Assembly: GCA_018268135.1 (NCBI GenBank) | Contig: JAFDXD010000154.1 | Coordinates: forward strand, 1-63,076 | Origin: Bacteroidota bacterium | Lineage (GTDB): Bacteria; Bacteroidota; Bacteroidia; Chitinophagales; Chitinophagaceae | DNA: 63,076 nt | Reading direction: 5' to 3' | Shown: positions 1 to 63,076 of the stretch, piece after piece | Numbering within the stretch: the stretch's first letter is position 1 | Layout: every line of letters starts with the position of its first letter | Position numbers and translations under genes: made by a program | Notes under the pieces: model-generated | Told to the model about the DNA's origin: nothing | Database searches by the model: none | Seen by the model: the letters and a program-made list of their open reading frames with translations, nothing else

Positions 1-53
1 TCAAAAAGGCCTCATTGGGCTCTTAATTTAGAAACACCAAATAACATACATTT

Positions 54-85
54 ACAAAAAAACCGACCACCAGAGGCAATCGGTT
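54..85 (-). terminator. Rho-independent terminator of the sugar dehydrogenase gene
   Basis: Read on the minus strand, the stem AACCGA/TCGGTT (plus positions 61-66 and 80-85) is extended inward by CC/GG pairs and wobbles, and a run of T follows. It lies about 40 bases beyond the stop codon at 127. Confidence 0.7.
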
Positions 86-126
86 AATTATCTTAAACTG
101 TCAACCTATTTCAGGACTATTCACTT

Positions 127-1872
127 TTATTGAATGATTATTTTTTGTGAATACTGTTGAATATTTTCACTGCTATACAGCTTAATATTATAAACTCCTT
201 TTGATAATCTTCCCACATCAATGGTAAAATTATCCCTACTACTTTTACCAGAAAGGCTAAGCCTACCGGTCATATCATATATTTGATAAATAACGGGCTT
301 AGGAACATTGCGACGGGTATCTACATATATTATTTTAGACGCCGGGTTGGGATATATTTTTACAAGTGGTTGTGGCGCCGTTACTGGTACTGGCGGCGTG
401 TTTTCAATGTTTAGTAAAGTGCCAATGTATTTATACACTAAAATACTGCCCCTGTTGTTGAGTACATTTTGCTGCCCCGTAGTAGGCCCTGAGGTTTGGC
501 CTACACTATCTGTAATTATATAAAATGTAACTCCGTCTTTGCCAATTGCAATATCTCTTAACCTGTTCTCTTCTCTAAAATATCTTGCAGTATCAAATCC
601 ATTGGCAAGGTTTACAAAACTATTTCCATCTGCGCTTAGTTTTAATCTAAAAACGGTACCTTCTTTTAATGTTGCCATTAATACAGAGTTTTGCCAGCCT
701 GGAATTTTATTGGCAAAGCCATAATATGTAAGGCTGGATGGCGCCACCGTTGGATTGCTTAGCCAGGAGCAGGGCAATGCAGCAGTAGGAGTAAAAAAGG
801 TACGCATTGGCTCTTGAAAATCAGGAAGGGTTGTATCCATTTCATTCATAATTCTGGCTCCGGCAGGAGGGGTAGAACATTCCGGCTCTGCGCTCGGAGC
901 CGGCGCAGCATTACAGTTTGATGCAGAAGACCAGTTTCTATATTGGTAATCAATATTATCCTGGTAGCCTGCAATATATGGCCAGCCATAATTTTTTCCA
1001 GGCATTATCTGATTAATTTCATCATCTTCTGCAGAGCCGTTTTCTGCACTGTATAATTTTGAACCAGTATAATTTTTTTGATTGCCATCTTTTGCAAACA
1101 CAAGCCCACAGGGGTTTCTATGACCAAATGAATAAATATGACTTTTAATACCTTTTATAACCGGGTTATCAGTAGGGATACTACCATCCATGTTTATACG
1201 AAGAATTTTACCTTCATAAGCGCCATAATTTTGAGCGGTTAGCTCTGCAGCTGTTGGCACATCTTGTGCCCGGTTAGGGTTACATCTCAAATTAAACTGG
1301 TTAGCTCCCTGGTCGCCAACAGCATAGTATATTTTTTTATCGGGGCCAATTATTAACCTGCCGCAACTATGGTCCGTACTGGATGATAGCCCTTGTATGA
1401 TAACTGTTTCGTTGCCGGCACGGGTAGTAATCGTAGTATTTTTTACAGGATACCTGGCTATTCGTAATTTTCTTACTCCTCCTCCTGCATCATAAGTATA
1501 GGCTACAAAAAAAGAATCTACCGCAGGATAATCAGGATGTAAAGCAATGCCCATCATACCATCTTGTTTTATACTTGTAACCGGGGAGCCACTTGTAGTA
1601 AACTTTACGTTTGCATGTATATCCAGTACCACTCTTTGTTTGCCGGTTACGGGATCTACTTTTCTTACAATACCTCTTCTTTCACTTATCCAGAGAGAGT
1701 CATCCGGGCCATAGAGTAGCCCAAATGGATGTTGAAGATAATACCTGTCTGATGGATTGGAGGGCAACTGATTTAACACAAGCTTTGGGCTAAAAGGCTC
1801 TCCTTGCGAAAAGCATAGATGGGGCAACAATAGAATAAAAAACAGTGCTAAATAAGTCAATCTATTTTTCAT
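127..1872 (-). CDS. Secreted PQQ-dependent sugar dehydrogenase (GSDH family) with T9SS sorting domain
   Basis: Predicted to oxidise sugars or aldose-like substrates using PQQ, outside the cytoplasm. The reading frame opens upstream at 1926, but a clean signal peptide begins at the ATG at 1872 (MKNRLTYLALFF, ending CFSQ), so I take that start (581 aa). The glucose/sorbosone dehydrogenase propeller fills most of the protein; the motif TDHSCGRL with the family's catalytic-type His is near residue 168, followed by GKILRINMDGS and SFGHRNPCGL. The last ~75 residues are a type A sorting domain (VKIYPNPAS, YDMTGRL, LSKGVYNIKLYS), so export by the T9SS and release or anchoring at the surface is expected. 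The substrate cannot be read from the sequence. A terminator follows, so the gene is probably transcribed alone. Confidence 0.9.
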   Translation of the reverse strand: MKNRLTYLALFFILLLPHLCFSQGEPFSPKLVLNQLPSNPSDRYYLQHPFGLLYGPDDSLWISERRGIVRKVDPVTGKQRVVLDIHANVKFTTSGSPVTSIKQDGMMGIALHPDYPAVDSFFVAYTYDAGGGVRKLRIARYPVKNTTITTRAGNETVIIQGLSSSTDHSCGRLIIGPDKKIYYAVGDQGANQFNLRCNPNRAQDVPTAAELTAQNYGAYEGKILRINMDGSIPTDNPVIKGIKSHIYSFGHRNPCGLVFAKDGNQKNYTGSKLYSAENGSAEDDEINQIMPGKNYGWPYIAGYQDNIDYQYRNWSSASNCNAAPAPSAEPECSTPPAGARIMNEMDTTLPDFQEPMRTFFTPTAALPCSWLSNPTVAPSSLTYYGFANKIPGWQNSVLMATLKEGTVFRLKLSADGNSFVNLANGFDTARYFREENRLRDIAIGKDGVTFYIITDSVGQTSGPTTGQQNVLNNRGSILVYKYIGTLLNIENTPPVPVTAPQPLVKIYPNPASKIIYVDTRRNVPKPVIYQIYDMTGRLSLSGKSSRDNFTIDVGRLSKGVYNIKLYSSENIQQYSQKIIIQ

Positions 1873-2091
1873 AAGAGTATTTAATGTAAAAATACCTGGT
1901 AAAAATACCCGGGCAAAATGCTGCAAGAACAGCCATTTTACTTCCTGGTTAGTTTGTAACGCTTACAATTCAATATAAGTATATAAATAAATCATTTTTT
2001 TTAGGTAAAGAAAATATTTAGACTTTAAAAACGTTTAAAATAAGTAAAATCCTATCCAAGCAGAATATTTATTCATTGAAAACAGCATTGA

Positions 2092-4356
2092 ATGAAAAAA
2101 AATTTACAAACACTAATTTTTGTATTTACATTTCTTACAAGTCATTTTTTTGGAGGACAGGTATGTGCACAAGGCGCAAACAGAGTAGATGTAGGCAAAA
2201 GTTTTGTCATCATAAATAAATTAAATGGCGGAGGCACTTACAGCCCCGGAGACACTTTAGAAATTCGTGTAACCATTGCCGTTATTACACAAGCCACAAA
2301 TACTATTATTGACAATGTACAAGTATTTGATGCAGTGCCAGCTAATACCACTTATATACCGGGCAGCATAAGGGTGGCTACTAACCAAGGCATTACCTAC
2401 TCGGGGCCATATACAGAATCGGTAGATGCAGATCAGGGCTCTAATGTGGGCGGAAACATTACTATCAACCTGGGCAATGGCGCTACAGGAGCCAATGGTG
2501 GAAGAATAAGATCAGATACCAGCAGGCCAAGTTTTTATAGTTCTCACTGCATTATGATGGCATGTTACAGGGTGAAGATAAATAATACTGCAAGTTTTGG
2601 AGATACCCTATCAATTGGAGGTAGTGTAAAATATAGAATGGTAAAGCCATCAAATGGGTGGACTACTGTAAATTTTCCGGTGTATAAAATTTTATTATTT
2701 CAAAATAACGGGCTTTGCAAAAATGGTACGGCCATTAGCTCTGCCTCTGACTCGCTGGGCACATTTGCAAGCGGAATAACACAGAATAGGGCAACGCCAT
2801 TAGCTTTTGCAACTACTTATGTAAAAACCAACATTGGTACAGGCACGCCAAATGATTATTTCTATTCAATTGTAAACAATAGCAGTGCAGATGGTACTAC
2901 TAATGTAAATTCTACCATGCCGGAATCGCCGGCCAACCATCGGGTATTTGGCTACTGGGATATTTGTGGAGACCATACCGGTGCCGCAAGCCCTTCTTTG
3001 GGAAACCCTCCTGCTGCACCGGGTACAAGAGGTGGAAATTTTGTATTAGTCAATGCAAGTTACAATACTGATTTAGCATACCAGGAAACCCTTTCAAATC
3101 TATGCCCCAATACATACTATGAATTTAGTGCATGGTTTAGAAATCTGTGCCCACGTTGTAGTTGCGATAGTATGGGCAGGGGAAGCGGTACAAAAAATTT
3201 CATTCCTTTTCCCGGAAATGATTCATCCGGTGTAAGGCCCAACCTTACATTTGAAATTGATGGATTAGCTTACTTTACTTCAGGCGATATTAAATATGAT
3301 AGAAGTGTGCCCTGGAAACAATTTGGATTCACATTTTTAACCAAGCCAACACAAACCTCTGCCAACTTTACCATCAGAAATAATTCGCCGGGAGGCGGAG
3401 GTAATGATTGGGCAATTGATGATATTAATGTTGCACATTGTGGCCCATCTCTCAAAATGAACTATACGCCACTTGTATTAGGATGTAATGCTGCGCCTTT
3501 CCCCGTAAATCTATCTGATACTATAGTTTGCATCTACAACAATTACACTTACTTTAAATGGCAAAAAAGTAATGTTGGTGGTACTATTTGGACAGACATG
3601 GTTGGCCCCGGCACATCCGGCTCCGGCACCCCGGTACTGGTAGGGGGGCAATACAAGTATGTTACTAATTTGCCGCCTTTTTTGGCAACGCCTGCCGATA
3701 GTGGCACATATTACAGAGTGATAGTAGGCACATCTGCCGCTAATCTTACAGGCAATTGTGCATTTACAGATGGCAGTACTACGATGATTAAAGTAGTAGA
3801 TTGTGGCATCATCCTATCAGGCAATTTCTTAAAATTTAAGGGAGCCGTTATGGATAATAAAGCCACTTTGAATTGGGCAGTATCTGATGAAAACAATTTG
3901 CTGAATTACGAAATTGAAAAAAGCACAGATGGTATTTCATTCACCAGGGCCGGATCTGTAAACGCATTGAATTTATCTGAAATGAATTACTCCTTTACCG
4001 ATCCCGAAAATATAAATGGCGCAGTTTATTATCGAATTAAAATGGTTAATAAAAACAATTTGTTCAAGTACAGTAATATTATTTTATTGAATACTGCTTT
4101 AACTTTTGATATAAAAAATATTCAAAACCCTTTTTCGGATGAAATAAAAATGGATATTATTGTTCCCACAGATGGAGTGATAACTTTAAATATTTATAAC
4201 GACAAAGGGCAATTAGAAAAAGTAAGTTATCAAACAGTGAAAAAGGGTTATAGCAGAATTAGTTTTATCAATATGAATACTCTGAGTAAGGGCGTATATT
4301 TTATATCTGCCAACTTTAACAATAAAAGTATAAAGAGTAAATTAATAAAATACTAA
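2092..4356 (+). CDS. Large secreted protein with DUF11-like region and T9SS sorting domain
   Basis: A 754-residue exported protein of unknown role. A signal peptide (MKKNLQTLIFVFTF to VCAQ) is followed at about residues 30-200 by a DUF11-like beta-sandwich (GTYSPGDTLEIRVTI, VFDAVPANTTYIPGS). The middle contains a Cys-rich patch (CPRCSCDSMGRG, about 350-360) and a WAIDDINVAHC segment of the kind seen in Bacteroidota adhesin-like proteins. The last ~75 residues resemble a sorting domain (NPFSDEIKMDI, IYNDKGQLE, LSKGVYFISANF), pointing to T9SS export. The gene is divergent from the sugar dehydrogenase and ends 7 bases before the lspA stop on the other strand. An adhesin or surface-layer role is inference. 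Confidence 0.75.
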   Translation: MKKNLQTLIFVFTFLTSHFFGGQVCAQGANRVDVGKSFVIINKLNGGGTYSPGDTLEIRVTIAVITQATNTIIDNVQVFDAVPANTTYIPGSIRVATNQGITYSGPYTESVDADQGSNVGGNITINLGNGATGANGGRIRSDTSRPSFYSSHCIMMACYRVKINNTASFGDTLSIGGSVKYRMVKPSNGWTTVNFPVYKILLFQNNGLCKNGTAISSASDSLGTFASGITQNRATPLAFATTYVKTNIGTGTPNDYFYSIVNNSSADGTTNVNSTMPESPANHRVFGYWDICGDHTGAASPSLGNPPAAPGTRGGNFVLVNASYNTDLAYQETLSNLCPNTYYEFSAWFRNLCPRCSCDSMGRGSGTKNFIPFPGNDSSGVRPNLTFEIDGLAYFTSGDIKYDRSVPWKQFGFTFLTKPTQTSANFTIRNNSPGGGGNDWAIDDINVAHCGPSLKMNYTPLVLGCNAAPFPVNLSDTIVCIYNNYTYFKWQKSNVGGTIWTDMVGPGTSGSGTPVLVGGQYKYVTNLPPFLATPADSGTYYRVIVGTSAANLTGNCAFTDGSTTMIKVVDCGIILSGNFLKFKGAVMDNKATLNWAVSDENNLLNYEIEKSTDGISFTRAGSVNALNLSEMNYSFTDPENINGAVYYRIKMVNKNNLFKYSNIILLNTALTFDIKNIQNPFSDEIKMDIIVPTDGVITLNIYNDKGQLEKVSYQTVKKGYSRISFINMNTLSKGVYFISANFNNKSIKSKLIKY

Positions 4357-4363
4357 GGACGGC

Positions 4364-5062
4364 TTAAGAAACCTGGGTAGTATCATTAACAAGCGCTGTG
4401 GTTTCTACCGCTTGCTTATCATTACTGTTGTGTCTATTTTTAAAAAAACTTTTTTGAAATACCAGGATAGTGATTACGCCTGTACTGATGGCTGCATCTG
4501 CAATATTAAAAATAGGCCTGAAAAATTCAAAATCTTCTCCGCCCCAAACCGGAAGCCATGAAGGAAAATGCCCATGCAATACGGGGAAATACAACATATC
4601 TACCACATTACCGTGTAAAAAAGAAGCATACCCATGCTTAGAAAGTATTGACAGACCGTCATAACCAATGTATTCATTTAACTGTGGGTCATACAGCATC
4701 CCTTTGTCAAATATCAATCCATAAAAACAAGAGTCAATTAAATTGCCCAACGCCCCGGCATAAATTAATGCTGCACAAATGATAAACCCTGTGCTATATT
4801 TTTGTTTGATGATTTTGCCCAGGTACCAAGTGCCAAAAATTACAGCGCCCATTCTAAAAACAGTTAAAGCAAGCTTGCCCCAGTTTCCCCCAAACTTCCA
4901 TCCATAGGCCATACCAGGGTTTTCTACAAAATATAGTTGAAACCAACTGCCGGCAACCGGGTGAGAAGTATTTAACGGAAAAGAGGTTTTAACATAAATC
5001 TTCAGCGCCTGATCGGCAATTACTACAAGCGCAATAATTAGTACTAAATGTATTTTTTTCAT
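4364..5062 (-). CDS. lspA: Lipoprotein signal peptidase (signal peptidase II)
   Basis: Cleaves the signal peptide of diacylglyceryl-modified prolipoproteins in the inner membrane. The protein has four hydrophobic segments and both family aspartate motifs, GNLIDS near residue 120 and FNIADAAIS near residue 190, which carry the catalytic pair. It is longer than E. coli LspA because of a loop between the two motifs, common in Bacteroidota. The frame is open to an upstream ATG at 5074, but the -7 promoter element covers 5072-5079, so that ATG would not be transcribed; the start is the ATG at 5062 (MKKIHLVLI). It shares a strand with murF/alr, but a terminator and its own promoter lie between them. 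Substrates in this window include GldK and GldB. Confidence 0.95.
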   Translation of the reverse strand: MKKIHLVLIIALVVIADQALKIYVKTSFPLNTSHPVAGSWFQLYFVENPGMAYGWKFGGNWGKLALTVFRMGAVIFGTWYLGKIIKQKYSTGFIICAALIYAGALGNLIDSCFYGLIFDKGMLYDPQLNEYIGYDGLSILSKHGYASFLHGNVVDMLYFPVLHGHFPSWLPVWGGEDFEFFRPIFNIADAAISTGVITILVFQKSFFKNRHNSNDKQAVETTALVNDTTQVS

Positions 5063-5071
5063 ATCAGGCAG

Positions 5072-5101
5072 CAAAGATACATTTTTAAGAATGGTTACAA
5101 A
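5072..5101 (-). promoter_or_regulatory. lspA promoter (Bacteroidota type)
   Basis: On the minus strand TTTG (5098-5101), an 18-base spacer, then TATCTTTG (5072-5079), a full match to the Bacteroidota -33/-7 pattern. The expected start point lies within a few bases of the lspA ATG at 5062, so the transcript has almost no leader. Confidence 0.75.
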
Positions 5102-5210
5102 AAAGGCTTACAACTATGGCAGAAGGATAACAATATTTTATCATTAAAAGACAACGGTTATTAGTCTGGGCAGTTAATACAATAAATTCACCTCCCTTTT
5201 TTCGCTTGAT

Positions 5211-5250
5211 AAAAAAATAGTAAATGCAACCGGCTAATCAAATACTATTT
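5211..5250 (-). terminator. Probable terminator after murF/alr
   Basis: Perfect 8-bp stem AAATAGTA (5215-5222)/TACTATTT (5243-5250) with a 20-base loop, followed on the minus strand by a T run. It lies directly after the murF/alr stop. The stem is AT-rich, so strength is uncertain. Confidence 0.5.
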
Positions 5251-5259
5251 GCCGATACA

Positions 5260-7752
5260 TTATTCTTCAAAATAAATTCTTTTTACTCTTTGCGAAACAT
5301 TGGTAAGTATTTCGTAGGCAATAGTATTGGCCCATTTGGCCAGCATGCTTACAGGCAGCTCTTCTCCAAATACAATTACTTCATCTTCTTCTTTAGCATC
5401 CAGGCCGGTGATATCTATCATTGTCATATCCATCGATACATTTCCTATTACCGGAGCCAGCTTACCATTTAGTAGCATTTTTCCATTACCGTTACCAAAT
5501 ACCCTGCTATACCCGTCTGCATAGCCAATGCGGAGTGTTGCTATGATGCTATCTTTCTCTGCAATGCCTTTGCGGCTATAGCCAATGGTATCCCCTTTTG
5601 CTACATGTTTTATTTGCGAAATGGTAGTTTTTAAAGTAGTAACATTTTTCAATTGTTTTTGCATTTGCACATCACTTGCTACTCCATATAAGCCAATACC
5701 AAGCCTCACCATATCAAACTGCAAAGCAGGATGCCGGTAAATGGCTCCACTATTACCCAGATGTTTTATAAACTTATACCCTATCCTATTTTCAATTTCG
5801 CCACTCATACGTACAAATTTTTCGGCCTGTATATTGGTAAAAGCATCATGCTCATGCTCATCGCTGGCAACCAGGTGCGAAAAAACTGATTGAATTAACA
5901 ATGCATCACATCCCAAAATACCATCAACAAGTTGCTGAATGTCATCTTCTACAAAACCCAGGCGATGCATACCGGTATCTAATTTTAAATGAACTTTATA
6001 ATTTTTTACTTGCAGATCATTGCAATAATTTTTAAAAGCATTAAAAATCCTAAATGAATACAATACAGGCTCAAGGCCGTATTTAATGATGGATGCAAAA
6101 CCGGCTTCTTCGGTATTCATAACCATAATGGGTACACTAATACCAGATTTGCGAAGCTCTACGCCCTCATCTGCATACGCCACCCCAAGGTAATCTACCC
6201 CTGCATGTTGCAGCAAATTAGAAACTTCAAAACTTCCGCTACCATAGCTAAAAGCTTTTACCATTGCCATTAATTTTACACCCGGCTTTAATAATTTCCT
6301 GTGCGTATTAAGGTTATCCCTAATAGCATTGAGGTTTATTTCCAAAAAAGTCTGGTGCAATTTCTGCTCAAGCAACTGACTTATTTTTTCAAAGGCAAAT
6401 ACACGGGCGCCTTTTAACAAAATGGTTTCATCTCTAAAATGTATGCTGCTGATTTGCAGCAAAAAATCTTCTGTTGAAGAAAAAAAATAACATTCGGCAA
6501 TGGGGGTAAACAAATTTTTATGCTCTAAAAGTTGATGGCCAATCCCTATAATCCTGTACAATTTTTTTGAACTCAATATGCCGGAAATTTTTTTATATAA
6601 CTGCTCGCCAGCCATGCCTGATTGCAACACATCGCTCAAAATAAGGGTACGCTTCTGATGTTGCTGCTGCTGGTACAAAAAATCGAGCGCTACACCAAGC
6701 GAATCAATATCGGCATTATAGCTATCATTGATGATAGAGCAGTTATTAATGCCTTGCTTCAATTCGAGCCTCATTGCCACTGGCTTTAAGGCTTGAATTT
6801 TTTGTGCAATATTTGCAGGAGAGCTGCCCGTATAGAGCATTAAACAGCAACAGGTAATTGCATTATTGACTGATGCATCATCTATAAACGGCAATTGAAA
6901 ATGAAAGTCATGTTCCTGATAACGGTAATGAATATCCGAAAAACCAGCATGCTTTTGAATAGCTAAAACCTGCAACGTATTATGTACTGATTTTCCCCAG
7001 CTAAATAAAAGTAGCTTTGGGTTAATACGTTTTTTAAAATCGGTAACAGCCTGATGCAATTGCAATTCATCTGCCCCAAATATTAAAACATTGCTATGCT
7101 TAAACAATATTAATTTCTCTTCTATTTTCTGACCAATATTCTCAAATCCTTCTGCATGAGCCTCCCCAATAGAAGTAAAAATACCGATAGTAGGCCTCAG
7201 TATTTTTTCAAGCTGTTTCATTTCGCCTGTTGTGGAAATACCCGCCTCAAAAATAGCTAAGGTATTTTGCTGCTTCATTTGCCACACACTAAGCGGTACG
7301 CCAATTTGCGAATTGTAACTTTTTGGGCTTCGTACAATATCATATTCTGTATATAGCAGTTGATAGAGCCATTCTTTTACAATTGTTTTACCATTGCTTC
7401 CGGTAATTCCAATTACAGGGTAATTAAAAAAGCTTCTATGATGTGCAGCAATTCTTTGCAATGCTTCTACGGTATTCTGTACACGGATAAAATTTGCCTC
7501 GGCAAAATTGATCATTTCTGAGTCTGCAAATGAGCTGTCCACTATAAAACATCTTACACCCTGCAAGTATAAAGACTGTATGTAACTATTTGCAGATTTT
7601 TGACGGCTATGAATAGTAAAAAAAAGAGTATGCTCCGGTATCAGTAATTTTCGGCTGTCGGTTAGTAAATAATCAATTGCAGGATTGCTACAAAGCTGTA
7701 GTGGGCGGACTTGTAACAAAGTTGCGATATCTGAAAAATAAATGGCCGGCAT
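5260..7752 (-). CDS. murF-alr: Bifunctional UDP-MurNAc-tripeptide:D-Ala-D-Ala ligase / alanine racemase
   Basis: A fusion of two cell-wall enzymes. The first ~450 residues are MurF, which adds D-Ala-D-Ala to UDP-MurNAc-tripeptide; the ATP loop GITGSNGKT is at residues 115-123. From about 460 to the end is a PLP alanine racemase, which makes D-Ala: MAMVKAFSYGSG holds the PLP lysine, and IGYADGY and GNVSMDMTMID follow in the expected order. The fusion is known in Bacteroidota and puts a D-Ala source and a D-Ala-D-Ala user in one chain. It is the last gene of the gldF-gldG-terC-murF/alr operon, 10 bases after terC. Both active sites look intact. Confidence 0.95.
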   Translation of the reverse strand: MPAIYFSDIATLLQVRPLQLCSNPAIDYLLTDSRKLLIPEHTLFFTIHSRQKSANSYIQSLYLQGVRCFIVDSSFADSEMINFAEANFIRVQNTVEALQRIAAHHRSFFNYPVIGITGSNGKTIVKEWLYQLLYTEYDIVRSPKSYNSQIGVPLSVWQMKQQNTLAIFEAGISTTGEMKQLEKILRPTIGIFTSIGEAHAEGFENIGQKIEEKLILFKHSNVLIFGADELQLHQAVTDFKKRINPKLLLFSWGKSVHNTLQVLAIQKHAGFSDIHYRYQEHDFHFQLPFIDDASVNNAITCCCLMLYTGSSPANIAQKIQALKPVAMRLELKQGINNCSIINDSYNADIDSLGVALDFLYQQQQHQKRTLILSDVLQSGMAGEQLYKKISGILSSKKLYRIIGIGHQLLEHKNLFTPIAECYFFSSTEDFLLQISSIHFRDETILLKGARVFAFEKISQLLEQKLHQTFLEINLNAIRDNLNTHRKLLKPGVKLMAMVKAFSYGSGSFEVSNLLQHAGVDYLGVAYADEGVELRKSGISVPIMVMNTEEAGFASIIKYGLEPVLYSFRIFNAFKNYCNDLQVKNYKVHLKLDTGMHRLGFVEDDIQQLVDGILGCDALLIQSVFSHLVASDEHEHDAFTNIQAEKFVRMSGEIENRIGYKFIKHLGNSGAIYRHPALQFDMVRLGIGLYGVASDVQMQKQLKNVTTLKTTISQIKHVAKGDTIGYSRKGIAEKDSIIATLRIGYADGYSRVFGNGNGKMLLNGKLAPVIGNVSMDMTMIDITGLDAKEEDEVIVFGEELPVSMLAKWANTIAYEILTNVSQRVKRIYFEE

Positions 7753-7762
7753 TGCAAATAAA

Positions 7763-8698
7763 TTAAAGGCTGCTATTTTTTTTATTTACATAAATGGAAA
7801 ATAATATAGAGCCTCCTATGCAAAATACTATCATCAAAAGTGAAATCCAAATAGGGATATGCACCAGGTGCTCTATCAACATTTTAATACCTATAAATAA
7901 AAGTACTATTGCAATACCTTGTTGCAGGTAATTGAAACGTGCGGCTGCACCCTGTAATAAAAAAAATAAACTACGCAAACCAAGCACGGCAAAAATATTG
8001 GAGGAATAGATAAGCATTTTGTTGGCAGGATCGGGTATTATAGAAAAAACTGCCGGAATAGAATCTATAGCAAATACAATATCAATGAGCCCAAGCATTA
8101 ATACTACCATCATAAGTGATGTCAGGTAAGTTTTTCCATTTATTTTTAAAAAGAATTTTCCATGAGCCTCTTCATTGGTCGTCCGCAAAAATTTTTTCAT
8201 AAATCTAAATGCCCAGCTATGCTCAGGGTCAAAATCATTTTCTTCATCAGAAGCAAACATTTTAATACCGGTAAAAATCAGGAACACCCCAAAAACATAC
8301 ATTATCCAATCAAAGCGGGCTACTAATTCGCTGCCAATGGCAATAAATATTATTCTGAAAATAATGGCCATTAATATACCCAGCAATAATACCCGGGAAT
8401 AGTGCTCTTTTGGCACTTTAAAAAAAGTAAAAATGATAATAAAAACAAAAATATTGTCAATAGATAAAGACCATTCCAACAAATATGCTGAAATATAGCG
8501 TACGGCATCTCCCTGCCCTTTTTCGAACCATACAAACCCACAAAAAGCAAATGATAAGGCTACCCAAAAAAAAGTTTGCAGCAGTGCAGTCTTTAATGTA
8601 ATTACTTTACCCTTCTTGCTTAAAAGACCAAGGTCAAAAATTAGCGCCAATATTACCACACCTGCAAATACAATATAAAGTAATTCGGTTTTGTTCAT
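7763..8698 (-). CDS. TerC/Alx family integral membrane protein
   Basis: A 311-aa inner-membrane protein with about nine hydrophobic segments. The TerC-family acidic motifs are visible: EWSLSIDNIFVF near residue 75 and VFAIDSIPAVFSI near residue 210. Family members (Alx, TerC) are linked to manganese export and metal or pH homeostasis; the ion carried here is not determined. It sits 8 bases downstream of gldG and 10 bases upstream of murF/alr in one operon. A specific link to gliding is not implied by the sequence. Confidence 0.88.
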   Translation of the reverse strand: MNKTELLYIVFAGVVILALIFDLGLLSKKGKVITLKTALLQTFFWVALSFAFCGFVWFEKGQGDAVRYISAYLLEWSLSIDNIFVFIIIFTFFKVPKEHYSRVLLLGILMAIIFRIIFIAIGSELVARFDWIMYVFGVFLIFTGIKMFASDEENDFDPEHSWAFRFMKKFLRTTNEEAHGKFFLKINGKTYLTSLMMVVLMLGLIDIVFAIDSIPAVFSIIPDPANKMLIYSSNIFAVLGLRSLFFLLQGAAARFNYLQQGIAIVLLFIGIKMLIEHLVHIPIWISLLMIVFCIGGSILFSIYVNKKNSSL

Positions 8699-8706
8699 GG
8701 TTTATT

Positions 8707-10419
8707 TTAATGAGCATATTTTCTTTTGCGCCACCACTGAAAAATAAAAGCAAAAATAATAACAAGCAAAACGGGTGCTACTATATTGATTAACTGCCAG
8801 GTAGTTTTTTCTTCTTTCACTTTTACAGCATTCAACAATCTTAATACATAATCTTTAGACTTGGCATCACTTAAATTATTTTCATTAATTAAGTAATCAA
8901 GACAATTCTGCAAAAACTGCTTATTGGCAAAAGGGATTTCGTACCTGGAGCCAAAAGTATATTGGTTCATACCCATGGGCAATGGCTGATTGCCTTTTAC
9001 TACTGCATTTAAAACCATATCGCCATCTGCTACCACTATCAATTTATTGGGAGCCAGGCACTGCGGCATAAATGAAGCCTGGTACTTTTGCAAAGTATCA
9101 TTCATGCTTTGCGACAGCCTGTTGGCAAACAAAGAAGTAAATTTTCCCTGCAATAATACTGCTACCGGAATATTGGGTGTTTTAAATTTTGCATCCTCGG
9201 GTGCATTTACATTTTCTTTGCCGCTTATCAAAGCAGGTGTACCTATTCTTCTAGCATTGGCAGATGAGCTCAGTAAAATTGTTTTTTCTATACCATCTGC
9301 TTCTACTGTATCAATTGAGTTGACAAATTTTCCTGCAACAAAACCCAGGTTTTTATTAATAGGGTTATTAGATTTTGATTCAAATACAGGAAAATAATTC
9401 CAGGGCAAAAAATCAAACTGGCCATTACCATTTACATCAAAGGGTAAATAATCGCATTGAAGATCCATCACCAGGTCGGGATTTATTCTTACTCCATATT
9501 TAAAAAGCAGATCGCTTAGCTGCAAATTTCTGTCATAAGCTATTACTTCATTTTTTATTTGAAGGCTATCCATTTCAGCATTCAGCTTATCTATAAACAA
9601 TAATAATTTACCCCCATTCATTACATATTGATCCAGTTTAAATTTGGCTTCATCTGTAAAGCCTTCTGTAGGTTTTACAACCATTAATACTTTAAACTCA
9701 TCTGGTATAAGTGGCTGTGTATTTGGGTTAAAGGTAAAGAGGCGATAATTGGGCCTTAGTACATTTTCAAATAAATCATAAGCCCTGTACTCGCCAGGGG
9801 AAGGCTCACCATTACCTATGGCATAGCCCACAATAGGTTTTTGCTTTTGAATGGCTTTAGCAATGGCATCGGCAAAATTAAATTCTAACATTGCTTCTGC
9901 ACTATTCAACTCCTGAAAATTGATGATAGCAGTTTTGCCCTGGTATAAAACCACCGGGATAATTTGGCCCTGATAATGAACTAACGCATAAGGATAAACG
10001 AATTGTTGTTGCTGTCCTTCTTTTACCTGCGATGTAAGATTGATGGGTATTAGCCCTTCTGCCGAAAGCGTATCGCCCCATTTTTCTGAAGTGCCGGCTA
10101 CCACATCGTCTGGCGATATAAACTGATAGGTTAATGATGAGCCGGCTATTTCTTTAAACTCTTTTAATATATCTGAAGAAGAAGCCGAAAGTTTTTTGAA
10201 CCCACTCGGAAAATCTCCTTTTAAAAATACATCAATTGAAACCTGCCCATCAATTTTTTTAAGCAATTTTTTGGTAGGCTCGCTAAGAGTAAATCTTTTT
10301 TCGTTGGTAAGATCTGCCCGGGTATGGTATAAAGAGGCTGCCCAATTTATTAGCAATAAAAAAGCCAATACCATTACAATCCATAATTTACTGCCCCATA
10401 TTTTTTTTAGTACGGCCAT
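8707..10419 (-). CDS. gldG: Gliding-motility ABC transporter-associated protein GldG
   Basis: GldG is the partner of the permease GldF; together with the ATPase GldA (not in this window) it forms an ABC-type complex needed for gliding in Flavobacterium. The 570-aa protein has an N-terminal membrane anchor (VMVLAFLLLINWAASL, about 14-29), a large periplasmic ABC-2-associated domain (motifs GNGEPSPGEYRAYDLFENVL and GGKLLLFIDKLNAEMDSL), and a C-terminal membrane segment followed by a basic tail (WWRKRKYAH). Its start codon directly abuts the gldF stop, showing translational coupling. Confidence 0.92.
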   Translation of the reverse strand: MAVLKKIWGSKLWIVMVLAFLLLINWAASLYHTRADLTNEKRFTLSEPTKKLLKKIDGQVSIDVFLKGDFPSGFKKLSASSSDILKEFKEIAGSSLTYQFISPDDVVAGTSEKWGDTLSAEGLIPINLTSQVKEGQQQQFVYPYALVHYQGQIIPVVLYQGKTAIINFQELNSAEAMLEFNFADAIAKAIQKQKPIVGYAIGNGEPSPGEYRAYDLFENVLRPNYRLFTFNPNTQPLIPDEFKVLMVVKPTEGFTDEAKFKLDQYVMNGGKLLLFIDKLNAEMDSLQIKNEVIAYDRNLQLSDLLFKYGVRINPDLVMDLQCDYLPFDVNGNGQFDFLPWNYFPVFESKSNNPINKNLGFVAGKFVNSIDTVEADGIEKTILLSSSANARRIGTPALISGKENVNAPEDAKFKTPNIPVAVLLQGKFTSLFANRLSQSMNDTLQKYQASFMPQCLAPNKLIVVADGDMVLNAVVKGNQPLPMGMNQYTFGSRYEIPFANKQFLQNCLDYLINENNLSDAKSKDYVLRLLNAVKVKEEKTTWQLINIVAPVLLVIIFAFIFQWWRKRKYAH

Positions 10420-11142
10420 TTATTTTGTATGTAGATTTTTTTGAGTAATTAATAAGGAAAGAAAAATAATGCTTGCAAAATATACTATATCCCTACTATC
10501 AAGCACCCCACGGCTGATGCTTTGATAATGAAAATCAATCCCCAACATTTCTATATAATAATCAGCATTGCCCTGAAACAAGGGTAAATGGCTGATGGCA
10601 TTAAATCCAAAATACAATATAAGGCATACAAATGCACTTATTAAAAATGCTATTACAGCATTGCTTGTAAAACTGCTGCAACATAAACTAATGGCTGCAA
10701 AAGTAGCCGCCAGTAAAAACAAACCAATATAACTGCCTGCAATTCCGCCGGTATCAATATTTCCGGAAGCGCTCAATGATTTGATAGTAATGATATAAAC
10801 AAACGTAGGTATTATTACAAAAATCAATACCAGTAGTATGGCAAAATATTTTCCTTGTACAATTTGCAGCGAAGAGAGAGGTTTGGTTTTTAATATTTCG
10901 AAAGTACCTGCTTTAAACTCATCAGATAATGAGCGCATGGTAATTGCAGGCACCAAAAAAAGCAATACCCAGGGGGCCAACTCAAAAAATTTGTCTAAAC
11001 TGGCATAACCATACTCAAAAATGCTGCTTGCAGGTAGTATAAATAGAAAAATCCCATTAATCAATAGAAATAAGATAATGGCAATATACCCGGTAAGGTT
11101 GCTAAAAAACTGGTTCAATTCTTTTTTACAGATGCTCCACAT
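10420..11142 (-). CDS. gldF: Gliding-motility ABC transporter permease GldF
   Basis: A 240-aa ABC-2 type permease with six hydrophobic segments and the family segment RSLSDEFKAGTFEILKTKPL near residue 70, typical of ABC-2 permeases that contact an ATPase. It is the first gene of the operon gldF-gldG-terC-murF/alr. No gldA is nearby, so the ATPase must be encoded elsewhere. Not all gliding Bacteroidota need GldFG, so its importance here is open. Confidence 0.92.
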   Translation of the reverse strand: MWSICKKELNQFFSNLTGYIAIILFLLINGIFLFILPASSIFEYGYASLDKFFELAPWVLLFLVPAITMRSLSDEFKAGTFEILKTKPLSSLQIVQGKYFAILLVLIFVIIPTFVYIITIKSLSASGNIDTGGIAGSYIGLFLLAATFAAISLCCSSFTSNAVIAFLISAFVCLILYFGFNAISHLPLFQGNADYYIEMLGIDFHYQSISRGVLDSRDIVYFASIIFLSLLITQKNLHTK

Positions 11143-11284
11143 GATTTAAAAAGTTGTTGCAATTTACTATATAACAAGCTAATACTGCTTTGGCAATCAA
11201 TTATCATAAAAAAAAATATAATTTATGCAGCCTTTTTTAAATGGTCATTGTCTATCTTTTAATTAACTGCTACAATTTTATAAA

Positions 11285-11361
11285 AAAGCCGTTGCAGGCC
11301 AACTTGTTTACCAAAACCAACTGCTCTGGTTCCCCCACAACTTTTGTGGGGGATTTTTTTT
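11285..11361 (+). ncRNA. Candidate small RNA ending in a strong terminator
   Basis: Between gldF (minus) and the polyproline gene (plus) lies a strong plus-strand terminator with no plus-strand gene before it. Just upstream are small potential hairpins GCC/GGC (11288-11290/11297-11299) and AACCA/TGGTT (11315-11319/11327-11331). A weak promoter match, TTG at 11248-11250 with TACAATTT at 11271, would start an RNA near 11285. No known RNA family was recognised. It may instead be an attenuated leader of the polyproline gene. Confidence 0.4.
11331..11361 (+). terminator. Strong rho-independent terminator without an upstream gene
   Basis: Stem TCCCCCACAA/TTGTGGGGGA (11331-11340 and 11344-11353) with the 3-base loop CTT, followed by eight T. 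It is on the plus strand, 77 bases before the polyproline gene. Confidence 0.85.
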
Positions 11362-11438
11362 GACAATTTATGGAAAAAGGCGTTGGCTGAATCTCATTTA
11401 CAGCGCTTCAAATCTAATTACTTTTAAAATTTACATTC

Positions 11439-11888
11439 ATGAAAAAGATTGTAGCTTCAGCTATTATTATTTTCCTTGCAGGGTTGCAAGTACAAGCTCA
11501 AACAAATACTAAAGCAGCCCCACCTCCACCGCCGCCGCCACCTACAGAAATGGCTCCACCGCCGCCGCCGCCGCCTCCACCACCGCCTCCGCCACCGCCA
11601 CCACCTCCTCCACCGCCTATTTTAAATAAACATGGTAAAAAAACTTATGTTAAGCCAACGGTTGTAAAAGATATAAAATTTATCCCTCCCAGGATAGTAA
11701 AAGACGGTATTGATTTAAAAGTTAAAAATTTAAAAACCGGAAGAGTAGTATGGGTTTATAAAAATCAAAAGAGAATTGATGTGATTAAATTTTCAGAATG
11801 GCAGAAACATAAAGCCTATTACGAGAAAAAATATGGCCAACTTCCGCCTCCACCACCAGCTCCTGCAATAAAAATGGAAGAGCAATAA
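11439..11888 (+). CDS. Exported polyproline protein of unknown function
   Basis: 149 aa. A signal peptide (MKKIVASAIIIFLAGLQVQAQ) is followed by two proline runs of 8 and 21 consecutive residues separated by TEMA, then a basic-rich tail with KTGRVVWVYKNQKRID and a final proline patch. Proline codons are mixed (CCA, CCG, CCT), so the run is not a simple DNA repeat. Such rods usually space domains across the periplasm or are ligands; here no folded domain is recognised. Translation of 21 prolines should depend heavily on EF-P. Flanked by terminators on both sides, so it is a single-gene unit. Confidence 0.75.
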   Translation: MKKIVASAIIIFLAGLQVQAQTNTKAAPPPPPPPPTEMAPPPPPPPPPPPPPPPPPPPPPILNKHGKKTYVKPTVVKDIKFIPPRIVKDGIDLKVKNLKTGRVVWVYKNQKRIDVIKFSEWQKHKAYYEKKYGQLPPPPPAPAIKMEEQ

Positions 11889-11900
11889 TAATATAAATTA

Positions 11901-11936
11901 ACAGAGGCTGCCTCTATTGAATGAGACAGCCTCTGT
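11901..11936. terminator. Bidirectional hairpin between the polyproline gene and iscA
   Basis: Stem core CAGAGGCTG (11902-11910)/CAGCCTCTG (11927-11935), extended by CTC/GAG. A T-rich stretch follows on the plus strand. The convergent genes on either side both end next to it. Confidence 0.65.
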
Positions 11937-11955
11937 GTTAATTTTGTAAAAAAAA

Positions 11956-12300
11956 TTATACAGCAAAACTTTCGCCACATCCGCAACTACGGCTGGCATT
12001 AGGATTATTAAAGTAAAAGCCTTTACCATTTAGCCCATCGCTAAATTCAAGTTCAGTATTTACGAGATATAAAAAACTTTTAAGATCAGTTACAATTTTA
12101 ATTCCTTTATCTTCAAATACCTGATCCATTGGTTTTTGTTCGTTATCAAAATCCATTTTATAACTAAGGCCGCTACAACCTCCACCTACTACGCCTACAC
12201 GAAGAAAGTAGCTGGAATCTTCAGCCACACCCGAATCTTTCATTAAGGAAACTACTTTTTCCTTTGCCTTATCACTGATGTATATACCGTTATCCGTCAT
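11956..12300 (-). CDS. iscA: A-type Fe-S carrier protein (IscA/ErpA family)
   Basis: 114 aa, normal length for the HesB/IscA family. It carries or inserts Fe-S clusters or iron. The three conserved cysteines are present: GGCSGLSYK near residue 42 and SCGCGESF at the end (about 107-109). It is third in the iscS-iscU-iscA row, 49 bases after iscU. Whether it behaves as IscA, ErpA or SufA cannot be decided from sequence alone. Confidence 0.9.
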   Translation of the reverse strand: MTDNGIYISDKAKEKVVSLMKDSGVAEDSSYFLRVGVVGGGCSGLSYKMDFDNEQKPMDQVFEDKGIKIVTDLKSFLYLVNTELEFSDGLNGKGFYFNNPNASRSCGCGESFAV

Positions 12301-12349
12301 AATGTTTTTAGAGTGCCCTGAGTTTTAATAATAAAGTAACATTACAAGA

Positions 12350-12769
12350 TTAGTGTACTACACTTTCTTCAAATTTAATAGCTTCCATACCATTTTTAAT
12401 GCGGTAGTCATTAATGGCAGCCTTAATAGCATCTTCGGCCAATACGGAGCAGTGAATTTTTACCGGAGGTAAATTCAATTCTTCAACTATATCCATATTG
12501 TCTATTTTAAGAGCTTCATCTACGCTTTTGCCTTTAAGCCATTCAGTAGCTAAAGAGGATGATGCGATGGCAGATCCGCATCCAAAAGTTTTAAACTTAG
12601 CATCTGTAATTACTCCGGTGGCATCATCTACCTGTATTTGCAGACGCATTACATCGCCACATTCGGGAGCACCTACAAGACCGGTGCCTACATTTTTGCT
12701 TGCCTTATCAAGTGTACCCACATTTTTTGGGTTTTGATAGTGATCTATAACTTTTTCTGAGTATGCCAT
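12350..12769 (-). CDS. iscU: Fe-S cluster assembly scaffold IscU
   Basis: 139 aa scaffold on which [2Fe-2S] clusters are built with sulfur from IscS. The three ligand cysteines are in APECGDVM, TFGCGSAIASSS and KIHCSVLAEDAI, and the aspartate of ECGD is present. It lies 74 bases downstream of iscS. The IscU type (not the SufU type, which has an insertion) is supported by length and by the neighbouring group II-like cysteine desulfurase. Confidence 0.95.
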   Translation of the reverse strand: MAYSEKVIDHYQNPKNVGTLDKASKNVGTGLVGAPECGDVMRLQIQVDDATGVITDAKFKTFGCGSAIASSSLATEWLKGKSVDEALKIDNMDIVEELNLPPVKIHCSVLAEDAIKAAINDYRIKNGMEAIKFEESVVH

Positions 12770-12843
12770 TTTATAAAGTTTATATCGTTTACAATTTCAA
12801 TAAAGTTCAATACTCTATTGCTGTTTATTTTTTTAATAATCTG

Positions 12844-14061
12844 CTAATGTGCAGCCCATTCAATAGTATTCAAATCTATGCCTTCTTTATACATTTCCCA
12901 AAGCGGGCTCATTTCTCTTAACTTAATAACGGTTTCGCTAATAGCTTTTACGGTATAGTCAATTTCTTCTTCTGTGGTAAACCGGCTTAATCCAAACCGT
13001 AAAGAGCTGTGAGCAAGATCGTCGCCCAGGCCCAATGCTTTTAATACATAGCTAGGTTCCAGAGAAGCGGAAGTGCAGGCAGAGCCTGAACTGAGGGCTA
13101 TATTTTTATTAAAGCCCATTAATAAGCCTTCGCCTTCTACATGTTTAAATGAAATATTGGTAACATGAGGCAACCTGTGTTCTTTGCTGCCATTTACATA
13201 AGCTTCTTCTAATAGCATTAAAGCATTTTCAAGCTTATCCCGAAGCTTGCTTATGCGTTTAGTATCTGCTTCCATATCAAGCATACACAATTCGCAGGCT
13301 TTACCAAAGCCCACAATGCCGGGCACATTTAAAGTACCACTACGCATTCCTCTTTCGTGGCCACCGCCATCCATTTGAGCAGTAACTTTTACCCTGGGAT
13401 TTTTGCGGCGCACATACAATGCACCTACGCCTTTAGGGCCATACATTTTATGGGCGCTAAAAGCCATCAGGTCTATCCCGTCTTTATTTACATCTACCGG
13501 CACTTTGCCTACGGCTTGTGTAGCATCTGTAAATACCAGTACACCATTTTTGCGGGCAATGGCACTAATTTCTTTGATGGGTTGTATGGTTCCTATTTCA
13601 TTATTTGCATACATTATAGCAATAAGAATGGTAGTAGGTTTTATGGCAGCTTCCAGTTCTTTCAAATCTATTAAGCCTTCTGCATTTACCTGCAAATAGG
13701 TTACTTCACCACCTATTTTTTCTATATGCTTGCAAGTGTCTAATACTGCTTTATGTTCAGTAGTAGCAGTAATAATATGGTTTCCTTTGCTGGCATACAT
13801 TTCAAAAACCCCTTTAATACCAAGGTTATCTGCCTCGGTAGCGCCTGAGGTAAAAATTACTTCTTTTGGGTCGGCCCCTATTAATTTTGCCACCTGCTCT
13901 CTTGCATAATCTACAGCCTCTTCTGCCTCCCAGCCAAAGGGATGGTTGCGGCTGGCAGCATTACCAAAATGTTGCAAAAAAAAGGGCGTCATAGCTTCTA
14001 ATACCCTCGGGTCCATGGGGGTAGTGGCATTATTATCTAAATAAATAGGCAATTTCAACAT
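12844..14061 (-). CDS. iscS: Cysteine desulfurase IscS
   Basis: PLP enzyme of 405 aa that takes sulfur from L-cysteine for Fe-S clusters and tRNA thiolation. Visible motifs: [14 protein letters not shown], the PLP lysine in [15 protein letters not shown], and the mobile catalytic cysteine loop [16 protein letters not shown]. First gene of the isc cluster, preceded by a good promoter. There is no iscR, hscA/hscB or ferredoxin gene beside it, so this is a trimmed isc set. Confidence 0.95.
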
Positions 14062-14086
14062 AATCTTTAAGATAAATTATTTAATA

Positions 14087-14119
14087 CAAAATTACTATAA
14101 AAGGTTCTATTTTTAGCAA
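14087..14119 (-). promoter_or_regulatory. isc operon promoter
   Basis: Minus strand: TTG (14117-14119), 22-base spacer, TAATTTTG (14087-14094). The -7 box matches TAnnTTTG fully and lies 26 bases before the iscS ATG. Confidence 0.6.
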
Positions 14120-14182
14120 TCAAACTATAGTTCTCATTCATTTTATCCTTATTTCGTAAATAAACACATCTAACCAATAAAT

Positions 14183-14584
14183 ATGCTAAAAGTTGAACAT
14201 ATAGGTATCGCCGTAAAAGATTTTACAAATGCTATTCCATTATTTGAAAAACTGCTGAATAGTCAGTGTTACAAAACTGAAATAGTGGAAAGAGAGCAGG
14301 TAAATACTGCTTTTTTCAGGCAGGGAGATACAAAAATAGAATTGGTACAAAGTTTAAGCGATGATGGTGTGATAGCTCGTTTTATCGAAAAAAAGGGGGA
14401 AGGCATACATCATATTGCATTTGAGGTAGAAGATATTTTTACAGAAATAGCCAGGCTAAAAGCAGAAGGCTTTGTTTTTTTGAATGAGTCTCCTAAAGAC
14501 GGAGCAGATAATAAGCTGGTATGTTTTTTACATCCGAAAAATACAAACAGTGTATTGATAGAGTTATGTATGAAAAAAGATTAG
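14183..14584 (+). CDS. mce: Methylmalonyl-CoA epimerase
   Basis: 133-aa VOC-fold enzyme interconverting (2S)- and (2R)-methylmalonyl-CoA, linking propionyl-CoA with succinyl-CoA. Two VOC half-modules are seen, starting KVEHIGIAVKD and with GEGIHHIAFEVED in the second; the metal ligands are the His of VEHIGIAV, a mid-chain Gln/Glu, His of HHIAF and the C-terminal Glu of VLIELCMK. Length and motifs fit the epimerase subfamily rather than glyoxalase I. The methylmalonyl-CoA mutase is not in the window. Divergent from iscS. Confidence 0.9.
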   Translation: MLKVEHIGIAVKDFTNAIPLFEKLLNSQCYKTEIVEREQVNTAFFRQGDTKIELVQSLSDDGVIARFIEKKGEGIHHIAFEVEDIFTEIARLKAEGFVFLNESPKDGADNKLVCFLHPKNTNSVLIELCMKKD

Positions 14585-14590
14585 GCTCCC

Positions 14591-15229
14591 TTACTCAAAA
14601 AAGGGATTATACTTTTTTTCTTCGCCAATGCTGGTAGGCTGGCCATGGCCACTGTAAACAAGCGTTTCATCTGGCAGGGTAAATAAATTGTTTTTGATAC
14701 TAGTTATTAAGGCTTCATGGTTACCCATGGGCAAATCAGTTCGGCCAATGCTGCGATAAAATAAAGCATCGCCACTAATAACAAAACCATCTTTTTCGCA
14801 ATAAAAACTTAAGCTGCCGGGGCTATGGCCAGGTGTATGCAATGCTATTAATTTATCATCATCTAAAGAAATGGTATCTCCTTCTTTAATAAAAAACAAT
14901 TCGCCGGTAAAGTTATCAAAAGGCATATCGTACATAAGCCCGCTGGTTGGTGCATATTGCAGCATTTGTTCTTCATTCTTATGTATCGATAGGCCTAAGC
15001 CAAATTTTTCTGCAATAAATTTATTTCCAAATACATGATCAAGATGGCAATGTGTGTTAAGCAGCATTTTGGGAGTAAGCCCACTCTTTTCTATATAATT
15101 GGCAAGCTCTTCCTTTTCATAGTCAAAATAGGTACCGGGGTCAATAATGATACAATGATTGAACTCGTTGTAAAGAATATACGTATTTTCCTGTATCGGA
15201 TTAAAAGTAAAGGATTTAATTTTTAACAT
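14591..15229 (-). CDS. MBL-fold metallo-hydrolase (glyoxalase II-like)
   Basis: 212 aa single-domain metallo-beta-lactamase-fold protein. The zinc motif THCHLDHVFG (about 59-68) is complete; later ligands are in HTPGHSPGS, GDALF and YSGHGQPTS. It belongs to the YcbL/glyoxalase II-like hydrolases, probably cleaving a thioester such as S-lactoylglutathione or another thiol ester; the true substrate is unknown. Convergent with mce (6 bases apart). Confidence 0.88.
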   Translation of the reverse strand: MLKIKSFTFNPIQENTYILYNEFNHCIIIDPGTYFDYEKEELANYIEKSGLTPKMLLNTHCHLDHVFGNKFIAEKFGLGLSIHKNEEQMLQYAPTSGLMYDMPFDNFTGELFFIKEGDTISLDDDKLIALHTPGHSPGSLSFYCEKDGFVISGDALFYRSIGRTDLPMGNHEALITSIKNNLFTLPDETLVYSGHGQPTSIGEEKKYNPFFE

Positions 15230-15301
15230 TTACTGATTTTAAAAGATTTTAGCGATTAATGCTAATAAAGTAATTTTAATTCTCAATATCAAAATTGTAG
15301 C

Positions 15302-18300
15302 ATGGCAAAGTTCAGAAGAATATCTCTTTTCTTGTTTTTTTTATTGGCAATATCTTTTGCAGGATTTACACAGGTAAATAGTGTACAGTTTGGCAAAAAC
15401 AGGGTGCAGTATAAAAAATTCAAATGGCAGTACTACCAAACAAGAAATTTTAATGTATATTTTTATAATGATGGCCAGGAGCTTGCTAAATACATTGCCC
15501 AGGAAGCAGAAAAAGAATTGCCTGAATTAGAGGCTGCGGCAGAATTTAGCCTACAGCGTAGAGCAAATATTATTTTATATAATGAGTTTGCAGATATGCA
15601 GCAAACCAATATTGGCCTCGAAAGTAATTTATTAAATACGGGCAATGTAACCCGAATGGTAAATAACAAAATGGTTATTCATTTTGATGCCAATCATGCC
15701 AATTTAAAAAGGCAAATACGGCAGGGCATTGCAGATATTATTACAAAAAATGTATTGTTTGGAGATGACCTTGGCGAAGTAGCTGGCAATCAGGCCCTGC
15801 TCGACCTGCCTGAATGGCTTACAGATGGCTATGTAGCTTATCTTGGCGAAAATTGGAGTACCGACCTTGATGATGATTTAAAAAGTGAAATTTTAAGCAG
15901 CAATTATAACAAGTTTTCGAGCCTGGCTTTTGCAAGACCCTTGCTTGCAGGCCACGCTTTTTGGTATTATATTGAAGAAAAATTTAAAAAAGAAAACGTT
16001 ACTTATTTTTTGTACCTGGCCCGAACCTATAAAAGCCTCAATAAGGCAAGCCTTCAAATTACAAAACTCAAGTTTGATGATTTACTTAAATCCTTTATGG
16101 AATATCAGGATGATAAATATTCAAAAGATATTACCAGAAGAAAATCGTACCCTAAAGGAAATTATATAGAAGGTTTTGATATCAGCAAACGGCTTAACTA
16201 TTACCGCTTTAATGTAAACCCTCAAAAGAGAAATAATTCTTACGTAGTTACACAATATAAAAAAGGAATAGTAAGGGTAATTTTAAATGATGATTTTGAA
16301 AATCATACTTTGCTAAAATATGGTGTACGCTCTTACGAAAACGAGATGAACCCAAGCTACCCATTGATGGCCTGGGACCCCAAAGGAACAAGGATTGCCG
16401 TAATTTATACCAGTGAAGGAAAACTCAATTTATTTGTATATGACCTTATCACCCGTATAAAGCAATATAAGATAGACCTTACCTCAAAATTTAATCAGGT
16501 GCAGGATGTAAAGTATGGCCTCGACAGCCGTACGCTTTTATTGTCTGCTGTAAAAAACGGGCATACAGACATTTATACCATGAATTTGGAAAATGAAAAA
16601 ATAAAACAAATTACAAATGATGTGTATGATAATATTGACGCATCATTTATTTCTTTTCCAAATAAAAATGGTATTATTTTCAGCAGCAACCGGCCCTCTG
16701 CTTCAGCCAAAAGCGCCGATACCGTGTTGCCCGGAAATAGCAGGTACAATGTATTTATGATTACAGATTTTGGCGATAAGCCAGAGCTAAACCAGGTAAC
16801 GCAATTAACCAATTTAAAATATGGCAATGCCCGCTATCCAATGCAGTACAATCAAAATCATTTCACGTTTGTGAGTGACGAAAACGGTATTGCAAACCGC
16901 TATGCCGGTTTTTTTACCACCAAAGCTGCAGGCTTAGATACCCTTGTATTAATTGCCGATGAAATATTAAGAAACCCCTCTGCTAAGGAAGTTGACAGCA
17001 CACTAAGGGTTTATAAAAAAACGGATGTAGATTCTGTAGCCGTTGTTGCTGTATCTCAAGATTCGGTTTATACATTTCCTTTAAGCAATTACCCAAGCAG
17101 CCTTGCAGAAACCAGAATTGCAGGAGACAATAACCAGGTAAGTGAAGTAACCCGCCAAAGTGATGAAAAAATATTATACAAATTAAAAATTGATGAAAAT
17201 GCTTTGTATAAAAGAAATATAACAGCCCAGCCCACAGAGTATGCAAAAAAATTAATGAAAGAAAGCAGGCTCACTTCTGTAGCGCCATCTACCAGCCCAT
17301 CATCACCTGCAAGCCATAAACCGGCTGCAGACTCAACAACAAAGCAAAATGATTTCTTTCAAAATGAATTTTCGAATGATACTACAAGCTTAGTAAAAAA
17401 CTCCAATGCAAATACTGAGCAGGTTACTACATTATACCAGCAACCCGGAGTGTTAGCTACTGCAAAATTGTATAAATATAAGCCCATCAAATTTTCTGTA
17501 GATTATGGCTCTGTAAATCTAAATAACACTGTACTGGTAAATCGCTACCAAACCTATACAGGTGGCAGCGGCCCTATTATGCTCAATAGCAGCTCACCGC
17601 TTAATGGACTTATTACTTTGGGTACATCTGACTTAATGGAAGATATAAAAATAAATGGCGCATTTAAAATAGGCACCAATTTAAAAGACAATGAATGGTT
17701 GCTAAATTATCAAAACCTAAAGAGGCGTTTTGATTGGGGGCTTTCCTATTACAGAAATGTAGAAAGGTTTTCAGATCAAACTGGGTATCTTATTAAAGAT
17801 TTCACCAACCTGTACCAGGCAAATGTTTCTTACCCCTTTGATAAAATTAAAAGTATAAGATTTACTTCCGGCATACGTGCAGAAAGGTTTGTGTATTCCA
17901 GTGTAGATGTACCAAGCGCTTCTGTGCCCGATCAAAAAAGATATTACTCTGTAAGCCACCTTGAATTTGTGTATGACAACACCCTGAACCCTGCACAAAA
18001 TATTTGGAATGGGCTTAGATATAAAATATATGGAGATTGGAATGTGCAAGCCGGAAAAAAAGAAACCGCTGCAGGCCGCAATACTTATAATGTTGGGTTT
18101 GATGCCCGGTATTATTACCCAATTTATCGCAACTTTATTTGGGCAGGCAGGGCAGCCGGCGATTTTAGCTTTGGCAATCAAAAGCTCATCTACTACTTAG
18201 GTGGCGAAGACGGATGGCTGATGTTTGGCAGCAATGTAAAGAATGATGGCAGTTATCGCTATTTTGATGAAAGCAACAAACCTGCGCAAGACCAGGACTA

Positions 18301-18715
18301 CGCTTTTCAAAGCCTTGCAGTAAATATGCGAGGGTATATACAAAATGTAGCGAATGGTAATAATGCGGTTGTGCTTAATAGTGAGTTTAGGCTTCCGGTA
18401 GTTTCTACTTTGTTTGATAAAACTGCCAATAACCCACTGATAAGAAATTTTCAACTCATACAATTTATTGATTTGGGTACTGCATGGAATGGAAATTACA
18501 ATGGCATAAAAAGGCCTGAAGTAATATATGGCTCGTTTCCCAATGCAGTGGTAAAATTAAAAGCCGGAGGTGTAGGCCCATTTGCAGGCGGGTATGGCTT
18601 TGGCGCCCGTACTACAGCTTTGGGCTATTTTGTAAAGTTTGATGCAGGCTGGCCCATGAGTGGTTTCTTTAAAGGCAAACCGATTTTATATCTTTCCTTA
18701 GGATTAGATTTTTAA
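15302..18715 (+). CDS. Large envelope protein: degenerate peptidase-MA-like domain, TolB-like propeller and C-terminal barrel
   Basis: 1137 aa with signal peptide (FLFFLLAISFAGFTQ). Residues ~30-280 resemble the gluzincin peptidase-MA-like fold: LPEWLTDGYVAYL (169-181) corresponds to the usual LPxWxxEG motif, but the HExxH position reads HANLK (132-136), so zinc protease activity is probably lost. Residues ~330-560 contain TolB/WD-like blades (MAWDPKGTRIAVIYTSEG, GIIFSSNRPS). A Ser/Thr-rich linker (about 640-720) leads to a ~400-residue C-terminal region rich in alternating beta strands and ending in LYLSLGLDF, as in Omp85-type barrels. Function unknown; databases often call such proteins TolB-like. 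Flanked by a terminator, likely monocistronic. Confidence 0.7.
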   Translation: MAKFRRISLFLFFLLAISFAGFTQVNSVQFGKNRVQYKKFKWQYYQTRNFNVYFYNDGQELAKYIAQEAEKELPELEAAAEFSLQRRANIILYNEFADMQQTNIGLESNLLNTGNVTRMVNNKMVIHFDANHANLKRQIRQGIADIITKNVLFGDDLGEVAGNQALLDLPEWLTDGYVAYLGENWSTDLDDDLKSEILSSNYNKFSSLAFARPLLAGHAFWYYIEEKFKKENVTYFLYLARTYKSLNKASLQITKLKFDDLLKSFMEYQDDKYSKDITRRKSYPKGNYIEGFDISKRLNYYRFNVNPQKRNNSYVVTQYKKGIVRVILNDDFENHTLLKYGVRSYENEMNPSYPLMAWDPKGTRIAVIYTSEGKLNLFVYDLITRIKQYKIDLTSKFNQVQDVKYGLDSRTLLLSAVKNGHTDIYTMNLENEKIKQITNDVYDNIDASFISFPNKNGIIFSSNRPSASAKSADTVLPGNSRYNVFMITDFGDKPELNQVTQLTNLKYGNARYPMQYNQNHFTFVSDENGIANRYAGFFTTKAAGLDTLVLIADEILRNPSAKEVDSTLRVYKKTDVDSVAVVAVSQDSVYTFPLSNYPSSLAETRIAGDNNQVSEVTRQSDEKILYKLKIDENALYKRNITAQPTEYAKKLMKESRLTSVAPSTSPSSPASHKPAADSTTKQNDFFQNEFSNDTTSLVKNSNANTEQVTTLYQQPGVLATAKLYKYKPIKFSVDYGSVNLNNTVLVNRYQTYTGGSGPIMLNSSSPLNGLITLGTSDLMEDIKINGAFKIGTNLKDNEWLLNYQNLKRRFDWGLSYYRNVERFSDQTGYLIKDFTNLYQANVSYPFDKIKSIRFTSGIRAERFVYSSVDVPSASVPDQKRYYSVSHLEFVYDNTLNPAQNIWNGLRYKIYGDWNVQAGKKETAAGRNTYNVGFDARYYYPIYRNFIWAGRAAGDFSFGNQKLIYYLGGEDGWLMFGSNVKNDGSYRYFDESNKPAQDQDYAFQSLAVNMRGYIQNVANGNNAVVLNSEFRLPVVSTLFDKTANNPLIRNFQLIQFIDLGTAWNGNYNGIKRPEVIYGSFPNAVVKLKAGGVGPFAGGYGFGARTTALGYFVKFDAGWPMSGFFKGKPILYLSLGLDF

Positions 18716-18720
18716 AATAC

Positions 18721-18750
18721 AATGCCGGAAAATACTTCCGGCATTTTTAT
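18721..18750. terminator. Bidirectional rho-independent terminator
   Basis: Perfect 10-bp stem AATGCCGGAA/TTCCGGCATT (18721-18730, 18736-18745) with a 5-base loop, T-rich after it on the plus strand. It separates the barrel protein gene from the convergent DUF1361 gene. Confidence 0.85.
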
Positions 18751-18768
18751 TTATCTGGCAATAGTCTA

Positions 18769-19419
18769 TTACTTTTTTACATCAAATTCCCGGGATAATA
18801 TTTTTAAAAAGAAATATACCAGGCTAAATATGGCCGTAAATAAAATGGTAACGGCCCAGGTTTTATAATTTTGTATGGGAGAAATAAAATTTCCTGCAAT
18901 ATCCATGGCTAAGCCAATTGGGTTTTTTATTACATCCCAGCTATTCCATCTTTGAAAACGGCCAAGGTACACCCCAAAAGATGCTATAAATAAAATAGCC
19001 GGAATAACTATTTGTACCACTTTTTTATTCAAATAGGTGAGAAGAAAAAACTCTACTTTTCTTAAAGACACAAATGCCATTACAATACCAATAAAAGCAG
19101 AGGCAAATAATAATACTGCATCATACCATACAGGTATGCCAGCATTGTCTTCAATATGCACCAGATCGGTTACCAGGTACAAGGCATTGGGAAAAAACAA
19201 TAACCAGCCCACAAATATGCTTGCCTGTATCCATTTTGATTTTTCTTTTATCGCAATAAAATAATTGCTTAGCATATATGGAACCCATGCTAAAAAAATG
19301 TTCCAGCCCAAAAACAAATGTACCAGGCTGCCTGTATAAACTATTCTAAATGCAATCATTGCTCCAATAAAAATCATGAACAACAAAAGCAACCTGTCAA
19401 ACAAACTAAGAGAATTCAT
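18769..19419 (-). CDS. DUF1361 family membrane protein
   Basis: 216 aa with about seven hydrophobic segments. The DUF1361 signature LGWNIFLAWVPYMLS followed by FFPNALYLVTDLVHI is clear. No biochemical function is established for the family. Third gene of the unit COQ4-like - dgkA - DUF1361, 4 bases after dgkA, so its expression is tied to these lipid-related neighbours. Confidence 0.85.
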   Translation of the reverse strand: MNSLSLFDRLLLLFMIFIGAMIAFRIVYTGSLVHLFLGWNIFLAWVPYMLSNYFIAIKEKSKWIQASIFVGWLLFFPNALYLVTDLVHIEDNAGIPVWYDAVLLFASAFIGIVMAFVSLRKVEFFLLTYLNKKVVQIVIPAILFIASFGVYLGRFQRWNSWDVIKNPIGLAMDIAGNFISPIQNYKTWAVTILFTAIFSLVYFFLKILSREFDVKK

Positions 19420-19423
19420 TTTA

Positions 19424-19792
19424 TTAAAAATTTAAATTAAAAAAATGCAGCAATTTTGGTAAAAAAATTATAGCTCCGCAAATGGCTGATACTACTGACA
19501 TTAGTAGTACCGCACCGGCAGCCATATCTTTAATAATTTTAATAGTAGGGTGAACCCCGGTTTGTTGCATATCGCAGCTTTTTTCTATGGCGCTATTCAT
19601 CATTTCTAATGAGAGTACTATTCCAATACAAAGCAGCAATACCAGCCACTCTATAGCTGTACATTGCAAGGCAATACCCATACCTATTACAATTAAAGCC
19701 ACCACTAACTGTATTCTAAAATTTTTTCCGGTAGCCAGGCAATATTTAATACCGCTTAATGCATAACCAACTGATTTAATAAATCTATTCAT
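19424..19792 (-). CDS. dgkA: Diacylglycerol kinase / undecaprenol kinase family protein
   Basis: 122-aa three-helix membrane kinase. The family motif EMMNSAIEKSCD near residue 65 carries the active-site glutamates and Asn, and a second conserved stretch reads IKDMAAGAVLLMS. DgkA proteins phosphorylate diacylglycerol or undecaprenol, recycling lipid carriers; the sequence does not separate the two. The start overlaps the end of the COQ4-like gene by 8 bases, so the two are translationally coupled. Confidence 0.9.
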   Translation of the reverse strand: MNRFIKSVGYALSGIKYCLATGKNFRIQLVVALIVIGMGIALQCTAIEWLVLLLCIGIVLSLEMMNSAIEKSCDMQQTGVHPTIKIIKDMAAGAVLLMSVVSAICGAIIFLPKLLHFFNLNF

Positions 19793-20276
19793 ATAAATGA
19801 TTTCGGTTGTTAATTATATTTTGCAATACTATTGTTTGTTCGGTTAAAATATCAAACCATTCCCAATTATTAATATACGGACTGGCTTTGCCTCTGCAAT
19901 AAGCCTTTCTAAACAATTTCCAATGCTCCGGCATGGTAATGATACCATACAAAAATGTGGCCACTACCGGAAATGATAAATGCCCATTTCCCATCATAAA
20001 GCATTGCAGGCATACCTCGCCCTCATCCGTAGTATCATATTCCAGTAAAATATGTTTTATATCATGCCTTGCATAATATGGCAATAATTTTATTTGTCTC
20101 TTTATTATAAAATCAGCCAGGTTTTTGCCAAGGGTGCCCTGGGGAAAATGCAAAAGCTGGCCCATTGTATAAGGAAACATTTCCGGCTTACGAATAACAC
20201 GAAGTACAGGGAGTGCCATATTGTGCGTAAGATATACCAATACCTTCGACCGGATAAAAACGATAATTTTATACAT
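19785..20276 (-). CDS. COQ4-like protein with intact metal-binding motif
   Basis: 163 aa. Residues 71-87 contain H71-D72-x2-H75-x11-E87, matching the HDxxHx11E metal signature of COQ4, the eukaryotic and bacterial ubiquinone-biosynthesis protein recently tied to oxidative decarboxylation of the quinone ring. Other COQ4-like blocks (TMGQLLHFPQGTLGKNLADF before the motif, EHWKLFRKAYCRG after) are recognisable. Bacteroidota normally make menaquinone, not ubiquinone, so the substrate must be something else or undetermined. It heads the unit with dgkA and DUF1361; an operator-like inverted repeat lies just upstream. Assignment rests on the motif and order of blocks, not on a search. Confidence 0.65.
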   Translation of the reverse strand: MYKIIVFIRSKVLVYLTHNMALPVLRVIRKPEMFPYTMGQLLHFPQGTLGKNLADFIIKRQIKLLPYYARHDIKHILLEYDTTDEGEVCLQCFMMGNGHLSFPVVATFLYGIITMPEHWKLFRKAYCRGKASPYINNWEWFDILTEQTIVLQNIINNRNHLYE

Positions 20277-20298
20277 CTTTTTACTTATTTTTAAAAGT

Positions 20299-20315
20299 AC
20301 TTTGCATTTCAGAGT
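20299..20315. promoter_or_regulatory. Operator-like inverted repeat upstream of the COQ4-like gene
   Basis: ACTTTG-CATTT-CAGAGT (5 of 6 pairs), preceded by AAAAGT. The same layout occurs at 21308-21324. Likely site for the winged-helix regulator encoded next door; inference. Confidence 0.45.
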
Positions 20316-20331
20316 GTTTAATCAAAAAAAA

Positions 20332-20634
20332 TTAGCGGGTGCTCCTTATCATTTTTTCCAGGGCTTCTAAATGAGCTTTAAAGATTTTTTGACCGGGTTT
20401 GGTAATGCTGTACGTAGTATTGGTTTTTCTTCCTACAAATCCTTTTTGTACCTTAATGACATTGTTTTCTTCCAACGCTTTTAAATGGCTGGCCAGGTTG
20501 CCATCTGTAATTTGCAACAGCTCTTTTAAATCGTTAAAATTTACCTCATCATTTACCGACAAAGCGCTCATGATACCAAGCCTTACCCGGCTATCAAATA
20601 TTTTATTTAAATTATCAATTGGGTTCTGCATCAT
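20332..20634 (-). CDS. Winged-helix transcriptional regulator (HTH_34 / MarR-like)
   Basis: 100 aa. The helix-turn-helix is visible in NFNDLKELLQITDGNLASHLKALEE with a beta wing at VQKGFVGRKTNTTYSITKPG, typical of the small winged-helix regulators of Bacteroidota that pair with a membrane protein. The start ATG directly follows the stop codon of the membrane protein gene (a second ATG comes next), so the two are coupled. It probably regulates its own operon and possibly the downstream one through the ACTTTG-N5-CAAAGT elements. Confidence 0.88.
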   Translation of the reverse strand: MMQNPIDNLNKIFDSRVRLGIMSALSVNDEVNFNDLKELLQITDGNLASHLKALEENNVIKVQKGFVGRKTNTTYSITKPGQKIFKAHLEALEKMIRSTR

Positions 20635-21300
20635 TTACGTAGTTAAGATATCTTTTTGCAGATTTTTCTCATACTTCCACCACATGTAAGCACCGTACAC
20701 AATATGCAATACCCCAAACCCAAATGCCCACAAATAAAGCCCATAGCCGCCATACCATAATCCAATAATGCCCAATATTATCTGGCAATAGCCAAGGTAC
20801 CTTATTTCATTCAGGGTGTACTTACTGGCATTGATAAGGGCAAGGCCATAAAAAATAAGGCAACCCGGCGCAAGCAGGCTATTATTGCCCTGCTGAATAA
20901 GGCGCAATAAAATAAACCCACCAGCCAATAATGGAACACTCACATTGATGAGTAAACGCCTGGCGCTGCTACCCCAGAGTGCAGTATGCTCTCTCCTGCT
21001 TTTGAGAAAAGTAAAAATAAAAGAACTTAACAAGGCTGCACAAAATGTAGCTGCCGCTATCCAAAAGAGGGGCAGTTGCACTATGCTTTCCATCCCGCCC
21101 GACAAACCGGAAGAAATTTTACAACTCGTAAGGCCATCTTTGTGGCGCTCTACATAGGGGTAAGCTACTGCCGCTCCTACAAGGGCGCAAATACCGGCGC
21201 TTACACCGCTAAGGCCACTCAGGCTGATAAACCTGCCGCTGCGTTCCATCATCCTTTTAATATCCTGCAGCGTTTCTAAAGATTGTTGTTGCTCATTCAT
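20635..21300 (-). CDS. Multi-pass membrane protein of unknown function paired with the regulator
   Basis: About 221 aa from the ATG at 21300; the frame is open three codons further to a GTG at 21309, but ATG fits the promoter better. A short polar N-terminus (NEQQQSLETLQDIKRMMERS) is followed by six hydrophobic segments. The pairing of such a protein with an HTH_34 regulator is a recurrent two-gene unit in Bacteroidota. No enzymatic motif is recognised; a role as sensor or partner of the regulator is inference. Confidence 0.75.
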   Translation of the reverse strand: MNEQQQSLETLQDIKRMMERSGRFISLSGLSGVSAGICALVGAAVAYPYVERHKDGLTSCKISSGLSGGMESIVQLPLFWIAAATFCAALLSSFIFTFLKSRREHTALWGSSARRLLINVSVPLLAGGFILLRLIQQGNNSLLAPGCLIFYGLALINASKYTLNEIRYLGYCQIILGIIGLWYGGYGLYLWAFGFGVLHIVYGAYMWWKYEKNLQKDILTT

Positions 21301-21307
21301 AAAAAGC

Positions 21308-21324
21308 ACTTTGAACTACAAAGT
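21308..21324. promoter_or_regulatory. Operator-like perfect inverted repeat at the regulator operon promoter
   Basis: ACTTTG-AACTA-CAAAGT, a perfect 6-bp inverted repeat with 5-base spacer that overlaps the -7 element of the operon. It is shared with the region upstream of the COQ4-like gene. Confidence 0.55.
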
Positions 21325-21349
21325 AAATGAATAAATATATGAAAGCAAA
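21319..21349 (-). promoter_or_regulatory. Promoter of the membrane protein-regulator operon
   Basis: Minus strand TTTG (21346-21349), 19-base spacer, TTACTTTG (21319-21326; 7 of 8 to TAnnTTTG). The predicted start point falls about 10 bases before the ATG at 21300. Confidence 0.6.
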
Positions 21350-21541
21350 TTTTATTTTGTCAAAAAAAAATAAAAATTCTGCCCGGGTATTACATTTTAA
21401 AAGCTAGGTTGTATTCATTTGTTGCTACGCATAAAATGTTAAGACAGCACCCCTGCTGCTATAGAATGTATTTGTACAAATAGCTGGTTAAAGATTCAGC
21501 ATAGTTACAAGGAATTGCAACTGCAAAAAACAAACCGAATA

Positions 21542-22729
21542 CTAATTAGTTATTTCATTAAGCACTTCAATTATTTTATGGCAGGCTGTGGTAATATCGC
21601 TATTGCTGATATTGAGCGGAGGCACTATGCGAAGTGCATTGGCTGCAAACAGAAACCAGTCTGTAAACACCCCTTTTTCTATTAATGCATCTATCACTTT
21701 TTTGTTGGTAGCAAAATCTTCAAAGGCAACAGCCATCATCAATCCGCAGCTACTGATGCTTTTGATAGCCGGATGTAGTAACAATGATAAAAACAATTGC
21801 TCTTTTTCTTTTACCTGGCCAATCATATTCTCGCTAAGCAATACTTTAAATGCGGCAAAGCCTGCTGCACAACTTACGGGATGCCCGCCAAAAGTATTGA
21901 TATGCCCCAACACAGGGTGATGTGTAAAAGCATCCATTATTTTTTTATCGGAAATAAATGCACCGAGTGGCATGCCTCCGCCCAGGGCTTTGCCCAGCAA
22001 AAGTATATCGGGTACCACCTTAAATTGCTCAAATGCCCAGGTAGTACCATTTCTGCCAAAGCCGCATTGTATTTCATCTAACACCAGCAGGGTGCCGGTT
22101 TCGGTACAGCGTTTACGCAATGCCGTTAGCCATCCATGTTGCGGTGGTATTACGCCTGCTTCGGCCTGTATGGTTTCGGCTATTACGCAGGCAGTTTGGG
22201 TTGTTATGGTTTGTAGGTCGTCAAAATTATTGTAATGAAGTTGTACAATGCCCGGTAGCAATGGGCGGTATGCCTGTTGCCAATACTCGCTGCCCATAAT
22301 GCTCAAAGCTCCCTGTGTGCTGCCATGATAAGAGTTTTTAAAACTTACAATCTGTGTGCGCCCGGTGTAGCGCTTGGCAAGTTTCATGGCGCCTTCTGTA
22401 GCTTCGGCGCCGCTGGCTGTATAAAAAACAGAGTTTAATGATTTTGGCAAATGATCGGTAAGCATTTTGGCATAAGCTACCTGCGGGTTTTCTATCAGCT
22501 CACCATATACCATTATATGCAGGTATTCATCTGCTTGTTTTTTGATGGCTTCTACCACAGCGGGGTGGCGGTGGCCAATATTGCATACACTTATTCCGGC
22601 TATGAGGTCAATGTATTTTTTACCATTTACATCCCACATATAGCTTCCCTCTGCTTTTACCATATTGAGGCAGAGCGGCGCTTCGGAAGTTTGGCCTACA
22701 TGGGAGAGAAAAAGTTGGCGATTGGTCAT
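21542..22729 (-). CDS. Class III (acetylornithine-type) aminotransferase
   Basis: 395-aa PLP enzyme. Motifs in order: GKKYIDLIAGISVCNIGHRHPAV, the phosphate-binding TASGAEATEGAMKLA, VLDEIQCGFGRNG, the PLP lysine in LLLGKALGGGMPLGAF, and HINTFGGHPVSCAAG. Best match by pattern is the ArgD/LysN/ornithine aminotransferase group. No arginine or lysine genes are nearby, so the substrate is not assigned. Monocistronic; the repeat element A sits in its upstream region. Confidence 0.88.
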   Translation of the reverse strand: MTNRQLFLSHVGQTSEAPLCLNMVKAEGSYMWDVNGKKYIDLIAGISVCNIGHRHPAVVEAIKKQADEYLHIMVYGELIENPQVAYAKMLTDHLPKSLNSVFYTASGAEATEGAMKLAKRYTGRTQIVSFKNSYHGSTQGALSIMGSEYWQQAYRPLLPGIVQLHYNNFDDLQTITTQTACVIAETIQAEAGVIPPQHGWLTALRKRCTETGTLLVLDEIQCGFGRNGTTWAFEQFKVVPDILLLGKALGGGMPLGAFISDKKIMDAFTHHPVLGHINTFGGHPVSCAAGFAAFKVLLSENMIGQVKEKEQLFLSLLLHPAIKSISSCGLMMAVAFEDFATNKKVIDALIEKGVFTDWFLFAANALRIVPPLNISNSDITTACHKIIEVLNEITN

Positions 22730-22850
22730 GGTAAAATATTTTGATACAATATATTGGTATGCAAAATTAATTTATAAAACCTGTTTTTATACTTTATACT
22801 TTTGAAATACTTACAGCGCCGGAGCCTCTTGGTTTGTATGAATGCACTGG

Positions 22851-22940
22851 TACTGATTGCTGATGAAAGATAAACTGCTGAATGGCTGCCGGATAGGAGT
22901 GGAAAGCGAAATGAAATGGAGCTTGAAACGGATAGCCGGA
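22851..22940 (+). repeat. Dispersed structured repeat, copy A
   Basis: Shares with the other two copies a left part (TACTGATTGCTGATGA) and a core CCGGATAGGAGTGGAAAGC ... GGATAGCCGGA (22889-22940). A hairpin AAGC/GCTT (22904-22907, 22921-22924) sits at the position where copies B and C have longer hairpins with different bases. Lies between divergent genes. Confidence 0.65.
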
Positions 22941-22982
22941 ACTACTGTTGAAATTAGTTTTTAAGTTGACAGCCCCTACTAT

Positions 22983-22990
22983 TACTTTTG
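22983..22990 (+). promoter_or_regulatory. -7 element before the gamma carbonic anhydrase gene
   Basis: TACTTTTG, a full TAnnTTTG match 21 bases before the ATG. The nearest upstream TTGAC (22966) is closer than usual (14-base spacer), so the -33 part is weak. Confidence 0.45.
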
Positions 22991-23011
22991 TAGTATCTAA
23001 AAATTATACTG

Positions 23012-23536
23012 ATGGCATATATTTTTCCGGTAAATGGCAAGGAGCCGGTATTAGGCAATAATTGTTTTGTAGCTCCAAATGCTACTATTGTGGGCGATGT
23101 AGAGATGGGGAATGATTGTAGTGTATGGTTTAATGCGGTAATAAGGGGCGATGTAAACAGTATAAGATTGGGCAACAAAGTGAATGTGCAGGATGGGGCT
23201 GTAATACATTGTACTTTTGAAAAAACTAAAACCCTAGTGGGCAATAATGTAAGTATTGGGCACAATGCAATAGTGCATGGATGCGTTATAGATGATAATG
23301 TGCTGATTGGCATGGGAGCCATTGTGATGGATAATGTGCATGTGGGCAGCAATAGTGTGATTGCAGCAGGGGCGGTAGTGTTAGAAAATACCGTGGTAGA
23401 GGCCGGAAGTATTTATGCCGGGGTACCGGCCAAAAAAGTAAAGGAGGTAAGCCAGGAGCTGATAAATGGTGAGATACACCGGATTGCAAATAATTATTTG
23501 CAATACAGTAGCTGGTTTAAAGATTTACCAAAATAG
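23012..23536 (+). CDS. Gamma carbonic anhydrase family protein
   Basis: 174-aa left-handed beta-helix (hexapeptide-repeat) protein. The three zinc histidines expected of gamma carbonic anhydrases are present in GAVIHCTFEK and SIGHNAIVHGC, and VIRGDVNSIRLG with the conserved Arg/Asp precedes them. Homologues (YrdA, PaaY, CaiE) vary in activity: some hydrate CO2, some are thioesterases. I therefore assign the family only. Single gene downstream of repeat A. Confidence 0.88.
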   Translation: MAYIFPVNGKEPVLGNNCFVAPNATIVGDVEMGNDCSVWFNAVIRGDVNSIRLGNKVNVQDGAVIHCTFEKTKTLVGNNVSIGHNAIVHGCVIDDNVLIGMGAIVMDNVHVGSNSVIAAGAVVLENTVVEAGSIYAGVPAKKVKEVSQELINGEIHRIANNYLQYSSWFKDLPK

Positions 23537-23618
23537 CATTGGTATTTTTTAAAAAGGATTGCATCATTTTTGCTGTGTAATTTGCGTATTTTTCTATTGA
23601 CTATATAAAGAAATTATC

Positions 23619-23807
23619 ATGAAAAAGTTGGTTATATTATTTATGATGTTTTGCATGATGATGATGCTTGGCGGCTGTTTTATAGGCAGGATGTTTCATA
23701 AAAAAGAAAAGCTCGGCTGCCCCAATGATGCCCGAGGTATGTCGGAAGAGCAAATAAATAAAAGAGCCAATAAGCATAAATTTAGAGCCGGCAATAAAAT
23801 ATATTGA
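23619..23807 (+). CDS. Small putative lipoprotein
   Basis: 62 aa. A Met-rich hydrophobic signal segment ends in a lipobox LGGC (Cys20), after which a short basic tail follows (HKKEKLGCPNDARGMSEEQI). No domain is recognised. It overlaps the longest frame of the next gene, but that gene probably starts later, leaving about 45 bases between them. Confidence 0.65.
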   Translation: MKKLVILFMMFCMMMMLGGCFIGRMFHKKEKLGCPNDARGMSEEQINKRANKHKFRAGNKIY

Positions 23808-23851
23808 TCAGTTTGGCGTTATCCCTATACCTTTTTAAAAACCAAAAACTT

Positions 23852-24154
23852 ATGTGCTACGAATTAAAGACACAATTTGGTGCTACAGAAGCTGTAATTG
23901 ATGACAACTGTGGCATCACAAAATTTTATGCAATAGCTAACACGCTTGCCGAATGCCTTCATGTAGATTTTATGAACCAGGTAGATGATGCCGACACACT
24001 TGACTGGGACTTTAAATACAAAGACCAGTTTTTAACCCTGCATTACAATGTATTTAATGGCGTAAGTATATTGCCACAGCAGGTAAAAAGTGTAAAGAAA
24101 AACCATCATGCTGTGATGGAAGTAGCCAGGTTTTTACAAAAGCAAGCCTATTAA
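23852..24154 (+). CDS. Conserved-looking hypothetical protein, about 100 aa
   Basis: The frame is open from 23804, but the segment before the ATG at 23852 is hydrophobic and atypical, and the protein beginning MCYELKTQFGATEAVID looks complete, so I use 23852. It is acidic, soluble and rich in aromatic residues (DTLDWDFKYKDQFLTLHYNV). No family is recognised. A terminator follows directly, overlapping the rsgA stop codon. Confidence 0.6.
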   Translation: MCYELKTQFGATEAVIDDNCGITKFYAIANTLAECLHVDFMNQVDDADTLDWDFKYKDQFLTLHYNVFNGVSILPQQVKSVKKNHHAVMEVARFLQKQAY

Positions 24155-24181
24155 AAAAAATTACTAACCCTACATTTGTAT

Positions 24182-24210
24182 AAACTATTAACGGCGTTAA
24201 TAGTTTTTTT
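24182..24210 (+). terminator. Terminator overlapping the rsgA stop codon
   Basis: Perfect 11-bp stem AAACTATTAAC/GTTAATAGTTT (24182-24192, 24196-24206) with a GGC loop and T run. It ends the plus-strand gene, while rsgA on the minus strand has its TAA (24197-24199) inside the right arm. Confidence 0.8.
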
Positions 24211-25120
24211 CGTTTATGCTATCCCGTATGTTGAGGTAGCTTAGGTATCTTTCTGTACTTATCAGGCCGCTGTTTACCGCTTCTTTAATGGCGCACCCCG
24301 GCTCTTCCAGGTGTACACAATCGTTAAACTGGCATTGAGATATCAATGCTCTCATCTCCGGAAAATAATGTGATAGTTCCGACTTAGATACATCTACAAG
24401 GCCCATTTCCCTAATACCGGGTGTATCAATTATTTTTCCGCCAAATGGCAAATCAAACATTTCTGCAAAAGTAGTTGTATGCATCCCTTTGCCGCTCCAG
24501 CCGCTTACCTGCTGCGTTTTAAGCAACATCCCCGGAAAAATATGATTGATAAAAGTAGATTTTCCCACGCCGGAGTGCCCACTCAATAATGTAGTTTTAT
24601 CTTTTAAAAAATCTTTTACTGCATCTACCCCTGTGTTTTTTTCTACACTCATCTGCAATATTTTATATCCTATTGGCTCATACCTTTCTTTTATTTCAGC
24701 AAATTTTTCTTCTTCTTTTTTCTTAAATAAATCGGCTTTGTTAAATACAATTATTACCGGCACATGGTAAGCTTCGGCTGTTACCAAAAACCTGTCAATA
24801 AAGCCAAGCGAAGTTTTAGGATCTTTGAGGGTAGCAAACAGCAATAACTGATCGAGGTTGGCAGCCACAATATGGTGTTGATTTTTATTGTGTGGCGATA
24901 CCCTGTTTATATAATTTTTTCGGTTGTATATTTCAGTTATCACCGTGTTTTCTGTATCCTCTTCATCTTCAATTTCTACCAGGTCGCCTACAGCAATGGG
25001 GTTGGTAGATGAGATATCCTCTATTTTGAATTTGCCTTTAATGCGTGCATTAAATTTTTGGCCGTCGGCATTTTTTACCTGGTACCAACTGCCTGTAGAT
25101 TTATAAACAAGTGCCTGCAT
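24197..25120 (-). CDS. rsgA: Ribosome small-subunit-dependent GTPase RsgA
   Basis: 307-aa circularly permuted GTPase that acts in late 30S subunit maturation. An OB-fold (about 1-70) is followed by the G domain in permuted order: NKAD (127-130, G4), then GHSGVGKST (181-189, P-loop), then DTPG near 238 (G3), and finally the zinc knuckle CQFNDCVHLEEPGC near 275-288. Normal length for the family. Its -7 element lies 6 bases from the ATG, suggesting a leaderless message, and repeat B is immediately upstream. Confidence 0.96.
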   Translation of the reverse strand: MQALVYKSTGSWYQVKNADGQKFNARIKGKFKIEDISSTNPIAVGDLVEIEDEEDTENTVITEIYNRKNYINRVSPHNKNQHHIVAANLDQLLLFATLKDPKTSLGFIDRFLVTAEAYHVPVIIVFNKADLFKKKEEEKFAEIKERYEPIGYKILQMSVEKNTGVDAVKDFLKDKTTLLSGHSGVGKSTFINHIFPGMLLKTQQVSGWSGKGMHTTTFAEMFDLPFGGKIIDTPGIREMGLVDVSKSELSHYFPEMRALISQCQFNDCVHLEEPGCAIKEAVNSGLISTERYLSYLNIRDSINEKNY

Positions 25121-25125
25121 GGGCG

Positions 25126-25133
25126 CAAAGTTA
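25126..25133 (-). promoter_or_regulatory. rsgA -7 element
   Basis: Minus strand TAACTTTG, a full TAnnTTTG match only 5 bases before the ATG. The -33 region falls at the edge of repeat B and shows no clear TTG. Confidence 0.5.
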
Positions 25134-25158
25134 AGCGTAATGAATTATGATTTTATCA

Positions 25159-25250
25159 GGGGCTATCGGCAGCAAACAATCATCAGCATTAGTACCGGCT
25201 ATACGCTGTAGCCCTCGTTCCTCGGGCTGCCGCTCCTATCCGGCAGCTTG
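25159..25250 (-). repeat. Dispersed structured repeat, copy B (one full core plus a partial second unit)
   Basis: On the minus strand the core GCTGCCGGATAGGAGCGG ... ATAGCCGGT (plus 25194-25248) contains hairpin AGCCC/GGGCT (25210-25214, 25224-25228). It runs directly into a second left part, TACTAATGCTGATGA ... CCGATAGCCCC (25159-25196). Located between the batA stop and the rsgA promoter. Confidence 0.7.
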
Positions 25251-25278
25251 TGAGCTGTTTATTATAAATCAACAAACA

Positions 25279-26280
25279 TCAGGGGAATTTTCTCAATACA
25301 AGGTATTTCAAAACAAACTCTATCAGTAAAAATAAAATTGCCAGCATGATAAACGGAAAATATTTATCCTTGTAATGAATGGTAGTGGTAATTTCTACTT
25401 TTGATTTTTCGAGGGTATCAATTGTTTGATAAATATTTGAGAGCGATGCGTTATCCGTTGCTCTAAAATACCTGCCACCTGTTTCAGTAGCTATTTGTTT
25501 AAGCAGGCCTTCATCAATAGATACTTTTTGACTTTGCATCACTACACCCAATGGAGTATTAACCGGCTGTGGCGCCATGCCATTGGTACCCACCCCGATG
25601 GTGTACACTTTTATACCAAAAGTTTTTGCCATTTCTTTAGCCGTTATGGGGTCTATCAGTCCGCCATTATTTTCTCCGTCTGTAAGCAATACTATTACTT
25701 TAGATTTTGAAGTACCGCTGCGAAGCCTGTCAATACTGGTTCCCAGGCCGGAGCCAATGGCAGTACCATCTTCCAGCAAGCCATTCCTTATGTTTTCAAT
25801 GGCCGAAATTAATACGGCATGGTCGGTAGTAAGCGGGCATTGTGTAAAACTCTCTCCCGAAAAAATTACCACGCCAATTCTATCCGTTAATCTATTATTT
25901 ACAAAATTGATAGCCACATTTTTTGCAGCCTCTAACCTGTTGGGAGTAAAATCCTGGGCGGTCATACTTCCGCTTACATCTATACATAATACGATATCAA
26001 TACCTTCTCCTTCTGCTCTCTGCTGCTCATCTCTCACCTGTGGTTTTGCCAGGGCTACTACTATGGCAGCAATGCTAATAAGCCTGCATACAAATGGCAG
26101 GTTGCGCATGGTGGCTTTCCACGAGCCAAGCCCATAAGCTGCCGTAGAAGACATGGGAACAGAAGCGCTAAGCCTGTTATTTTTTTTGGAATACCACCAC
26201 ACTAATACAGGTATCAGCAAAAGAAGTAAAAAAAACCAGGGCTGCCCAAATTCGATATGGTTAAAATAATTAAACAGCAC
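25279..26280 (-). CDS. batA: VWA-domain membrane protein BatA
   Basis: 333 aa. An N-terminal membrane region (two segments, about 10-80) precedes a von Willebrand A domain with MIDAS motif DVSGSM (about 100-105), a later conserved Thr and LLTDGENNGG, and a C-terminal membrane segment ends the protein. The start codon is GTG at 26280, which overlaps the end of the BatD-like gene by 11 bases. Bat proteins are linked to envelope stress and MoxR-type ATPases; batB, batC and batE are absent here. Confidence 0.88.
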   Translation of the reverse strand: MLFNYFNHIEFGQPWFFLLLLLIPVLVWWYSKKNNRLSASVPMSSTAAYGLGSWKATMRNLPFVCRLISIAAIVVALAKPQVRDEQQRAEGEGIDIVLCIDVSGSMTAQDFTPNRLEAAKNVAINFVNNRLTDRIGVVIFSGESFTQCPLTTDHAVLISAIENIRNGLLEDGTAIGSGLGTSIDRLRSGTSKSKVIVLLTDGENNGGLIDPITAKEMAKTFGIKVYTIGVGTNGMAPQPVNTPLGVVMQSQKVSIDEGLLKQIATETGGRYFRATDNASLSNIYQTIDTLEKSKVEITTTIHYKDKYFPFIMLAILFLLIEFVLKYLVLRKFP

Positions 26281-27220
26281 CCTTATCCAATTTATTTTGT
26301 TTAAATATTTTCTCCAGCATGTCTATTGCGGCTTTAATATCTTCCATACTTTTTTTATGCTCAGCATCCGACGAAATATATTTTGCAAACTTAACGGCAT
26401 CGCCTGTACGCAAAGCTTCGGCTATCATTGGCACTACCTCATTTGCATTTGCCTGTTTTAAGCTTAGCAATACATCGCCGGTAGTACGGTTCATCAAATT
26501 TTGTCTGTTCATCCGGCTAAGGTATTTTTTAAAAATATTAGCTAAAGCGGTATGGTACTCTTTAATTTCTGCCGACTCATGCAGGTTATATTTTGTGCAA
26601 TCTTTTAATGACTGCATGGCTTCATCGTATGGCGAAAGAGATGAACTGAAAACCGGCTTTGCTTTTTTGGGCCTGTTTTTAAAATACCTGTAAAGCAATA
26701 TAAATATGATAATAGCCGATACAATTCCGGCAATAATGTACATCCAGGAATTATCAATTACAAATACATCCATCACGGGTTTTATATCCCTAAGCTGGCC
26801 GGTACTATCTGCAGGGGCATAGCCCACATTAATAATGGCCGAATCTGCCATGATGGTATAATCTTTTGAAACATTGGTAATTTTTATAGGAAAAGAAGGA
26901 AGGGCCCATTTGCCGGAATCAAAGCTGGTTAATACTATTCGCTGCATTACCAGGTAATGACCATTGGCATCTGTAGAGTCGGATTTTAATTTGCTAATAA
27001 TATCAAAATGAGGAAAAGAATCCGGAAGGTTAAACTCAATGGTATAATTAGTGTTGGGCAATACAAACTTCAGTTCGTAATGAATTTGTTCTCCTATTAA
27101 AATTGATTTTTTATCAATACTTGTTTGCAGGCTTTGCGAAAAACTTTTTTGTACACACAGGGCAGAACAGGCAAATATTGCTATACTAAAAATAAGAATA
27201 CTGGTTTTTCTGCTTAACAT
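26270..27220 (-). CDS. BatD/DUF4381-like membrane protein
   Basis: 316 aa with signal peptide (to SFSQ), an extracytoplasmic beta-rich domain (IGEQIHYELKF near 42), one membrane segment (MYIIAGIVSAIIIFILL, about 160-176) and a cytoplasmic helical domain (EIKEYHTALANIFKKYLSRM). The layout and the operon moxR-DUF58-this-batA identify it as the BatD-like/DUF4381 component, shorter than classical BatD. Biochemical role unknown. Confidence 0.75.
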   Translation of the reverse strand: MLSRKTSILIFSIAIFACSALCVQKSFSQSLQTSIDKKSILIGEQIHYELKFVLPNTNYTIEFNLPDSFPHFDIISKLKSDSTDANGHYLVMQRIVLTSFDSGKWALPSFPIKITNVSKDYTIMADSAIINVGYAPADSTGQLRDIKPVMDVFVIDNSWMYIIAGIVSAIIIFILLYRYFKNRPKKAKPVFSSSLSPYDEAMQSLKDCTKYNLHESAEIKEYHTALANIFKKYLSRMNRQNLMNRTTGDVLLSLKQANANEVVPMIAEALRTGDAVKFAKYISSDAEHKKSMEDIKAAIDMLEKIFKQNKLDKGAV

Positions 27221-27238
27221 TATCGGTTTTAAAATTGC

Positions 27239-28108
27239 TTATTTTCTTTTTAAAAAAAACTTTTGTAAAATTTTTATATAATCTTCATCGGTACGGATAT
27301 GCAAAAGGCTTGCTCCCGCCTGCCTAAAATATTTTTTGCTTTCATCGCTGTGTTTAAAAAAATTTTGCTGGTAGTTATGCCTTACCAGTGCATTGCCAGT
27401 ATCCAGCCACTTTATATTTCCATTTTCTGCATCTTCTACCTGCATCAGGCCCACATCGGGCAATTGCATATCCATTTTGTCATACACTTTTACTCCTATT
27501 ACATCATGCTTTTTGCCAATTACTTTTAAGTCATTGTTGTACCCACTGCTCAAAAAATCACTTAAAATAAATGCAATACTTTTTTGCCTGGTAGTATTAT
27601 TAAAATACCGGATGGCTTCATCCAGGTCGGTGCCCTTTGATTGGGGTTGCATGGTGAGCAATTCTCTTACAATATAAAGTACATGCGGCCTTCCCTTTTT
27701 AGGCGGAATAAATTTTTCTACTTTGTTGCTAAAAAAAATAACCCCTACTTTATCATTATTATTGATGGCGCTAAAAGCAATAATAGCAGCCATTTCTATT
27801 ATCAGGTCTTTTTTTCGTTTGCCAATAGTGCCAAATAAATTACTGCTGCTGGTATCTACCAGCAACATTACCGTAAGCTCCCGCTCTTCTTCAAATAATT
27901 TTGTAAATGGATGAGAGAAACGGGCGCTTACATTCCAGTCAATAAAGCGTACATCATCTCCTGCACTGTACTCCCTCACTTCTCTAAAGCTCATTCCCTT
28001 CCCTTTAAATGCAGAGTGATACTCGCCGGTAAAAAGATGCGTAGTAATTTTTTTGCTTTTAATTTCAAGCTCTCTTACCTTTTTTAATATGTCGGCTGTT
28101 GTTTGCAT
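27239..28108 (-). CDS. DUF58 domain protein (MoxR-associated)
   Basis: 289 aa. The DUF58 hallmark YSAGDDVRFIDWNVSAR is near residue 47, after FKGKGMSFREVREY. The C-terminal half is VWA-like (LLVDTSSSNLFGT). Such proteins are regular partners of MoxR AAA+ ATPases. It lies 14 bases downstream of moxR and 18 bases upstream of the BatD-like gene. Confidence 0.9.
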   Translation of the reverse strand: MQTTADILKKVRELEIKSKKITTHLFTGEYHSAFKGKGMSFREVREYSAGDDVRFIDWNVSARFSHPFTKLFEEERELTVMLLVDTSSSNLFGTIGKRKKDLIIEMAAIIAFSAINNNDKVGVIFFSNKVEKFIPPKKGRPHVLYIVRELLTMQPQSKGTDLDEAIRYFNNTTRQKSIAFILSDFLSSGYNNDLKVIGKKHDVIGVKVYDKMDMQLPDVGLMQVEDAENGNIKWLDTGNALVRHNYQQNFFKHSDESKKYFRQAGASLLHIRTDEDYIKILQKFFLKRK

Positions 28109-28122
28109 TTTAGCAGCTTTCG

Positions 28123-29124
28123 CTATGGCACATTTACCGTTTTCAAAATTTCATTAATAATATCTGTTACTTTTATGTTTTCGGCCTCTGCTTCATAGCT
28201 TAGCCCTATCCTGTGCTGCAATACATCTATACAAATATTCCTAACATCTTCGGGTATTACATAACCTCGTTTGTTTAAAAATGCATACGCTTTTGCAGCC
28301 AGTGCCAGGTTAATACTTGCTCTTGGCGAGCCTCCAAAGTCAATCAATGGTTTTAATTTTGCCAAATTATATTTATCCGGAAAACGGGTGGCAAATACAA
28401 TATCCAGAATATAGTTTTCTACTTTTTCATCAAGGTACACCTGCCTTACCAGTTCTTTGGCTGTAAGTATTTCGGAGGTAGAAGCTACCGGGTTTATTAC
28501 CGGAGAATTTAGCCCCAGAGTATTTTGCCTGATAATTAATTGCTCTTCTGATTTGGTAGGGTACTCTACCAATACTTTCAGCATAAACCTATCTACCTGT
28601 GCTTCGGGCAATGGGTAAGTGCCTTCCTGCTCAATGGGGTTTTGTGTAGCTAATACTAAAAAAGGCTCTTGCAATTTATAACTACTATCGCCAATGGTTA
28701 CCTGCCTCTCCTGCATGGCTTCAAGCAATGCGCTTTGCACTTTTGCAGGGGCACGATTTATTTCATCTGCCAAAATAAAATTAGCAAATATGGGGCCTTT
28801 GCGTACTACAAATTCATTTTTCGACTGGTTATAAATCATGGTACCAATTACATCGGCCGGTAATAAATCGGGGGTAAACTGAATACGGCTAAACTGTGCC
28901 ATGATGCTTTGCGAAAGCGATTTGATAGCGAGTGTTTTTGCCAGCCCGGGTACACCTTCCAGCAATACGTGCCCATTGCTTAGTAGCCCTATTAGCAATC
29001 GCTCTACCATTGTTTGCTGGCCTACTATTACTTTGCTTAGTTCATCATTTATTCGGGTAACAAATGCTGCCGAATGATTTATTTTTTCATTCAACAGCCG
29101 AATATCCTCTGCGGTTTGTAGCAT
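28123..29124 (-). CDS. moxR: MoxR family AAA+ ATPase
   Basis: 333-aa MoxR-type ATPase, thought to remodel or activate VWA-domain partners. Walker A GVPGLAKT (57-64), Walker B LADEINRAPAKVQSALLEAMQ, sensor 1 ATQNP, and the MoxR lid domain at the end are present. First gene of the four-gene unit. A plausible promoter reads TTTG then TAATTTG just before the gene. Confidence 0.92.
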   Translation of the reverse strand: MLQTAEDIRLLNEKINHSAAFVTRINDELSKVIVGQQTMVERLLIGLLSNGHVLLEGVPGLAKTLAIKSLSQSIMAQFSRIQFTPDLLPADVIGTMIYNQSKNEFVVRKGPIFANFILADEINRAPAKVQSALLEAMQERQVTIGDSSYKLQEPFLVLATQNPIEQEGTYPLPEAQVDRFMLKVLVEYPTKSEEQLIIRQNTLGLNSPVINPVASTSEILTAKELVRQVYLDEKVENYILDIVFATRFPDKYNLAKLKPLIDFGGSPRASINLALAAKAYAFLNKRGYVIPEDVRNICIDVLQHRIGLSYEAEAENIKVTDIINEILKTVNVP

Positions 29125-29227
29125 ATTAGTGAATTTATCTATGTTGCAAATTACGAACTCCTCATTAACAAAAATGCTGCCATCTAATGTTGTACAAGAA
29201 AAGATTGTTAATTTTAAATAAAAAAAT

Positions 29228-29560
29228 ATGGTAGATCAACAATTAATTACAACCAGCAACCAATTAGAAGGATACAAAATAATAAAACACCTTGGCGTAG
29301 TAAGAGGCATTACAGTACGCTCCAGGAGCTTACTTGGTAATATGGCCGGTGGGTTTCAAACTATCTTTGGTGGTAAAATAACCATCTATGCTAATTTGTG
29401 CGAAAAGGCCAGGGAAGAAGCTTTTAACCACATGGTGCAACATGCCCAGGAAAGAGCCGCTAATGCAATTATTAATGTGCGCTACGATGCTAATGATGTA
29501 ATGAGTGGTGTAACCGAAGTACTTTGCTATGGTACGGCCGTACAGGTGGTAAACATATAA
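29228..29560 (+). CDS. YbjQ-family (heavy-metal-binding domain-like) protein
   Basis: 110 aa matching the YbjQ/UPF0145 fold: TSNQLEGYKIIKHLGVVRG at the start, an inner ARSLLGNMAGGFQTIFGG-like region, and AANAIINVRYDAND followed by VTEVLCYGTAVQV. The family forms pentamers; its function is not established despite the metal-binding label. Divergent from moxR, convergent with nadE. Confidence 0.88.
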   Translation: MVDQQLITTSNQLEGYKIIKHLGVVRGITVRSRSLLGNMAGGFQTIFGGKITIYANLCEKAREEAFNHMVQHAQERAANAIINVRYDANDVMSGVTEVLCYGTAVQVVNI

Positions 29561-29597
29561 TTATTTTTAAAGCATCTTCATCGCTCAGAAAAAATAT

Positions 29598-31280
29598 TTA
29601 CCCTAAATATTTTGCCACTATTGGCATTCTTCTGCCTACACCAAAAGCTTTTGGCGAAATGCGTATGATTGGGCAAAACTGATTTCGTTTATACTCATTT
29701 GCATTTACCATTTTTAATATTCTGTCAACAAGTGCGGCATCGTACCCCTGGGCTTTTATATCATCCGGCCCTTTTGTATGTTCAATATATTGGTATAATA
29801 TTTTATCTAAAACATTATAGTCGGGCAGGCTGTCGCTATCTTTTTGGTCGGGCCTTAGTTCTGCACTTGGTGGCTTGGTTATAATATTTTGTGGGATAAT
29901 TATTTTATCCCGATTGATATATTTTGCCAAAGCATATACCTGCATTTTGTAGCAATCACCCAATACGCCCAGCCCTCCGGCCATATCGCCATAGAGCGTT
30001 CCATAGCCGGTGCTTAATTCGCTTTTATTTGAAGTGTTGAGCAGGATATAACCAAACTTATTGGCAATGGCCATCAATAAATTTCCACGGCTCCGGCTTT
30101 GAATATTTTCTTCTGCAATATTAAATGGCAGGTTTTTAAACAGTGGCTGCAGCTCATTTATAAATGCCTCATAAATATTTTTTATGGGTATAATATTGTA
30201 TTCGTTTTTTAAATGAATACTAAGTTGCTCGGCATCTGAAATGGAATGTGATGTAGAGTATTGAGATGGCATCAGGATGGCTCTTACATTTTGGCTACCC
30301 AATGCTTCGCAGGCAAGAGCCAGTGTAACAGCGCTATCAATGCCCCCGCTGCTACCGAGTATTGCTTTTTTAAAGCCCATTTTTTCAAAATAATCTTTTA
30401 TACCCAGCACCAATGCTTTGTAAATATTTTCAATATTAAGATTTTCATCAAGCGTAGCAGGGTCGGGGCTTGTATCGGGCAAGTGCTGTGCCTGTAAGAT
30501 GATGGATGCATTTACGGAGCCATCTTCATTCAATATAAAAGATTGCATATCTTCTTTAAAAGATGCCAGCCTGCCGCATAGGTTTGCAGCTTTATCAAAT
30601 ACCAGCGATGTACCATCAAAAACAATTTCGGTTTGGCTGCCCACTGCATTGCAATAAAAAAGTGGAATCTTATATTTTAGCACATTGGCTTTTACTGCGG
30701 CCTTGCGGTCAGCGTCATGTGTATAATCAAATGGCGATGCCGAAATATTTATCATCACATCGGGTTGCTGTGAAATTAAAATATCCATTGGGCAATTATT
30801 GTAAAGGGGATTATCGCCCAGGTTCCAAATATCTTCGCAAATGGTGATGGCTATTTTTTTATTCTTATAGGGTACTATATTCCATTCTGTGGCGGGTTCA
30901 AAATAGCGGTCTTCATCAAATACATCATAGGTAGGCAGGCAGGTTTTATGCACTACCTGTTGTATTTTTTTTTCTGCTAAAAAAAAAGCGGCATTAAATA
31001 AATCTTTTCCTTTTACCACAGGGTTGCGTTGTGGCGCCCCTACTATTACTGCAATACCGTCTGCATGCAACTTTATTTCATCTATAGCTTGTTCGCATTT
31101 ATTGATAAAGTCATTAAAATATAAAAAATCTTTAGGCTGGTAGCCGCATACGCTTAGCTCACTAAATACAATCAGGTCAGCAGCCTGTTGCCTGGCGGCC
31201 TTTATGGCTTCTATTATTTTTTTAGTATTCCCTTCAATATTACCTATATGATAATTTTGCTGTGCTAAAACTATTTTCAT
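29598..31280 (-). CDS. nadE: Glutamine-dependent NAD+ synthetase
   Basis: 560 aa; last step of NAD synthesis, amidating nicotinate adenine dinucleotide using glutamine. The N-terminal nitrilase-like glutaminase has the E41-K112-C148 triad (FSELSVCGY, VHKTCLP, ITICEDIW). The C-terminal synthetase has the P-loop LGSSGGIDSAVTLAL and NTSNKSELSTGYGTLYGD. Some bacteria carry only the C-terminal half; here both are intact. nadC lies 3 kb away. Confidence 0.95.
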   Translation of the reverse strand: MKIVLAQQNYHIGNIEGNTKKIIEAIKAARQQAADLIVFSELSVCGYQPKDFLYFNDFINKCEQAIDEIKLHADGIAVIVGAPQRNPVVKGKDLFNAAFFLAEKKIQQVVHKTCLPTYDVFDEDRYFEPATEWNIVPYKNKKIAITICEDIWNLGDNPLYNNCPMDILISQQPDVMINISASPFDYTHDADRKAAVKANVLKYKIPLFYCNAVGSQTEIVFDGTSLVFDKAANLCGRLASFKEDMQSFILNEDGSVNASIILQAQHLPDTSPDPATLDENLNIENIYKALVLGIKDYFEKMGFKKAILGSSGGIDSAVTLALACEALGSQNVRAILMPSQYSTSHSISDAEQLSIHLKNEYNIIPIKNIYEAFINELQPLFKNLPFNIAEENIQSRSRGNLLMAIANKFGYILLNTSNKSELSTGYGTLYGDMAGGLGVLGDCYKMQVYALAKYINRDKIIIPQNIITKPPSAELRPDQKDSDSLPDYNVLDKILYQYIEHTKGPDDIKAQGYDAALVDRILKMVNANEYKRNQFCPIIRISPKAFGVGRRMPIVAKYLG

Positions 31281-31387
31281 TTGTACAATTTTACGGCATA
31301 TTTTGCTTGAGGTAATAAATACTTTTACCGCTTATTAACTTTATATTTATTGTTTAATTCTTTTTTTTGCAAAGTTAAATTATTCAA

Positions 31388-32401
31388 ATGATGCGAATGA
31401 TCTTCTGTTTTATGGTAGCTGTTACTATTTTAAGTTGCCATAACAATAATAAAATTCCTGATGTAAGCAATATAAAAATAAATTTATCTATCCATCGGTT
31501 TGAGCAGGGTTTATTTAGCCTCGATACAAACAACCTGGGGCCGGGGCTTGATCAGTTGATTGCAAAATTTCCTTCTTTTGGTGAAAATTTTTTAAGCACT
31601 ATATTAAATACCGACCCCAAATGGCCTGCTGACAGTACATTAAACTATGTAAAAAGTTTTATCTCATCTTACCGCCCGGTATATGATACAGCTGAAAAAG
31701 TTTTTAAAGATTTTACTCCATATGAAGAAGAAATAAAAAAAGGGTTGCAGTTTGTACATTTTTATTTTCCAACATACAAAACGCCTTCTAAAATTATTAC
31801 CTATATCGGCCCTTTAGACGGCTATGGAGATATTTTGGATGAAGATGCATTTATCATTGGCTTGCATCAGCATCTTGGTAAAAATTATTCTCAGTATAAA
31901 ACCACATGGGTGCAGGAAACCTACCCCGATTATTTGAGCAATCGTTTTGAGCCGGATTATATTGCCATTAATTGTATGAAGAATATTGTAACAGATATTT
32001 ACCCTGAAAAATTGGAAGACAAAACATTAATTGTACAAATGGTAGAAAAAGGTAAAAGGCTTTATATGCTGAGCAAGCTTTTGCCTTATACTGCCGAAAA
32101 TAAATTAATTGGTTATACCGAAGAACAGTTGAAAGGCTGCTATGACCATGAAGCTGCTATTTGGAATTTATTTATACAAAATAATTTTTTACAAACTATT
32201 GATTACAATGTTACCAAAAATTATATTGGCGAAGGCCCCAAAACAGCAGAATTGGGCGATGCATCCCCCGGTAATATTGGCTCATTTGCAGGCTGGCAAA
32301 TAGTAAAAAAATATATGGGCAAACATCCTGATATCCCCTTAAAACAATTAATGGAAACAGATGCAGAAAAAATATTTTCAGATGCTAAATACAAGCCCTA
32401 A
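31388..32401 (+). CDS. gldB: Gliding-motility lipoprotein GldB
   Basis: 337 aa. A signal segment ends with lipobox TILSC (Cys17), and the body has GldB-type blocks: IHRFEQGLFSLD, FPSFGENFLSTIL, GLHQHLGKNYSQY, and GSFAGWQIVKKYM near the end. GldB is an essential lipoprotein for gliding in Flavobacterium; its biochemical role is unknown. Two ATGs in a row occur at the start. The stop codon directly abuts the stop of the convergent desaturase gene. Confidence 0.88.
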   Translation: MMRMIFCFMVAVTILSCHNNNKIPDVSNIKINLSIHRFEQGLFSLDTNNLGPGLDQLIAKFPSFGENFLSTILNTDPKWPADSTLNYVKSFISSYRPVYDTAEKVFKDFTPYEEEIKKGLQFVHFYFPTYKTPSKIITYIGPLDGYGDILDEDAFIIGLHQHLGKNYSQYKTTWVQETYPDYLSNRFEPDYIAINCMKNIVTDIYPEKLEDKTLIVQMVEKGKRLYMLSKLLPYTAENKLIGYTEEQLKGCYDHEAAIWNLFIQNNFLQTIDYNVTKNYIGEGPKTAELGDASPGNIGSFAGWQIVKKYMGKHPDIPLKQLMETDAEKIFSDAKYKP

Positions 32402-33511
32402 TCAGGCTGCTGCAAATTTTTCCTGCACTACAATGCCTTCGGGCTTTTTGCCCAACCCCTTCATCACTCTAAAGTGAGATAACAAAGCTTCGGCCATGGT
32501 GGGGTAATGGTTATATGGAAGATTAAATTCTTCGCATTTTTGCTGTACCAGTTTACTAATGGCAGGGTAGTGTATATGGCTCACCCTTGGAAAGAGGTGA
32601 TGTTCAATTTGAAAATTTAAGCCTCCAACAAACCAGGATATGACTTTACTTTTCATTGCAAAATTGGCTGTAGTTTTTATCTGATGCTCTGCCCAGGCAG
32701 TTTCAAGGTGTTTGGTTGCATCTAAAGGGATATGTTCAAACTCTGTAATTTCTACTACGTGAGCTAATTGAAATACCAAAGAAAGTATAATACCCAAAGA
32801 CATATTCATTACCAAAAAACCAATAGCCCATGCGCCTACGCCCCATACATAAATAGGCAGGGCTATATAAAATGTGGCATAAAAAATTTTAGTAAGCCAA
32901 AATACTATATGATTTTTTGTAGATAATTTCCAGGCATCAGTAGTATAAATTTTTCTGCCGAAATATTTTGAAAAATCCATGATGAAAATCCAAAAAACTG
33001 CCGATAATGAATAAATAGGCAACATGTAAAGATATTGTACCCTGTGCGCAGGCACCCACTTTTGCGATTCGCATTGGCGGATAATGGGGCTTTTTGCAAT
33101 ATCATCATCAATACCATCTACATTGGTATAAGTATGATGAATAATATTATGTTTTTGCTTCCAAAAATAAGAGTTGGCTCCAAGGGCATTTAACGAAAGG
33201 CCCATAAAATCGTTTACCCGTTGGCTTTGGCTGTAGCTGCCATGGTTTGCATCGTGCATAATGCTAAAGCCAATACCGGCTAATACAAAGCCAGACAACA
33301 TACACAGTACAATAGCTATAGGCCAGTAAGGGTGGGCCAATAGTAAAGTTGCGTACAAAGTAATAGCTGCAGCACTTAGTATGATTGATTTTGAAAATAA
33401 ACGCCAGTCTCCTGTTTTCTTTATACGATTATCTGCAAAATACTTATCTACACTACTTTTAAGGCTTACAAAAAATTCATTATTTGAATTATTAAAAGTA
33501 ATTTTTGCCAT
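32402..33511 (-). CDS. Membrane fatty-acid (acyl-CoA/linoleoyl-CoA type) desaturase
   Basis: 369-aa integral membrane di-iron enzyme that introduces a double bond in an acyl chain. The three histidine boxes are present: HDANH (86-90), HNIIHHTYTN (121-130) and QIEHHLF (about 305). The last box with Gln in place of the first His is typical of front-end/acyl-lipid desaturases. Four or more hydrophobic segments surround them. Regioselectivity cannot be read. Confidence 0.9.
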   Translation of the reverse strand: MAKITFNNSNNEFFVSLKSSVDKYFADNRIKKTGDWRLFSKSIILSAAAITLYATLLLAHPYWPIAIVLCMLSGFVLAGIGFSIMHDANHGSYSQSQRVNDFMGLSLNALGANSYFWKQKHNIIHHTYTNVDGIDDDIAKSPIIRQCESQKWVPAHRVQYLYMLPIYSLSAVFWIFIMDFSKYFGRKIYTTDAWKLSTKNHIVFWLTKIFYATFYIALPIYVWGVGAWAIGFLVMNMSLGIILSLVFQLAHVVEITEFEHIPLDATKHLETAWAEHQIKTTANFAMKSKVISWFVGGLNFQIEHHLFPRVSHIHYPAISKLVQQKCEEFNLPYNHYPTMAEALLSHFRVMKGLGKKPEGIVVQEKFAAA

Positions 33512-33656
33512 GCTGATTTAGTTATTAATTTAGAGTTGATACCTTACATCATTAACGTTTAAATTATAATGCCGAAAAATTTGCTTTCACAAACATCATA
33601 ATACTAAAAGCTAATATGTGTTGGCGGTAAATATAGGTAATTTAAACGGATAGCAA

Positions 33657-34043
33657 CTAATTCATTTTAAATGGCACACACATTTCAAAAGTGGGTACAA
33701 TTACCGTAAAAGTCTTCCCGGTATGTACATTTTCCATTAGGTAGGTTCCCTGCATTTTCCCCAACTCACTACGTAGGTTGCAACCACTAATATATTCATA
33801 CATTCCATTAGTTGCTATTTTGGGTTGCATGCCTACCACTCCATCTCCTTCTACTTCTCTTACACTTCCATTGCTATCATATATCTGCCAGTGCCGGCTT
33901 AATAATTTTATAGGAAAAAGATTATTATTCTCAATGGTAATTTTATATGCAAACATAAATTCACTATTCAGCGGATTGCTATACTCGGGTTGATAGAATG
34001 TTTCTACCGTAATTTTTACCCCCGCTGAAATTTGGCTTACCAT
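33657..34043 (-). CDS. apaG: ApaG domain protein
   Basis: 128 aa, the full length of an ApaG protein (fibronectin III-like fold). Characteristic stretches are FAYKITIENNN, RHWQIYDSNGSVREVEGDGVVGMQP and GTYLMENVHTGKTF. ApaG is historically tied to cobalt/magnesium effects, but its molecular role is unproven. Third in the nadC-SUI1-apaG row, with 77 bases in front of it, so it may have its own promoter. Confidence 0.93.
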   Translation of the reverse strand: MVSQISAGVKITVETFYQPEYSNPLNSEFMFAYKITIENNNLFPIKLLSRHWQIYDSNGSVREVEGDGVVGMQPKIATNGMYEYISGCNLRSELGKMQGTYLMENVHTGKTFTVIVPTFEMCVPFKMN

Positions 34044-34120
34044 CTGTAAAATGTTATTGGTTGCAAATTAAAGAAAAAAAAAGCTGTATGCTTTTATAGT
34101 AATATTTTAACAAAAACGAG

Positions 34121-34468
34121 TTAGCCTAATTTAGCCTTTGCATACCCGTTTTTATGCAGCCATTGCAGTATTTTATCCCTGTTATCACCTTGTATCATTA
34201 TTTCCCCGTCTTTATAAGCTCCGCCTGTACCACAATATGTTTTTAATTTTTTACAAAGCGCATCTTTTTCTTCATCGGGGCCAATATAATTTTCAATTAA
34301 TGTTACAGCCTTACCGGCCCTGTGCTTGGTTTGCAATATTATTTTTAACATCTGCTGCGATGCAGGTATGTTTTGCTGTTGCTCATCTTCTTCAACCGGC
34401 AACTTAAAATCAGGGTCTGTAGAGTAAACCAGCCCACCCATATTAGTTTTATTTTTTCTTGATGACAT
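34121..34468 (-). CDS. SUI1/eIF1-like translation factor (YciH family)
   Basis: 115 aa. A variable N-terminus is followed by the SUI1 domain: LQTKHRAGKAVTLIENYIG, KLKTYCGTGGAYKDGEIMIQGDN split by a conserved CGTGG core, and LQWLHKNGY. Bacterial members resemble eIF1 and affect start-site fidelity in vitro. It lies 12 bases downstream of nadC and is probably cotranscribed with it. Confidence 0.92.
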   Translation of the reverse strand: MSSRKNKTNMGGLVYSTDPDFKLPVEEDEQQQNIPASQQMLKIILQTKHRAGKAVTLIENYIGPDEEKDALCKKLKTYCGTGGAYKDGEIMIQGDNRDKILQWLHKNGYAKAKLG

Positions 34469-34480
34469 ATAATACTTGCA

Positions 34481-35332
34481 TTAAAAATTTACCGCTTTCA
34501 GGCTCAGGTCAAGGCTTTTGGCCTGGTGTATAATGGCGCCGCTACTAATATAATCTACCCCGGTAGCTGCATATAATTTTATATTGTCAATATTAATACC
34601 GCCGCTTGCCTCCGTTTCTACCCTTCCATCTATTATTTTTAGCGCTTCCTTTATTTCATCCGGCGAAAAATTATCCAGCATTATCCTGTCAACTTTTCCA
34701 ACATGCAATACTTTCTGTACATCTTCTAAGCTTCGTGTTTCTACTTCAATTTTTAGATTTAGCTGCTGCCTTTGTACATACTCGTAAGCTTTAGTGATAG
34801 CTTTTTCTATTCCGCCACAATAGTCAATATGATTATCCTTAAGCATAATCATATCGTACAATCCAAACCGATGGTTAACGGCGCCGCCTATACGCACCGC
34901 TTCTTTTTCTAACAGCCTGAAATTTGGGGTGGTTTTGCGGGTGTCTAACAGTTTTGTTTTGTATCCTTTAAGTTGCTCTACATATTGATGCGTAAGCGTT
35001 GCTATTCCACTCATCCTTTGCATTGCATTCAATACAAGCCTTTCGCCTTTTAATATGGTATGTACTTTAGCAATTATTTCAAATGCAAGTTCGCCATACT
35101 TCATCTCATCGGCATCTTTTTTATATGCAATAAATTTACTGCCTGGCTGCAAAATATTAAAAACCATTTCGGCCACCTGCATACCGGCAAGTATCCCGTT
35201 GTCCTTTATTTTTAAAATAGCTTTCCCTTCCGCATCTGCGTCTATGGTAGATAAAGTAGAGTAATCACCCGGGCCAATATCTTCTGCAATTGCCTGATGT
35301 ATGAGCTGCTCTAATTGTTTATTGTAATCCAT
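34481..35332 (-). CDS. nadC: Nicotinate-nucleotide pyrophosphorylase (carboxylating)
   Basis: 283 aa; converts quinolinate and PRPP to nicotinate mononucleotide in NAD synthesis. Motifs include MQRMSGIATLT, LDTRKTTPNFRLLEKEAVRIGG read in two parts with the TRKT signature, NHRFGLYDMIMLKDNHI, and ETEASGGIN. The length is normal for QAPRTase. First of a short operon, separated from the upstream DUF4783 gene by a terminator. Confidence 0.95.
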   Translation of the reverse strand: MDYNKQLEQLIHQAIAEDIGPGDYSTLSTIDADAEGKAILKIKDNGILAGMQVAEMVFNILQPGSKFIAYKKDADEMKYGELAFEIIAKVHTILKGERLVLNAMQRMSGIATLTHQYVEQLKGYKTKLLDTRKTTPNFRLLEKEAVRIGGAVNHRFGLYDMIMLKDNHIDYCGGIEKAITKAYEYVQRQQLNLKIEVETRSLEDVQKVLHVGKVDRIMLDNFSPDEIKEALKIIDGRVETEASGGINIDNIKLYAATGVDYISSGAIIHQAKSLDLSLKAVNF

Positions 35333-35378
35333 TAATCAAAGGTAAGTTGTAGAACTATTTAGTAACCCTGTTTATTAA

Positions 35379-35410
35379 AAATAAAAATGCTTCCTGGTGA
35401 GGAAGCATTT
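35379..35410 (-). terminator. Terminator of the DUF4783 gene
   Basis: Stem AAATGCTTCC/GGAAGCATTT (35385-35394, 35401-35410), 6-base loop, T-rich tail on the minus strand. It lies between the DUF4783 gene and nadC. Confidence 0.7.
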
Positions 35411-35431
35411 CAGTTTTTTTCAAATCATTTT

Positions 35432-35812
35432 TTATTTCGTCTCAATTCTTATTTCCTGCACTATTTGCTTATCGCCCTTTTGCTTCATATAAACGGTAGT
35501 TCGAAAAGAGCCTGACCTGGTAGCCAAAGTGCCAATACAATATTGTGAACCGGCATTTTCGCCCTGGTGAATGATGGTAAATCCTTTTACTGCATAAATA
35601 TTAAAAAAATCACGAAGTACTAACTCGCCCTGGCTTTTGCTATAACTATTGCTTTTATCCGGCAAAGTAATCTCTACGGTATTGTCAAAATATTTGGCAA
35701 TACCCGATGCATTACCTGTTTTTAATGCTCCAATTACTTCATTAATACCGGGCCCCATAGAAAACGACATCAAAAAAGTTACAACAAAAGAAAAAAGTAA
35801 AATACGCTTCAT
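35432..35812 (-). CDS. DUF4783 family exported protein
   Basis: 126 aa with signal peptide (KRILLFSFVVTFLMSFS) and an NTF2-like fold pattern: VIGALKTGNASGIAKYFDNTVEI, LRDFFNIYAVKGFTIIHQGEN, and YCIGTLATRSGSFRTTVYMK. The family is confined largely to Bacteroidota and has no known activity. It forms its own transcription unit ahead of nadC. Confidence 0.85.
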   Translation of the reverse strand: MKRILLFSFVVTFLMSFSMGPGINEVIGALKTGNASGIAKYFDNTVEITLPDKSNSYSKSQGELVLRDFFNIYAVKGFTIIHQGENAGSQYCIGTLATRSGSFRTTVYMKQKGDKQIVQEIRIETK

Positions 35813-35937
35813 TGTTTAAATTTTTAAGATACAAGGTTCTTTCGACCAAAAACGTGCCAATACCGGTCGGGATTGTGTACTTTTTAAAACTTTAAGAAGA
35901 TTTAAAACAATCTCAAAAAAGATTTAAATCAAATATA

Positions 35938-35945
35938 TAGCTTTG
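35938..35945 (+). promoter_or_regulatory. gpmI -7 element
   Basis: TAGCTTTG, a full TAnnTTTG match only 4 bases before the gpmI ATG, suggesting a leaderless mRNA. No clear -33 TTG is seen. Confidence 0.45.
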
Positions 35946-35949
35946 TATC

Positions 35950-37461
35950 ATGAAAAATAAAAAAGCAATACTGATAATAATGGATGGCTGGGGGCTGGGA
36001 AAAGTAAAAAGCAGCGATGCCATACAAAATGCCAAAGTACCCTTTGTAAATTCTTTATATGCAAAATATCCTAATACAACGCTGGTAACCTGCGGAGAAG
36101 CAGTAGGGCTGCCGGATGGGCAGATGGGTAACAGCGAAGTAGGCCATTTAAACCTGGGTGCAGGCCGCATTGTGTACCAGGAACTGGAAAGAATAAATGT
36201 AGCCATAAAAAAGTGCGAGTTTCAGCAAAATGAAAAATTACTTGCTGCAATAAATTATGCCAAAACAAATCATAAAAAACTGCACTTAGCCGGGCTGGTT
36301 AGTAATGGTGGCGTGCACTCGCATATCAATCATGTAAAAGCTATTGCAAGTGTATGTAAGGCCATGCAGTTTGACAATCTTTTTATACATGCCTTTACAG
36401 ACGGGCGGGATACCGACCCAAAGAGCGCCCTTCGTTTTATTGATGAGCTGGAGCAGCATCTTAAAATCACAACCGGAAAAATTGCCAGCATTACCGGCAG
36501 GTATTATGCCATGGACAGAGATAAAAGATGGGAAAGAATAAAAATTGCTTATGATGCTATGGTAAATGGTATCGGCATTAAAACCGGCGATTTGCAAGCT
36601 GCTATCAAAGACAGTTACAGTAAAAATATTACTGACGAATTTTTATTGCCGATTATTAATAGCGAGGCAAATGCTACCATACAGGATGGAGATGCCGTAC
36701 TATGTTTTAATTTTCGCACCGACCGCTGCCGTGAAATTACAGAAGTACTTACGCAAACAAATATGCCGCAATTTGGGATGCATACATTATCCCTTCATTT
36801 CACTACCATGACATTATATGATCATACTTTTAAAAACATTGCCATCATGTTTGAAAAAGATGATTTACAAAATACCATTGGTGAAATTATTGCCGGCCAG
36901 GGTAAAACCCAGCTTCGCATTGCTGAAACAGAAAAGTATCCCCATGTAAGTTTCTTTTTTAGCGGTGGGCGTGAAGTGCCCTTTGAAGGCGAAACACGGC
37001 TGATGGTACCCTCTCCAAAAGTTGCTACTTATGATCTGCAACCGCAAATGAGCGCTTATGAAGTGACAGATAAAGTGATAGAAGAAATTAATAACAAACA
37101 ACCTGATTTTATTTGTCTCAATTTTGCCAATGCCGATATGGTAGGCCATACCGGGGTATGGGATGCCGTAATAAAAGCAGTAGAAACTGTAGATACCTGT
37201 GTAGAAAAAGTAGTAAGTGCAGCACAGGCCAAAGACTATGCAATTTTTATATTAGCCGACCATGGCAATGCAGATTATGAAATAAATGAAGATGGTACCC
37301 CCAATACAGCACACACACTAAACCTCGTTCCATTTTTTATTATAGACAAAGATTGGAACGGAAAAATTAATCCCGGTAAATTGGGCGATATTGCACCCAC
37401 CATTTTAAAAATAATGGATATACCAATACCAAAAGAAATGACTGGCGATTTACTCATTTAA
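35950..37461 (+). CDS. gpmI: 2,3-bisphosphoglycerate-independent phosphoglycerate mutase
   Basis: 503-aa di-manganese enzyme of glycolysis interconverting 3- and 2-phosphoglycerate. The nucleophilic Ser62 is in GQMGNSEVGHLNLG, with IMDGWG at the start, ITGRYYAMDRDKRW in the phosphatase/transferase linker region, NFANADMVGHTG and ADHGNADYE for metal ligands. All key residues are intact. It precedes the haem-binding protein gene by 11 bases. Confidence 0.96.
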   Translation: MKNKKAILIIMDGWGLGKVKSSDAIQNAKVPFVNSLYAKYPNTTLVTCGEAVGLPDGQMGNSEVGHLNLGAGRIVYQELERINVAIKKCEFQQNEKLLAAINYAKTNHKKLHLAGLVSNGGVHSHINHVKAIASVCKAMQFDNLFIHAFTDGRDTDPKSALRFIDELEQHLKITTGKIASITGRYYAMDRDKRWERIKIAYDAMVNGIGIKTGDLQAAIKDSYSKNITDEFLLPIINSEANATIQDGDAVLCFNFRTDRCREITEVLTQTNMPQFGMHTLSLHFTTMTLYDHTFKNIAIMFEKDDLQNTIGEIIAGQGKTQLRIAETEKYPHVSFFFSGGREVPFEGETRLMVPSPKVATYDLQPQMSAYEVTDKVIEEINNKQPDFICLNFANADMVGHTGVWDAVIKAVETVDTCVEKVVSAAQAKDYAIFILADHGNADYEINEDGTPNTAHTLNLVPFFIIDKDWNGKINPGKLGDIAPTILKIMDIPIPKEMTGDLLI

Positions 37462-37472
37462 AAAAAAACATT

Positions 37473-37970
37473 ATGCGTACATTTTTTAAACGATTACTCA
37501 TCACAATATTGGTATTGCTGGTGCTCATTCAATTAATGCCTAAGCCAACAAAAAATCTTTCTGATACATTGTCAGCAAATGATATTACCCAAAAGTTTAC
37601 CGTACCAGATACGGTACAAAGTATTCTACGGGCTAGTTGTTTTGATTGCCATAGCAACAATACCGTGTACCCCTGGTACTCAAAAGTACAGCCAGTAGCC
37701 TGGTGGCTAAATCGTCATATTGAAGAAGGAAAAAGAGAATTAAATTTTTCTGAATTTGCCAGCTATCCTCTTAAAAGGCAATATCGGAAGCTCTCAAAAA
37801 TTAAAGACGAAGTAAATGATGGAGGTATGCCTCTCCCCTCTTATACTATAATACACAGGTATGCAAAATTAGATGAGTCGCAAAAAAACATTATAGCTAA
37901 TTGGGTCAATACCCTTCAGGACAGCCTAAAAGCACATTATCCTTTGGATAGCCTTGTAAGAAAAAAATAG
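37473..37970 (+). CDS. Haem-binding domain protein (c-type CxxCH)
   Basis: 165 aa. An N-terminal membrane anchor (LLITILVLLVLIQLM) is followed by one c-type haem motif, ASCFDCH (Cys56, Cys59, His60), and NNTVYPWYSKVQPVAWWL, the signature of the small haem-binding domain (PF14376 type) common in Bacteroidota. It probably faces the periplasm; its redox partner is unknown. Likely cotranscribed with gpmI and followed by a strong terminator. Confidence 0.85.
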   Translation: MRTFFKRLLITILVLLVLIQLMPKPTKNLSDTLSANDITQKFTVPDTVQSILRASCFDCHSNNTVYPWYSKVQPVAWWLNRHIEEGKRELNFSEFASYPLKRQYRKLSKIKDEVNDGGMPLPSYTIIHRYAKLDESQKNIIANWVNTLQDSLKAHYPLDSLVRKK

Positions 37971-37985
37971 CCAAATTCCTTATAC

Positions 37986-38025
37986 AAACTGCCAAATTGC
38001 CAATTGTTAATTTGGCAGTTTTTTT
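37986..38025 (+). terminator. Terminator of the gpmI unit
   Basis: Perfect 13-bp stem AAACTGCCAAATT/AATTTGGCAGTTT (37986-37998, 38009-38021) with a 10-base loop, followed by T. Confidence 0.85.
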
Positions 38026-38088
38026 ATGCTCAGGCAGCGACATATCTCTAAAAATTGCCTACATTTATAGGGAACAAATCTACCTATT

Positions 38089-38667
38089 ATGACCGAAGAG
38101 CAAATGCTTGCCGGAACAATAAAAAACAATGCCTCGGCACAGGAAGCATTGTATAACCGATTTAGCCCCCGCATGCTGGGTGTATGCTATCGTTTTGCAA
38201 AAAATAAGGAAGATGCTGAAGATATGCTGCAGGAAGGCTTTATCAAAGTATTTACCCAATTGCATCAATACCGCAATGAAGGTGCTTTAGAAGGATGGAT
38301 ACGCCGCATCATAGTACATACCTGTATCAATATCCTTAAAAAGAATAAAAAGTTTGCCGAAAGTGTTGACATCATTCATGCAAACAGTTTACACATCAAA
38401 GAAGATTTTATTCCCTCCATCATGCAGGCCAAACAGGTAGTGGAGTGCATCCGCATTTTGCCGATAGGATATAGAACGGTACTCAATCTTTATGCAATTG
38501 AAGGGTTTTCACACAAAGAAATTGGCGAATTGTTAGATATAGAAGAAAGCACCAGTAGAAGCCAATATACCAGGGCGAGGGCTATGCTGGAAGATATACT
38601 TATAAAAAAAGATATTTTACAAAAAAACCAGGAAAAAAATACCATTAGTATGGTTTTAGCCAGGTAA
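38089..38667 (+). CDS. ECF-type RNA polymerase sigma factor
   Basis: 192 aa. Region 2 is visible at about 20-90 (YNRFSPRMLGVCYRFAKN, DAEDMLQEGFIKVF) and region 4 at about 125-180 (LNLYAIEGFSHKEIGELL, TRARAMLEDIL). It belongs to the large ECF group of Bacteroidota. No classical anti-sigma/FecR or TonB receptor follows; instead the next gene, 64 bases on, encodes an unusual membrane protein that may be its regulator. Confidence 0.92.
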   Translation: MTEEQMLAGTIKNNASAQEALYNRFSPRMLGVCYRFAKNKEDAEDMLQEGFIKVFTQLHQYRNEGALEGWIRRIIVHTCINILKKNKKFAESVDIIHANSLHIKEDFIPSIMQAKQVVECIRILPIGYRTVLNLYAIEGFSHKEIGELLDIEESTSRSQYTRARAMLEDILIKKDILQKNQEKNTISMVLAR

Positions 38668-38731
38668 AAAAATTTATTGAATCCACACCATATTAAAATA
38701 ACCAAACTACAAAAAAAGCTTATTGCGGAAG

Positions 38732-40255
38732 ATGGAAGACAATTTTTACAATGATGACTTTGAAAGGTTTTTGAAGGAAAACGCTGATAATTTCAGGATG
38801 TATCCATCAAAAAAGGTATGGCATAGCTTATACAACGACCTTCACCCGGCTAAACGGTGGCCATCCTTTGCTATCAGCTTACTTTTAGTGGCATCTGTAT
38901 TATACCTTGGCATTACTAACAACTCTTCCATTCTTAAGAACCAAACAATAAGACCCCATACAATTGTAATTAATAATTTAAGTACCAACAACCACGCAGG
39001 CCCATTTGAAAATACTACTGCTTTAAATGATGATAAAAAACTGAGTGAGTATAAGCTTAACAGCGATGCAAAAAAGCCTCAGCCTGGTGAAAAAAATATT
39101 ACCGGCAATACTACCAGCATTATTGATGAAGAACCCGGCAGTCGTACTTTATTAATATCTGGTGACGCACCTTCATTGCATGTAAATAAAATTATACTTA
39201 GCTCTCCGTCAACCAAAGCTTTGCCACAGGTTAATGTAATGCATACTTTAAATGCAGATAAAAAAATCATTGCTGTTGCTTTGCCTCCCACTTCTAATTT
39301 TATCAAAGAAGAAGTGAACACTCCCGGCGAAGATGTAACAGACCAGGATGTTAAAGCTTCTGAAACATTAACTTCCTCCGCAACAGCATCAAACAAAAAT
39401 AATAATACTGCTCTGGCAAAAAATATTGTAACAACAAGCCAGACTGACAAGGAGTGGTATGAAGATTATGCTTTTCATCATCAAGCCATCTCTTCAAGAT
39501 TTAAAAAAAATGCTTCCTTTCAGTTTTATATAACCCCTTCAGTAGGATTTAGAAAACTATCACAAAATAATTCGCTTGCCTCTAATCCCGGCAATAATAA
39601 CAGTAGCCTAATTGTTACAAACCCAGTACGGTCTCAGGCTTTAAATGATAAAATCACACAATCATCTGCTATCAATATTGAAACAGGTACTACACTTTTA
39701 TATAATATTTCAAAAAAAATAAGGTTAAAAACCGGAGTACAATTTAACTATACAAGCTACAATGTAAATGCCATCAAGCTTTCGCACCCTGTACAAACTT
39801 ACCTGCTATTAAATAACCCGGTAACAGGCGCAGCTTATTTGTCGCCACGAGTATCTGTACTTGCCAACAGCTTTGATGACAATAATGCTACAACACTTAA
39901 AAATAACACTTTACAAATTTCAGTACCGTTAGGAGCCGATTATAAAATTACTGGCAGAAATAATTTAAAATGGTATGTAGGGTTAGATGTACAACCTACT
40001 TACATTACCGGTGGTCATTTATATGCACTTTCGGCTGATGAAAAAAATTATATAGAAGACCCCACCCTGCTTCGCAAATGGAATATGAATGCAGCTATTG
40101 AATCTTTTTTGAGCTTTAAAACTACCAGTGGAATTATCCTTACACTTGGCCCACAAGTTAGGTACCAGTTTAGATCTACCTACGATAGCAGGTTTACCTA
40201 CACCGAAAAACTATATAATTTCGGATTGAAATTTGGTATGCTTACCCGGTTTTAA
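38732..40255 (+). CDS. Membrane-anchored protein with C-terminal barrel-like region; possible sigma-factor regulator
   Basis: 507 aa from the ATG at 38732 (the frame also has a TTG at 38723). A 45-residue charged cytoplasmic N-terminus (MEDNFYNDDFERFLKENAD) precedes a membrane helix (FAISLLLVASVLYLGI, about 47-62), a long Ser/Thr/Asn-rich middle, and from ~250 to the end a region rich in alternating strands (RKLSQNN, ISKKIRLKTGVQFNY, GLKFGMLTRF) like an outer-membrane beta-barrel. Immediately downstream of the ECF sigma gene, so a role in its control is plausible but inferred. Confidence 0.65.
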   Translation: MEDNFYNDDFERFLKENADNFRMYPSKKVWHSLYNDLHPAKRWPSFAISLLLVASVLYLGITNNSSILKNQTIRPHTIVINNLSTNNHAGPFENTTALNDDKKLSEYKLNSDAKKPQPGEKNITGNTTSIIDEEPGSRTLLISGDAPSLHVNKIILSSPSTKALPQVNVMHTLNADKKIIAVALPPTSNFIKEEVNTPGEDVTDQDVKASETLTSSATASNKNNNTALAKNIVTTSQTDKEWYEDYAFHHQAISSRFKKNASFQFYITPSVGFRKLSQNNSLASNPGNNNSSLIVTNPVRSQALNDKITQSSAINIETGTTLLYNISKKIRLKTGVQFNYTSYNVNAIKLSHPVQTYLLLNNPVTGAAYLSPRVSVLANSFDDNNATTLKNNTLQISVPLGADYKITGRNNLKWYVGLDVQPTYITGGHLYALSADEKNYIEDPTLLRKWNMNAAIESFLSFKTTSGIILTLGPQVRYQFRSTYDSRFTYTEKLYNFGLKFGMLTRF

Positions 40256-40279
40256 AAAAATATTTCTTGTTAAAAAATA

Positions 40280-40309
40280 AACGTAGCAATAACCGGTTAC
40301 GTTTTTTTT
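40280..40309 (+). terminator. Terminator of the sigma factor unit
   Basis: AACGTA/TACGTT (40280-40285, 40298-40303) with a 12-base loop and a T run. Confidence 0.6.
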
Positions 40310-40341
40310 ATTCGCACAATTTTTAAGAAATGAAATTATTG

Positions 40342-40349
40342 TAATTTTG
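40342..40349 (+). promoter_or_regulatory. -7 element of the lipoprotein gene
   Basis: TAATTTTG, a full TAnnTTTG match 6 bases before the ATG at 40356, so the mRNA is probably leaderless. This also argues against the TTG at 40347, which lies inside the element. Confidence 0.5.
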
Positions 40350-40355
40350 AAAGCA

Positions 40356-40949
40356 ATGAAGCAAGCCCCTTTTCTCATCCTCGTAAGTATTTTGTTCTTA
40401 GTATCGTGCCATAGCCAACCCGGTAATACTACTACCACACCCAAAGTTCAATCGCCCACCGTAGAGATTGTTAGCAATTTTTTTCCGGTAACTACTTTTA
40501 TTAAAGGCCAAATACACGATATAAGGCAAGATGGCGCCAATCCGATTAGATATACTACCATCCATCAGGTTACAGATTCTTCCTGGCTTAAAATGCCCGA
40601 ATTAGATACAGCCTTTGCTGATTTTTTAACTCCTTTAATTGATACGGCTAACCTTATATCTTTATTTACCGAAAAAAAATTTTTAGATCAGGACCTTAAT
40701 GCATACACTTTTTCTTACGATGCAAAAGCTGCACTCCCCGATAGTATGAATCTTTTAAGATGGGATGTATATGTAAACCCCGAAAGCAATAAAGTAAAGC
40801 GAATATATTTGGTAAAAAAAGCCGGTGCAGGTATAGAAAAACAACTAACCTGGGAGGCAGACAACTGGGCAAAAATTGTAACCTTAAAAACTACAAATGA
40901 TGGTACTACTACCATTGAAAAAGAGCAAACAATAAAATGGAAGTTTTAA
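40356..40949 (+). CDS. Putative lipoprotein of unknown function
   Basis: 197 aa. Signal segment with lipobox VSC (Cys18; MKQAPFLILVSILFLVSC), then about 180 residues rich in beta strands (FPVTTFIKGQIHDIR, FTEKKFLDQDLNAYTF, VYVNPESNKVKRIYLVKK). No family is recognised. It stops 6 bases before uvrC, suggesting cotranscription with it. Confidence 0.75.
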   Translation: MKQAPFLILVSILFLVSCHSQPGNTTTTPKVQSPTVEIVSNFFPVTTFIKGQIHDIRQDGANPIRYTTIHQVTDSSWLKMPELDTAFADFLTPLIDTANLISLFTEKKFLDQDLNAYTFSYDAKAALPDSMNLLRWDVYVNPESNKVKRIYLVKKAGAGIEKQLTWEADNWAKIVTLKTTNDGTTTIEKEQTIKWKF

Positions 40950-40955
40950 TAAAAA

Positions 40956-42785
40956 ATGACTCATCAGGAATTTACAAAAATTGCTTCTACTATACCTACG
41001 GCACCCGGCATTTATAAATATTTTGATGCCGGCAATAAACTTATTTATGTAGGCAAAGCAAAACATTTGCGAAAAAGAGTGAGCAGTTATTTTAATAAAA
41101 CATTTACTAATTACAAAACTGCAGAGCTTGTAAGCCGGATTACAAAAATTGAGTTTACCATTGTAAACAGTGAGCAGGATGCTTTTTTACTGGAAAATTC
41201 TTTAATAAAAGAATACCAGCCACTTTTTAATATTAATTTAAAAGATGATAAAAGCTATCCCTACATCGTAGTAAAAAATGAGCCATTTCCCCGTGTATTT
41301 TTTACCCGGAGAAAAGTAAATGACGGGTCTCAATATTTTGGGCCATATACTTCCGTTTCAAAAGTAAGAGACCTGCTTGAGCTGATAAAACACAATATTC
41401 AATTACGAAATTGTACACTTAATTTATCGGAATCAAATATTGCAAAGAAAAAATTTAAAGTATGCCTGGAGTATCATTTAGGCAACTGCAAAGGGCCATG
41501 CGAAGGGCTGCAAACAGCAGAAGATTATGCTGAAAGTATTACCCAAATAAAAAATCTTTTAAAGGGTAATTTATCGCCCATACTCCAACATTTTAAATTG
41601 CAGGTAAAACATTTTTCAGAAAAAATGGAATATGAAAAAGCAGCCATTTACCAGCAAAAAATTATTCATTTGCAGCAATACCAGGCTAGCTCTGCCGTAG
41701 TAAATACCAAATCGGGCACGGTAGATGTTTTTAGCATCATGGAAGAAGGCAATACGGCTTATGTAAATTATCTGGCAGTAAATAATGGAAGTATTATTCA
41801 AACAAAAACAATTGTATTAGAAAAAAAATTAGAAGAAACAGCCGATGAAGTGCTTGTATTTGCCATTGCCCGCCTGAGGCAAAAGTTTGAAAGTGTGGCC
41901 AAAGAAATTATTGTACCCTTTACCATTACTTATCCCGAAGAGGGTATAAAGCTGTTGGTTCCGAAGGCTGGTGATAAAAAAAAGTTACTCGACCTTTCTA
42001 TAAAAAACGTAACCTATTTTAGTGAAGAACTAAAGGCAAAAAAACTTTTAAAACTGGAAGATAAAACTGCCGGTGAAAAATTAGCCATCTTGCAACAATT
42101 GCAGCAAGACCTTCATCTTTCTGACTTGCCAATGCATATTGAGTGCTTTGATAATTCAAATTTTCAGGGTAGTTATCCGGTAGCTGCCATGGTGTGTTTT
42201 AAAAATGGCGAGCCAAGCAAAAAAGATTACAGGCATTTCAATATTAAAACCGTAGAGGGCATTAATGATTTTGCATCTATGGCAGAAATTGTGTATCGCA
42301 GGTACAAGCGATTAACGGAAGAGCAACAACCACTGCCACAATTAATCATCATTGATGGAGGAAAGGGGCAGCTAAGTGCAGCCTTGCAAAGTATTGACAG
42401 GCTTGAATTACAGGGCAAGCTAACCTTAGTAGGCCTTGCAAAAAATCAGGAGGAAATATTTTTTGCAGGCGATCAGCAATCGCTGCAATTACCCTGGGAT
42501 AGCGAAAGCCTAAAATTGATACGGCGAATTAGAGATGAAGTACACCGGTTTGGCATTACATTTCATCGCAATAAAAGAAGCAAGGGTACTTTTAAAAACG
42601 AATTGGAAACCATTAATGGTATTGGCAAACAAACGGCTGATCTACTTTTAAAAACATTTAGATCCATAAAAAAAATAAGGGAAGCAAATAAAGAGGATAT
42701 TGAAAAAATTATAGGTAAAACCAAGGCTGCAATACTTATAGAAGGCCTAAAACAACCGGGACAAAATAAAAAAGGGCCAGAATAG
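40956..42785 (+). CDS. uvrC: UvrABC nuclease subunit C
   Basis: 609-aa endonuclease of nucleotide excision repair making both incisions around a lesion. N-terminal GIY-YIG nuclease (GIYKYFDAGNKLIYVGKAK), Cys-rich CLEYHLGNCKGPC segment near 170-184, UVR motif (FSEKMEYEKAAIYQQKI), RNase H-like domain (IECFDNSNFQGSYPVAAMV, IIIDGGKGQL), and terminal helix-hairpin-helix (INGIGKQTADLLLKTF). Full length with all parts. Confidence 0.96.
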   Translation: MTHQEFTKIASTIPTAPGIYKYFDAGNKLIYVGKAKHLRKRVSSYFNKTFTNYKTAELVSRITKIEFTIVNSEQDAFLLENSLIKEYQPLFNINLKDDKSYPYIVVKNEPFPRVFFTRRKVNDGSQYFGPYTSVSKVRDLLELIKHNIQLRNCTLNLSESNIAKKKFKVCLEYHLGNCKGPCEGLQTAEDYAESITQIKNLLKGNLSPILQHFKLQVKHFSEKMEYEKAAIYQQKIIHLQQYQASSAVVNTKSGTVDVFSIMEEGNTAYVNYLAVNNGSIIQTKTIVLEKKLEETADEVLVFAIARLRQKFESVAKEIIVPFTITYPEEGIKLLVPKAGDKKKLLDLSIKNVTYFSEELKAKKLLKLEDKTAGEKLAILQQLQQDLHLSDLPMHIECFDNSNFQGSYPVAAMVCFKNGEPSKKDYRHFNIKTVEGINDFASMAEIVYRRYKRLTEEQQPLPQLIIIDGGKGQLSAALQSIDRLELQGKLTLVGLAKNQEEIFFAGDQQSLQLPWDSESLKLIRRIRDEVHRFGITFHRNKRSKGTFKNELETINGIGKQTADLLLKTFRSIKKIREANKEDIEKIIGKTKAAILIEGLKQPGQNKKGPE

Positions 42786-42796
42786 AAATTCAGCCC

Positions 42797-42857
42797 CGTT
42801 TTAAAATCCAATATCCTATGAAAAACCTGAGACAAATGTATAATGGATTTTAAAACG
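42797..42857. repeat. 14-bp perfect inverted repeat downstream of uvrC
   Basis: CGTTTTAAAATCCA (42797-42810) and TGGATTTTAAAACG (42844-42857) are perfect complements separated by 33 bases, starting 12 bases after the uvrC stop. It could be a 3' stabilising or terminating stem. Confidence 0.6.
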
Positions 42858-42884
42858 AAACAATACCCAATTTGGGGTATATTT

Positions 42885-42917
42885 AAAAAAAAGCCCCAAA
42901 AATATTTTGGGGCTTTT
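42885..42917. terminator. Strong terminator after gldN
   Basis: Perfect 13-bp stem AAAAGCCCCAAAA/TTTTGGGGCTTTT (42889-42901, 42905-42917) with a 3-base loop. On the minus strand eight T follow, ending the gldKLMN unit; on the plus strand it may serve uvrC. Confidence 0.85.
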
Positions 42918-42937
42918 AAAGTAGTTAAAATCAGAGT

Positions 42938-43969
42938 TTAATAACTCCAAAGGTCTTGCTCGTAGTTGAAAATTTTATCTTTAATATTTTCTCCTTCAAG
43001 TAGTTGCAGTATAGGATTATCACTTAAGCCCTTGTAATTTTTAATATACAGGTCGTAAGGATTATCAATAGTACTCTTTATGATGCGGCCATAAAACATT
43101 CTGTTTTCAAATAACTCTTCCCAACTCATGTGTGCTCCATAGTTTTTGCCATTATACACATCATATTTAGCAAAAGTAGGCCTCATATCGGGGTAGTAAA
43201 CCCAAAACAATTCAGTTTCGCCCAAATTTAAGCCTGCACTGGTAGTTATATTTTTTACAGGTGCAATGCCCAAAATCCGGAAAAACAACCTTGAGCTTTC
43301 TTTATCAAAAATTACTTCTTCTTTAATCCGGAATTTATAAATCGAATCAAGGTTTACTTCATTTCTCATCATTTTATTAGACACCAGGTTACCCAAGGTA
43401 TCGTAAATAGGAACAGATACAGAGTCTCCGCCTATGGCACTTGCTACCTGACTAATAGTTAAAGGTGTAGTAAACCTATCATCAATGCTACTAAATGCAG
43501 TAACTACACTGTCTTGAATAGCTTGTAAGAGTATGGAAATAAACCGCTGGTTTCCATTGTTTTCATCGGCAGAGTACCTAAATGGAAGGTTCATTTTTTC
43601 CCTGGTATCTATTTCCCTCCATATTTTGTGCCTGTACACTGCATCATCTGCTCTTATATCTTCATAAGGCAAAGGAGTACGGTCTCTAATGGCATCATCA
43701 TTAACGGCGCCATCTCTTCTTAAAGATTTTAAAACTTTTTTAATTGGCAAACTATCTACAGCCAGTGCAGGCACTGCTGCTACAGCCTGTAAAGTATCTG
43801 CAGTAGCCACAGTAGGCTGAATTTTAGTTTTTGTTTTTGACCTGGTAGTCCTTTTTGTAGACTTACGTTGTGTGGATTTGGCCGGCTTTCTTTTTTGAGC
43901 TGTAGCCATATCTGCAAAACCGCAAAACAAAATTGCCAATAACAGATATTTTAAAATATCCTTTTTCAT
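42938..43969 (-). CDS. gldN: Gliding/T9SS protein GldN
   Basis: 343-aa periplasmic partner of GldK that forms the T9SS ring beneath the outer membrane. A signal peptide (to ATAQ) is followed by an extremely basic Lys/Arg/Thr tract (about 25-50), then the GldN fold: RDRTPLPYEDIRADDAVYRHKIWREID read in two parts, FRIKEEVIFDKESSRLFFRILGI, LGETELFWVYYPDMRP and MFYGRIIKSTIDNPYDLYIK. Last gene of gldK-gldL-gldM-gldN, 22 bases after gldM. Confidence 0.95.
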   Translation of the reverse strand: MKKDILKYLLLAILFCGFADMATAQKRKPAKSTQRKSTKRTTRSKTKTKIQPTVATADTLQAVAAVPALAVDSLPIKKVLKSLRRDGAVNDDAIRDRTPLPYEDIRADDAVYRHKIWREIDTREKMNLPFRYSADENNGNQRFISILLQAIQDSVVTAFSSIDDRFTTPLTISQVASAIGGDSVSVPIYDTLGNLVSNKMMRNEVNLDSIYKFRIKEEVIFDKESSRLFFRILGIAPVKNITTSAGLNLGETELFWVYYPDMRPTFAKYDVYNGKNYGAHMSWEELFENRMFYGRIIKSTIDNPYDLYIKNYKGLSDNPILQLLEGENIKDKIFNYEQDLWSY

Positions 43970-43991
43970 ATTCTTCTGTTTTTATGTTTTT

Positions 43992-45509
43992 TTAGTACAG
44001 TACTATTGATCTTTCATCAATAATCCTTGTGCCATCGGGGCCTGATGCCCTGATATTGGTAAAGGTAATGGTAGAACCCGGACCGCACCTGTTTATTAAA
44101 GCTCTTAATGGTTCTAAACTATTACTACTAATAGATGCTGTAGCTACATTGGGGAAGTTTGCTCCCGAAAAATAAACTGTAGCACCTACAATAGAATATC
44201 TTAAATCAAATTCAAAATTTTCGAGTTCTGCACGGCAGGCTGATTGATTTTTAAATTCAACAGCAGGTACCCTTGCTTTACCAGATCCTACTTTAAAAAT
44301 TGGGTCAGGTATTCTTTTAATTCTAAAATCAAATTTGGTAGCATGTCCATCTGCATTTACAGTAATAGAGGCTGCACCCGGGCCTGATACTCTTACAGTT
44401 CTGTTAGAGCCGCTGCCGCTAATAGTTCCGCCAGACATGGTAACTGAGGTTTTATCCCAGCCTGTAGGCGAGCCAATAGTAACAGGATTATCTATACCAA
44501 TATAAAATACATTCATTTTATCCAGCATTACTGCTGCACCACCCGGTGTACCTACTACGTATTCCACATTTTTTGTGTCCACTTTATCATTACCGTCCTG
44601 ATCTTTATAACGGATGGTAACCGGTACTGAGTGTGGGCCTCCGCCAGATGCCTGAAGTTTGTAAACACCCTGGCCATCTACTGTTGGCACTGATGCTCCA
44701 TTTACGCTAATTTGTGGCACAGCGGCTGAGCTGTATGCGCCAATACCTGCTGTAATGGTAAGTTCCTGACCGGGCATTACATAGTTAGAGCTTTGCCCTA
44801 TCAGTACACCTGTTTTATCAAATTTTACTTTTACTGCGCCAACCTGTTCGTGGCAAAAAGTTACTACCTGGTTTTCAGCATTCTTCACATTGTTTTGAAA
44901 TTTACTTAGCAGGGTTAATGCTGCTACAGTAGGTGTCATGTGAAAATAAGCTTCTGTAAATTCTTTCTTTTTCCCATCCTGTCCTATTTGTGGTGCTACA
45001 TCTACCGGAAATGTACTTGCAAATTTTGCATTAATCTCCGGATCAATAGCCAACATAGCGGCTTTATAATCCTGTAGCTTTTTTTCAAGCTTTGGGCCTT
45101 CGTTTTGTCCGCCAGGGCCATTGCCAAATAGGCGTGTTGCAGCTTCCAGGTCATCTTCTTTAAATTTTTCCTGGCCATCTACCATTTCCAAACCTGATTC
45201 TTTTTTCAGGTTTGCTTTTAATTGGTTAATATAAGTATCCATATCTGCCGAAAGCTTTTGAGCCTCTACTGCTTTTGGATTCCATATAGCTGCTTTTTGA
45301 GCAGTTAATGGATCTGCCAGCTTTGCTTCGAGAGATTTATAAAGGGTATTATTGGCTGCAGTAAGGTTGGTATTAGAAGTCATCAAACTTTTATCTACCA
45401 CCTTAAAGGCGTTTAATATTTCAGACGAAACGTTTAATGCAAGTAGTGCGGTAAGCACCAGGTACATTAGGTTTATCATCTTTTGCCGGGGCTCTTTGGG
45501 TAAAGCCAT
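43992..45509 (-). CDS. gldM: Gliding/T9SS motor protein GldM
   Basis: 505 aa. One N-terminal membrane helix (INLMYLVLTALLALNV, about 12-27) followed by a long periplasmic rod of several domains. With GldL it forms the proton-driven rotary motor of the T9SS. The start MALPKEPRQKMINLMYLVLTA and FKVVDKSL just after the helix are typical. The last domain contacts GldK/GldN in known systems. Preceded by an 86-base spacer that contains a small hairpin. Confidence 0.96.
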   Translation of the reverse strand: MALPKEPRQKMINLMYLVLTALLALNVSSEILNAFKVVDKSLMTSNTNLTAANNTLYKSLEAKLADPLTAQKAAIWNPKAVEAQKLSADMDTYINQLKANLKKESGLEMVDGQEKFKEDDLEAATRLFGNGPGGQNEGPKLEKKLQDYKAAMLAIDPEINAKFASTFPVDVAPQIGQDGKKKEFTEAYFHMTPTVAALTLLSKFQNNVKNAENQVVTFCHEQVGAVKVKFDKTGVLIGQSSNYVMPGQELTITAGIGAYSSAAVPQISVNGASVPTVDGQGVYKLQASGGGPHSVPVTIRYKDQDGNDKVDTKNVEYVVGTPGGAAVMLDKMNVFYIGIDNPVTIGSPTGWDKTSVTMSGGTISGSGSNRTVRVSGPGAASITVNADGHATKFDFRIKRIPDPIFKVGSGKARVPAVEFKNQSACRAELENFEFDLRYSIVGATVYFSGANFPNVATASISSNSLEPLRALINRCGPGSTITFTNIRASGPDGTRIIDERSIVLY

Positions 45510-45595
45510 AACTTATTGGTATTAATAGTTTTTATATAATATTGTTTGGATTATCAGAATTTAATATTTTAATGGTAAGTACTACCATTGACATA
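45510..45595 (-). other. gldL-gldM intercistronic spacer with small hairpin
   Basis: AATGGTA/TACCATT (7 bp, 5-base loop) just after the gldL stop. Not followed by T, so not a terminator; it may shape mRNA stability between the two genes. Confidence 0.35.
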
Positions 45596-46363
45596 TTATC
45601 TTCCCTGCATTGCGCTTAGCATATTGCCATATACGCCATTTAGTTTACTTAAGTTGGTTGCCAAATTGCCAATTTGTTCTTTAGCTTTGTTGGCATCATC
45701 CACACTGTTCATCATTGCTTCACTTGCTTCGGCCATTTTACCATAAAAACTATTCAGCGCTTTAAGGTGATTATTGCTTTCTTTTAATTCAAGCTCATAA
45801 ATGGTATTTAAAGAGCCGAGGTTTTTTGTAAGTACCTGTACCTGCTCATGAAAACCTTTAGCGCTTTCAGAGGCATTATTAAATGATGCCATTGTATTAG
45901 CGCTGCTTGCAAATGCTGTAGACATAGTGCCTATTGCAGCAGTAGCTTCTTTAGTTTTAGCGCTAAAATCGCTGGTAGTTTTTACTACATCACTTACATC
46001 TGATATACCTGAAACGGTAGTACCTAATTTTTGGAAACCTTCGCTAAGTCTTTTTAAATTAGCAGGAGTAATATCTGCTTCCTGCAACATTTTATCCATG
46101 CTATTTAAAGCAGGGTTGCCAACCGGTACAGCTTTTACACTTGCTCCACTTTCAAATTCTTCTTTTACCGGTGGATATATCAGGTATAAAATACCATACA
46201 CAAGAAATACGAAACATTCTGTATATAAACCAATCTTAAGCCACAAATCGGCGATTGGAGTATGTAATATTTTTTGTAATGCGCCAAATATAACTGCGGC
46301 AGCAGCTACAGATACGGCAACGTCCATCCATTTACTAACGTTTGAAGGAATTTTTACTGACAT
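45596..46363 (-). CDS. gldL: Gliding/T9SS motor protein GldL
   Basis: 255 aa inner-membrane stator of the T9SS motor. Two membrane helices (about 14-33 and 42-62) are joined by a short loop, and Glu49 in the second helix (LYTECFVF) is present at the position shown to be critical in Flavobacterium GldL. The long cytoplasmic tail is helical with coiled-coil character (LKRLSEGFQKLGTTVSGI, NDANKAKEQIG-like). Works with GldM, encoded next. Confidence 0.95.
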   Translation of the reverse strand: MSVKIPSNVSKWMDVAVSVAAAAVIFGALQKILHTPIADLWLKIGLYTECFVFLVYGILYLIYPPVKEEFESGASVKAVPVGNPALNSMDKMLQEADITPANLKRLSEGFQKLGTTVSGISDVSDVVKTTSDFSAKTKEATAAIGTMSTAFASSANTMASFNNASESAKGFHEQVQVLTKNLGSLNTIYELELKESNNHLKALNSFYGKMAEASEAMMNSVDDANKAKEQIGNLATNLSKLNGVYGNMLSAMQGR

Positions 46364-46432
46364 TTTCTTAGATTTTAAATTTGTTTAACTGGGGGTTGTT
46401 TGATAAAATATAAATCGGGACTTTGGTGAAAT

Positions 46433-46464
46433 AATAACCCATTTCATTTAAAAAATGGGTTATT
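46433..46464 (-). other. gldK-gldL intercistronic hairpin
   Basis: Perfect 12-bp stem AATAACCCATTT/AAATGGGTTATT (46433-46444, 46453-46464) in the 149-base gap between gldK and gldL. On the minus strand it is followed by TTTCACC rather than a T run, so it may be a weak attenuator or a processing site setting the GldK:GldL ratio. Confidence 0.5.
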
Positions 46465-46512
46465 AAATAAAGTATTTTGATCTAAAATTGTAATCTATAA
46501 AGCGAAGTTTTA

Positions 46513-47808
46513 TTATCTGCGTTTACCCTGAGATGGTGGTAAATCAATTACACAACGGAAACCAATATATGATTTAGAAGTATCCTGGTATTCGTAACTG
46601 CGGGTGCTGGTTTGCAAATAATATGCAACATCTTTCCAGCTACCTCCTCTTATTACTTTACGTTTCATCCTTGGAGGATCAGAGTCTTTTGCATTCCAAC
46701 GGATATCGGGGTTTTCATCATGCTGAAAGTTGTAACCTCCTTCATAATAAAGAGATGATGTCCATTCTGATACATTACCAGCCATATTGTATAAACCAAA
46801 ATCATTAGGCCAGTAAGCATCTGCACGAGCGGTATATAAAGCGCCGTCTTCAGGATAGTTTCCTCTGCCGGGCTTAAAGTTTGCCAATAAGCAACCTTTT
46901 TTATTTCTTAAGTAAGGGCCTCCCCATGGATAAGGTGATTGAGACCTTCCGCCTCTTGCTGCATATTCCCATTGTGCTTCTGTAGGAAGGCGGAAATCTG
47001 TTTCCGGTGTTCTCTTTTTTCCTTCAAGATAAGCATTGAGGTAAAGTGTTCTCCATTCGCAAAATGCAGTGGCTTGTTTCCAGTTTACGCCTACTACAGG
47101 ATAGTTACCATAAGCAGGGTGGCTGTAATATCTTTTTGCCATTGGCTCATTATAAGAGTAAGCAAAATCTCTTACCCAGCATAATGAATCAGGATAAACC
47201 GGTATTTGTTGTTTTACTATAAAGGCCGAACGTGGCACGGTGGCATCCCTGTTCATAGCGGCAGCTTTATAATCAAATGTTTCAGACTGGTAAATTATTT
47301 TTTTAGCATCAATTTCTTTTTTGCCAAAAATCCTGTTGTCGGGTGTTAAAATTATTGCATCTATTTTTTCAATAGTTGCTTTATCGCCCCATTTAATAGT
47401 TGAAGCTTTTTTCCAGTCAACGTATTCTGTACCATCATTGCCCTGCTTTACATAGCCCATTAATTTGGCGGCTATTGAATCTCTAACCCAATTGGTAAAC
47501 TGACGATATTCGTTATTGGTGATTTCAGTAGCATCCATCCAAAAGCCACTGATAGAAACCTGTTTGTTTCTTGCAGTAAAGGAGTAATTGATATCCTCAT
47601 CACTTGGACCCATGTGAAAGGTTCCCGGTGGTACATACACCATACCTGGCGGCCTGGTAAGATTCCATCTTGCACCAGGTGCTACTCCATGTAACTGGCC
47701 ATCATTTGGCAATGAGCCAGATTTCTTTTTTCCACTTAGCATTTTACAACTGCTTGCGGAAGTAGCGATAGCAGCAACTGCTATAAAATAGAATAACCGA
47801 TTATTCAT
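46513..47808 (-). CDS. gldK: Gliding/T9SS lipoprotein GldK
   Basis: 431 aa. Lipobox ASSC (Cys21), then a formylglycine-generating-enzyme/sulfatase-modifying-factor fold: PPGMVYVPPGTFHMG, GFWMDATEITNNEYRQF, WEYAARGG, NMAGNVSEWTSSLY and VIRGGSWKD. It forms the outer-membrane-associated ring with GldN and is a structural, not catalytic, use of the fold. First gene of gldKLMN, preceded by a promoter. Confidence 0.96.
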   Translation of the reverse strand: MNNRLFYFIAVAAIATSASSCKMLSGKKKSGSLPNDGQLHGVAPGARWNLTRPPGMVYVPPGTFHMGPSDEDINYSFTARNKQVSISGFWMDATEITNNEYRQFTNWVRDSIAAKLMGYVKQGNDGTEYVDWKKASTIKWGDKATIEKIDAIILTPDNRIFGKKEIDAKKIIYQSETFDYKAAAMNRDATVPRSAFIVKQQIPVYPDSLCWVRDFAYSYNEPMAKRYYSHPAYGNYPVVGVNWKQATAFCEWRTLYLNAYLEGKKRTPETDFRLPTEAQWEYAARGGRSQSPYPWGGPYLRNKKGCLLANFKPGRGNYPEDGALYTARADAYWPNDFGLYNMAGNVSEWTSSLYYEGGYNFQHDENPDIRWNAKDSDPPRMKRKVIRGGSWKDVAYYLQTSTRSYEYQDTSKSYIGFRCVIDLPPSQGKRR

Positions 47809-47831
47809 TTTTTTAACTTTGAGGGTAATAG

Positions 47832-47839
47832 CAAATGTA
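47832..47839 (-). promoter_or_regulatory. gldK -7 element
   Basis: Minus strand TACATTTG, a full TAnnTTTG match 23 bases before the gldK ATG. The -33 region has no clear TTG, so another factor or a weak promoter is possible. Confidence 0.5.
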
Positions 47840-47967
47840 ATGATTATTTTGATTTAATATCATTCGTTAATAGCCGTTTTCATGTTTTTTATTCACAAAT
47901 ACATATCTCCGAATTATTATAAACGAGTTAATTATTCAATTATTGTGAGCTAATATAAATTGATATT

Positions 47968-50028
47968 TTAAATTTTCATTAACAAAGCTAATTCTGCTAC
48001 ATTTTTAACGGGTTTTTCACAACTATAATTTCTACACAAGTATATGGTAGGCTCCGTATTAAATGCCTTTCCTTTTAATAACGGATAATTTTCTTCTTTA
48101 GTACCCGACTGGATCACTCTAAATGGATTAAATATGTTTATTATTTGTTTACGCAAAGCATTTATATCTGTACCGGTAATGGCTATTTCATTTATTCCTT
48201 TACACAATTTTAAATAGGCAGAAGCCCAAACTGCGAATGATCCGGGGTATTTTATTGTAACATTACTCATACCTTTTATCATATTGGCAGCTCTATTATG
48301 CCACTCTTTTTTATCAAAAATGATGGATAAATATAATAGGTTATGCGCCATTATTGCATTTGCTGATGCTGTGGCGCCATCATATACTTCTATTTTTTTT
48401 ACCACAATATCGGTTTGGCTATTGCCTGTATAATAAAAAAGGCTGCTTTCGGGGTCAGCAAAATTTTGCAGGGCATCTTCTGTAAATTGTTTTGCTGTTA
48501 ATAAATATTGGATTTGCCCGGTTATTTCCTGCAAATAAATACAGGCTTCAATAAAATAAGCATAGTCATCTAAAAATGCCGGATGCTTTGCAATACCATC
48601 TTTATAAGTATGAAATACCGTTTTATCGTGAGTATTAATAAATTTTTTTTCAATAAACTGATACAATTGAATGGCTTCGTTAGCATAAGCTTCTTCTGAT
48701 GTGGCTGCATACGATTTGCAAAATGCTGTAATTAAAAGTGCATTCCAACTCAGGATTATTTTATCATCGGTAGCTGGTCTTACTCTTTTATTTCTGGCTT
48801 GTAATAGTTTTTGCCGACTGCCGGAGATTAATTGCTCCCATTCGTTTTTAGATAAATTGAATGATTTTGAAATACTATCGGCTGATGAAGTAATGTTCAA
48901 AATATTGGTATGCTCCCAGTTGCCTTGTAAGGTTATATTAAAATACTTACAAAATGCTTCACTATTTTTTTCTAAAATATTATCTACTTCTGTTTTGCTC
49001 CATACATAAAATTTACCTTCTACCCCTTCGCTATCTGCATCTAAAGCAGCATAAAAGCCCCCTTCGGGGTTTTTCATTTCGGTTAATAGAAACCGAATTG
49101 TAGAATGAATAGCCGATTGATAAAAATTATTTTTTGTAAGCTGGTAAGCATCGCTCAGTACATTTAAAAGAAGGGCATTATCATACAGCATTTTTTCAAA
49201 ATGAGGCACCAGCCATTTATCATCGGTGCTATACCTGCAAAGGCCACCGCCCAATTGATCGTATATACCGCCATTTATCATTTTGTGCAATGATAACTCT
49301 GCATGCTGCAAGGCAATATCATCTTTGAAAAAACAGGCATACTGTAATAAATATTGTAAAGAAAATGTTTGTGGAAATTTTGGCGCCTTGCCAAAGCCTC
49401 CTTCTGTTTTATCTGCATTTTTAAGCAGGTTATCTTTTATTAAAGTGCAATTATGATTGCTAAAAAAGTTTTCATCGTGTAGGGTTTCTATGATATTTTT
49501 TATGCCTCCAAAATTGTTTGAATGCTGTATATGCTCAATTAATTGACTCGCCTGTAGTTCTATTTCTTCTTTTTTATTGAGCCAGGCATCTTTTACTGAA
49601 AGCAACACATCTTTCCAACCGGGACGGTTATACGCTCTTTCGGGTGGAAAATAAGTGCCTCCAAAAAAGGGCTTAGCATCCGGAGTAAGAAATACATTTA
49701 ATGGCCAGCCTCCATTACCTGCAATGGCCTGTATGGCTTCCATATAAATATTATCAAGGTCGGGGCGCTCTTCTCTATCTACTTTAATATTGATAAAATT
49801 AGTATTCATCAACTCGGCCACTGAATCATTTTCAAAGCTTTCTTTTTCCATTACATGGCACCAGTGGCAGGCCGAGTATCCAATACTTAACAGAATAGGT
49901 TTGTTTTGGAGCTTTGCTTCATTTAAAGCCTCCTGCCCCCATGCAAACCAATGAACAGGATTGTTGGCATGTTGCAATAAATAAGGGCTGGTTTCATCCT
50001 TTAACCGATTGCGGTGAGTGGCTTGCAT
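47968..50028 (-). CDS. Thioredoxin-domain (DUF255, YyaL/SPATA20-type) protein
   Basis: 686 aa. A thioredoxin-like DUF255 domain (about 1-165) carries the CxxC-type motif Cys54-His-Trp-Cys57 in [11 protein letters not shown]; the rest is an alpha/alpha toroid similar to N-acylglucosamine epimerase/cellobiose epimerase folds ([43 protein letters not shown]). Conserved from bacteria to humans, with no proven substrate. Separated from hemD by a terminator. Confidence 0.92.
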
Positions 50029-50050
50029 AACATTTTTTATAAAAGTACAA

Positions 50051-50093
50051 TAAAGAAAAGGGCTTCAAAAGCCTAATTTCTTTTGAAGCCCTT
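50051..50093 (-). terminator. Terminator after hemD
   Basis: Perfect 14-bp stem AAGGGCTTCAAAAG/CTTTTGAAGCCCTT (50058-50071, 50080-50093), 8-base loop, followed on the minus strand by TTCTTTATT. Confidence 0.8.
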
Positions 50094-50116
50094 ATAAAAA
50101 TTTTGATGTAGGTATT

Positions 50117-50908
50117 TTATTTTTTTTTGCCTGAAAGTATAAATTGCTCTAAAGCGCTTACCATACTTGGGCTTTGGGGTTGAGGTGCTTTAATATCGAG
50201 TACTAGTCCGGCATCTTCGGCTGCTTTAAAAGTATTGGCACCAAAAACGGCTATTTTAGTTCCATTTTGCTTAAACTTTGGAAAATTTTGCATCAGGCTT
50301 TTTACGCCGCCCGGTGTAAAAAGGCATATCACATCATAATTACGGTTTACCACTTCTTTTACATCGTTGCTAATAATTTTGTATAGTACCGGTGTAGCAT
50401 ACTCGCAATGATGAGATTTTAACCAACCTGTTATTTCGCTATCAAAAGATTCTGAGCAGGGGTACAAAAATTTTTCATTGTCTTTATGTTTATTAATAAC
50501 ATCAAAAAGACTTTTATTGGTACCATCCGCTCCATAAAAAACTTTTCGTTTTCGGTACAAAATAAATTTTTGTAAATAGAGGGCTACAGCTTCTGTGATA
50601 CAGAAATATTTAGTGTCTTGCGATATTGTGGTTTTCATTTCATCACAGGTTCTAAAGAAATGATCAATCGCATTTCTACTGGTAAAAATAACGGCTGAAT
50701 AAGCGGCAATATCAATTTTTTGCTTTCGGAATTCTTTAGAAGCCACTGCTTCTACCTTGATAAAAGGAAAAAAATCGAGGTTCAGGCTATACTTTTTTGC
50801 CAAATCAAAATACGGAGATTTTAAACCTTCCGGCTTATGTTGGGCAATAAGTATTTTCTTAATCTTGTTGGCTGGCACGGCAGCAATTTTTTCAGCTTCT
50901 TTTAGCAT
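50117..50908 (-). CDS. hemD: Uroporphyrinogen-III synthase
   Basis: 263 aa; closes the linear tetrapyrrole with D-ring inversion. The family is poorly conserved, but YSAVIFTSRNAIDHFF, the CSESFDSEI region and ICLFTPGGVKSLMQNF with GTKIAVFGANTFKAAEDAGL are as expected for Bacteroidota HemD. It ends in a basic tail (SGKKK). A promoter of its own lies in the end of the preceding DUF4271 gene. Confidence 0.88.
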   Translation of the reverse strand: MLKEAEKIAAVPANKIKKILIAQHKPEGLKSPYFDLAKKYSLNLDFFPFIKVEAVASKEFRKQKIDIAAYSAVIFTSRNAIDHFFRTCDEMKTTISQDTKYFCITEAVALYLQKFILYRKRKVFYGADGTNKSLFDVINKHKDNEKFLYPCSESFDSEITGWLKSHHCEYATPVLYKIISNDVKEVVNRNYDVICLFTPGGVKSLMQNFPKFKQNGTKIAVFGANTFKAAEDAGLVLDIKAPQPQSPSMVSALEQFILSGKKK

Positions 50909-50930
50909 GCTTATATTCCAAATGGTAATG

Positions 50931-50963
50931 CAAATTTACAATTTTATCTTAAGAAAAACCAAA
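50931..50963 (-). promoter_or_regulatory. hemD promoter within the 3' end of the DUF4271 gene
   Basis: Minus strand TTTG (50960-50963), 21-base spacer, TAAATTTG (50931-50938). Full match to the Bacteroidota pattern, 22 bases before the hemD ATG. Confidence 0.65.
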
Positions 50964-51808
50964 GAAGCTTTATATATTAAAAAAAGAGGCAGTATTTCTA
51001 CAGAAAAAATATATAATAAAAAATGTAACCGTCCTATTTTGATATGATGTTGTAAAAGGCTATACGATCTTACAAAGCGCATGATAAACAATAGGGCTAT
51101 TACTATCAACGTAATAATTAATAGCGGCCTTGCTAAATTATTATCTGCAAAAGACATGATAATAATTAAAGGCAAAAGACAAATGGCAATAATTTTATTT
51201 ATTAAAAAAACTATAAAAGTATAGAGGTCTGTTTCGAGTTTATAGCCTGTTATCCATCCAATAATTTTTAAGGTAAAATATTTTACTAAATAAATTAAAG
51301 CTACTGCTGCAATACATCCTGCAAGTAAAGCCCAACTTTTTATGAGGGTAGTAGTATGTAAAAGTTGTAACAATAAGTACACAAATACGCCAGCTACAAT
51401 TACAAAAAATAAATTAAAAATTAAAGAGGGCAATTTATCCTGCAACAACTGGTCGGTAAGCTGGCTTTGCCTTAAGGAAGAATTAAAAAACACTCTGAAC
51501 ATGTTAGAGAAGTATCGTGGCCAGCCCGATTTGGCAATACCTAAAATAAGAGCTAAGCCGGCAAGCAGATAAAAGAAGGCATCTGTATCTTTCCTGTTTT
51601 TTGCTGATTCCATTAAGTAAACAGGCTGGCTTTTGCTATTTAAAAAACGGCATTCTTCTACAAGCTGCTTAAGTGTATGGACAGGCTTAGCCATTGCCTG
51701 TTTTTGTATGGCAGAATCGCTATGGGATACTGTTAATTCATTCACCTGCGCCCTGGCAGAAAAATGTAAAGTGAAGAGTACAAAAAATATAAGCCAATAA
51801 TACCTCAA
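50936..51808 (-). CDS. DUF4271 family membrane protein
   Basis: 290 aa starting at a TTG codon (51808; no ATG is available between the -7 element and the signal peptide). Signal peptide (YYWLIFFVLFTLHFSARAQ), a short periplasmic stretch, then about seven hydrophobic segments (FYLLAGLALILGIAKSG, LIFNLFFVIVAGVFVYLLLQ). DUF4271 is a Bacteroidota family of unknown function commonly located beside hemD. Overlaps the hemD promoter at its end. Confidence 0.85.
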   Translation of the reverse strand: MRYYWLIFFVLFTLHFSARAQVNELTVSHSDSAIQKQAMAKPVHTLKQLVEECRFLNSKSQPVYLMESAKNRKDTDAFFYLLAGLALILGIAKSGWPRYFSNMFRVFFNSSLRQSQLTDQLLQDKLPSLIFNLFFVIVAGVFVYLLLQLLHTTTLIKSWALLAGCIAAVALIYLVKYFTLKIIGWITGYKLETDLYTFIVFLINKIIAICLLPLIIIMSFADNNLARPLLIITLIVIALLFIMRFVRSYSLLQHHIKIGRLHFLLYIFSVEILPLFLIYKASLVFLKIKL

Positions 51809-51825
51809 CCTGTAAAATTTGATTG

Positions 51826-51833
51826 CAAAAATA
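51826..51833 (-). promoter_or_regulatory. -7 element of the DUF4271 gene
   Basis: Minus strand TATTTTTG, full TAnnTTTG match, 17 bases before the TTG start codon. It supports the TTG as the true start. Confidence 0.45.
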
Positions 51834-51853
51834 CTGTCAATTATTAAATAAAC

Positions 51854-53662
51854 TTAAAAGTAATTTATATACCCAAAGTGGATTTTTGAGGCTTCTCTCA
51901 AATCAAACTTCACATCATTTCTTTTGCCTACTGCAAAACTTAGATTGAGCAGGCCTGCTTTTGTTTCAAACAAAATTCCCAAGCCTGCTCCAATAAAATT
52001 GTTGCTTATATTAATATCCTGGTATTTATTTTTTGTCCATCCAATGTCAGTAAAAGTAAAAAGATATGAATTAAGACTTAATAAATACCGGTATTCTGCC
52101 GTAAACACTGTGTATTGAGTCGCATAAATACTCTCTTCATTAAATCCACGCAGCAGGTTGTACCCACCTATTTGAAATACTTCGTTTCTAAAAACTGTGG
52201 GGCTGCTGTAATAGCCTGCATGAACTGCAGCTTTTATAGTGGCCTTTTTCCCAACCGGTACATAATGGGCTACACCTGCTATAATCCTCAATTGGTAACT
52301 CTTTAATTTTAATGAGTCGTATAAACCGGCATAGTTAAATGAAGTGTCTTTAATAGATAAAATATCCTGATTGGGTTTTAAATTTTTTATTCCTACAATG
52401 GTAGTAATACTGGCTTCGTTGCCCCGGCGTGGATTTATTTTGTAATTGGTAGCCTGCCAATTGTAATTAAAGCCGGCATTTACCGCATGTACATCAATAT
52501 TAGAGGGCAGTTGTTTTTGTGCTTTAATAATATTGGTATCTACAGCACCTGATAGCAGGGTAGTATTTTGCAATTGTAAAAACAGTTTGCCAGTTTGGTT
52601 GTTGGATAAATTTACCTGTACGCCCGTTTGTGCATTTACCTGCAGGTAGCTTGAATCTTTTTTAAACAAATCAAATAAAAAACTAAACCCAAATGGCGAA
52701 TTAAAAATAAAGGGTTGATCGTACCCCAGATTGAGCCTGGGAGATTTAGGCTGCAACTGCTGCCACTTAAATAATAAACTCTCACCGGTACCAAACATAT
52801 TTTTAAGATCAAGGTTTACATCGCCGGTTAGCTGCAATTTGTTGGATTGATTATCGGATGGCAAAAATCCAACTAAAAAATTTACCTGGCTGCTACGCCT
52901 GGGCTGTACATATAAATTAAGTATGGAGCCACTCCCCAGCATGGTTAAGTCGGAGCTGTGAACAGGCGATACAAAGGGTAGTTCAATAATTTTTTTATCT
53001 ACCTGCTGCAGTTTCGATTTATTATAAATGCTACCATTGTCAATATTGAGGTAATGTTGTAAAAACCTGGGATTGATTTTTACTTTACCAAAAATTCTTA
53101 TACTATCTATGTGATAGAGTACTCCTTTTTTTACTTTTAATAACCCGGTTATCTTGTCATCGTTAATATTTATACTATCTAAATACACAGAAGCAAAGGG
53201 AAAGCCCTGGTTTTCATAATAATTAATAATGCGCTGCTGCAACTGCTGCAATTGTAAAAAATTAATGGGTTTCTTTGCAAAATTTTTTTCAGAAAAACCG
53301 CTTGCTTCCAAGGCATTTTGCTCAATAAGTACCGGGGTGAGTTGCAGCCAATTGTATTTTACCCCTGTGTATAATAAAATATTTACGGCATCATTTTGCT
53401 GCCATACACTATCTACTGAAGCTAAAGCATAACCCTTGCTGATAAGCAGCGCAGGGAGTTTGTTTACATAAGCCAACGCTTCTGCCTGGTTGGCAAATGT
53501 TGTTTGCAAATCAAGCCGGGGCATTGCAAAGCTGCTATCTTTGCCTGCAAAGTGAATATTTAATTTATAATCGCCGGCAGATGTAACTATCTGTGCATTT
53601 ATATTGAAAAACAAAATGCAGTTGCAGGTAAATAAAGCGAAAAAGATTTTTATAAAGCGCAA
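51854..53662 (-). CDS. BamA/TamA-family outer-membrane protein
   Basis: 602 aa, TTG start. Signal peptide (FIKIFFALFTCNCILFFNINAQ), one or two POTRA-like segments (LLISKGYALASVDSVW; LQQRIINYYENQGFPFASVYLD; HIDSIRIFGKVKINPRFL), then an Omp85-type barrel with a GYNLLRGFNEESIY motif, the RGF/Y signature of loop 6, and a terminal strand ending IHFGYINYF. It is shorter than BamA, so it is a TamA-like or accessory assembly or secretion protein. Divergent from hemW. Confidence 0.88.
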   Translation of the reverse strand: MRFIKIFFALFTCNCILFFNINAQIVTSAGDYKLNIHFAGKDSSFAMPRLDLQTTFANQAEALAYVNKLPALLISKGYALASVDSVWQQNDAVNILLYTGVKYNWLQLTPVLIEQNALEASGFSEKNFAKKPINFLQLQQLQQRIINYYENQGFPFASVYLDSININDDKITGLLKVKKGVLYHIDSIRIFGKVKINPRFLQHYLNIDNGSIYNKSKLQQVDKKIIELPFVSPVHSSDLTMLGSGSILNLYVQPRRSSQVNFLVGFLPSDNQSNKLQLTGDVNLDLKNMFGTGESLLFKWQQLQPKSPRLNLGYDQPFIFNSPFGFSFLFDLFKKDSSYLQVNAQTGVQVNLSNNQTGKLFLQLQNTTLLSGAVDTNIIKAQKQLPSNIDVHAVNAGFNYNWQATNYKINPRRGNEASITTIVGIKNLKPNQDILSIKDTSFNYAGLYDSLKLKSYQLRIIAGVAHYVPVGKKATIKAAVHAGYYSSPTVFRNEVFQIGGYNLLRGFNEESIYATQYTVFTAEYRYLLSLNSYLFTFTDIGWTKNKYQDINISNNFIGAGLGILFETKAGLLNLSFAVGKRNDVKFDLREASKIHFGYINYF

Positions 53663-53713
53663 ACAAAAAATATTTATAACCAGTAAAAATTCAGAAACGT
53701 AAATCTACAAATT

Positions 53714-54841
53714 TTGGCAGGCATTTACATTCATATTCCATATTGCAGGCAGGCATGTACCTATTGCAATTTTCATTTTTCTACTTCCCTGAAGCATAAA
53801 AAAGATTTGTTACAAGCCCTTGTTACAGAAATTAACCTGACTGCCCCCAAAGATAACGTTGAAACTATTGACACAGTATATTTTGGCGGCGGCACCCCCA
53901 GTTTATTAACAAGCGAAGAGCTTACCTTCATTTTTAATTCTGTACATAATCATTTTTATATATCGCCGCAAGCTGAGATAACCCTTGAAGCAAACCCGGA
54001 TGATATTAGTAAAAAAATATTAGCAGATTGGCTTCAACTGGGTGTAAACAGGCTAAGCCTGGGCATACAATCGTTTGATGAAGATGAGCTACGCTGGATG
54101 AACCGGGCGCATAATGCTGCACAAAGCCTTCAAAGTATTGATGATATTATTGAAGCAGGATTTACAAATTTTTCGGTAGATCTTATTTATGGCTCTCCTT
54201 TGCTAAATAATAATACATTGAAAAAAAATGCTGAAATTATTTTCAATAAAAAAATACCTCATATAAGCGCTTATGCTTTAACGGTAGAGGCAAAGACAGC
54301 CCTGTATAAAATGATTGAGAAACATGATAGCCCTGCAATAGATACCAACAGGCAGGCGGAGCAATTTGAAATATTATTACAACTTACTGAAGATGCCGGC
54401 TATGAACAATATGAAATCAGCAATTTTGCCCGCCCCGGTTATAGAAGCAGGCACAATAGCAGCTATTGGCAAGGCAAGCCTTACTATGGCTTTGGGCCGG
54501 CGGCTCATTCATTTGATGGAAAAAATATTCGCAGATGGAATATTGCAAACAATGCACTTTATATACAATCTCTGAAAAAAAATGAAATTCCTTTTGAGGA
54601 AGAAATATTAACCCGGGAGCAACAATTAAATGAATACATCATGACTTCGTTGAGAACTATTGAGGGATTGAATTTAGAAATTGTAAATAAAAAATTTGGG
54701 GCTGAAGAAGTAAAAAAAATATTAGCTCAAAGCAAAAAATATCTTGAAGAAAAATTGATGAGGCAAGAAAATGGTTTTATTATTTTAAATAAAGAAGGAA
54801 AATTTTTAGCAGACGGAATTGCAGCAGATTTATTTTTTTAA
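53714..54841 (+). CDS. hemW: Radical SAM haem chaperone HemW
   Basis: 375 aa. The start is TTG: the protein must begin xAGIYIHIPYC, the usual HemW N-terminus, and no ATG is available upstream in frame. The radical SAM cluster motif is CRQACTYC (CxxxCxxC), followed by YFGGGTPSLL, RLSLGIQSFDEDEL and RHNSSYWQGKPYYGFGP, which contains the HNxxYW of HemW. This separates it from coproporphyrinogen dehydrogenase HemN. It binds haem and delivers it to respiratory proteins in studied species. Confidence 0.93.
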   Translation: MAGIYIHIPYCRQACTYCNFHFSTSLKHKKDLLQALVTEINLTAPKDNVETIDTVYFGGGTPSLLTSEELTFIFNSVHNHFYISPQAEITLEANPDDISKKILADWLQLGVNRLSLGIQSFDEDELRWMNRAHNAAQSLQSIDDIIEAGFTNFSVDLIYGSPLLNNNTLKKNAEIIFNKKIPHISAYALTVEAKTALYKMIEKHDSPAIDTNRQAEQFEILLQLTEDAGYEQYEISNFARPGYRSRHNSSYWQGKPYYGFGPAAHSFDGKNIRRWNIANNALYIQSLKKNEIPFEEEILTREQQLNEYIMTSLRTIEGLNLEIVNKKFGAEEVKKILAQSKKYLEEKLMRQENGFIILNKEGKFLADGIAADLFF

Positions 54842-54949
54842 ATGCCTCAACTTTTGCTTTAGTGCTATGGCAAGCTGTGCAATTATTGCAATGGCTACCA
54901 TTATCAATATTTCATTGTAATTAAAGTTTGAAAACGACAATGGCATCAT
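54830..54949 (-). CDS. Small one-helix membrane protein, 39 aa
   Basis: An ORF of 40 codons beginning ATG ATG, 30 bases after the gpsA stop, and overlapping the end of hemW by 12 bases on the opposite strand. It has a short N-terminus (MMPLSFSNFNYNE), one hydrophobic helix (ILIMVAIAIIAQLAIAL) and a basic tail (KQKLRHLKK) giving a clear positive-inside topology. Likely cotranscribed with gpsA. No family is recognised; the evidence is composition and position only. Confidence 0.5.
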   Translation of the reverse strand: MMPLSFSNFNYNEILIMVAIAIIAQLAIALKQKLRHLKK

Positions 54950-54979
54950 AAAGTAAAAAGTTATTTAGTTACCCAATTC

Positions 54980-56014
54980 TTAAATCAATTCTGATTCTAT
55001 CTGACTAAAGGCATTTTGCGGTTGCCTTCCCTGCCAAAGGATGTCATATATGGCATTGGCAATGGGCATTTCGGCTCCAACTTTTTCATTAATAATTTTC
55101 ATACAACTGCTTGCATTATACCCTTCTGCAACCATCTTCATTTCGAGCTGTGCCGCTTTTACTGTATAGCCTTTACCAATCATATTGCCAAAAGCCCTGT
55201 TGCGGCTATGGAGTGAATAACAGGTAACCAGCAAATCGCCCAGATACACTGAAGCTGCATAATTTGCCCTCAATTGTTGTTTGTTTTTATTATGCTCCAG
55301 GTAGCCAACTTCGGCATTAATGATTCCGGCTTTTCTTAAAAACCCGGCCATTTCATCTGCACTATTTGCAATGAGTACACTTAAAAAATTATCTCCATAA
55401 TCGAGCCCATGAGCAATACCTGCCCCAACTGCATAAATATTTTTTAATACGGCAGCATATTGTACTCCATAAATATCTTTATTTAAAACCGTATTTAAGT
55501 AATCTGTTTTAAAATGAGAAGCAATGGTTGCTGTAGTATCTTCATCTATCCCTGTAAAAGTCAGGTACGATAATTTTTCGGCAGCCACTTCCTCTGCATG
55601 GCATGGGCCAAGTACAGCAAAATAATTTTGTATAGATACCCCAAATTCATTTTTTAGATAATCATTGAGCAACAAATTTTCATCAGGCAAAATTCCTTTT
55701 ATGGCAGATACAATTTTTTTATTGTCAAAAGTATTTTTAGGCAATTTGTTTAAAGCATCTGTAGTATATGCAGAAGGAATGGCGATTACTATTGTATCAC
55801 ATTTTTTTATTACTTCCTCAGCATTGGTAGAGAGCGTAAGTTTAGCCATATTGAACCTTGCAGAAGAAAGGTACTGAGGATTGTGGTGGCGGTTTGTAAA
55901 TTGTTGAATAGCTTCTTCGCTGCGGTTCCACCAGTAAATATGTTGGCCATTGTCGGTTAATATTTTTGCCAGGGCTGTACCCCAGCTTCCGCTACCAAGT
56001 ATTCCAAAAGTCAT
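54980..56014 (-). CDS. gpsA: NAD(P)H-dependent glycerol-3-phosphate dehydrogenase
   Basis: 344 aa; makes glycerol-3-phosphate for phospholipids from DHAP. The dinucleotide motif GSGSWGTALA is at 6-15, then NRHHNPQYLS, VIAIPSAY and the catalytic lysine in AVLKNIYAVGAGIAHGL. Normal length. It follows rnc on the same strand, about 50 bases later, and is followed by the 39-aa ORF. Confidence 0.95.
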   Translation of the reverse strand: MTFGILGSGSWGTALAKILTDNGQHIYWWNRSEEAIQQFTNRHHNPQYLSSARFNMAKLTLSTNAEEVIKKCDTIVIAIPSAYTTDALNKLPKNTFDNKKIVSAIKGILPDENLLLNDYLKNEFGVSIQNYFAVLGPCHAEEVAAEKLSYLTFTGIDEDTTATIASHFKTDYLNTVLNKDIYGVQYAAVLKNIYAVGAGIAHGLDYGDNFLSVLIANSADEMAGFLRKAGIINAEVGYLEHNKNKQQLRANYAASVYLGDLLVTCYSLHSRNRAFGNMIGKGYTVKAAQLEMKMVAEGYNASSCMKIINEKVGAEMPIANAIYDILWQGRQPQNAFSQIESELI

Positions 56015-56064
56015 GCTTTTACTTTTGATAGTTTGTATAAATCATTTGCCCATTAAGCTTTGGG

Positions 56065-56715
56065 TTACAGGCCTAGTTTTTCTACAGCTATTTGTGCTGC
56101 TACCTGGCTGGCTTCTTTTTTATTATATCCTTTAGCCTGGGCTACCAGTTCGCCATCTACTGTAGCGCCAATGGTAAATAATCTTCGGCCATTTTCAAAT
56201 TTCTCATCTAATGTTTCAAACTCAAGTGCTTTACCATTTTTATTTGCCCAGCCGTATAGTTTGTTTTTTATATTTATTTCCTGGCTTTCGAGGTCATCAA
56301 TAAATAAGTGAGGGAGAATGATAAACTTTTCTACCCAGGTTTGTGTTTTTTTATACCCTTTATCAAGATAAACTGCGCCAATCAGGGCTTCGAGTGTGTT
56401 ACCAAAAATTTGAGATATTTTTAAAGCGTTATCAAATTTATTATAAAAGGTAATTTTTTTAAGCCCCATTTTTAAAGCTATTTCATTTAGCTTTTGGCGG
56501 TTTACCATTTTGCTCCTCATCTCGGTTAAAAATCCTTCGCCTTTGTAGGGATATTTTCTAAAAAGATAATGTGCAATGATGGAGCTTAAAACGGCATCGC
56601 CTAAAAATTCAAGGCGCTCGTTATTTTCGTCTGCCCCTTCTCTTACGGAGCGGTGGCTTAGAGCCGTTTTGTACAGGGTAAGATCGTCCGGGGTAAATCC
56701 CAGCACATTATTCAA
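56065..56715 (-). CDS. rnc: Ribonuclease III
   Basis: At least 216 aa. It processes rRNA and structured mRNAs. Catalytic motif ERLEFLGDAVLS and the second acidic site TLEALIGAVYLDKG are intact; the C-terminal double-strand RNA-binding domain ends with the KKEASQVAAQIAVEKL motif. There is no in-frame ATG: the frame starts at a stop (56796) and continues through FIDIFDAEPKKKAFKKQ to the TTG at 56715. Chitinophagaceae homologues usually have such an N-terminal extension, so the true start may be an unusual codon upstream. The order acpP-fabF-rnc is typical. Confidence 0.85.
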   Translation of the reverse strand: MNNVLGFTPDDLTLYKTALSHRSVREGADENNERLEFLGDAVLSSIIAHYLFRKYPYKGEGFLTEMRSKMVNRQKLNEIALKMGLKKITFYNKFDNALKISQIFGNTLEALIGAVYLDKGYKKTQTWVEKFIILPHLFIDDLESQEINIKNKLYGWANKNGKALEFETLDEKFENGRRLFTIGATVDGELVAQAKGYNKKEASQVAAQIAVEKLGL

Positions 56716-56971
56716 CTGTTTTTTAAATGCCTTTTTTTTAGGCTCAGCATCAAAAATATCTATAAAAAATTGTAGTGTACTGATAGTAAAATTTTATATG
56801 AAATTAAGTTATTTGCCTTTACCAAAAAACTGAAATTACATTTTCCAGCATTCAGCATCATTGCAAGGAATGCTTACACTAAGTAGCGTGAAAAAATAAT
56901 ATTGTACACAAATGTAAAATATTAGCATTTAAAATAAATGGCAAAAAACAAAACAGATATTCCGGTTGGAA

Positions 56972-58225
56972 TTATGGCTTGTATTTTTTGATAATAACAG
57001 AGGCATTGTGCCCGCCAAAGCCAAAAGTATTGCTAAGAGCAGCATTCACAGTTTTATGTTGAGCTTTGTTGAAAGTAAAATCGAGTTTGGGATCAAGCTC
57101 GGGGTCATCTGTAAAATGATTGATAGTAGGAGGGATTACATCTTTGGTAACAGCCATAATACAAGCCAAAGCTTCTAAAGCTCCGGCGGCACCAAGGCAA
57201 TGGCCAGTCATGCTTTTTGTACTGCTTATATTGAGATGGTATGCATGTTCGCCAAAAACGCTGAGTATTGCTTTTGATTCTGCAATATCGCCTAATGGTG
57301 TAGAAGTACCGTGTACATTTATGTAATCAATTTCTTCGGGTTTCATACCTGCATCTGCAAGAGTTACAGTCATTACATTTTTGGCGCCCAGCCCATCGGG
57401 ATGTGGGGCTGTAATATGGTATGCATCTGCAGAGGCTCCACCACCGGCAATTTCGCAATAAATTTTTGCGCCACGAGCAAGGGCATGTTCAAGGCTTTCT
57501 AACACCAGCACTCCGGCTCCTTCGCCCATTACAAATCCGTCTCTGTCTTTATCAAAAGGCCGGCTTGCCGTTTTGGGGTCGTCGTTTCTTTCGCTAAGAG
57601 CCTTCATGGCATTAAAGCCACCCACACCTGCTGCACTAATAACGGCTTCGCTGCCGCCGGTAATAATAATATCAGCTTTATTGAGCCTAATATTATCAAA
57701 TGCATCAATAATGGCATTGGTGCTGGATGCGCAGGCGCTTACTACTGCAAAGTTTGGCCCTCTAAAGCCATGCCTCATAGATATTTGCCCGGCGGCAATA
57801 TCTAATATCATTTTTGGAATAAAAAATGGATTGAACCTGGGAGTACCATCGCCTGAAGCAAAATTGATTACTTCTTCCTGAAAGGTAATGAGGCCGCCAA
57901 TGCCGCTTGCGAAAATAACGCCTACCCTGTCGGGGTTTACATTTTCTTTTGAAATGCCTGCATCTTTTACTGCTTCATCGCTTGCTATTAAAGCAAACTG
58001 GCAGTAGCGATCCATTTTTCTGGCTTCCTTACGATCGATATAAGTAGTGGGGTCAAAGTCTTTAACCTCACAGGCAAACCGAGTTTTAAATTTGGTAACG
58101 TCAAATTGTTTGATAAAATCGCAACCACTTACCCCTGCTGCCAAACCCTGCCAATATTCATCAACAGTTTTGCCTAATGGAGTAAGGGCGCCCAAACCGG
58201 TAACTACTACTCTTTTTAAAGCCAT
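56972..58225 (-). CDS. fabF: Beta-ketoacyl-ACP synthase II
   Basis: 417 aa; chain-elongating condensing enzyme of fatty-acid synthesis. Catalytic Cys165 in VVSACASSTNAI, then VHGTSTPLGD and TKSMTGHCLGAAGALE with the two active-site His, and SNTFGFGGHNAS near the C-terminus. All residues intact. Fifty-seven bases downstream of acpP, with a small GAAA-loop hairpin between. Confidence 0.96.
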   Translation of the reverse strand: MALKRVVVTGLGALTPLGKTVDEYWQGLAAGVSGCDFIKQFDVTKFKTRFACEVKDFDPTTYIDRKEARKMDRYCQFALIASDEAVKDAGISKENVNPDRVGVIFASGIGGLITFQEEVINFASGDGTPRFNPFFIPKMILDIAAGQISMRHGFRGPNFAVVSACASSTNAIIDAFDNIRLNKADIIITGGSEAVISAAGVGGFNAMKALSERNDDPKTASRPFDKDRDGFVMGEGAGVLVLESLEHALARGAKIYCEIAGGGASADAYHITAPHPDGLGAKNVMTVTLADAGMKPEEIDYINVHGTSTPLGDIAESKAILSVFGEHAYHLNISSTKSMTGHCLGAAGALEALACIMAVTKDVIPPTINHFTDDPELDPKLDFTFNKAQHKTVNAALSNTFGFGGHNASVIIKKYKP

Positions 58226-58257
58226 AACAATTTGCCTGTGATAGTTAAAATGCTCGC

Positions 58258-58269
58258 AGGCTTTCGCCT
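58258..58269 (-). other. GAAA-tetraloop hairpin between acpP and fabF
   Basis: On the minus strand AGGC-GAAA-GCCT, a stable tetraloop stem in the 57-base gap. Candidate RNase or stability element that lets acpP be made in excess over fabF. Confidence 0.4.
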
Positions 58270-58282
58270 TACGAATGAAAAA

Positions 58283-58519
58283 TTACTTAGCGTTTTCTTC
58301 TAAATAAGATACTGCCTGACCAACAGTGGTGATGGTTTCAGCCTGTTCATCCGGAATTGAAATATTAAATTCTTTTTCAAATTCCATGATTAGTTCAACT
58401 GTGTCGAGGCTATCGGCACCTAAATCATTAGTAAAAGAAGCTTCATTGGTAACTTCTGCTTCATCTACTCCTAATTTGTCAACAATAATTTTTTTAACTC
58501 TTGTTGCAATGTCTGACAT
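58283..58519 (-). CDS. acpP: Acyl carrier protein
   Basis: 78 aa, the normal length. Carries growing acyl chains on phosphopantetheine attached to Ser37 in [15 protein letters not shown]. Acidic throughout, as expected. First gene of acpP-fabF-rnc with a near-ideal promoter. Confidence 0.97.
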
Positions 58520-58547
58520 GATAGTAAAATTTAGTTAATACAGTTTA

Positions 58548-58577
58548 CAAAAATATATCTTTTGCTTAAAATACAAA
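58548..58577 (-). promoter_or_regulatory. acpP promoter
   Basis: Minus strand TTTG (58574-58577), 18-base spacer, TATTTTTG (58548-58555). Full match to the Bacteroidota pattern, 28 bases before the acpP ATG. Confidence 0.8.
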
Positions 58578-58748
58578 GAAATAGCAAACAAACTATATAA
58601 CCCACATTTATTTCGAGTATTTTTTAAAAAAAATACTATAAAAAATAAGTTTGGGGTATAAATCTGCTTTAAGGTTTCATTATTTAGAAAATTATGTATC
58701 TTGTATAATCTTCCTTAAGCTTTAAAATTTTTAAACTAAAACTAACAG

Positions 58749-59180
58749 ATGGGACTAAAGCAAATAGACTTTGGCAGCAAAGAGTACCAGCAAATGGTAA
58801 AGCTAAGGACTCAAATATTGCGGCAGCCACTTGGGCTTAGCTTTACGCCGGAAGAGCTTGAGAAAGAAAAAGACAATATTCTTATTGCTGCTTTTGATGA
58901 AGATGAAATGCTGGGATGCTGTATGCTTATAAAAATTGATAATCAAACCTTACAACTAAGGCAGATGGCCGTAAATAATAACCTGCAGGGCAAGGGTATT
59001 GGCGCTTCTATAATGGCCTTTGCAGAAAATATAAGCCGCGACCGTGGTTATAAAAAATTAATTATGCATGCCAGGGATACTGCTATTGGTTTTTACGAAA
59101 AATTTGGCTACAAAGTAATAGGTGATGGTTTTTTGGAGCTGAACATACCGCACCATATTATGGAAAAAAAGATTTCATAA
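58749..59180 (+). CDS. GNAT family N-acetyltransferase
   Basis: 143 aa GNAT fold. The acetyl-CoA binding motif A is LRQMAVNNNLQGKGIGASIMAFAE, seen as LQGKGIGASIMA, followed by KLIMHARDTAIGFYEKFGYKV. Resembles the ElaA/YjgM-like cytosolic acetyltransferases; the acceptor is unknown. Divergent from acpP; convergent with the YcxB-like gene. Confidence 0.88.
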   Translation: MGLKQIDFGSKEYQQMVKLRTQILRQPLGLSFTPEELEKEKDNILIAAFDEDEMLGCCMLIKIDNQTLQLRQMAVNNNLQGKGIGASIMAFAENISRDRGYKKLIMHARDTAIGFYEKFGYKVIGDGFLELNIPHHIMEKKIS

Positions 59181-59190
59181 TTTCCTGCAC

Positions 59191-59673
59191 TTATTTTTTT
59201 CTATTAATTTTTTCAGAAAAAATTTTTCTTGCTTTAGATTCGTCTTCCCCCTGAAAAGCCTCTTTGGGCAAAATAAAAAATGAACGTGGATTAAAATACA
59301 GGTGAAAAAAATGCGGGCTTTCCATCCAGGTGCTAAAATCTGACCAGGGCCATGCCTTGCTGCCTCTTTCATTTTCCAGCATAAACTCTGTATTATTTAA
59401 ATGAGCTCTAAACCTGTCTTTAAAAGTAGCTGCTCTTTTATAAATAATAAATGGCAAAAAAAACCAAAATACAAACATTAAAAAAAACCACAACATTGAG
59501 CTTACCAAAAATGCCAGGGGATCTATTTTTTTAAAGAAATACAGCCCGGCAGATACTATTGCAAATACATTTACCAGTATCATCATTATTTTTATTTCTC
59601 TTTGGCTGATAAAATGATAGCGCAATGCCTGGATGACCTTGCCTTTATTATAAGTAAAAAATATAGACTCCAT
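59191..59673 (-). CDS. YcxB-like family membrane protein
   Basis: 160 aa from the ATG at 59673 (MESIFFTYNKG); the frame is open to 59715, but the extra 14 residues are atypical. Two hydrophobic segments (IKIMMILVNVFAIVSAGLYFF split in two, LAFLVSSMLWFFLMFVFWFF) precede a PH-like domain (WSDFSTWMESPHFFHLYF, SFFILPKEAF), the layout of the YcxB-like family. Unknown function. Confidence 0.75.
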   Translation of the reverse strand: MESIFFTYNKGKVIQALRYHFISQREIKIMMILVNVFAIVSAGLYFFKKIDPLAFLVSSMLWFFLMFVFWFFLPFIIYKRAATFKDRFRAHLNNTEFMLENERGSKAWPWSDFSTWMESPHFFHLYFNPRSFFILPKEAFQGEDESKARKIFSEKINRKK

Positions 59674-59823
59674 TTTGCAAATATAATTGATAAGCAACAG
59701 CATTGTTGCAGCCATTCATAAAATCAGGGCTTCAATATTTATTCCTGCATTTGGCCTATCAAAATCAATTATTATAATTGTACCATTGAATGTACATTCA
59801 TTTTTTACTACCGCATGTTTAAT

Positions 59824-59850
59824 AAAAAAAGCTACCGCATGTGCAGTAGC
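59824..59850 (-). terminator. Terminator of the PQQ-repeat protein gene
   Basis: Stem GCTAC/GTAGC (59831-59835, 59846-59850), extended by GC/GC around a mismatch, followed on the minus strand by seven T. Confidence 0.7.
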
Positions 59851-59879
59851 CTTTAGCTTAACCTCTGGTTTAAATAATT

Positions 59880-61880
59880 TTAAAATGCGAAGCCCTGTAG
59901 TTCGTTGCCGTCTGATTTATAATAAACCATTTTACCCAGTTCATCTAATTTGTAATCAGGATCTTTTTTATCGCCAAAAATCATTTTTTTAATTTCTTTT
60001 CCTGATATTTTATCTATCATCATGATGCCTGCATCTTTTGCATTGTTGCTTCCGCCAAAGTTTGTGAGCATTGCCATATAATTATTTGCCTCTTTGGTAG
60101 CTTTAAATCTTTTACTAATGGAGGCAAAACTGCTTGCTGCTGCCCCTGCAAAATTTGAAGCCATAGCATTCGCATTTTTTATATCCCTGTCCAAAGCGGG
60201 GTCGGTGCTGCCATAATAACCCTTAGCATAACTTAACTGTGCACTTCTTGCTGCAGAAGCCCCAGCTATCATGGCACTTGATAAGCCTCCCAGGCCACTT
60301 AATAATTTACCTGCCATGGTGCGGCCGGGCGCCGGCTCATAAGTATGCCACTGTTGCTTTGCTGAAAAATCGTACAGCCTGGCATTTTGATCAGAAGTAA
60401 GCAATACCCCATTGGCCCTTACCTGTATGGAAGTGGGATCTTCTTTACCATCAAAATTAATTCCGCTTACCCACTCATTCAGGTCGCCATTTTCAAAATC
60501 AATTTTATAAATAATATTATTTGCAAAAACAAAACCAGTTTTTTCATCTTTGTTATCTCCTACACAATTTTTTACCGAAAAACCTTTTTTCCATACTTTA
60601 TCGCCAGATTCGAGGTCTAAAATATTTATTTGATCGGTGGTACGGAAGTATAAACCCTGAGGCATTATTTGCAAATCCCTTATTTCGCCTTTAATTGACA
60701 ATGGCTTTTTGGTAATGGATTTTCCCTGGTCGAGATCAACAATACTGATAAAATTTGTACCCTGGTCTCTTTCGGTAGCAAGTATTAATTTTTTATCTTT
60801 TAATTTATAGGCAATTACATCTCCCTGCAAATCCACATCGCTATCCCATTTTTGATTGCCGGTAGCGGGGTCTATACAAAGTAGTGATGCCCTGTTTTTT
60901 TTGCCGGCGCTGGATCTTTTTATTTTTCCCAGCAGGCCTCCGCCTGAGCTGTTTGATTTGGCAATATCTCCCTGTGTTTTTTCGGCAGTTGCTATCAACA
61001 TGCCATGTGTATCGTATAAAATATTTGTAATGGGCGATGGCAATTCTACCCTCTTCCAAAGCTCTTTACCATCTGCTACATTAAAGGCTGTAAGAATATC
61101 CTGGTTCCAGAAATAGATGATGCTTTTATCGTCTCTCTGAAAAAAATCTGCCGAAGTAATGGTAGCCTGCTCATTGGCTTCTTTATCGAGGTTTTTGCCA
61201 ATCTTAAAGCCGCTAAACATACTTTTCTTTTCTTCTTTTGGAGCTACTACCGGCAAATCGCTTTTCATATCTACGCTATACAATATTTCGCCGGTATTAT
61301 TATTTAGCTTATAAATATTACGGTTAGTAGCTATGAACAATCCATCGGGGGTTTCGCCTGCCTCAGATACAATTTGCTCCGAATTTTTTTCAAACAATTT
61401 TGACTGCTCCCATACTTTTTGGCCATCTGCCAAATTAACTTTCATTAATAATGGCTTGCCGGTATTGCTTGTACCATAAAACAGTACTGCATTTTGCTTA
61501 ATGAGGTAAATTCTTTTTTGAAGCACTTGAATACCCAAATCTTTTGAGTTTGCAATTAGCTTGCCGGTAACTACATCTACAATACTGTTTACAGATTTAG
61601 TAAGCCCCCGCTTTGCCAATACTATATAGGGCGTACCTTCTATGGGGTCGTAGTTTTCTTCCTGAATGTTTTCAATTTGGTCTAATTTCCAAATTTCTTT
61701 GCCCTCTGAGGGGCTTATGCCGTATAAGGCATCATTGGTACCTACTACCAATATGCCGGCATCGGTAATTTTATACCACTTTACTTTTGAAGGAAAAGTT
61801 TTTGTCCAGTCTGTGGCTTGCTGAGCCCATAATACCGCTGCTGAAAAGATAAGCAGGGTTGATAAAATAATTTTTTTCAT
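59880..61880 (-). CDS. Exported PQQ-like beta-propeller repeat protein
   Basis: 666 aa from the ATG at 61880 (MKKIILSTLLIFSAAVLWAQ, a signal peptide); the frame is open to 61928, but the -7 element lies between. At least six repeats with the motif DGKELWK/ATGNQKWD/ESGDKVWK identify a PQQ-repeat propeller of the BamB or quinoprotein type, here without recognisable catalytic ligands. A Gly/Ala/Ser-rich stretch (about 540-620) follows the propeller. Substrate unknown; a structural role or PQQ-independent scaffold is possible. Confidence 0.8.
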   Translation of the reverse strand: MKKIILSTLLIFSAAVLWAQQATDWTKTFPSKVKWYKITDAGILVVGTNDALYGISPSEGKEIWKLDQIENIQEENYDPIEGTPYIVLAKRGLTKSVNSIVDVVTGKLIANSKDLGIQVLQKRIYLIKQNAVLFYGTSNTGKPLLMKVNLADGQKVWEQSKLFEKNSEQIVSEAGETPDGLFIATNRNIYKLNNNTGEILYSVDMKSDLPVVAPKEEKKSMFSGFKIGKNLDKEANEQATITSADFFQRDDKSIIYFWNQDILTAFNVADGKELWKRVELPSPITNILYDTHGMLIATAEKTQGDIAKSNSSGGGLLGKIKRSSAGKKNRASLLCIDPATGNQKWDSDVDLQGDVIAYKLKDKKLILATERDQGTNFISIVDLDQGKSITKKPLSIKGEIRDLQIMPQGLYFRTTDQINILDLESGDKVWKKGFSVKNCVGDNKDEKTGFVFANNIIYKIDFENGDLNEWVSGINFDGKEDPTSIQVRANGVLLTSDQNARLYDFSAKQQWHTYEPAPGRTMAGKLLSGLGGLSSAMIAGASAARSAQLSYAKGYYGSTDPALDRDIKNANAMASNFAGAAASSFASISKRFKATKEANNYMAMLTNFGGSNNAKDAGIMMIDKISGKEIKKMIFGDKKDPDYKLDELGKMVYYKSDGNELQGFAF

Positions 61881-61909
61881 ACACTTATTTTTGGTTGGTG
61901 AACTGTGTC

Positions 61910-61917
61910 CAAAAATA
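61910..61917 (-). promoter_or_regulatory. -7 element of the PQQ-repeat protein gene
   Basis: Minus strand TATTTTTG, full TAnnTTTG match, 29 bases before the ATG at 61880. It places the transcription start downstream of the in-frame ATG at 61928. Confidence 0.5.
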
Positions 61918-61959
61918 ATGTGTGGCAATAGTTGATGAAATACCCTGCAATGGGTATTT

Positions 61960-62289
61960 TTATTTTTTTAGCTTAGGATTTTGCTGGTGGCGAATGGCGT
62001 CTCTTGCAGATTTTTTTTCAAAATTTTTTGCGAGTGCATCTGTTAGGTTTACCCCGGTTTGATTGGCCAGGCAAATGAGCACCCATAGCACATCGGCCAT
62101 TTCATCTGCAAGTTCTTTATGTTTGTCGCTTTCTTTGTACGACTGCTCTCCATATTGGCGAACCAACAGCCTTGATAATTCGCCTACTTCTTCCATCAGT
62201 ATGCCGAGGTTGGTAAGTTCGCTAAAATATTTTACGCCGATGGTTTGGATCCATTGGTCTACTTGTTGTTGGGCTTGTTGTATTGTCAT
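61960..62289 (-). CDS. MazG-like nucleotide pyrophosphohydrolase
   Basis: 109 aa. The all-alpha NTP pyrophosphatase signature EEVGELSRLLV ... ELADEMADVLWVL gives the ExxE and ExxD metal ligands. House-cleaning enzymes of this type hydrolyse modified or excess NTPs; the preferred nucleotide is not known. Downstream of dtd in the same direction, 50 bases apart; both are quality-control enzymes. Confidence 0.9.
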   Translation of the reverse strand: MTIQQAQQQVDQWIQTIGVKYFSELTNLGILMEEVGELSRLLVRQYGEQSYKESDKHKELADEMADVLWVLICLANQTGVNLTDALAKNFEKKSARDAIRHQQNPKLKK

Positions 62290-62339
62290 TACATGTTTGT
62301 TTAAAAAAATAATGTTCCTAAAAAATTGAATTAAATAAA

Positions 62340-62792
62340 TTACTCTTTATTTTTTGTATCGATTATGATTGTTACAGGCCCATCGTTTAGTAAGGCTACT
62401 TTCATATCTGCACCAAACTCGCCGGTAAAAATTTGTTTTGAAAGATCTTTTTGTAACTGAGCAATTAATTTATTGTAAAGAGGAAATGCAATATCCGGTT
62501 TGGCAGCTTTTAAATAGCTTGGCCTGTTGCCTTTTTTGGTAGATGCGTGTAAGGTAAACTGGCTGATGAGCAAAATATCGCCATTGTTATCTTTTAAAGA
62601 AATATTAGGCACTTTATTATCATCATCAAAAATGCGAAGGTTCACTATTTTATTGCTGAGCCATGAGATGTCTTCATCATTGTCTGCCTCTTCAATACCC
62701 ACCAGTATCAATAAGCCGGTATTAATGGCGCTTTTTATATTTTGCTGAATGGTAACTGAGGCGGATGTTACTCTTTGTATAACTGCACGCAT
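62340..62792 (-). CDS. dtd: D-aminoacyl-tRNA deacylase
   Basis: 150 aa; removes D-amino acids (and glycine) from tRNA. Start MRAVIQRVTSASV, then SQFTLHASTKKGNRPSY and NDGPVTIIIDTKNKE with the GP motif of the active site. Normal length for the family. Its promoter is well formed. Confidence 0.95.
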   Translation of the reverse strand: MRAVIQRVTSASVTIQQNIKSAINTGLLILVGIEEADNDEDISWLSNKIVNLRIFDDDNKVPNISLKDNNGDILLISQFTLHASTKKGNRPSYLKAAKPDIAFPLYNKLIAQLQKDLSKQIFTGEFGADMKVALLNDGPVTIIIDTKNKE

Positions 62793-62809
62793 TTAGTTAT
62801 AAGTTTTAA

Positions 62810-62842
62810 TAAAGATACAGGATTAGGTATTTTGGTATCAAA
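62810..62842 (-). promoter_or_regulatory. dtd promoter
   Basis: Minus strand TTTG (62839-62842), 21-base spacer, TATCTTTA (62810-62817; 7 of 8 to TAnnTTTG), 17 bases before the ATG. Confidence 0.55.
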
Positions 62843-62871
62843 CCTTTATTCCTATTTGGTTTTTCTTTATT

Positions 62872-62897
62872 TACTTTTTGTATTGATACAAAAAGTA
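62872..62897. repeat. Palindromic intergenic repeat
   Basis: TACTTTTTGTAT (62872-62883) and ATACAAAAAGTA (62886-62897) form a perfect 12-bp palindrome with a 2-base centre, flanked outward by CTTTAT/ATAAAG. It resembles palindromic intergenic repeats I recall from other Bacteroidota genomes; unverified. Confidence 0.6.
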
Positions 62898-62982
62898 ACA
62901 ACAAAATAAAGGCTGCAAAAAAAGCTAAAAATTTGAATAGCTGCCTAAACCTATAAAGATATTAAAGAGTGAAATACCTGCC

Positions 62983-63076
62983 TACACTAATGCTGCTATG
63001 CAAACCGGGGCTGAAAAAAATAGCCCCGATAGTAATGGAAAGCCCGGTGAGGCCTATGTGCAGGGCTTGTGCCGGA
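62983..63076 (+). repeat. Dispersed structured repeat, copy C (cut by the window end)
   Basis: TACACTAATGCTG left part, hairpin CGGGGCT/AGCCCCG (63006-63012, 63022-63028), core CCGATAGTAATGGAAAGCCCG, and a second hairpin AAGCCC/GGGCTT (63040-63045, 63063-63068). The right end continues past the window. Confidence 0.7.

Follow-up and report, generated by a model that had tools for sequence, protein, structure and literature searches.

The window analysed here, a stretch of 63,076 nucleotides from a Chitinophagaceae genome (NCBI GenBank assembly GCA_018268135.1, contig JAFDXD010000154.1; the genome is called G000 below), contains three copies, A, B and C, of a repeat in which a hairpin is kept while its bases change. 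A first-pass annotation saw in this a sign of selection on structure and left it open whether the structure is formed by RNA or by DNA, which is the question that this locus raises. The evidence presented below leans toward DNA, and we consider it fairly probable that the repeat is, in this genome, a small non-autonomous mobile DNA element and not an RNA gene.

Identity of the three repeats

All three copies are real and, as had been annotated, each sits between the main ORFs of the window (the core of copy A in a gap of 282 nt separating two divergent ORFs, that of copy B in one of 158 nt). They are new members of a known family, Flavo-1 (Rfam RF01705), which the annotation had put forward as a guess. 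In a relaxed Rfam scan of positions 22700-25400, copy A was matched at 22880-22946 (+) with 37.9 bits (E 7.3e-6) and copy B at 25188-25252 (-) with 34.7 bits (E 5.4e-5), both just below the gathering score of 42; at the gathering score itself the whole window gives no Rfam match. Copy C stops at 63076, where the contig ends. Positions 62952-63076 (125 bases) recur unchanged at one end of contig C150, the two contigs overlapping in the assembly at this repeat, and the intact version there (4430-4513, minus strand) scores 48.9 bits, above the gathering score. Because copy C is truncated, its hairpin had been annotated with the wrong partner: AAGCCC/GGGCTT is an artefact, and on C150 the AAG of the left arm pairs with the CTT of GGACTTG. 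A two-arm core scanner, retrained without the window copies before they were scored, gave 56.0 for copy A and 48.3 for copy B, while 20 mononucleotide shuffles of the window never exceeded 18.1. Likewise, GGATAGCCGGA with up to two mismatches occurs 16 times in the window against 6.60 expected (0 of 100 shuffles), whereas the plain motif GGATAGNNNTGGAAAGC with up to three mismatches is not significant there (5 matches against 5.27 expected). The sequence TACTAATGCTGATGA, described in the annotation as the left part of the repeat, is indeed found in degenerate form to the left of the core in copies A and C, but in copy B it lies to the right.

Table 1. Features of the three Flavo-1 copies, in window coordinates
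Feature	Position	Strand	Basis or remark
Copy A, left flanking module, degenerate TACTAATGCTGATGA	22851..22866	+	Specific to this lineage
Copy A, possible outer stem, left side GGCTG	22884..22888	+	Inferred by reading the sequence
Copy A, Flavo-1 core, both arms and central hairpin	22889..22940	+	Rfam, scanner
Copy A, left arm CCGGATAGGAGTGGAAAGC	22889..22907	+	Loop bases 22896-22898 and 22901-22903
Copy A, right arm	22921..22940	+	Loop bases 22925-22927 and 22930-22932, opposite those of the left arm
Copy A, right end CAGCCCC, possible partner of GGCTG	22970..22976	+	Inferred, as for GGCTG
Copy B, right flanking module TACTAATGCTGATGAT, right of core	25178..25194	-	Sequence
Copy B, Flavo-1 core	25194..25243	-	Rfam, scanner
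Copy C, left arm (from about 63025) and hairpin, truncated	63025..63076	+	Intact on contig C150

Copy number, distribution and flanking modules

The repeat had been described as a dispersed family, and further copies are present in number. G000 (3.27 Mb in 166 contigs) gives 59 matches at E<=1, of which 58 are below 0.005 and 31 over the cut-off; this count is a lower bound, as 150 of 816 candidates were scored and copy B is itself absent from the matches listed. At E<=1, 5 of 14 control genomes also give matches, none of them over the cut-off. Among 18 genus relatives, 12 have no match at E<=0.001 and six have 1 to 4, and G019, from another family of the same order, has 106. Under stricter filters, an even sample across the phylum gave a match at E<=1e-4 in 38 of 247 genomes. 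Many copy-rich genomes fall in genus g25, which we take to be Flavobacterium. The combination of right arm and module typical of G000 was found in one record, from Flavobacterium laiguense, among 84,980 species genomes (the genome of the window is possibly not one of these), and viral contigs searched with one g25-type pattern gave 0 matches.

The core, of about 50-90 nt, is present at many intergenic sites of G000 and is flanked by modules that depend on the lineage: AATGCTGAT in G000, TTCTTTTGAAAAC in G234 and ACGAAGC in G019. These modules lie to the left of the core and in some copies also to its right, in the same orientation, and many copies have GCTTC, GCTCC or AGCCC as their right end. 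In G000, right-hand genes that converge on the element often have their stop codon at a distance of 33-47 nt from the core, past the right end and an A-rich run. Target duplications show no general excess; one of 48 window pairs in G000 had a z of 3.5, which is unconvincing given the many tests. An 8-base repeat around copy B, ATCAGGGG, was not counted as a target duplication since it includes the conserved right-end bases.

A conserved fold with two 3x3 loops

A motif like GATWGNARYGGAWAG stands on either side of the central hairpin as a direct repeat, and its two copies come to oppose each other when the strand is folded. The result is a long helix interrupted by two 3x3 loops, in each of which 5'-GNA faces 5'-GNA, with two base pairs between the loops. 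Read from the outside inwards, P1 is followed by an A-G mismatch, two pairs and the outer 3x3 loop, and then by two R-Y pairs, the second 3x3 loop and the inner stem; the hairpin that closes the helix changes its sequence freely. We placed 55 of the 60 listed G000 copies, the other five being scored by the scanner and kept outside the alignment; the arm-based alignment has 54 rows, without the truncated copy C, and one row was re-anchored by hand. The outer loop has G opposite A, and A opposite G, in 54 of 54 rows each, and 11 combinations of its middle bases occur. The second loop is less constant, with G-A as its first pair in 52 of 54 rows and A-G as its last in only 30 of 54. The consensus of RF01705 has the identical pairs, both 3x3 loops included, and the same core sequence.

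The covarying hairpin of the annotation is borne out in 50 distinct copies, where 97.6% of 550 pair cells pair compared with 71.6% in shuffles, changes occur on both sides at 10 of the 11 pairs, and the covariation is 0.661 against 0.174 when shuffled. When the partners are slid by 1-3 columns, pairing drops to 28.7-45.8%. One of five covariation measures, "further pair types", showed no excess (19 against 17.0; 60 of 500). A GTAG-type tetranucleotide at the hairpin foot, as expected of a REP element, was not found in the listed copies, in which the 5' foot, read by eye, is AGCC, GCTG or similar.

Loops of this kind are known from other contexts. In the GXA/AYG sheared-pair motif of DNA, and in the 5'YGGA/3'RAAG loops of RNA, two G-A pairs surround a free middle pair. 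The resemblance to the Flavo-1 loops is one of sequence alone, and those motifs are known as isolated structures, not as the paired heart of a repeat family. Searching the literature on sheared pairs yielded nothing useful.

Empty sites in relatives and turnover in place

The stretch 21400-26500 was searched in 39 genus relatives, and the gap could be read in 32 of them for copy A and in 33 for copy B. Both scanner and BLAST found locus A without the element in all 32 and locus B without it in all 33 (for ten of the B loci a single flank was anchored and about 500 bases past it were read). As a positive control, the scanner detected 7 of 7 known copies elsewhere in the relatives. In alignments of ten relatives per locus the neighbouring genes lie nearer each other in most; the gap of G004 at locus A is longer. 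Loss in all relatives in place of a gain here is, strictly speaking, still compatible with these empty sites.

For locus L124 of G234 the search covered 121 genomes of the same genus, of which the best 19 relatives were read. In 11 of these 19 the scanner accepted a core about 20 nt upstream of the same start codon; of the others, six are without a core, one has half and one has a degenerate core. Across the 11 relatives and the query, 128 of 132 pairs are Watson-Crick. In an ungapped comparison the arms have a mean identity of 72%, as against 84% over the next 100 coding bases, and the central hairpin is different in 62 of 66 pairwise cases. Within G234, 23 of 30 hairpins fall into three loosely defined types, and the same types reappear at the orthologous L124 site. 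In addition, a 1.7-kb duplication with 96% identity (L128 and L146) differs in hairpin and right arm, the exchanged copy having two broken pairs as judged by eye. We read this turnover of hairpin and arms as gene conversion or re-copying between elements.

Two further observations concern such sites. Species of g25 without Flavo-1 at the L124 site (L191, L194, L196, L198, L199) have a different, AAGCTTAAAGC-like repeat upstream of the same start codon. In the relative L190 a core has seemingly been lost between the TAGC words at its feet, leaving TCTAGCTCT, which resembles a slippage deletion across the hairpin.

RNA or DNA

The Flavo-1 RNA motif is described by Weinberg et al. 2010 (PMC2864571), and Rfam files RF01705 under "Gene; sRNA" with no function given. 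A review section on the most abundant small RNAs names it without stating a function (PMC9029176). According to a transcriptome study of Flavobacterium psychrophilum (PMC9723704), several 5' regions coincide with Flavo-1, and hits occur in either sense, many of them outside transcribed regions.

A structured RNA, as Rfam has it, would be a multicopy element acting either as an independent sRNA or as a 5' leader. Such a reading agrees with covariation seen on one strand, with those 5' regions of F. psychrophilum and, for a leader, with the element before the start codon in 11 of 19 relatives at L124, where the pairs of 12 sequences are largely intact. Orientation relative to the genes, on the other hand, is inconsistent. 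For the left and right neighbours of the 55 G000 copies, directions relative to the element were -/- in 16, -/+ in 14, +/+ in 11 and +/- in 8, with six one-sided; for the 30 G234 copies they were -/+ in 9, -/- in 9, +/+ in 7 and +/- in 4, with one neighbour missing (these calls use a simple longest-ORF rule; 5 of the 55 and 2 of the 30 matches overlap an ORF so defined). Left-hand genes show a weak bias, 50 reading away from the element and 30 towards it, which right-hand genes, at 44 and 39, do not share. Among 49 copies that could be classed, 170 of 176 pairs are intact in the -/- class, in which the folded direction is read by neither neighbour, compared with 356 of 363 in the remaining three classes.

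The wobble pairs also count against RNA, since an RNA helix is expected to tolerate G-U over A-C. Out of 1089 pair cells in three genomes, 1057 are Watson-Crick, 3 are G-T, 7 are A-C and 22 are other, so that G-T is no commoner than A-C; a small control of eight tRNAs had 87 Watson-Crick, 5 G-U, 0 A-C and 4 other among 96. Near absence from close relatives and empty orthologous sites are likewise at odds with a structured RNA. Single-sequence folding separates neither strand nor molecule: as DNA, copy A takes the consensus fold, weakly (z -0.89), and copy B a different fold; as RNA, copy A takes a different fold, and both strands of L124 fold alike. Taken together, gene direction, wobble pairs, the pairing kept in every direction class and the transcriptome study lean, indirectly, against Flavo-1 acting as RNA and leave room for an RNA role at some sites; as an account of the family we regard structured RNA as unlikely. 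Unlike the RNA gene filed by Rfam, the G000 copies appear to act as mobile DNA, dispersed through the genome and with flanks that are larger and specific to the lineage.

Alternatively, the host itself might profit from the folded strand as a binding site, such as a single-stranded DNA structure used in replication or recombination, with spread being secondary. The invariant G-A and A-G pairs of the outer loop (54 of 54 each) and the renewal in place at one site fit this, but with 12 of 18 genus relatives lacking any match it would perform no general service. Nor is there a significant replication-strand bias in three single-contig genomes (54 against 40, p=0.18), in a test that takes base 1 as the origin and the opposite point as the terminus; a DnaA signature was seen within the first 12 kb in G198 and G131 but not in G234, and GC skew as sampled in G198 is irregular. 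We regard a host-serving site as very improbable.

Candidate mechanisms of mobility

If Flavo-1 is mobile DNA, it might be an ordinary MITE or be carried by one, moving as double-stranded DNA through a transposase specific for terminal inverted repeats; the folded core would then be a passenger with its own role. It resembles the MITEs of DDE transposons in being non-autonomous and dispersed, and sites that are filled in one genome and empty in its relatives, expected of a MITE or of any other mobile repeat, were found at loci A and B. Moreover, some copies do lie inside such an element: in C1-C113 of G019, 10 of the 55 Flavo-1 matches listed are within a repeat with inverted ends GACAAGTTTATC. 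In G000 itself, in contrast, no terminal inverted repeats and no convincing target duplications were found. Inverted matches across the core are not in excess in G000 (14 against 13.9 expected) or G234 (9 against 7.4); terminal inverted repeats are a property of part of the G019 copies. The GACAAGTTTATC end word shows no enrichment in G000, where it occurs 10 times and the control word 24 times. Riding in the GACAAGTTTATC-ended repeat may help to explain the high number in G019, not that in G000, and as a general explanation a MITE seems to us quite unlikely, though less so than the host-serving site above and the REP element considered next. That Flavo-1 is itself a REP element moved by a Y1 transposase (RAYT/TnpA-REP) is suggested by dispersed intergenic hairpins with conserved mismatches, which like REP/REPIN are small and non-autonomous, and by a Bacteroidetes Y1 subclass (2.6) with atypical flanking structures and copies elsewhere in the genome, as described in PMC6006769. 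The Flavo-1 core is much longer, however, has two purine-rich loops, and lacks an adjoining cognate Y1 gene: no clear Flavo-1 was found within about 1.5 kb of 60 Y1 transposase loci in 17 genomes (a single locus gave a weak score, 19.2, and contig ends truncate some of the loci), nor by Rfam in the 20 of these loci also scanned. Among seven RAYT-like loci, three have GGCACGGATTGCAAATCCG-type flanking repeats, one a similar hairpin and three neither, and in G246, with no Y1 match at E<=1e-4, 18 of 18 scored Flavo-1 candidates match. Of all the explanations considered, a REP element is the least probable.

Several repeats met in these searches deserve mention in their own right. The G019 repeat with GACAAGTTTATC ends measures about 235-285 bp (L074 at 2691 and 5011, L080 at 4117, L086 at 231, L078 at 1509); its end words number 293 with up to one mismatch against 58 in the control, some copies enclose a Flavo-1 core, and that of L080 at 4117 has a seeming 8-base direct repeat, AGAAATAT, at its ends. 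The RAYT-like loci L292, L274 and L286 are flanked by GGCACGGATTGCAAATCCGCGC-type hairpin repeats, with a similar hairpin at L282, and these are probably the cognate REP of this Bacteroidota RAYT subclass. Another repeat of G000, roughly 175 bp long, has the inverted ends CCACTGGCGCAG/CTGCGCCAGTGG (L225, L233, L237 and L240, on contigs C52, C162, C102 and C97) and lies in a mosaic with small genes, one of them PIN-domain toxin-like as judged by eye. An apparent insertion inside another repeat on contig C52 proved to be adjacency only.

Other candidates for a mobiliser were no more productive, and the failure to find a mobilising gene, defined ends or a target duplication counts against the mobile reading. 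Reverse transcriptase (PF00078), present in 6 of 13 genomes, has no match in the copy-rich G000 and G234. We clustered 405 ORFs beside copies in three genomes in search of an autonomous form, and the largest clusters had four members and ordinary-looking genes; no widely recurring protein adjoins the copies. Five same-direction copies of G234 (478-510 kb) suggested an integron-like array, but their spacing is irregular and no cassettes were seen, and the genes enclosed by pairs of inverted copies about 2.3-2.4 kb apart in G019 differ from pair to pair.

The mobile DNA repeat that we favour could work as follows. The conserved object would be one DNA strand, folded while single-stranded, and the folded strand would be recognised by a trans-acting enzyme. 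Copies at old sites would be renewed through gene conversion or re-copying from other elements, and copies so renewed are expected to change hairpin and arms in blocks while pairing persists. More tentatively, and with rather less confidence than in mobility as such, Flavo-1 may represent a class of mobile DNA of the Bacteroidota, defined by a folded single strand with two GNA/GNA loops and served by an enzyme that is neither Y1 nor reverse transcriptase, with hairpins exchanged as blocks and old copies renewed in place. In the literature covered, which consisted of partial texts and few subscription papers, we found no description of Flavo-1 as a mobile DNA repeat.

Implications

If Flavo-1 is indeed mobile DNA, its small-RNA entry, and annotations drawn from that entry, mislead, and covariation that has been read as a sign of RNA would instead mark a folded DNA substrate. 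The family would then allow the use of wobble pairs to distinguish RNA from DNA structure to be put to the test, and would motivate a search for an unrecognised mobilising enzyme in the Bacteroidota.
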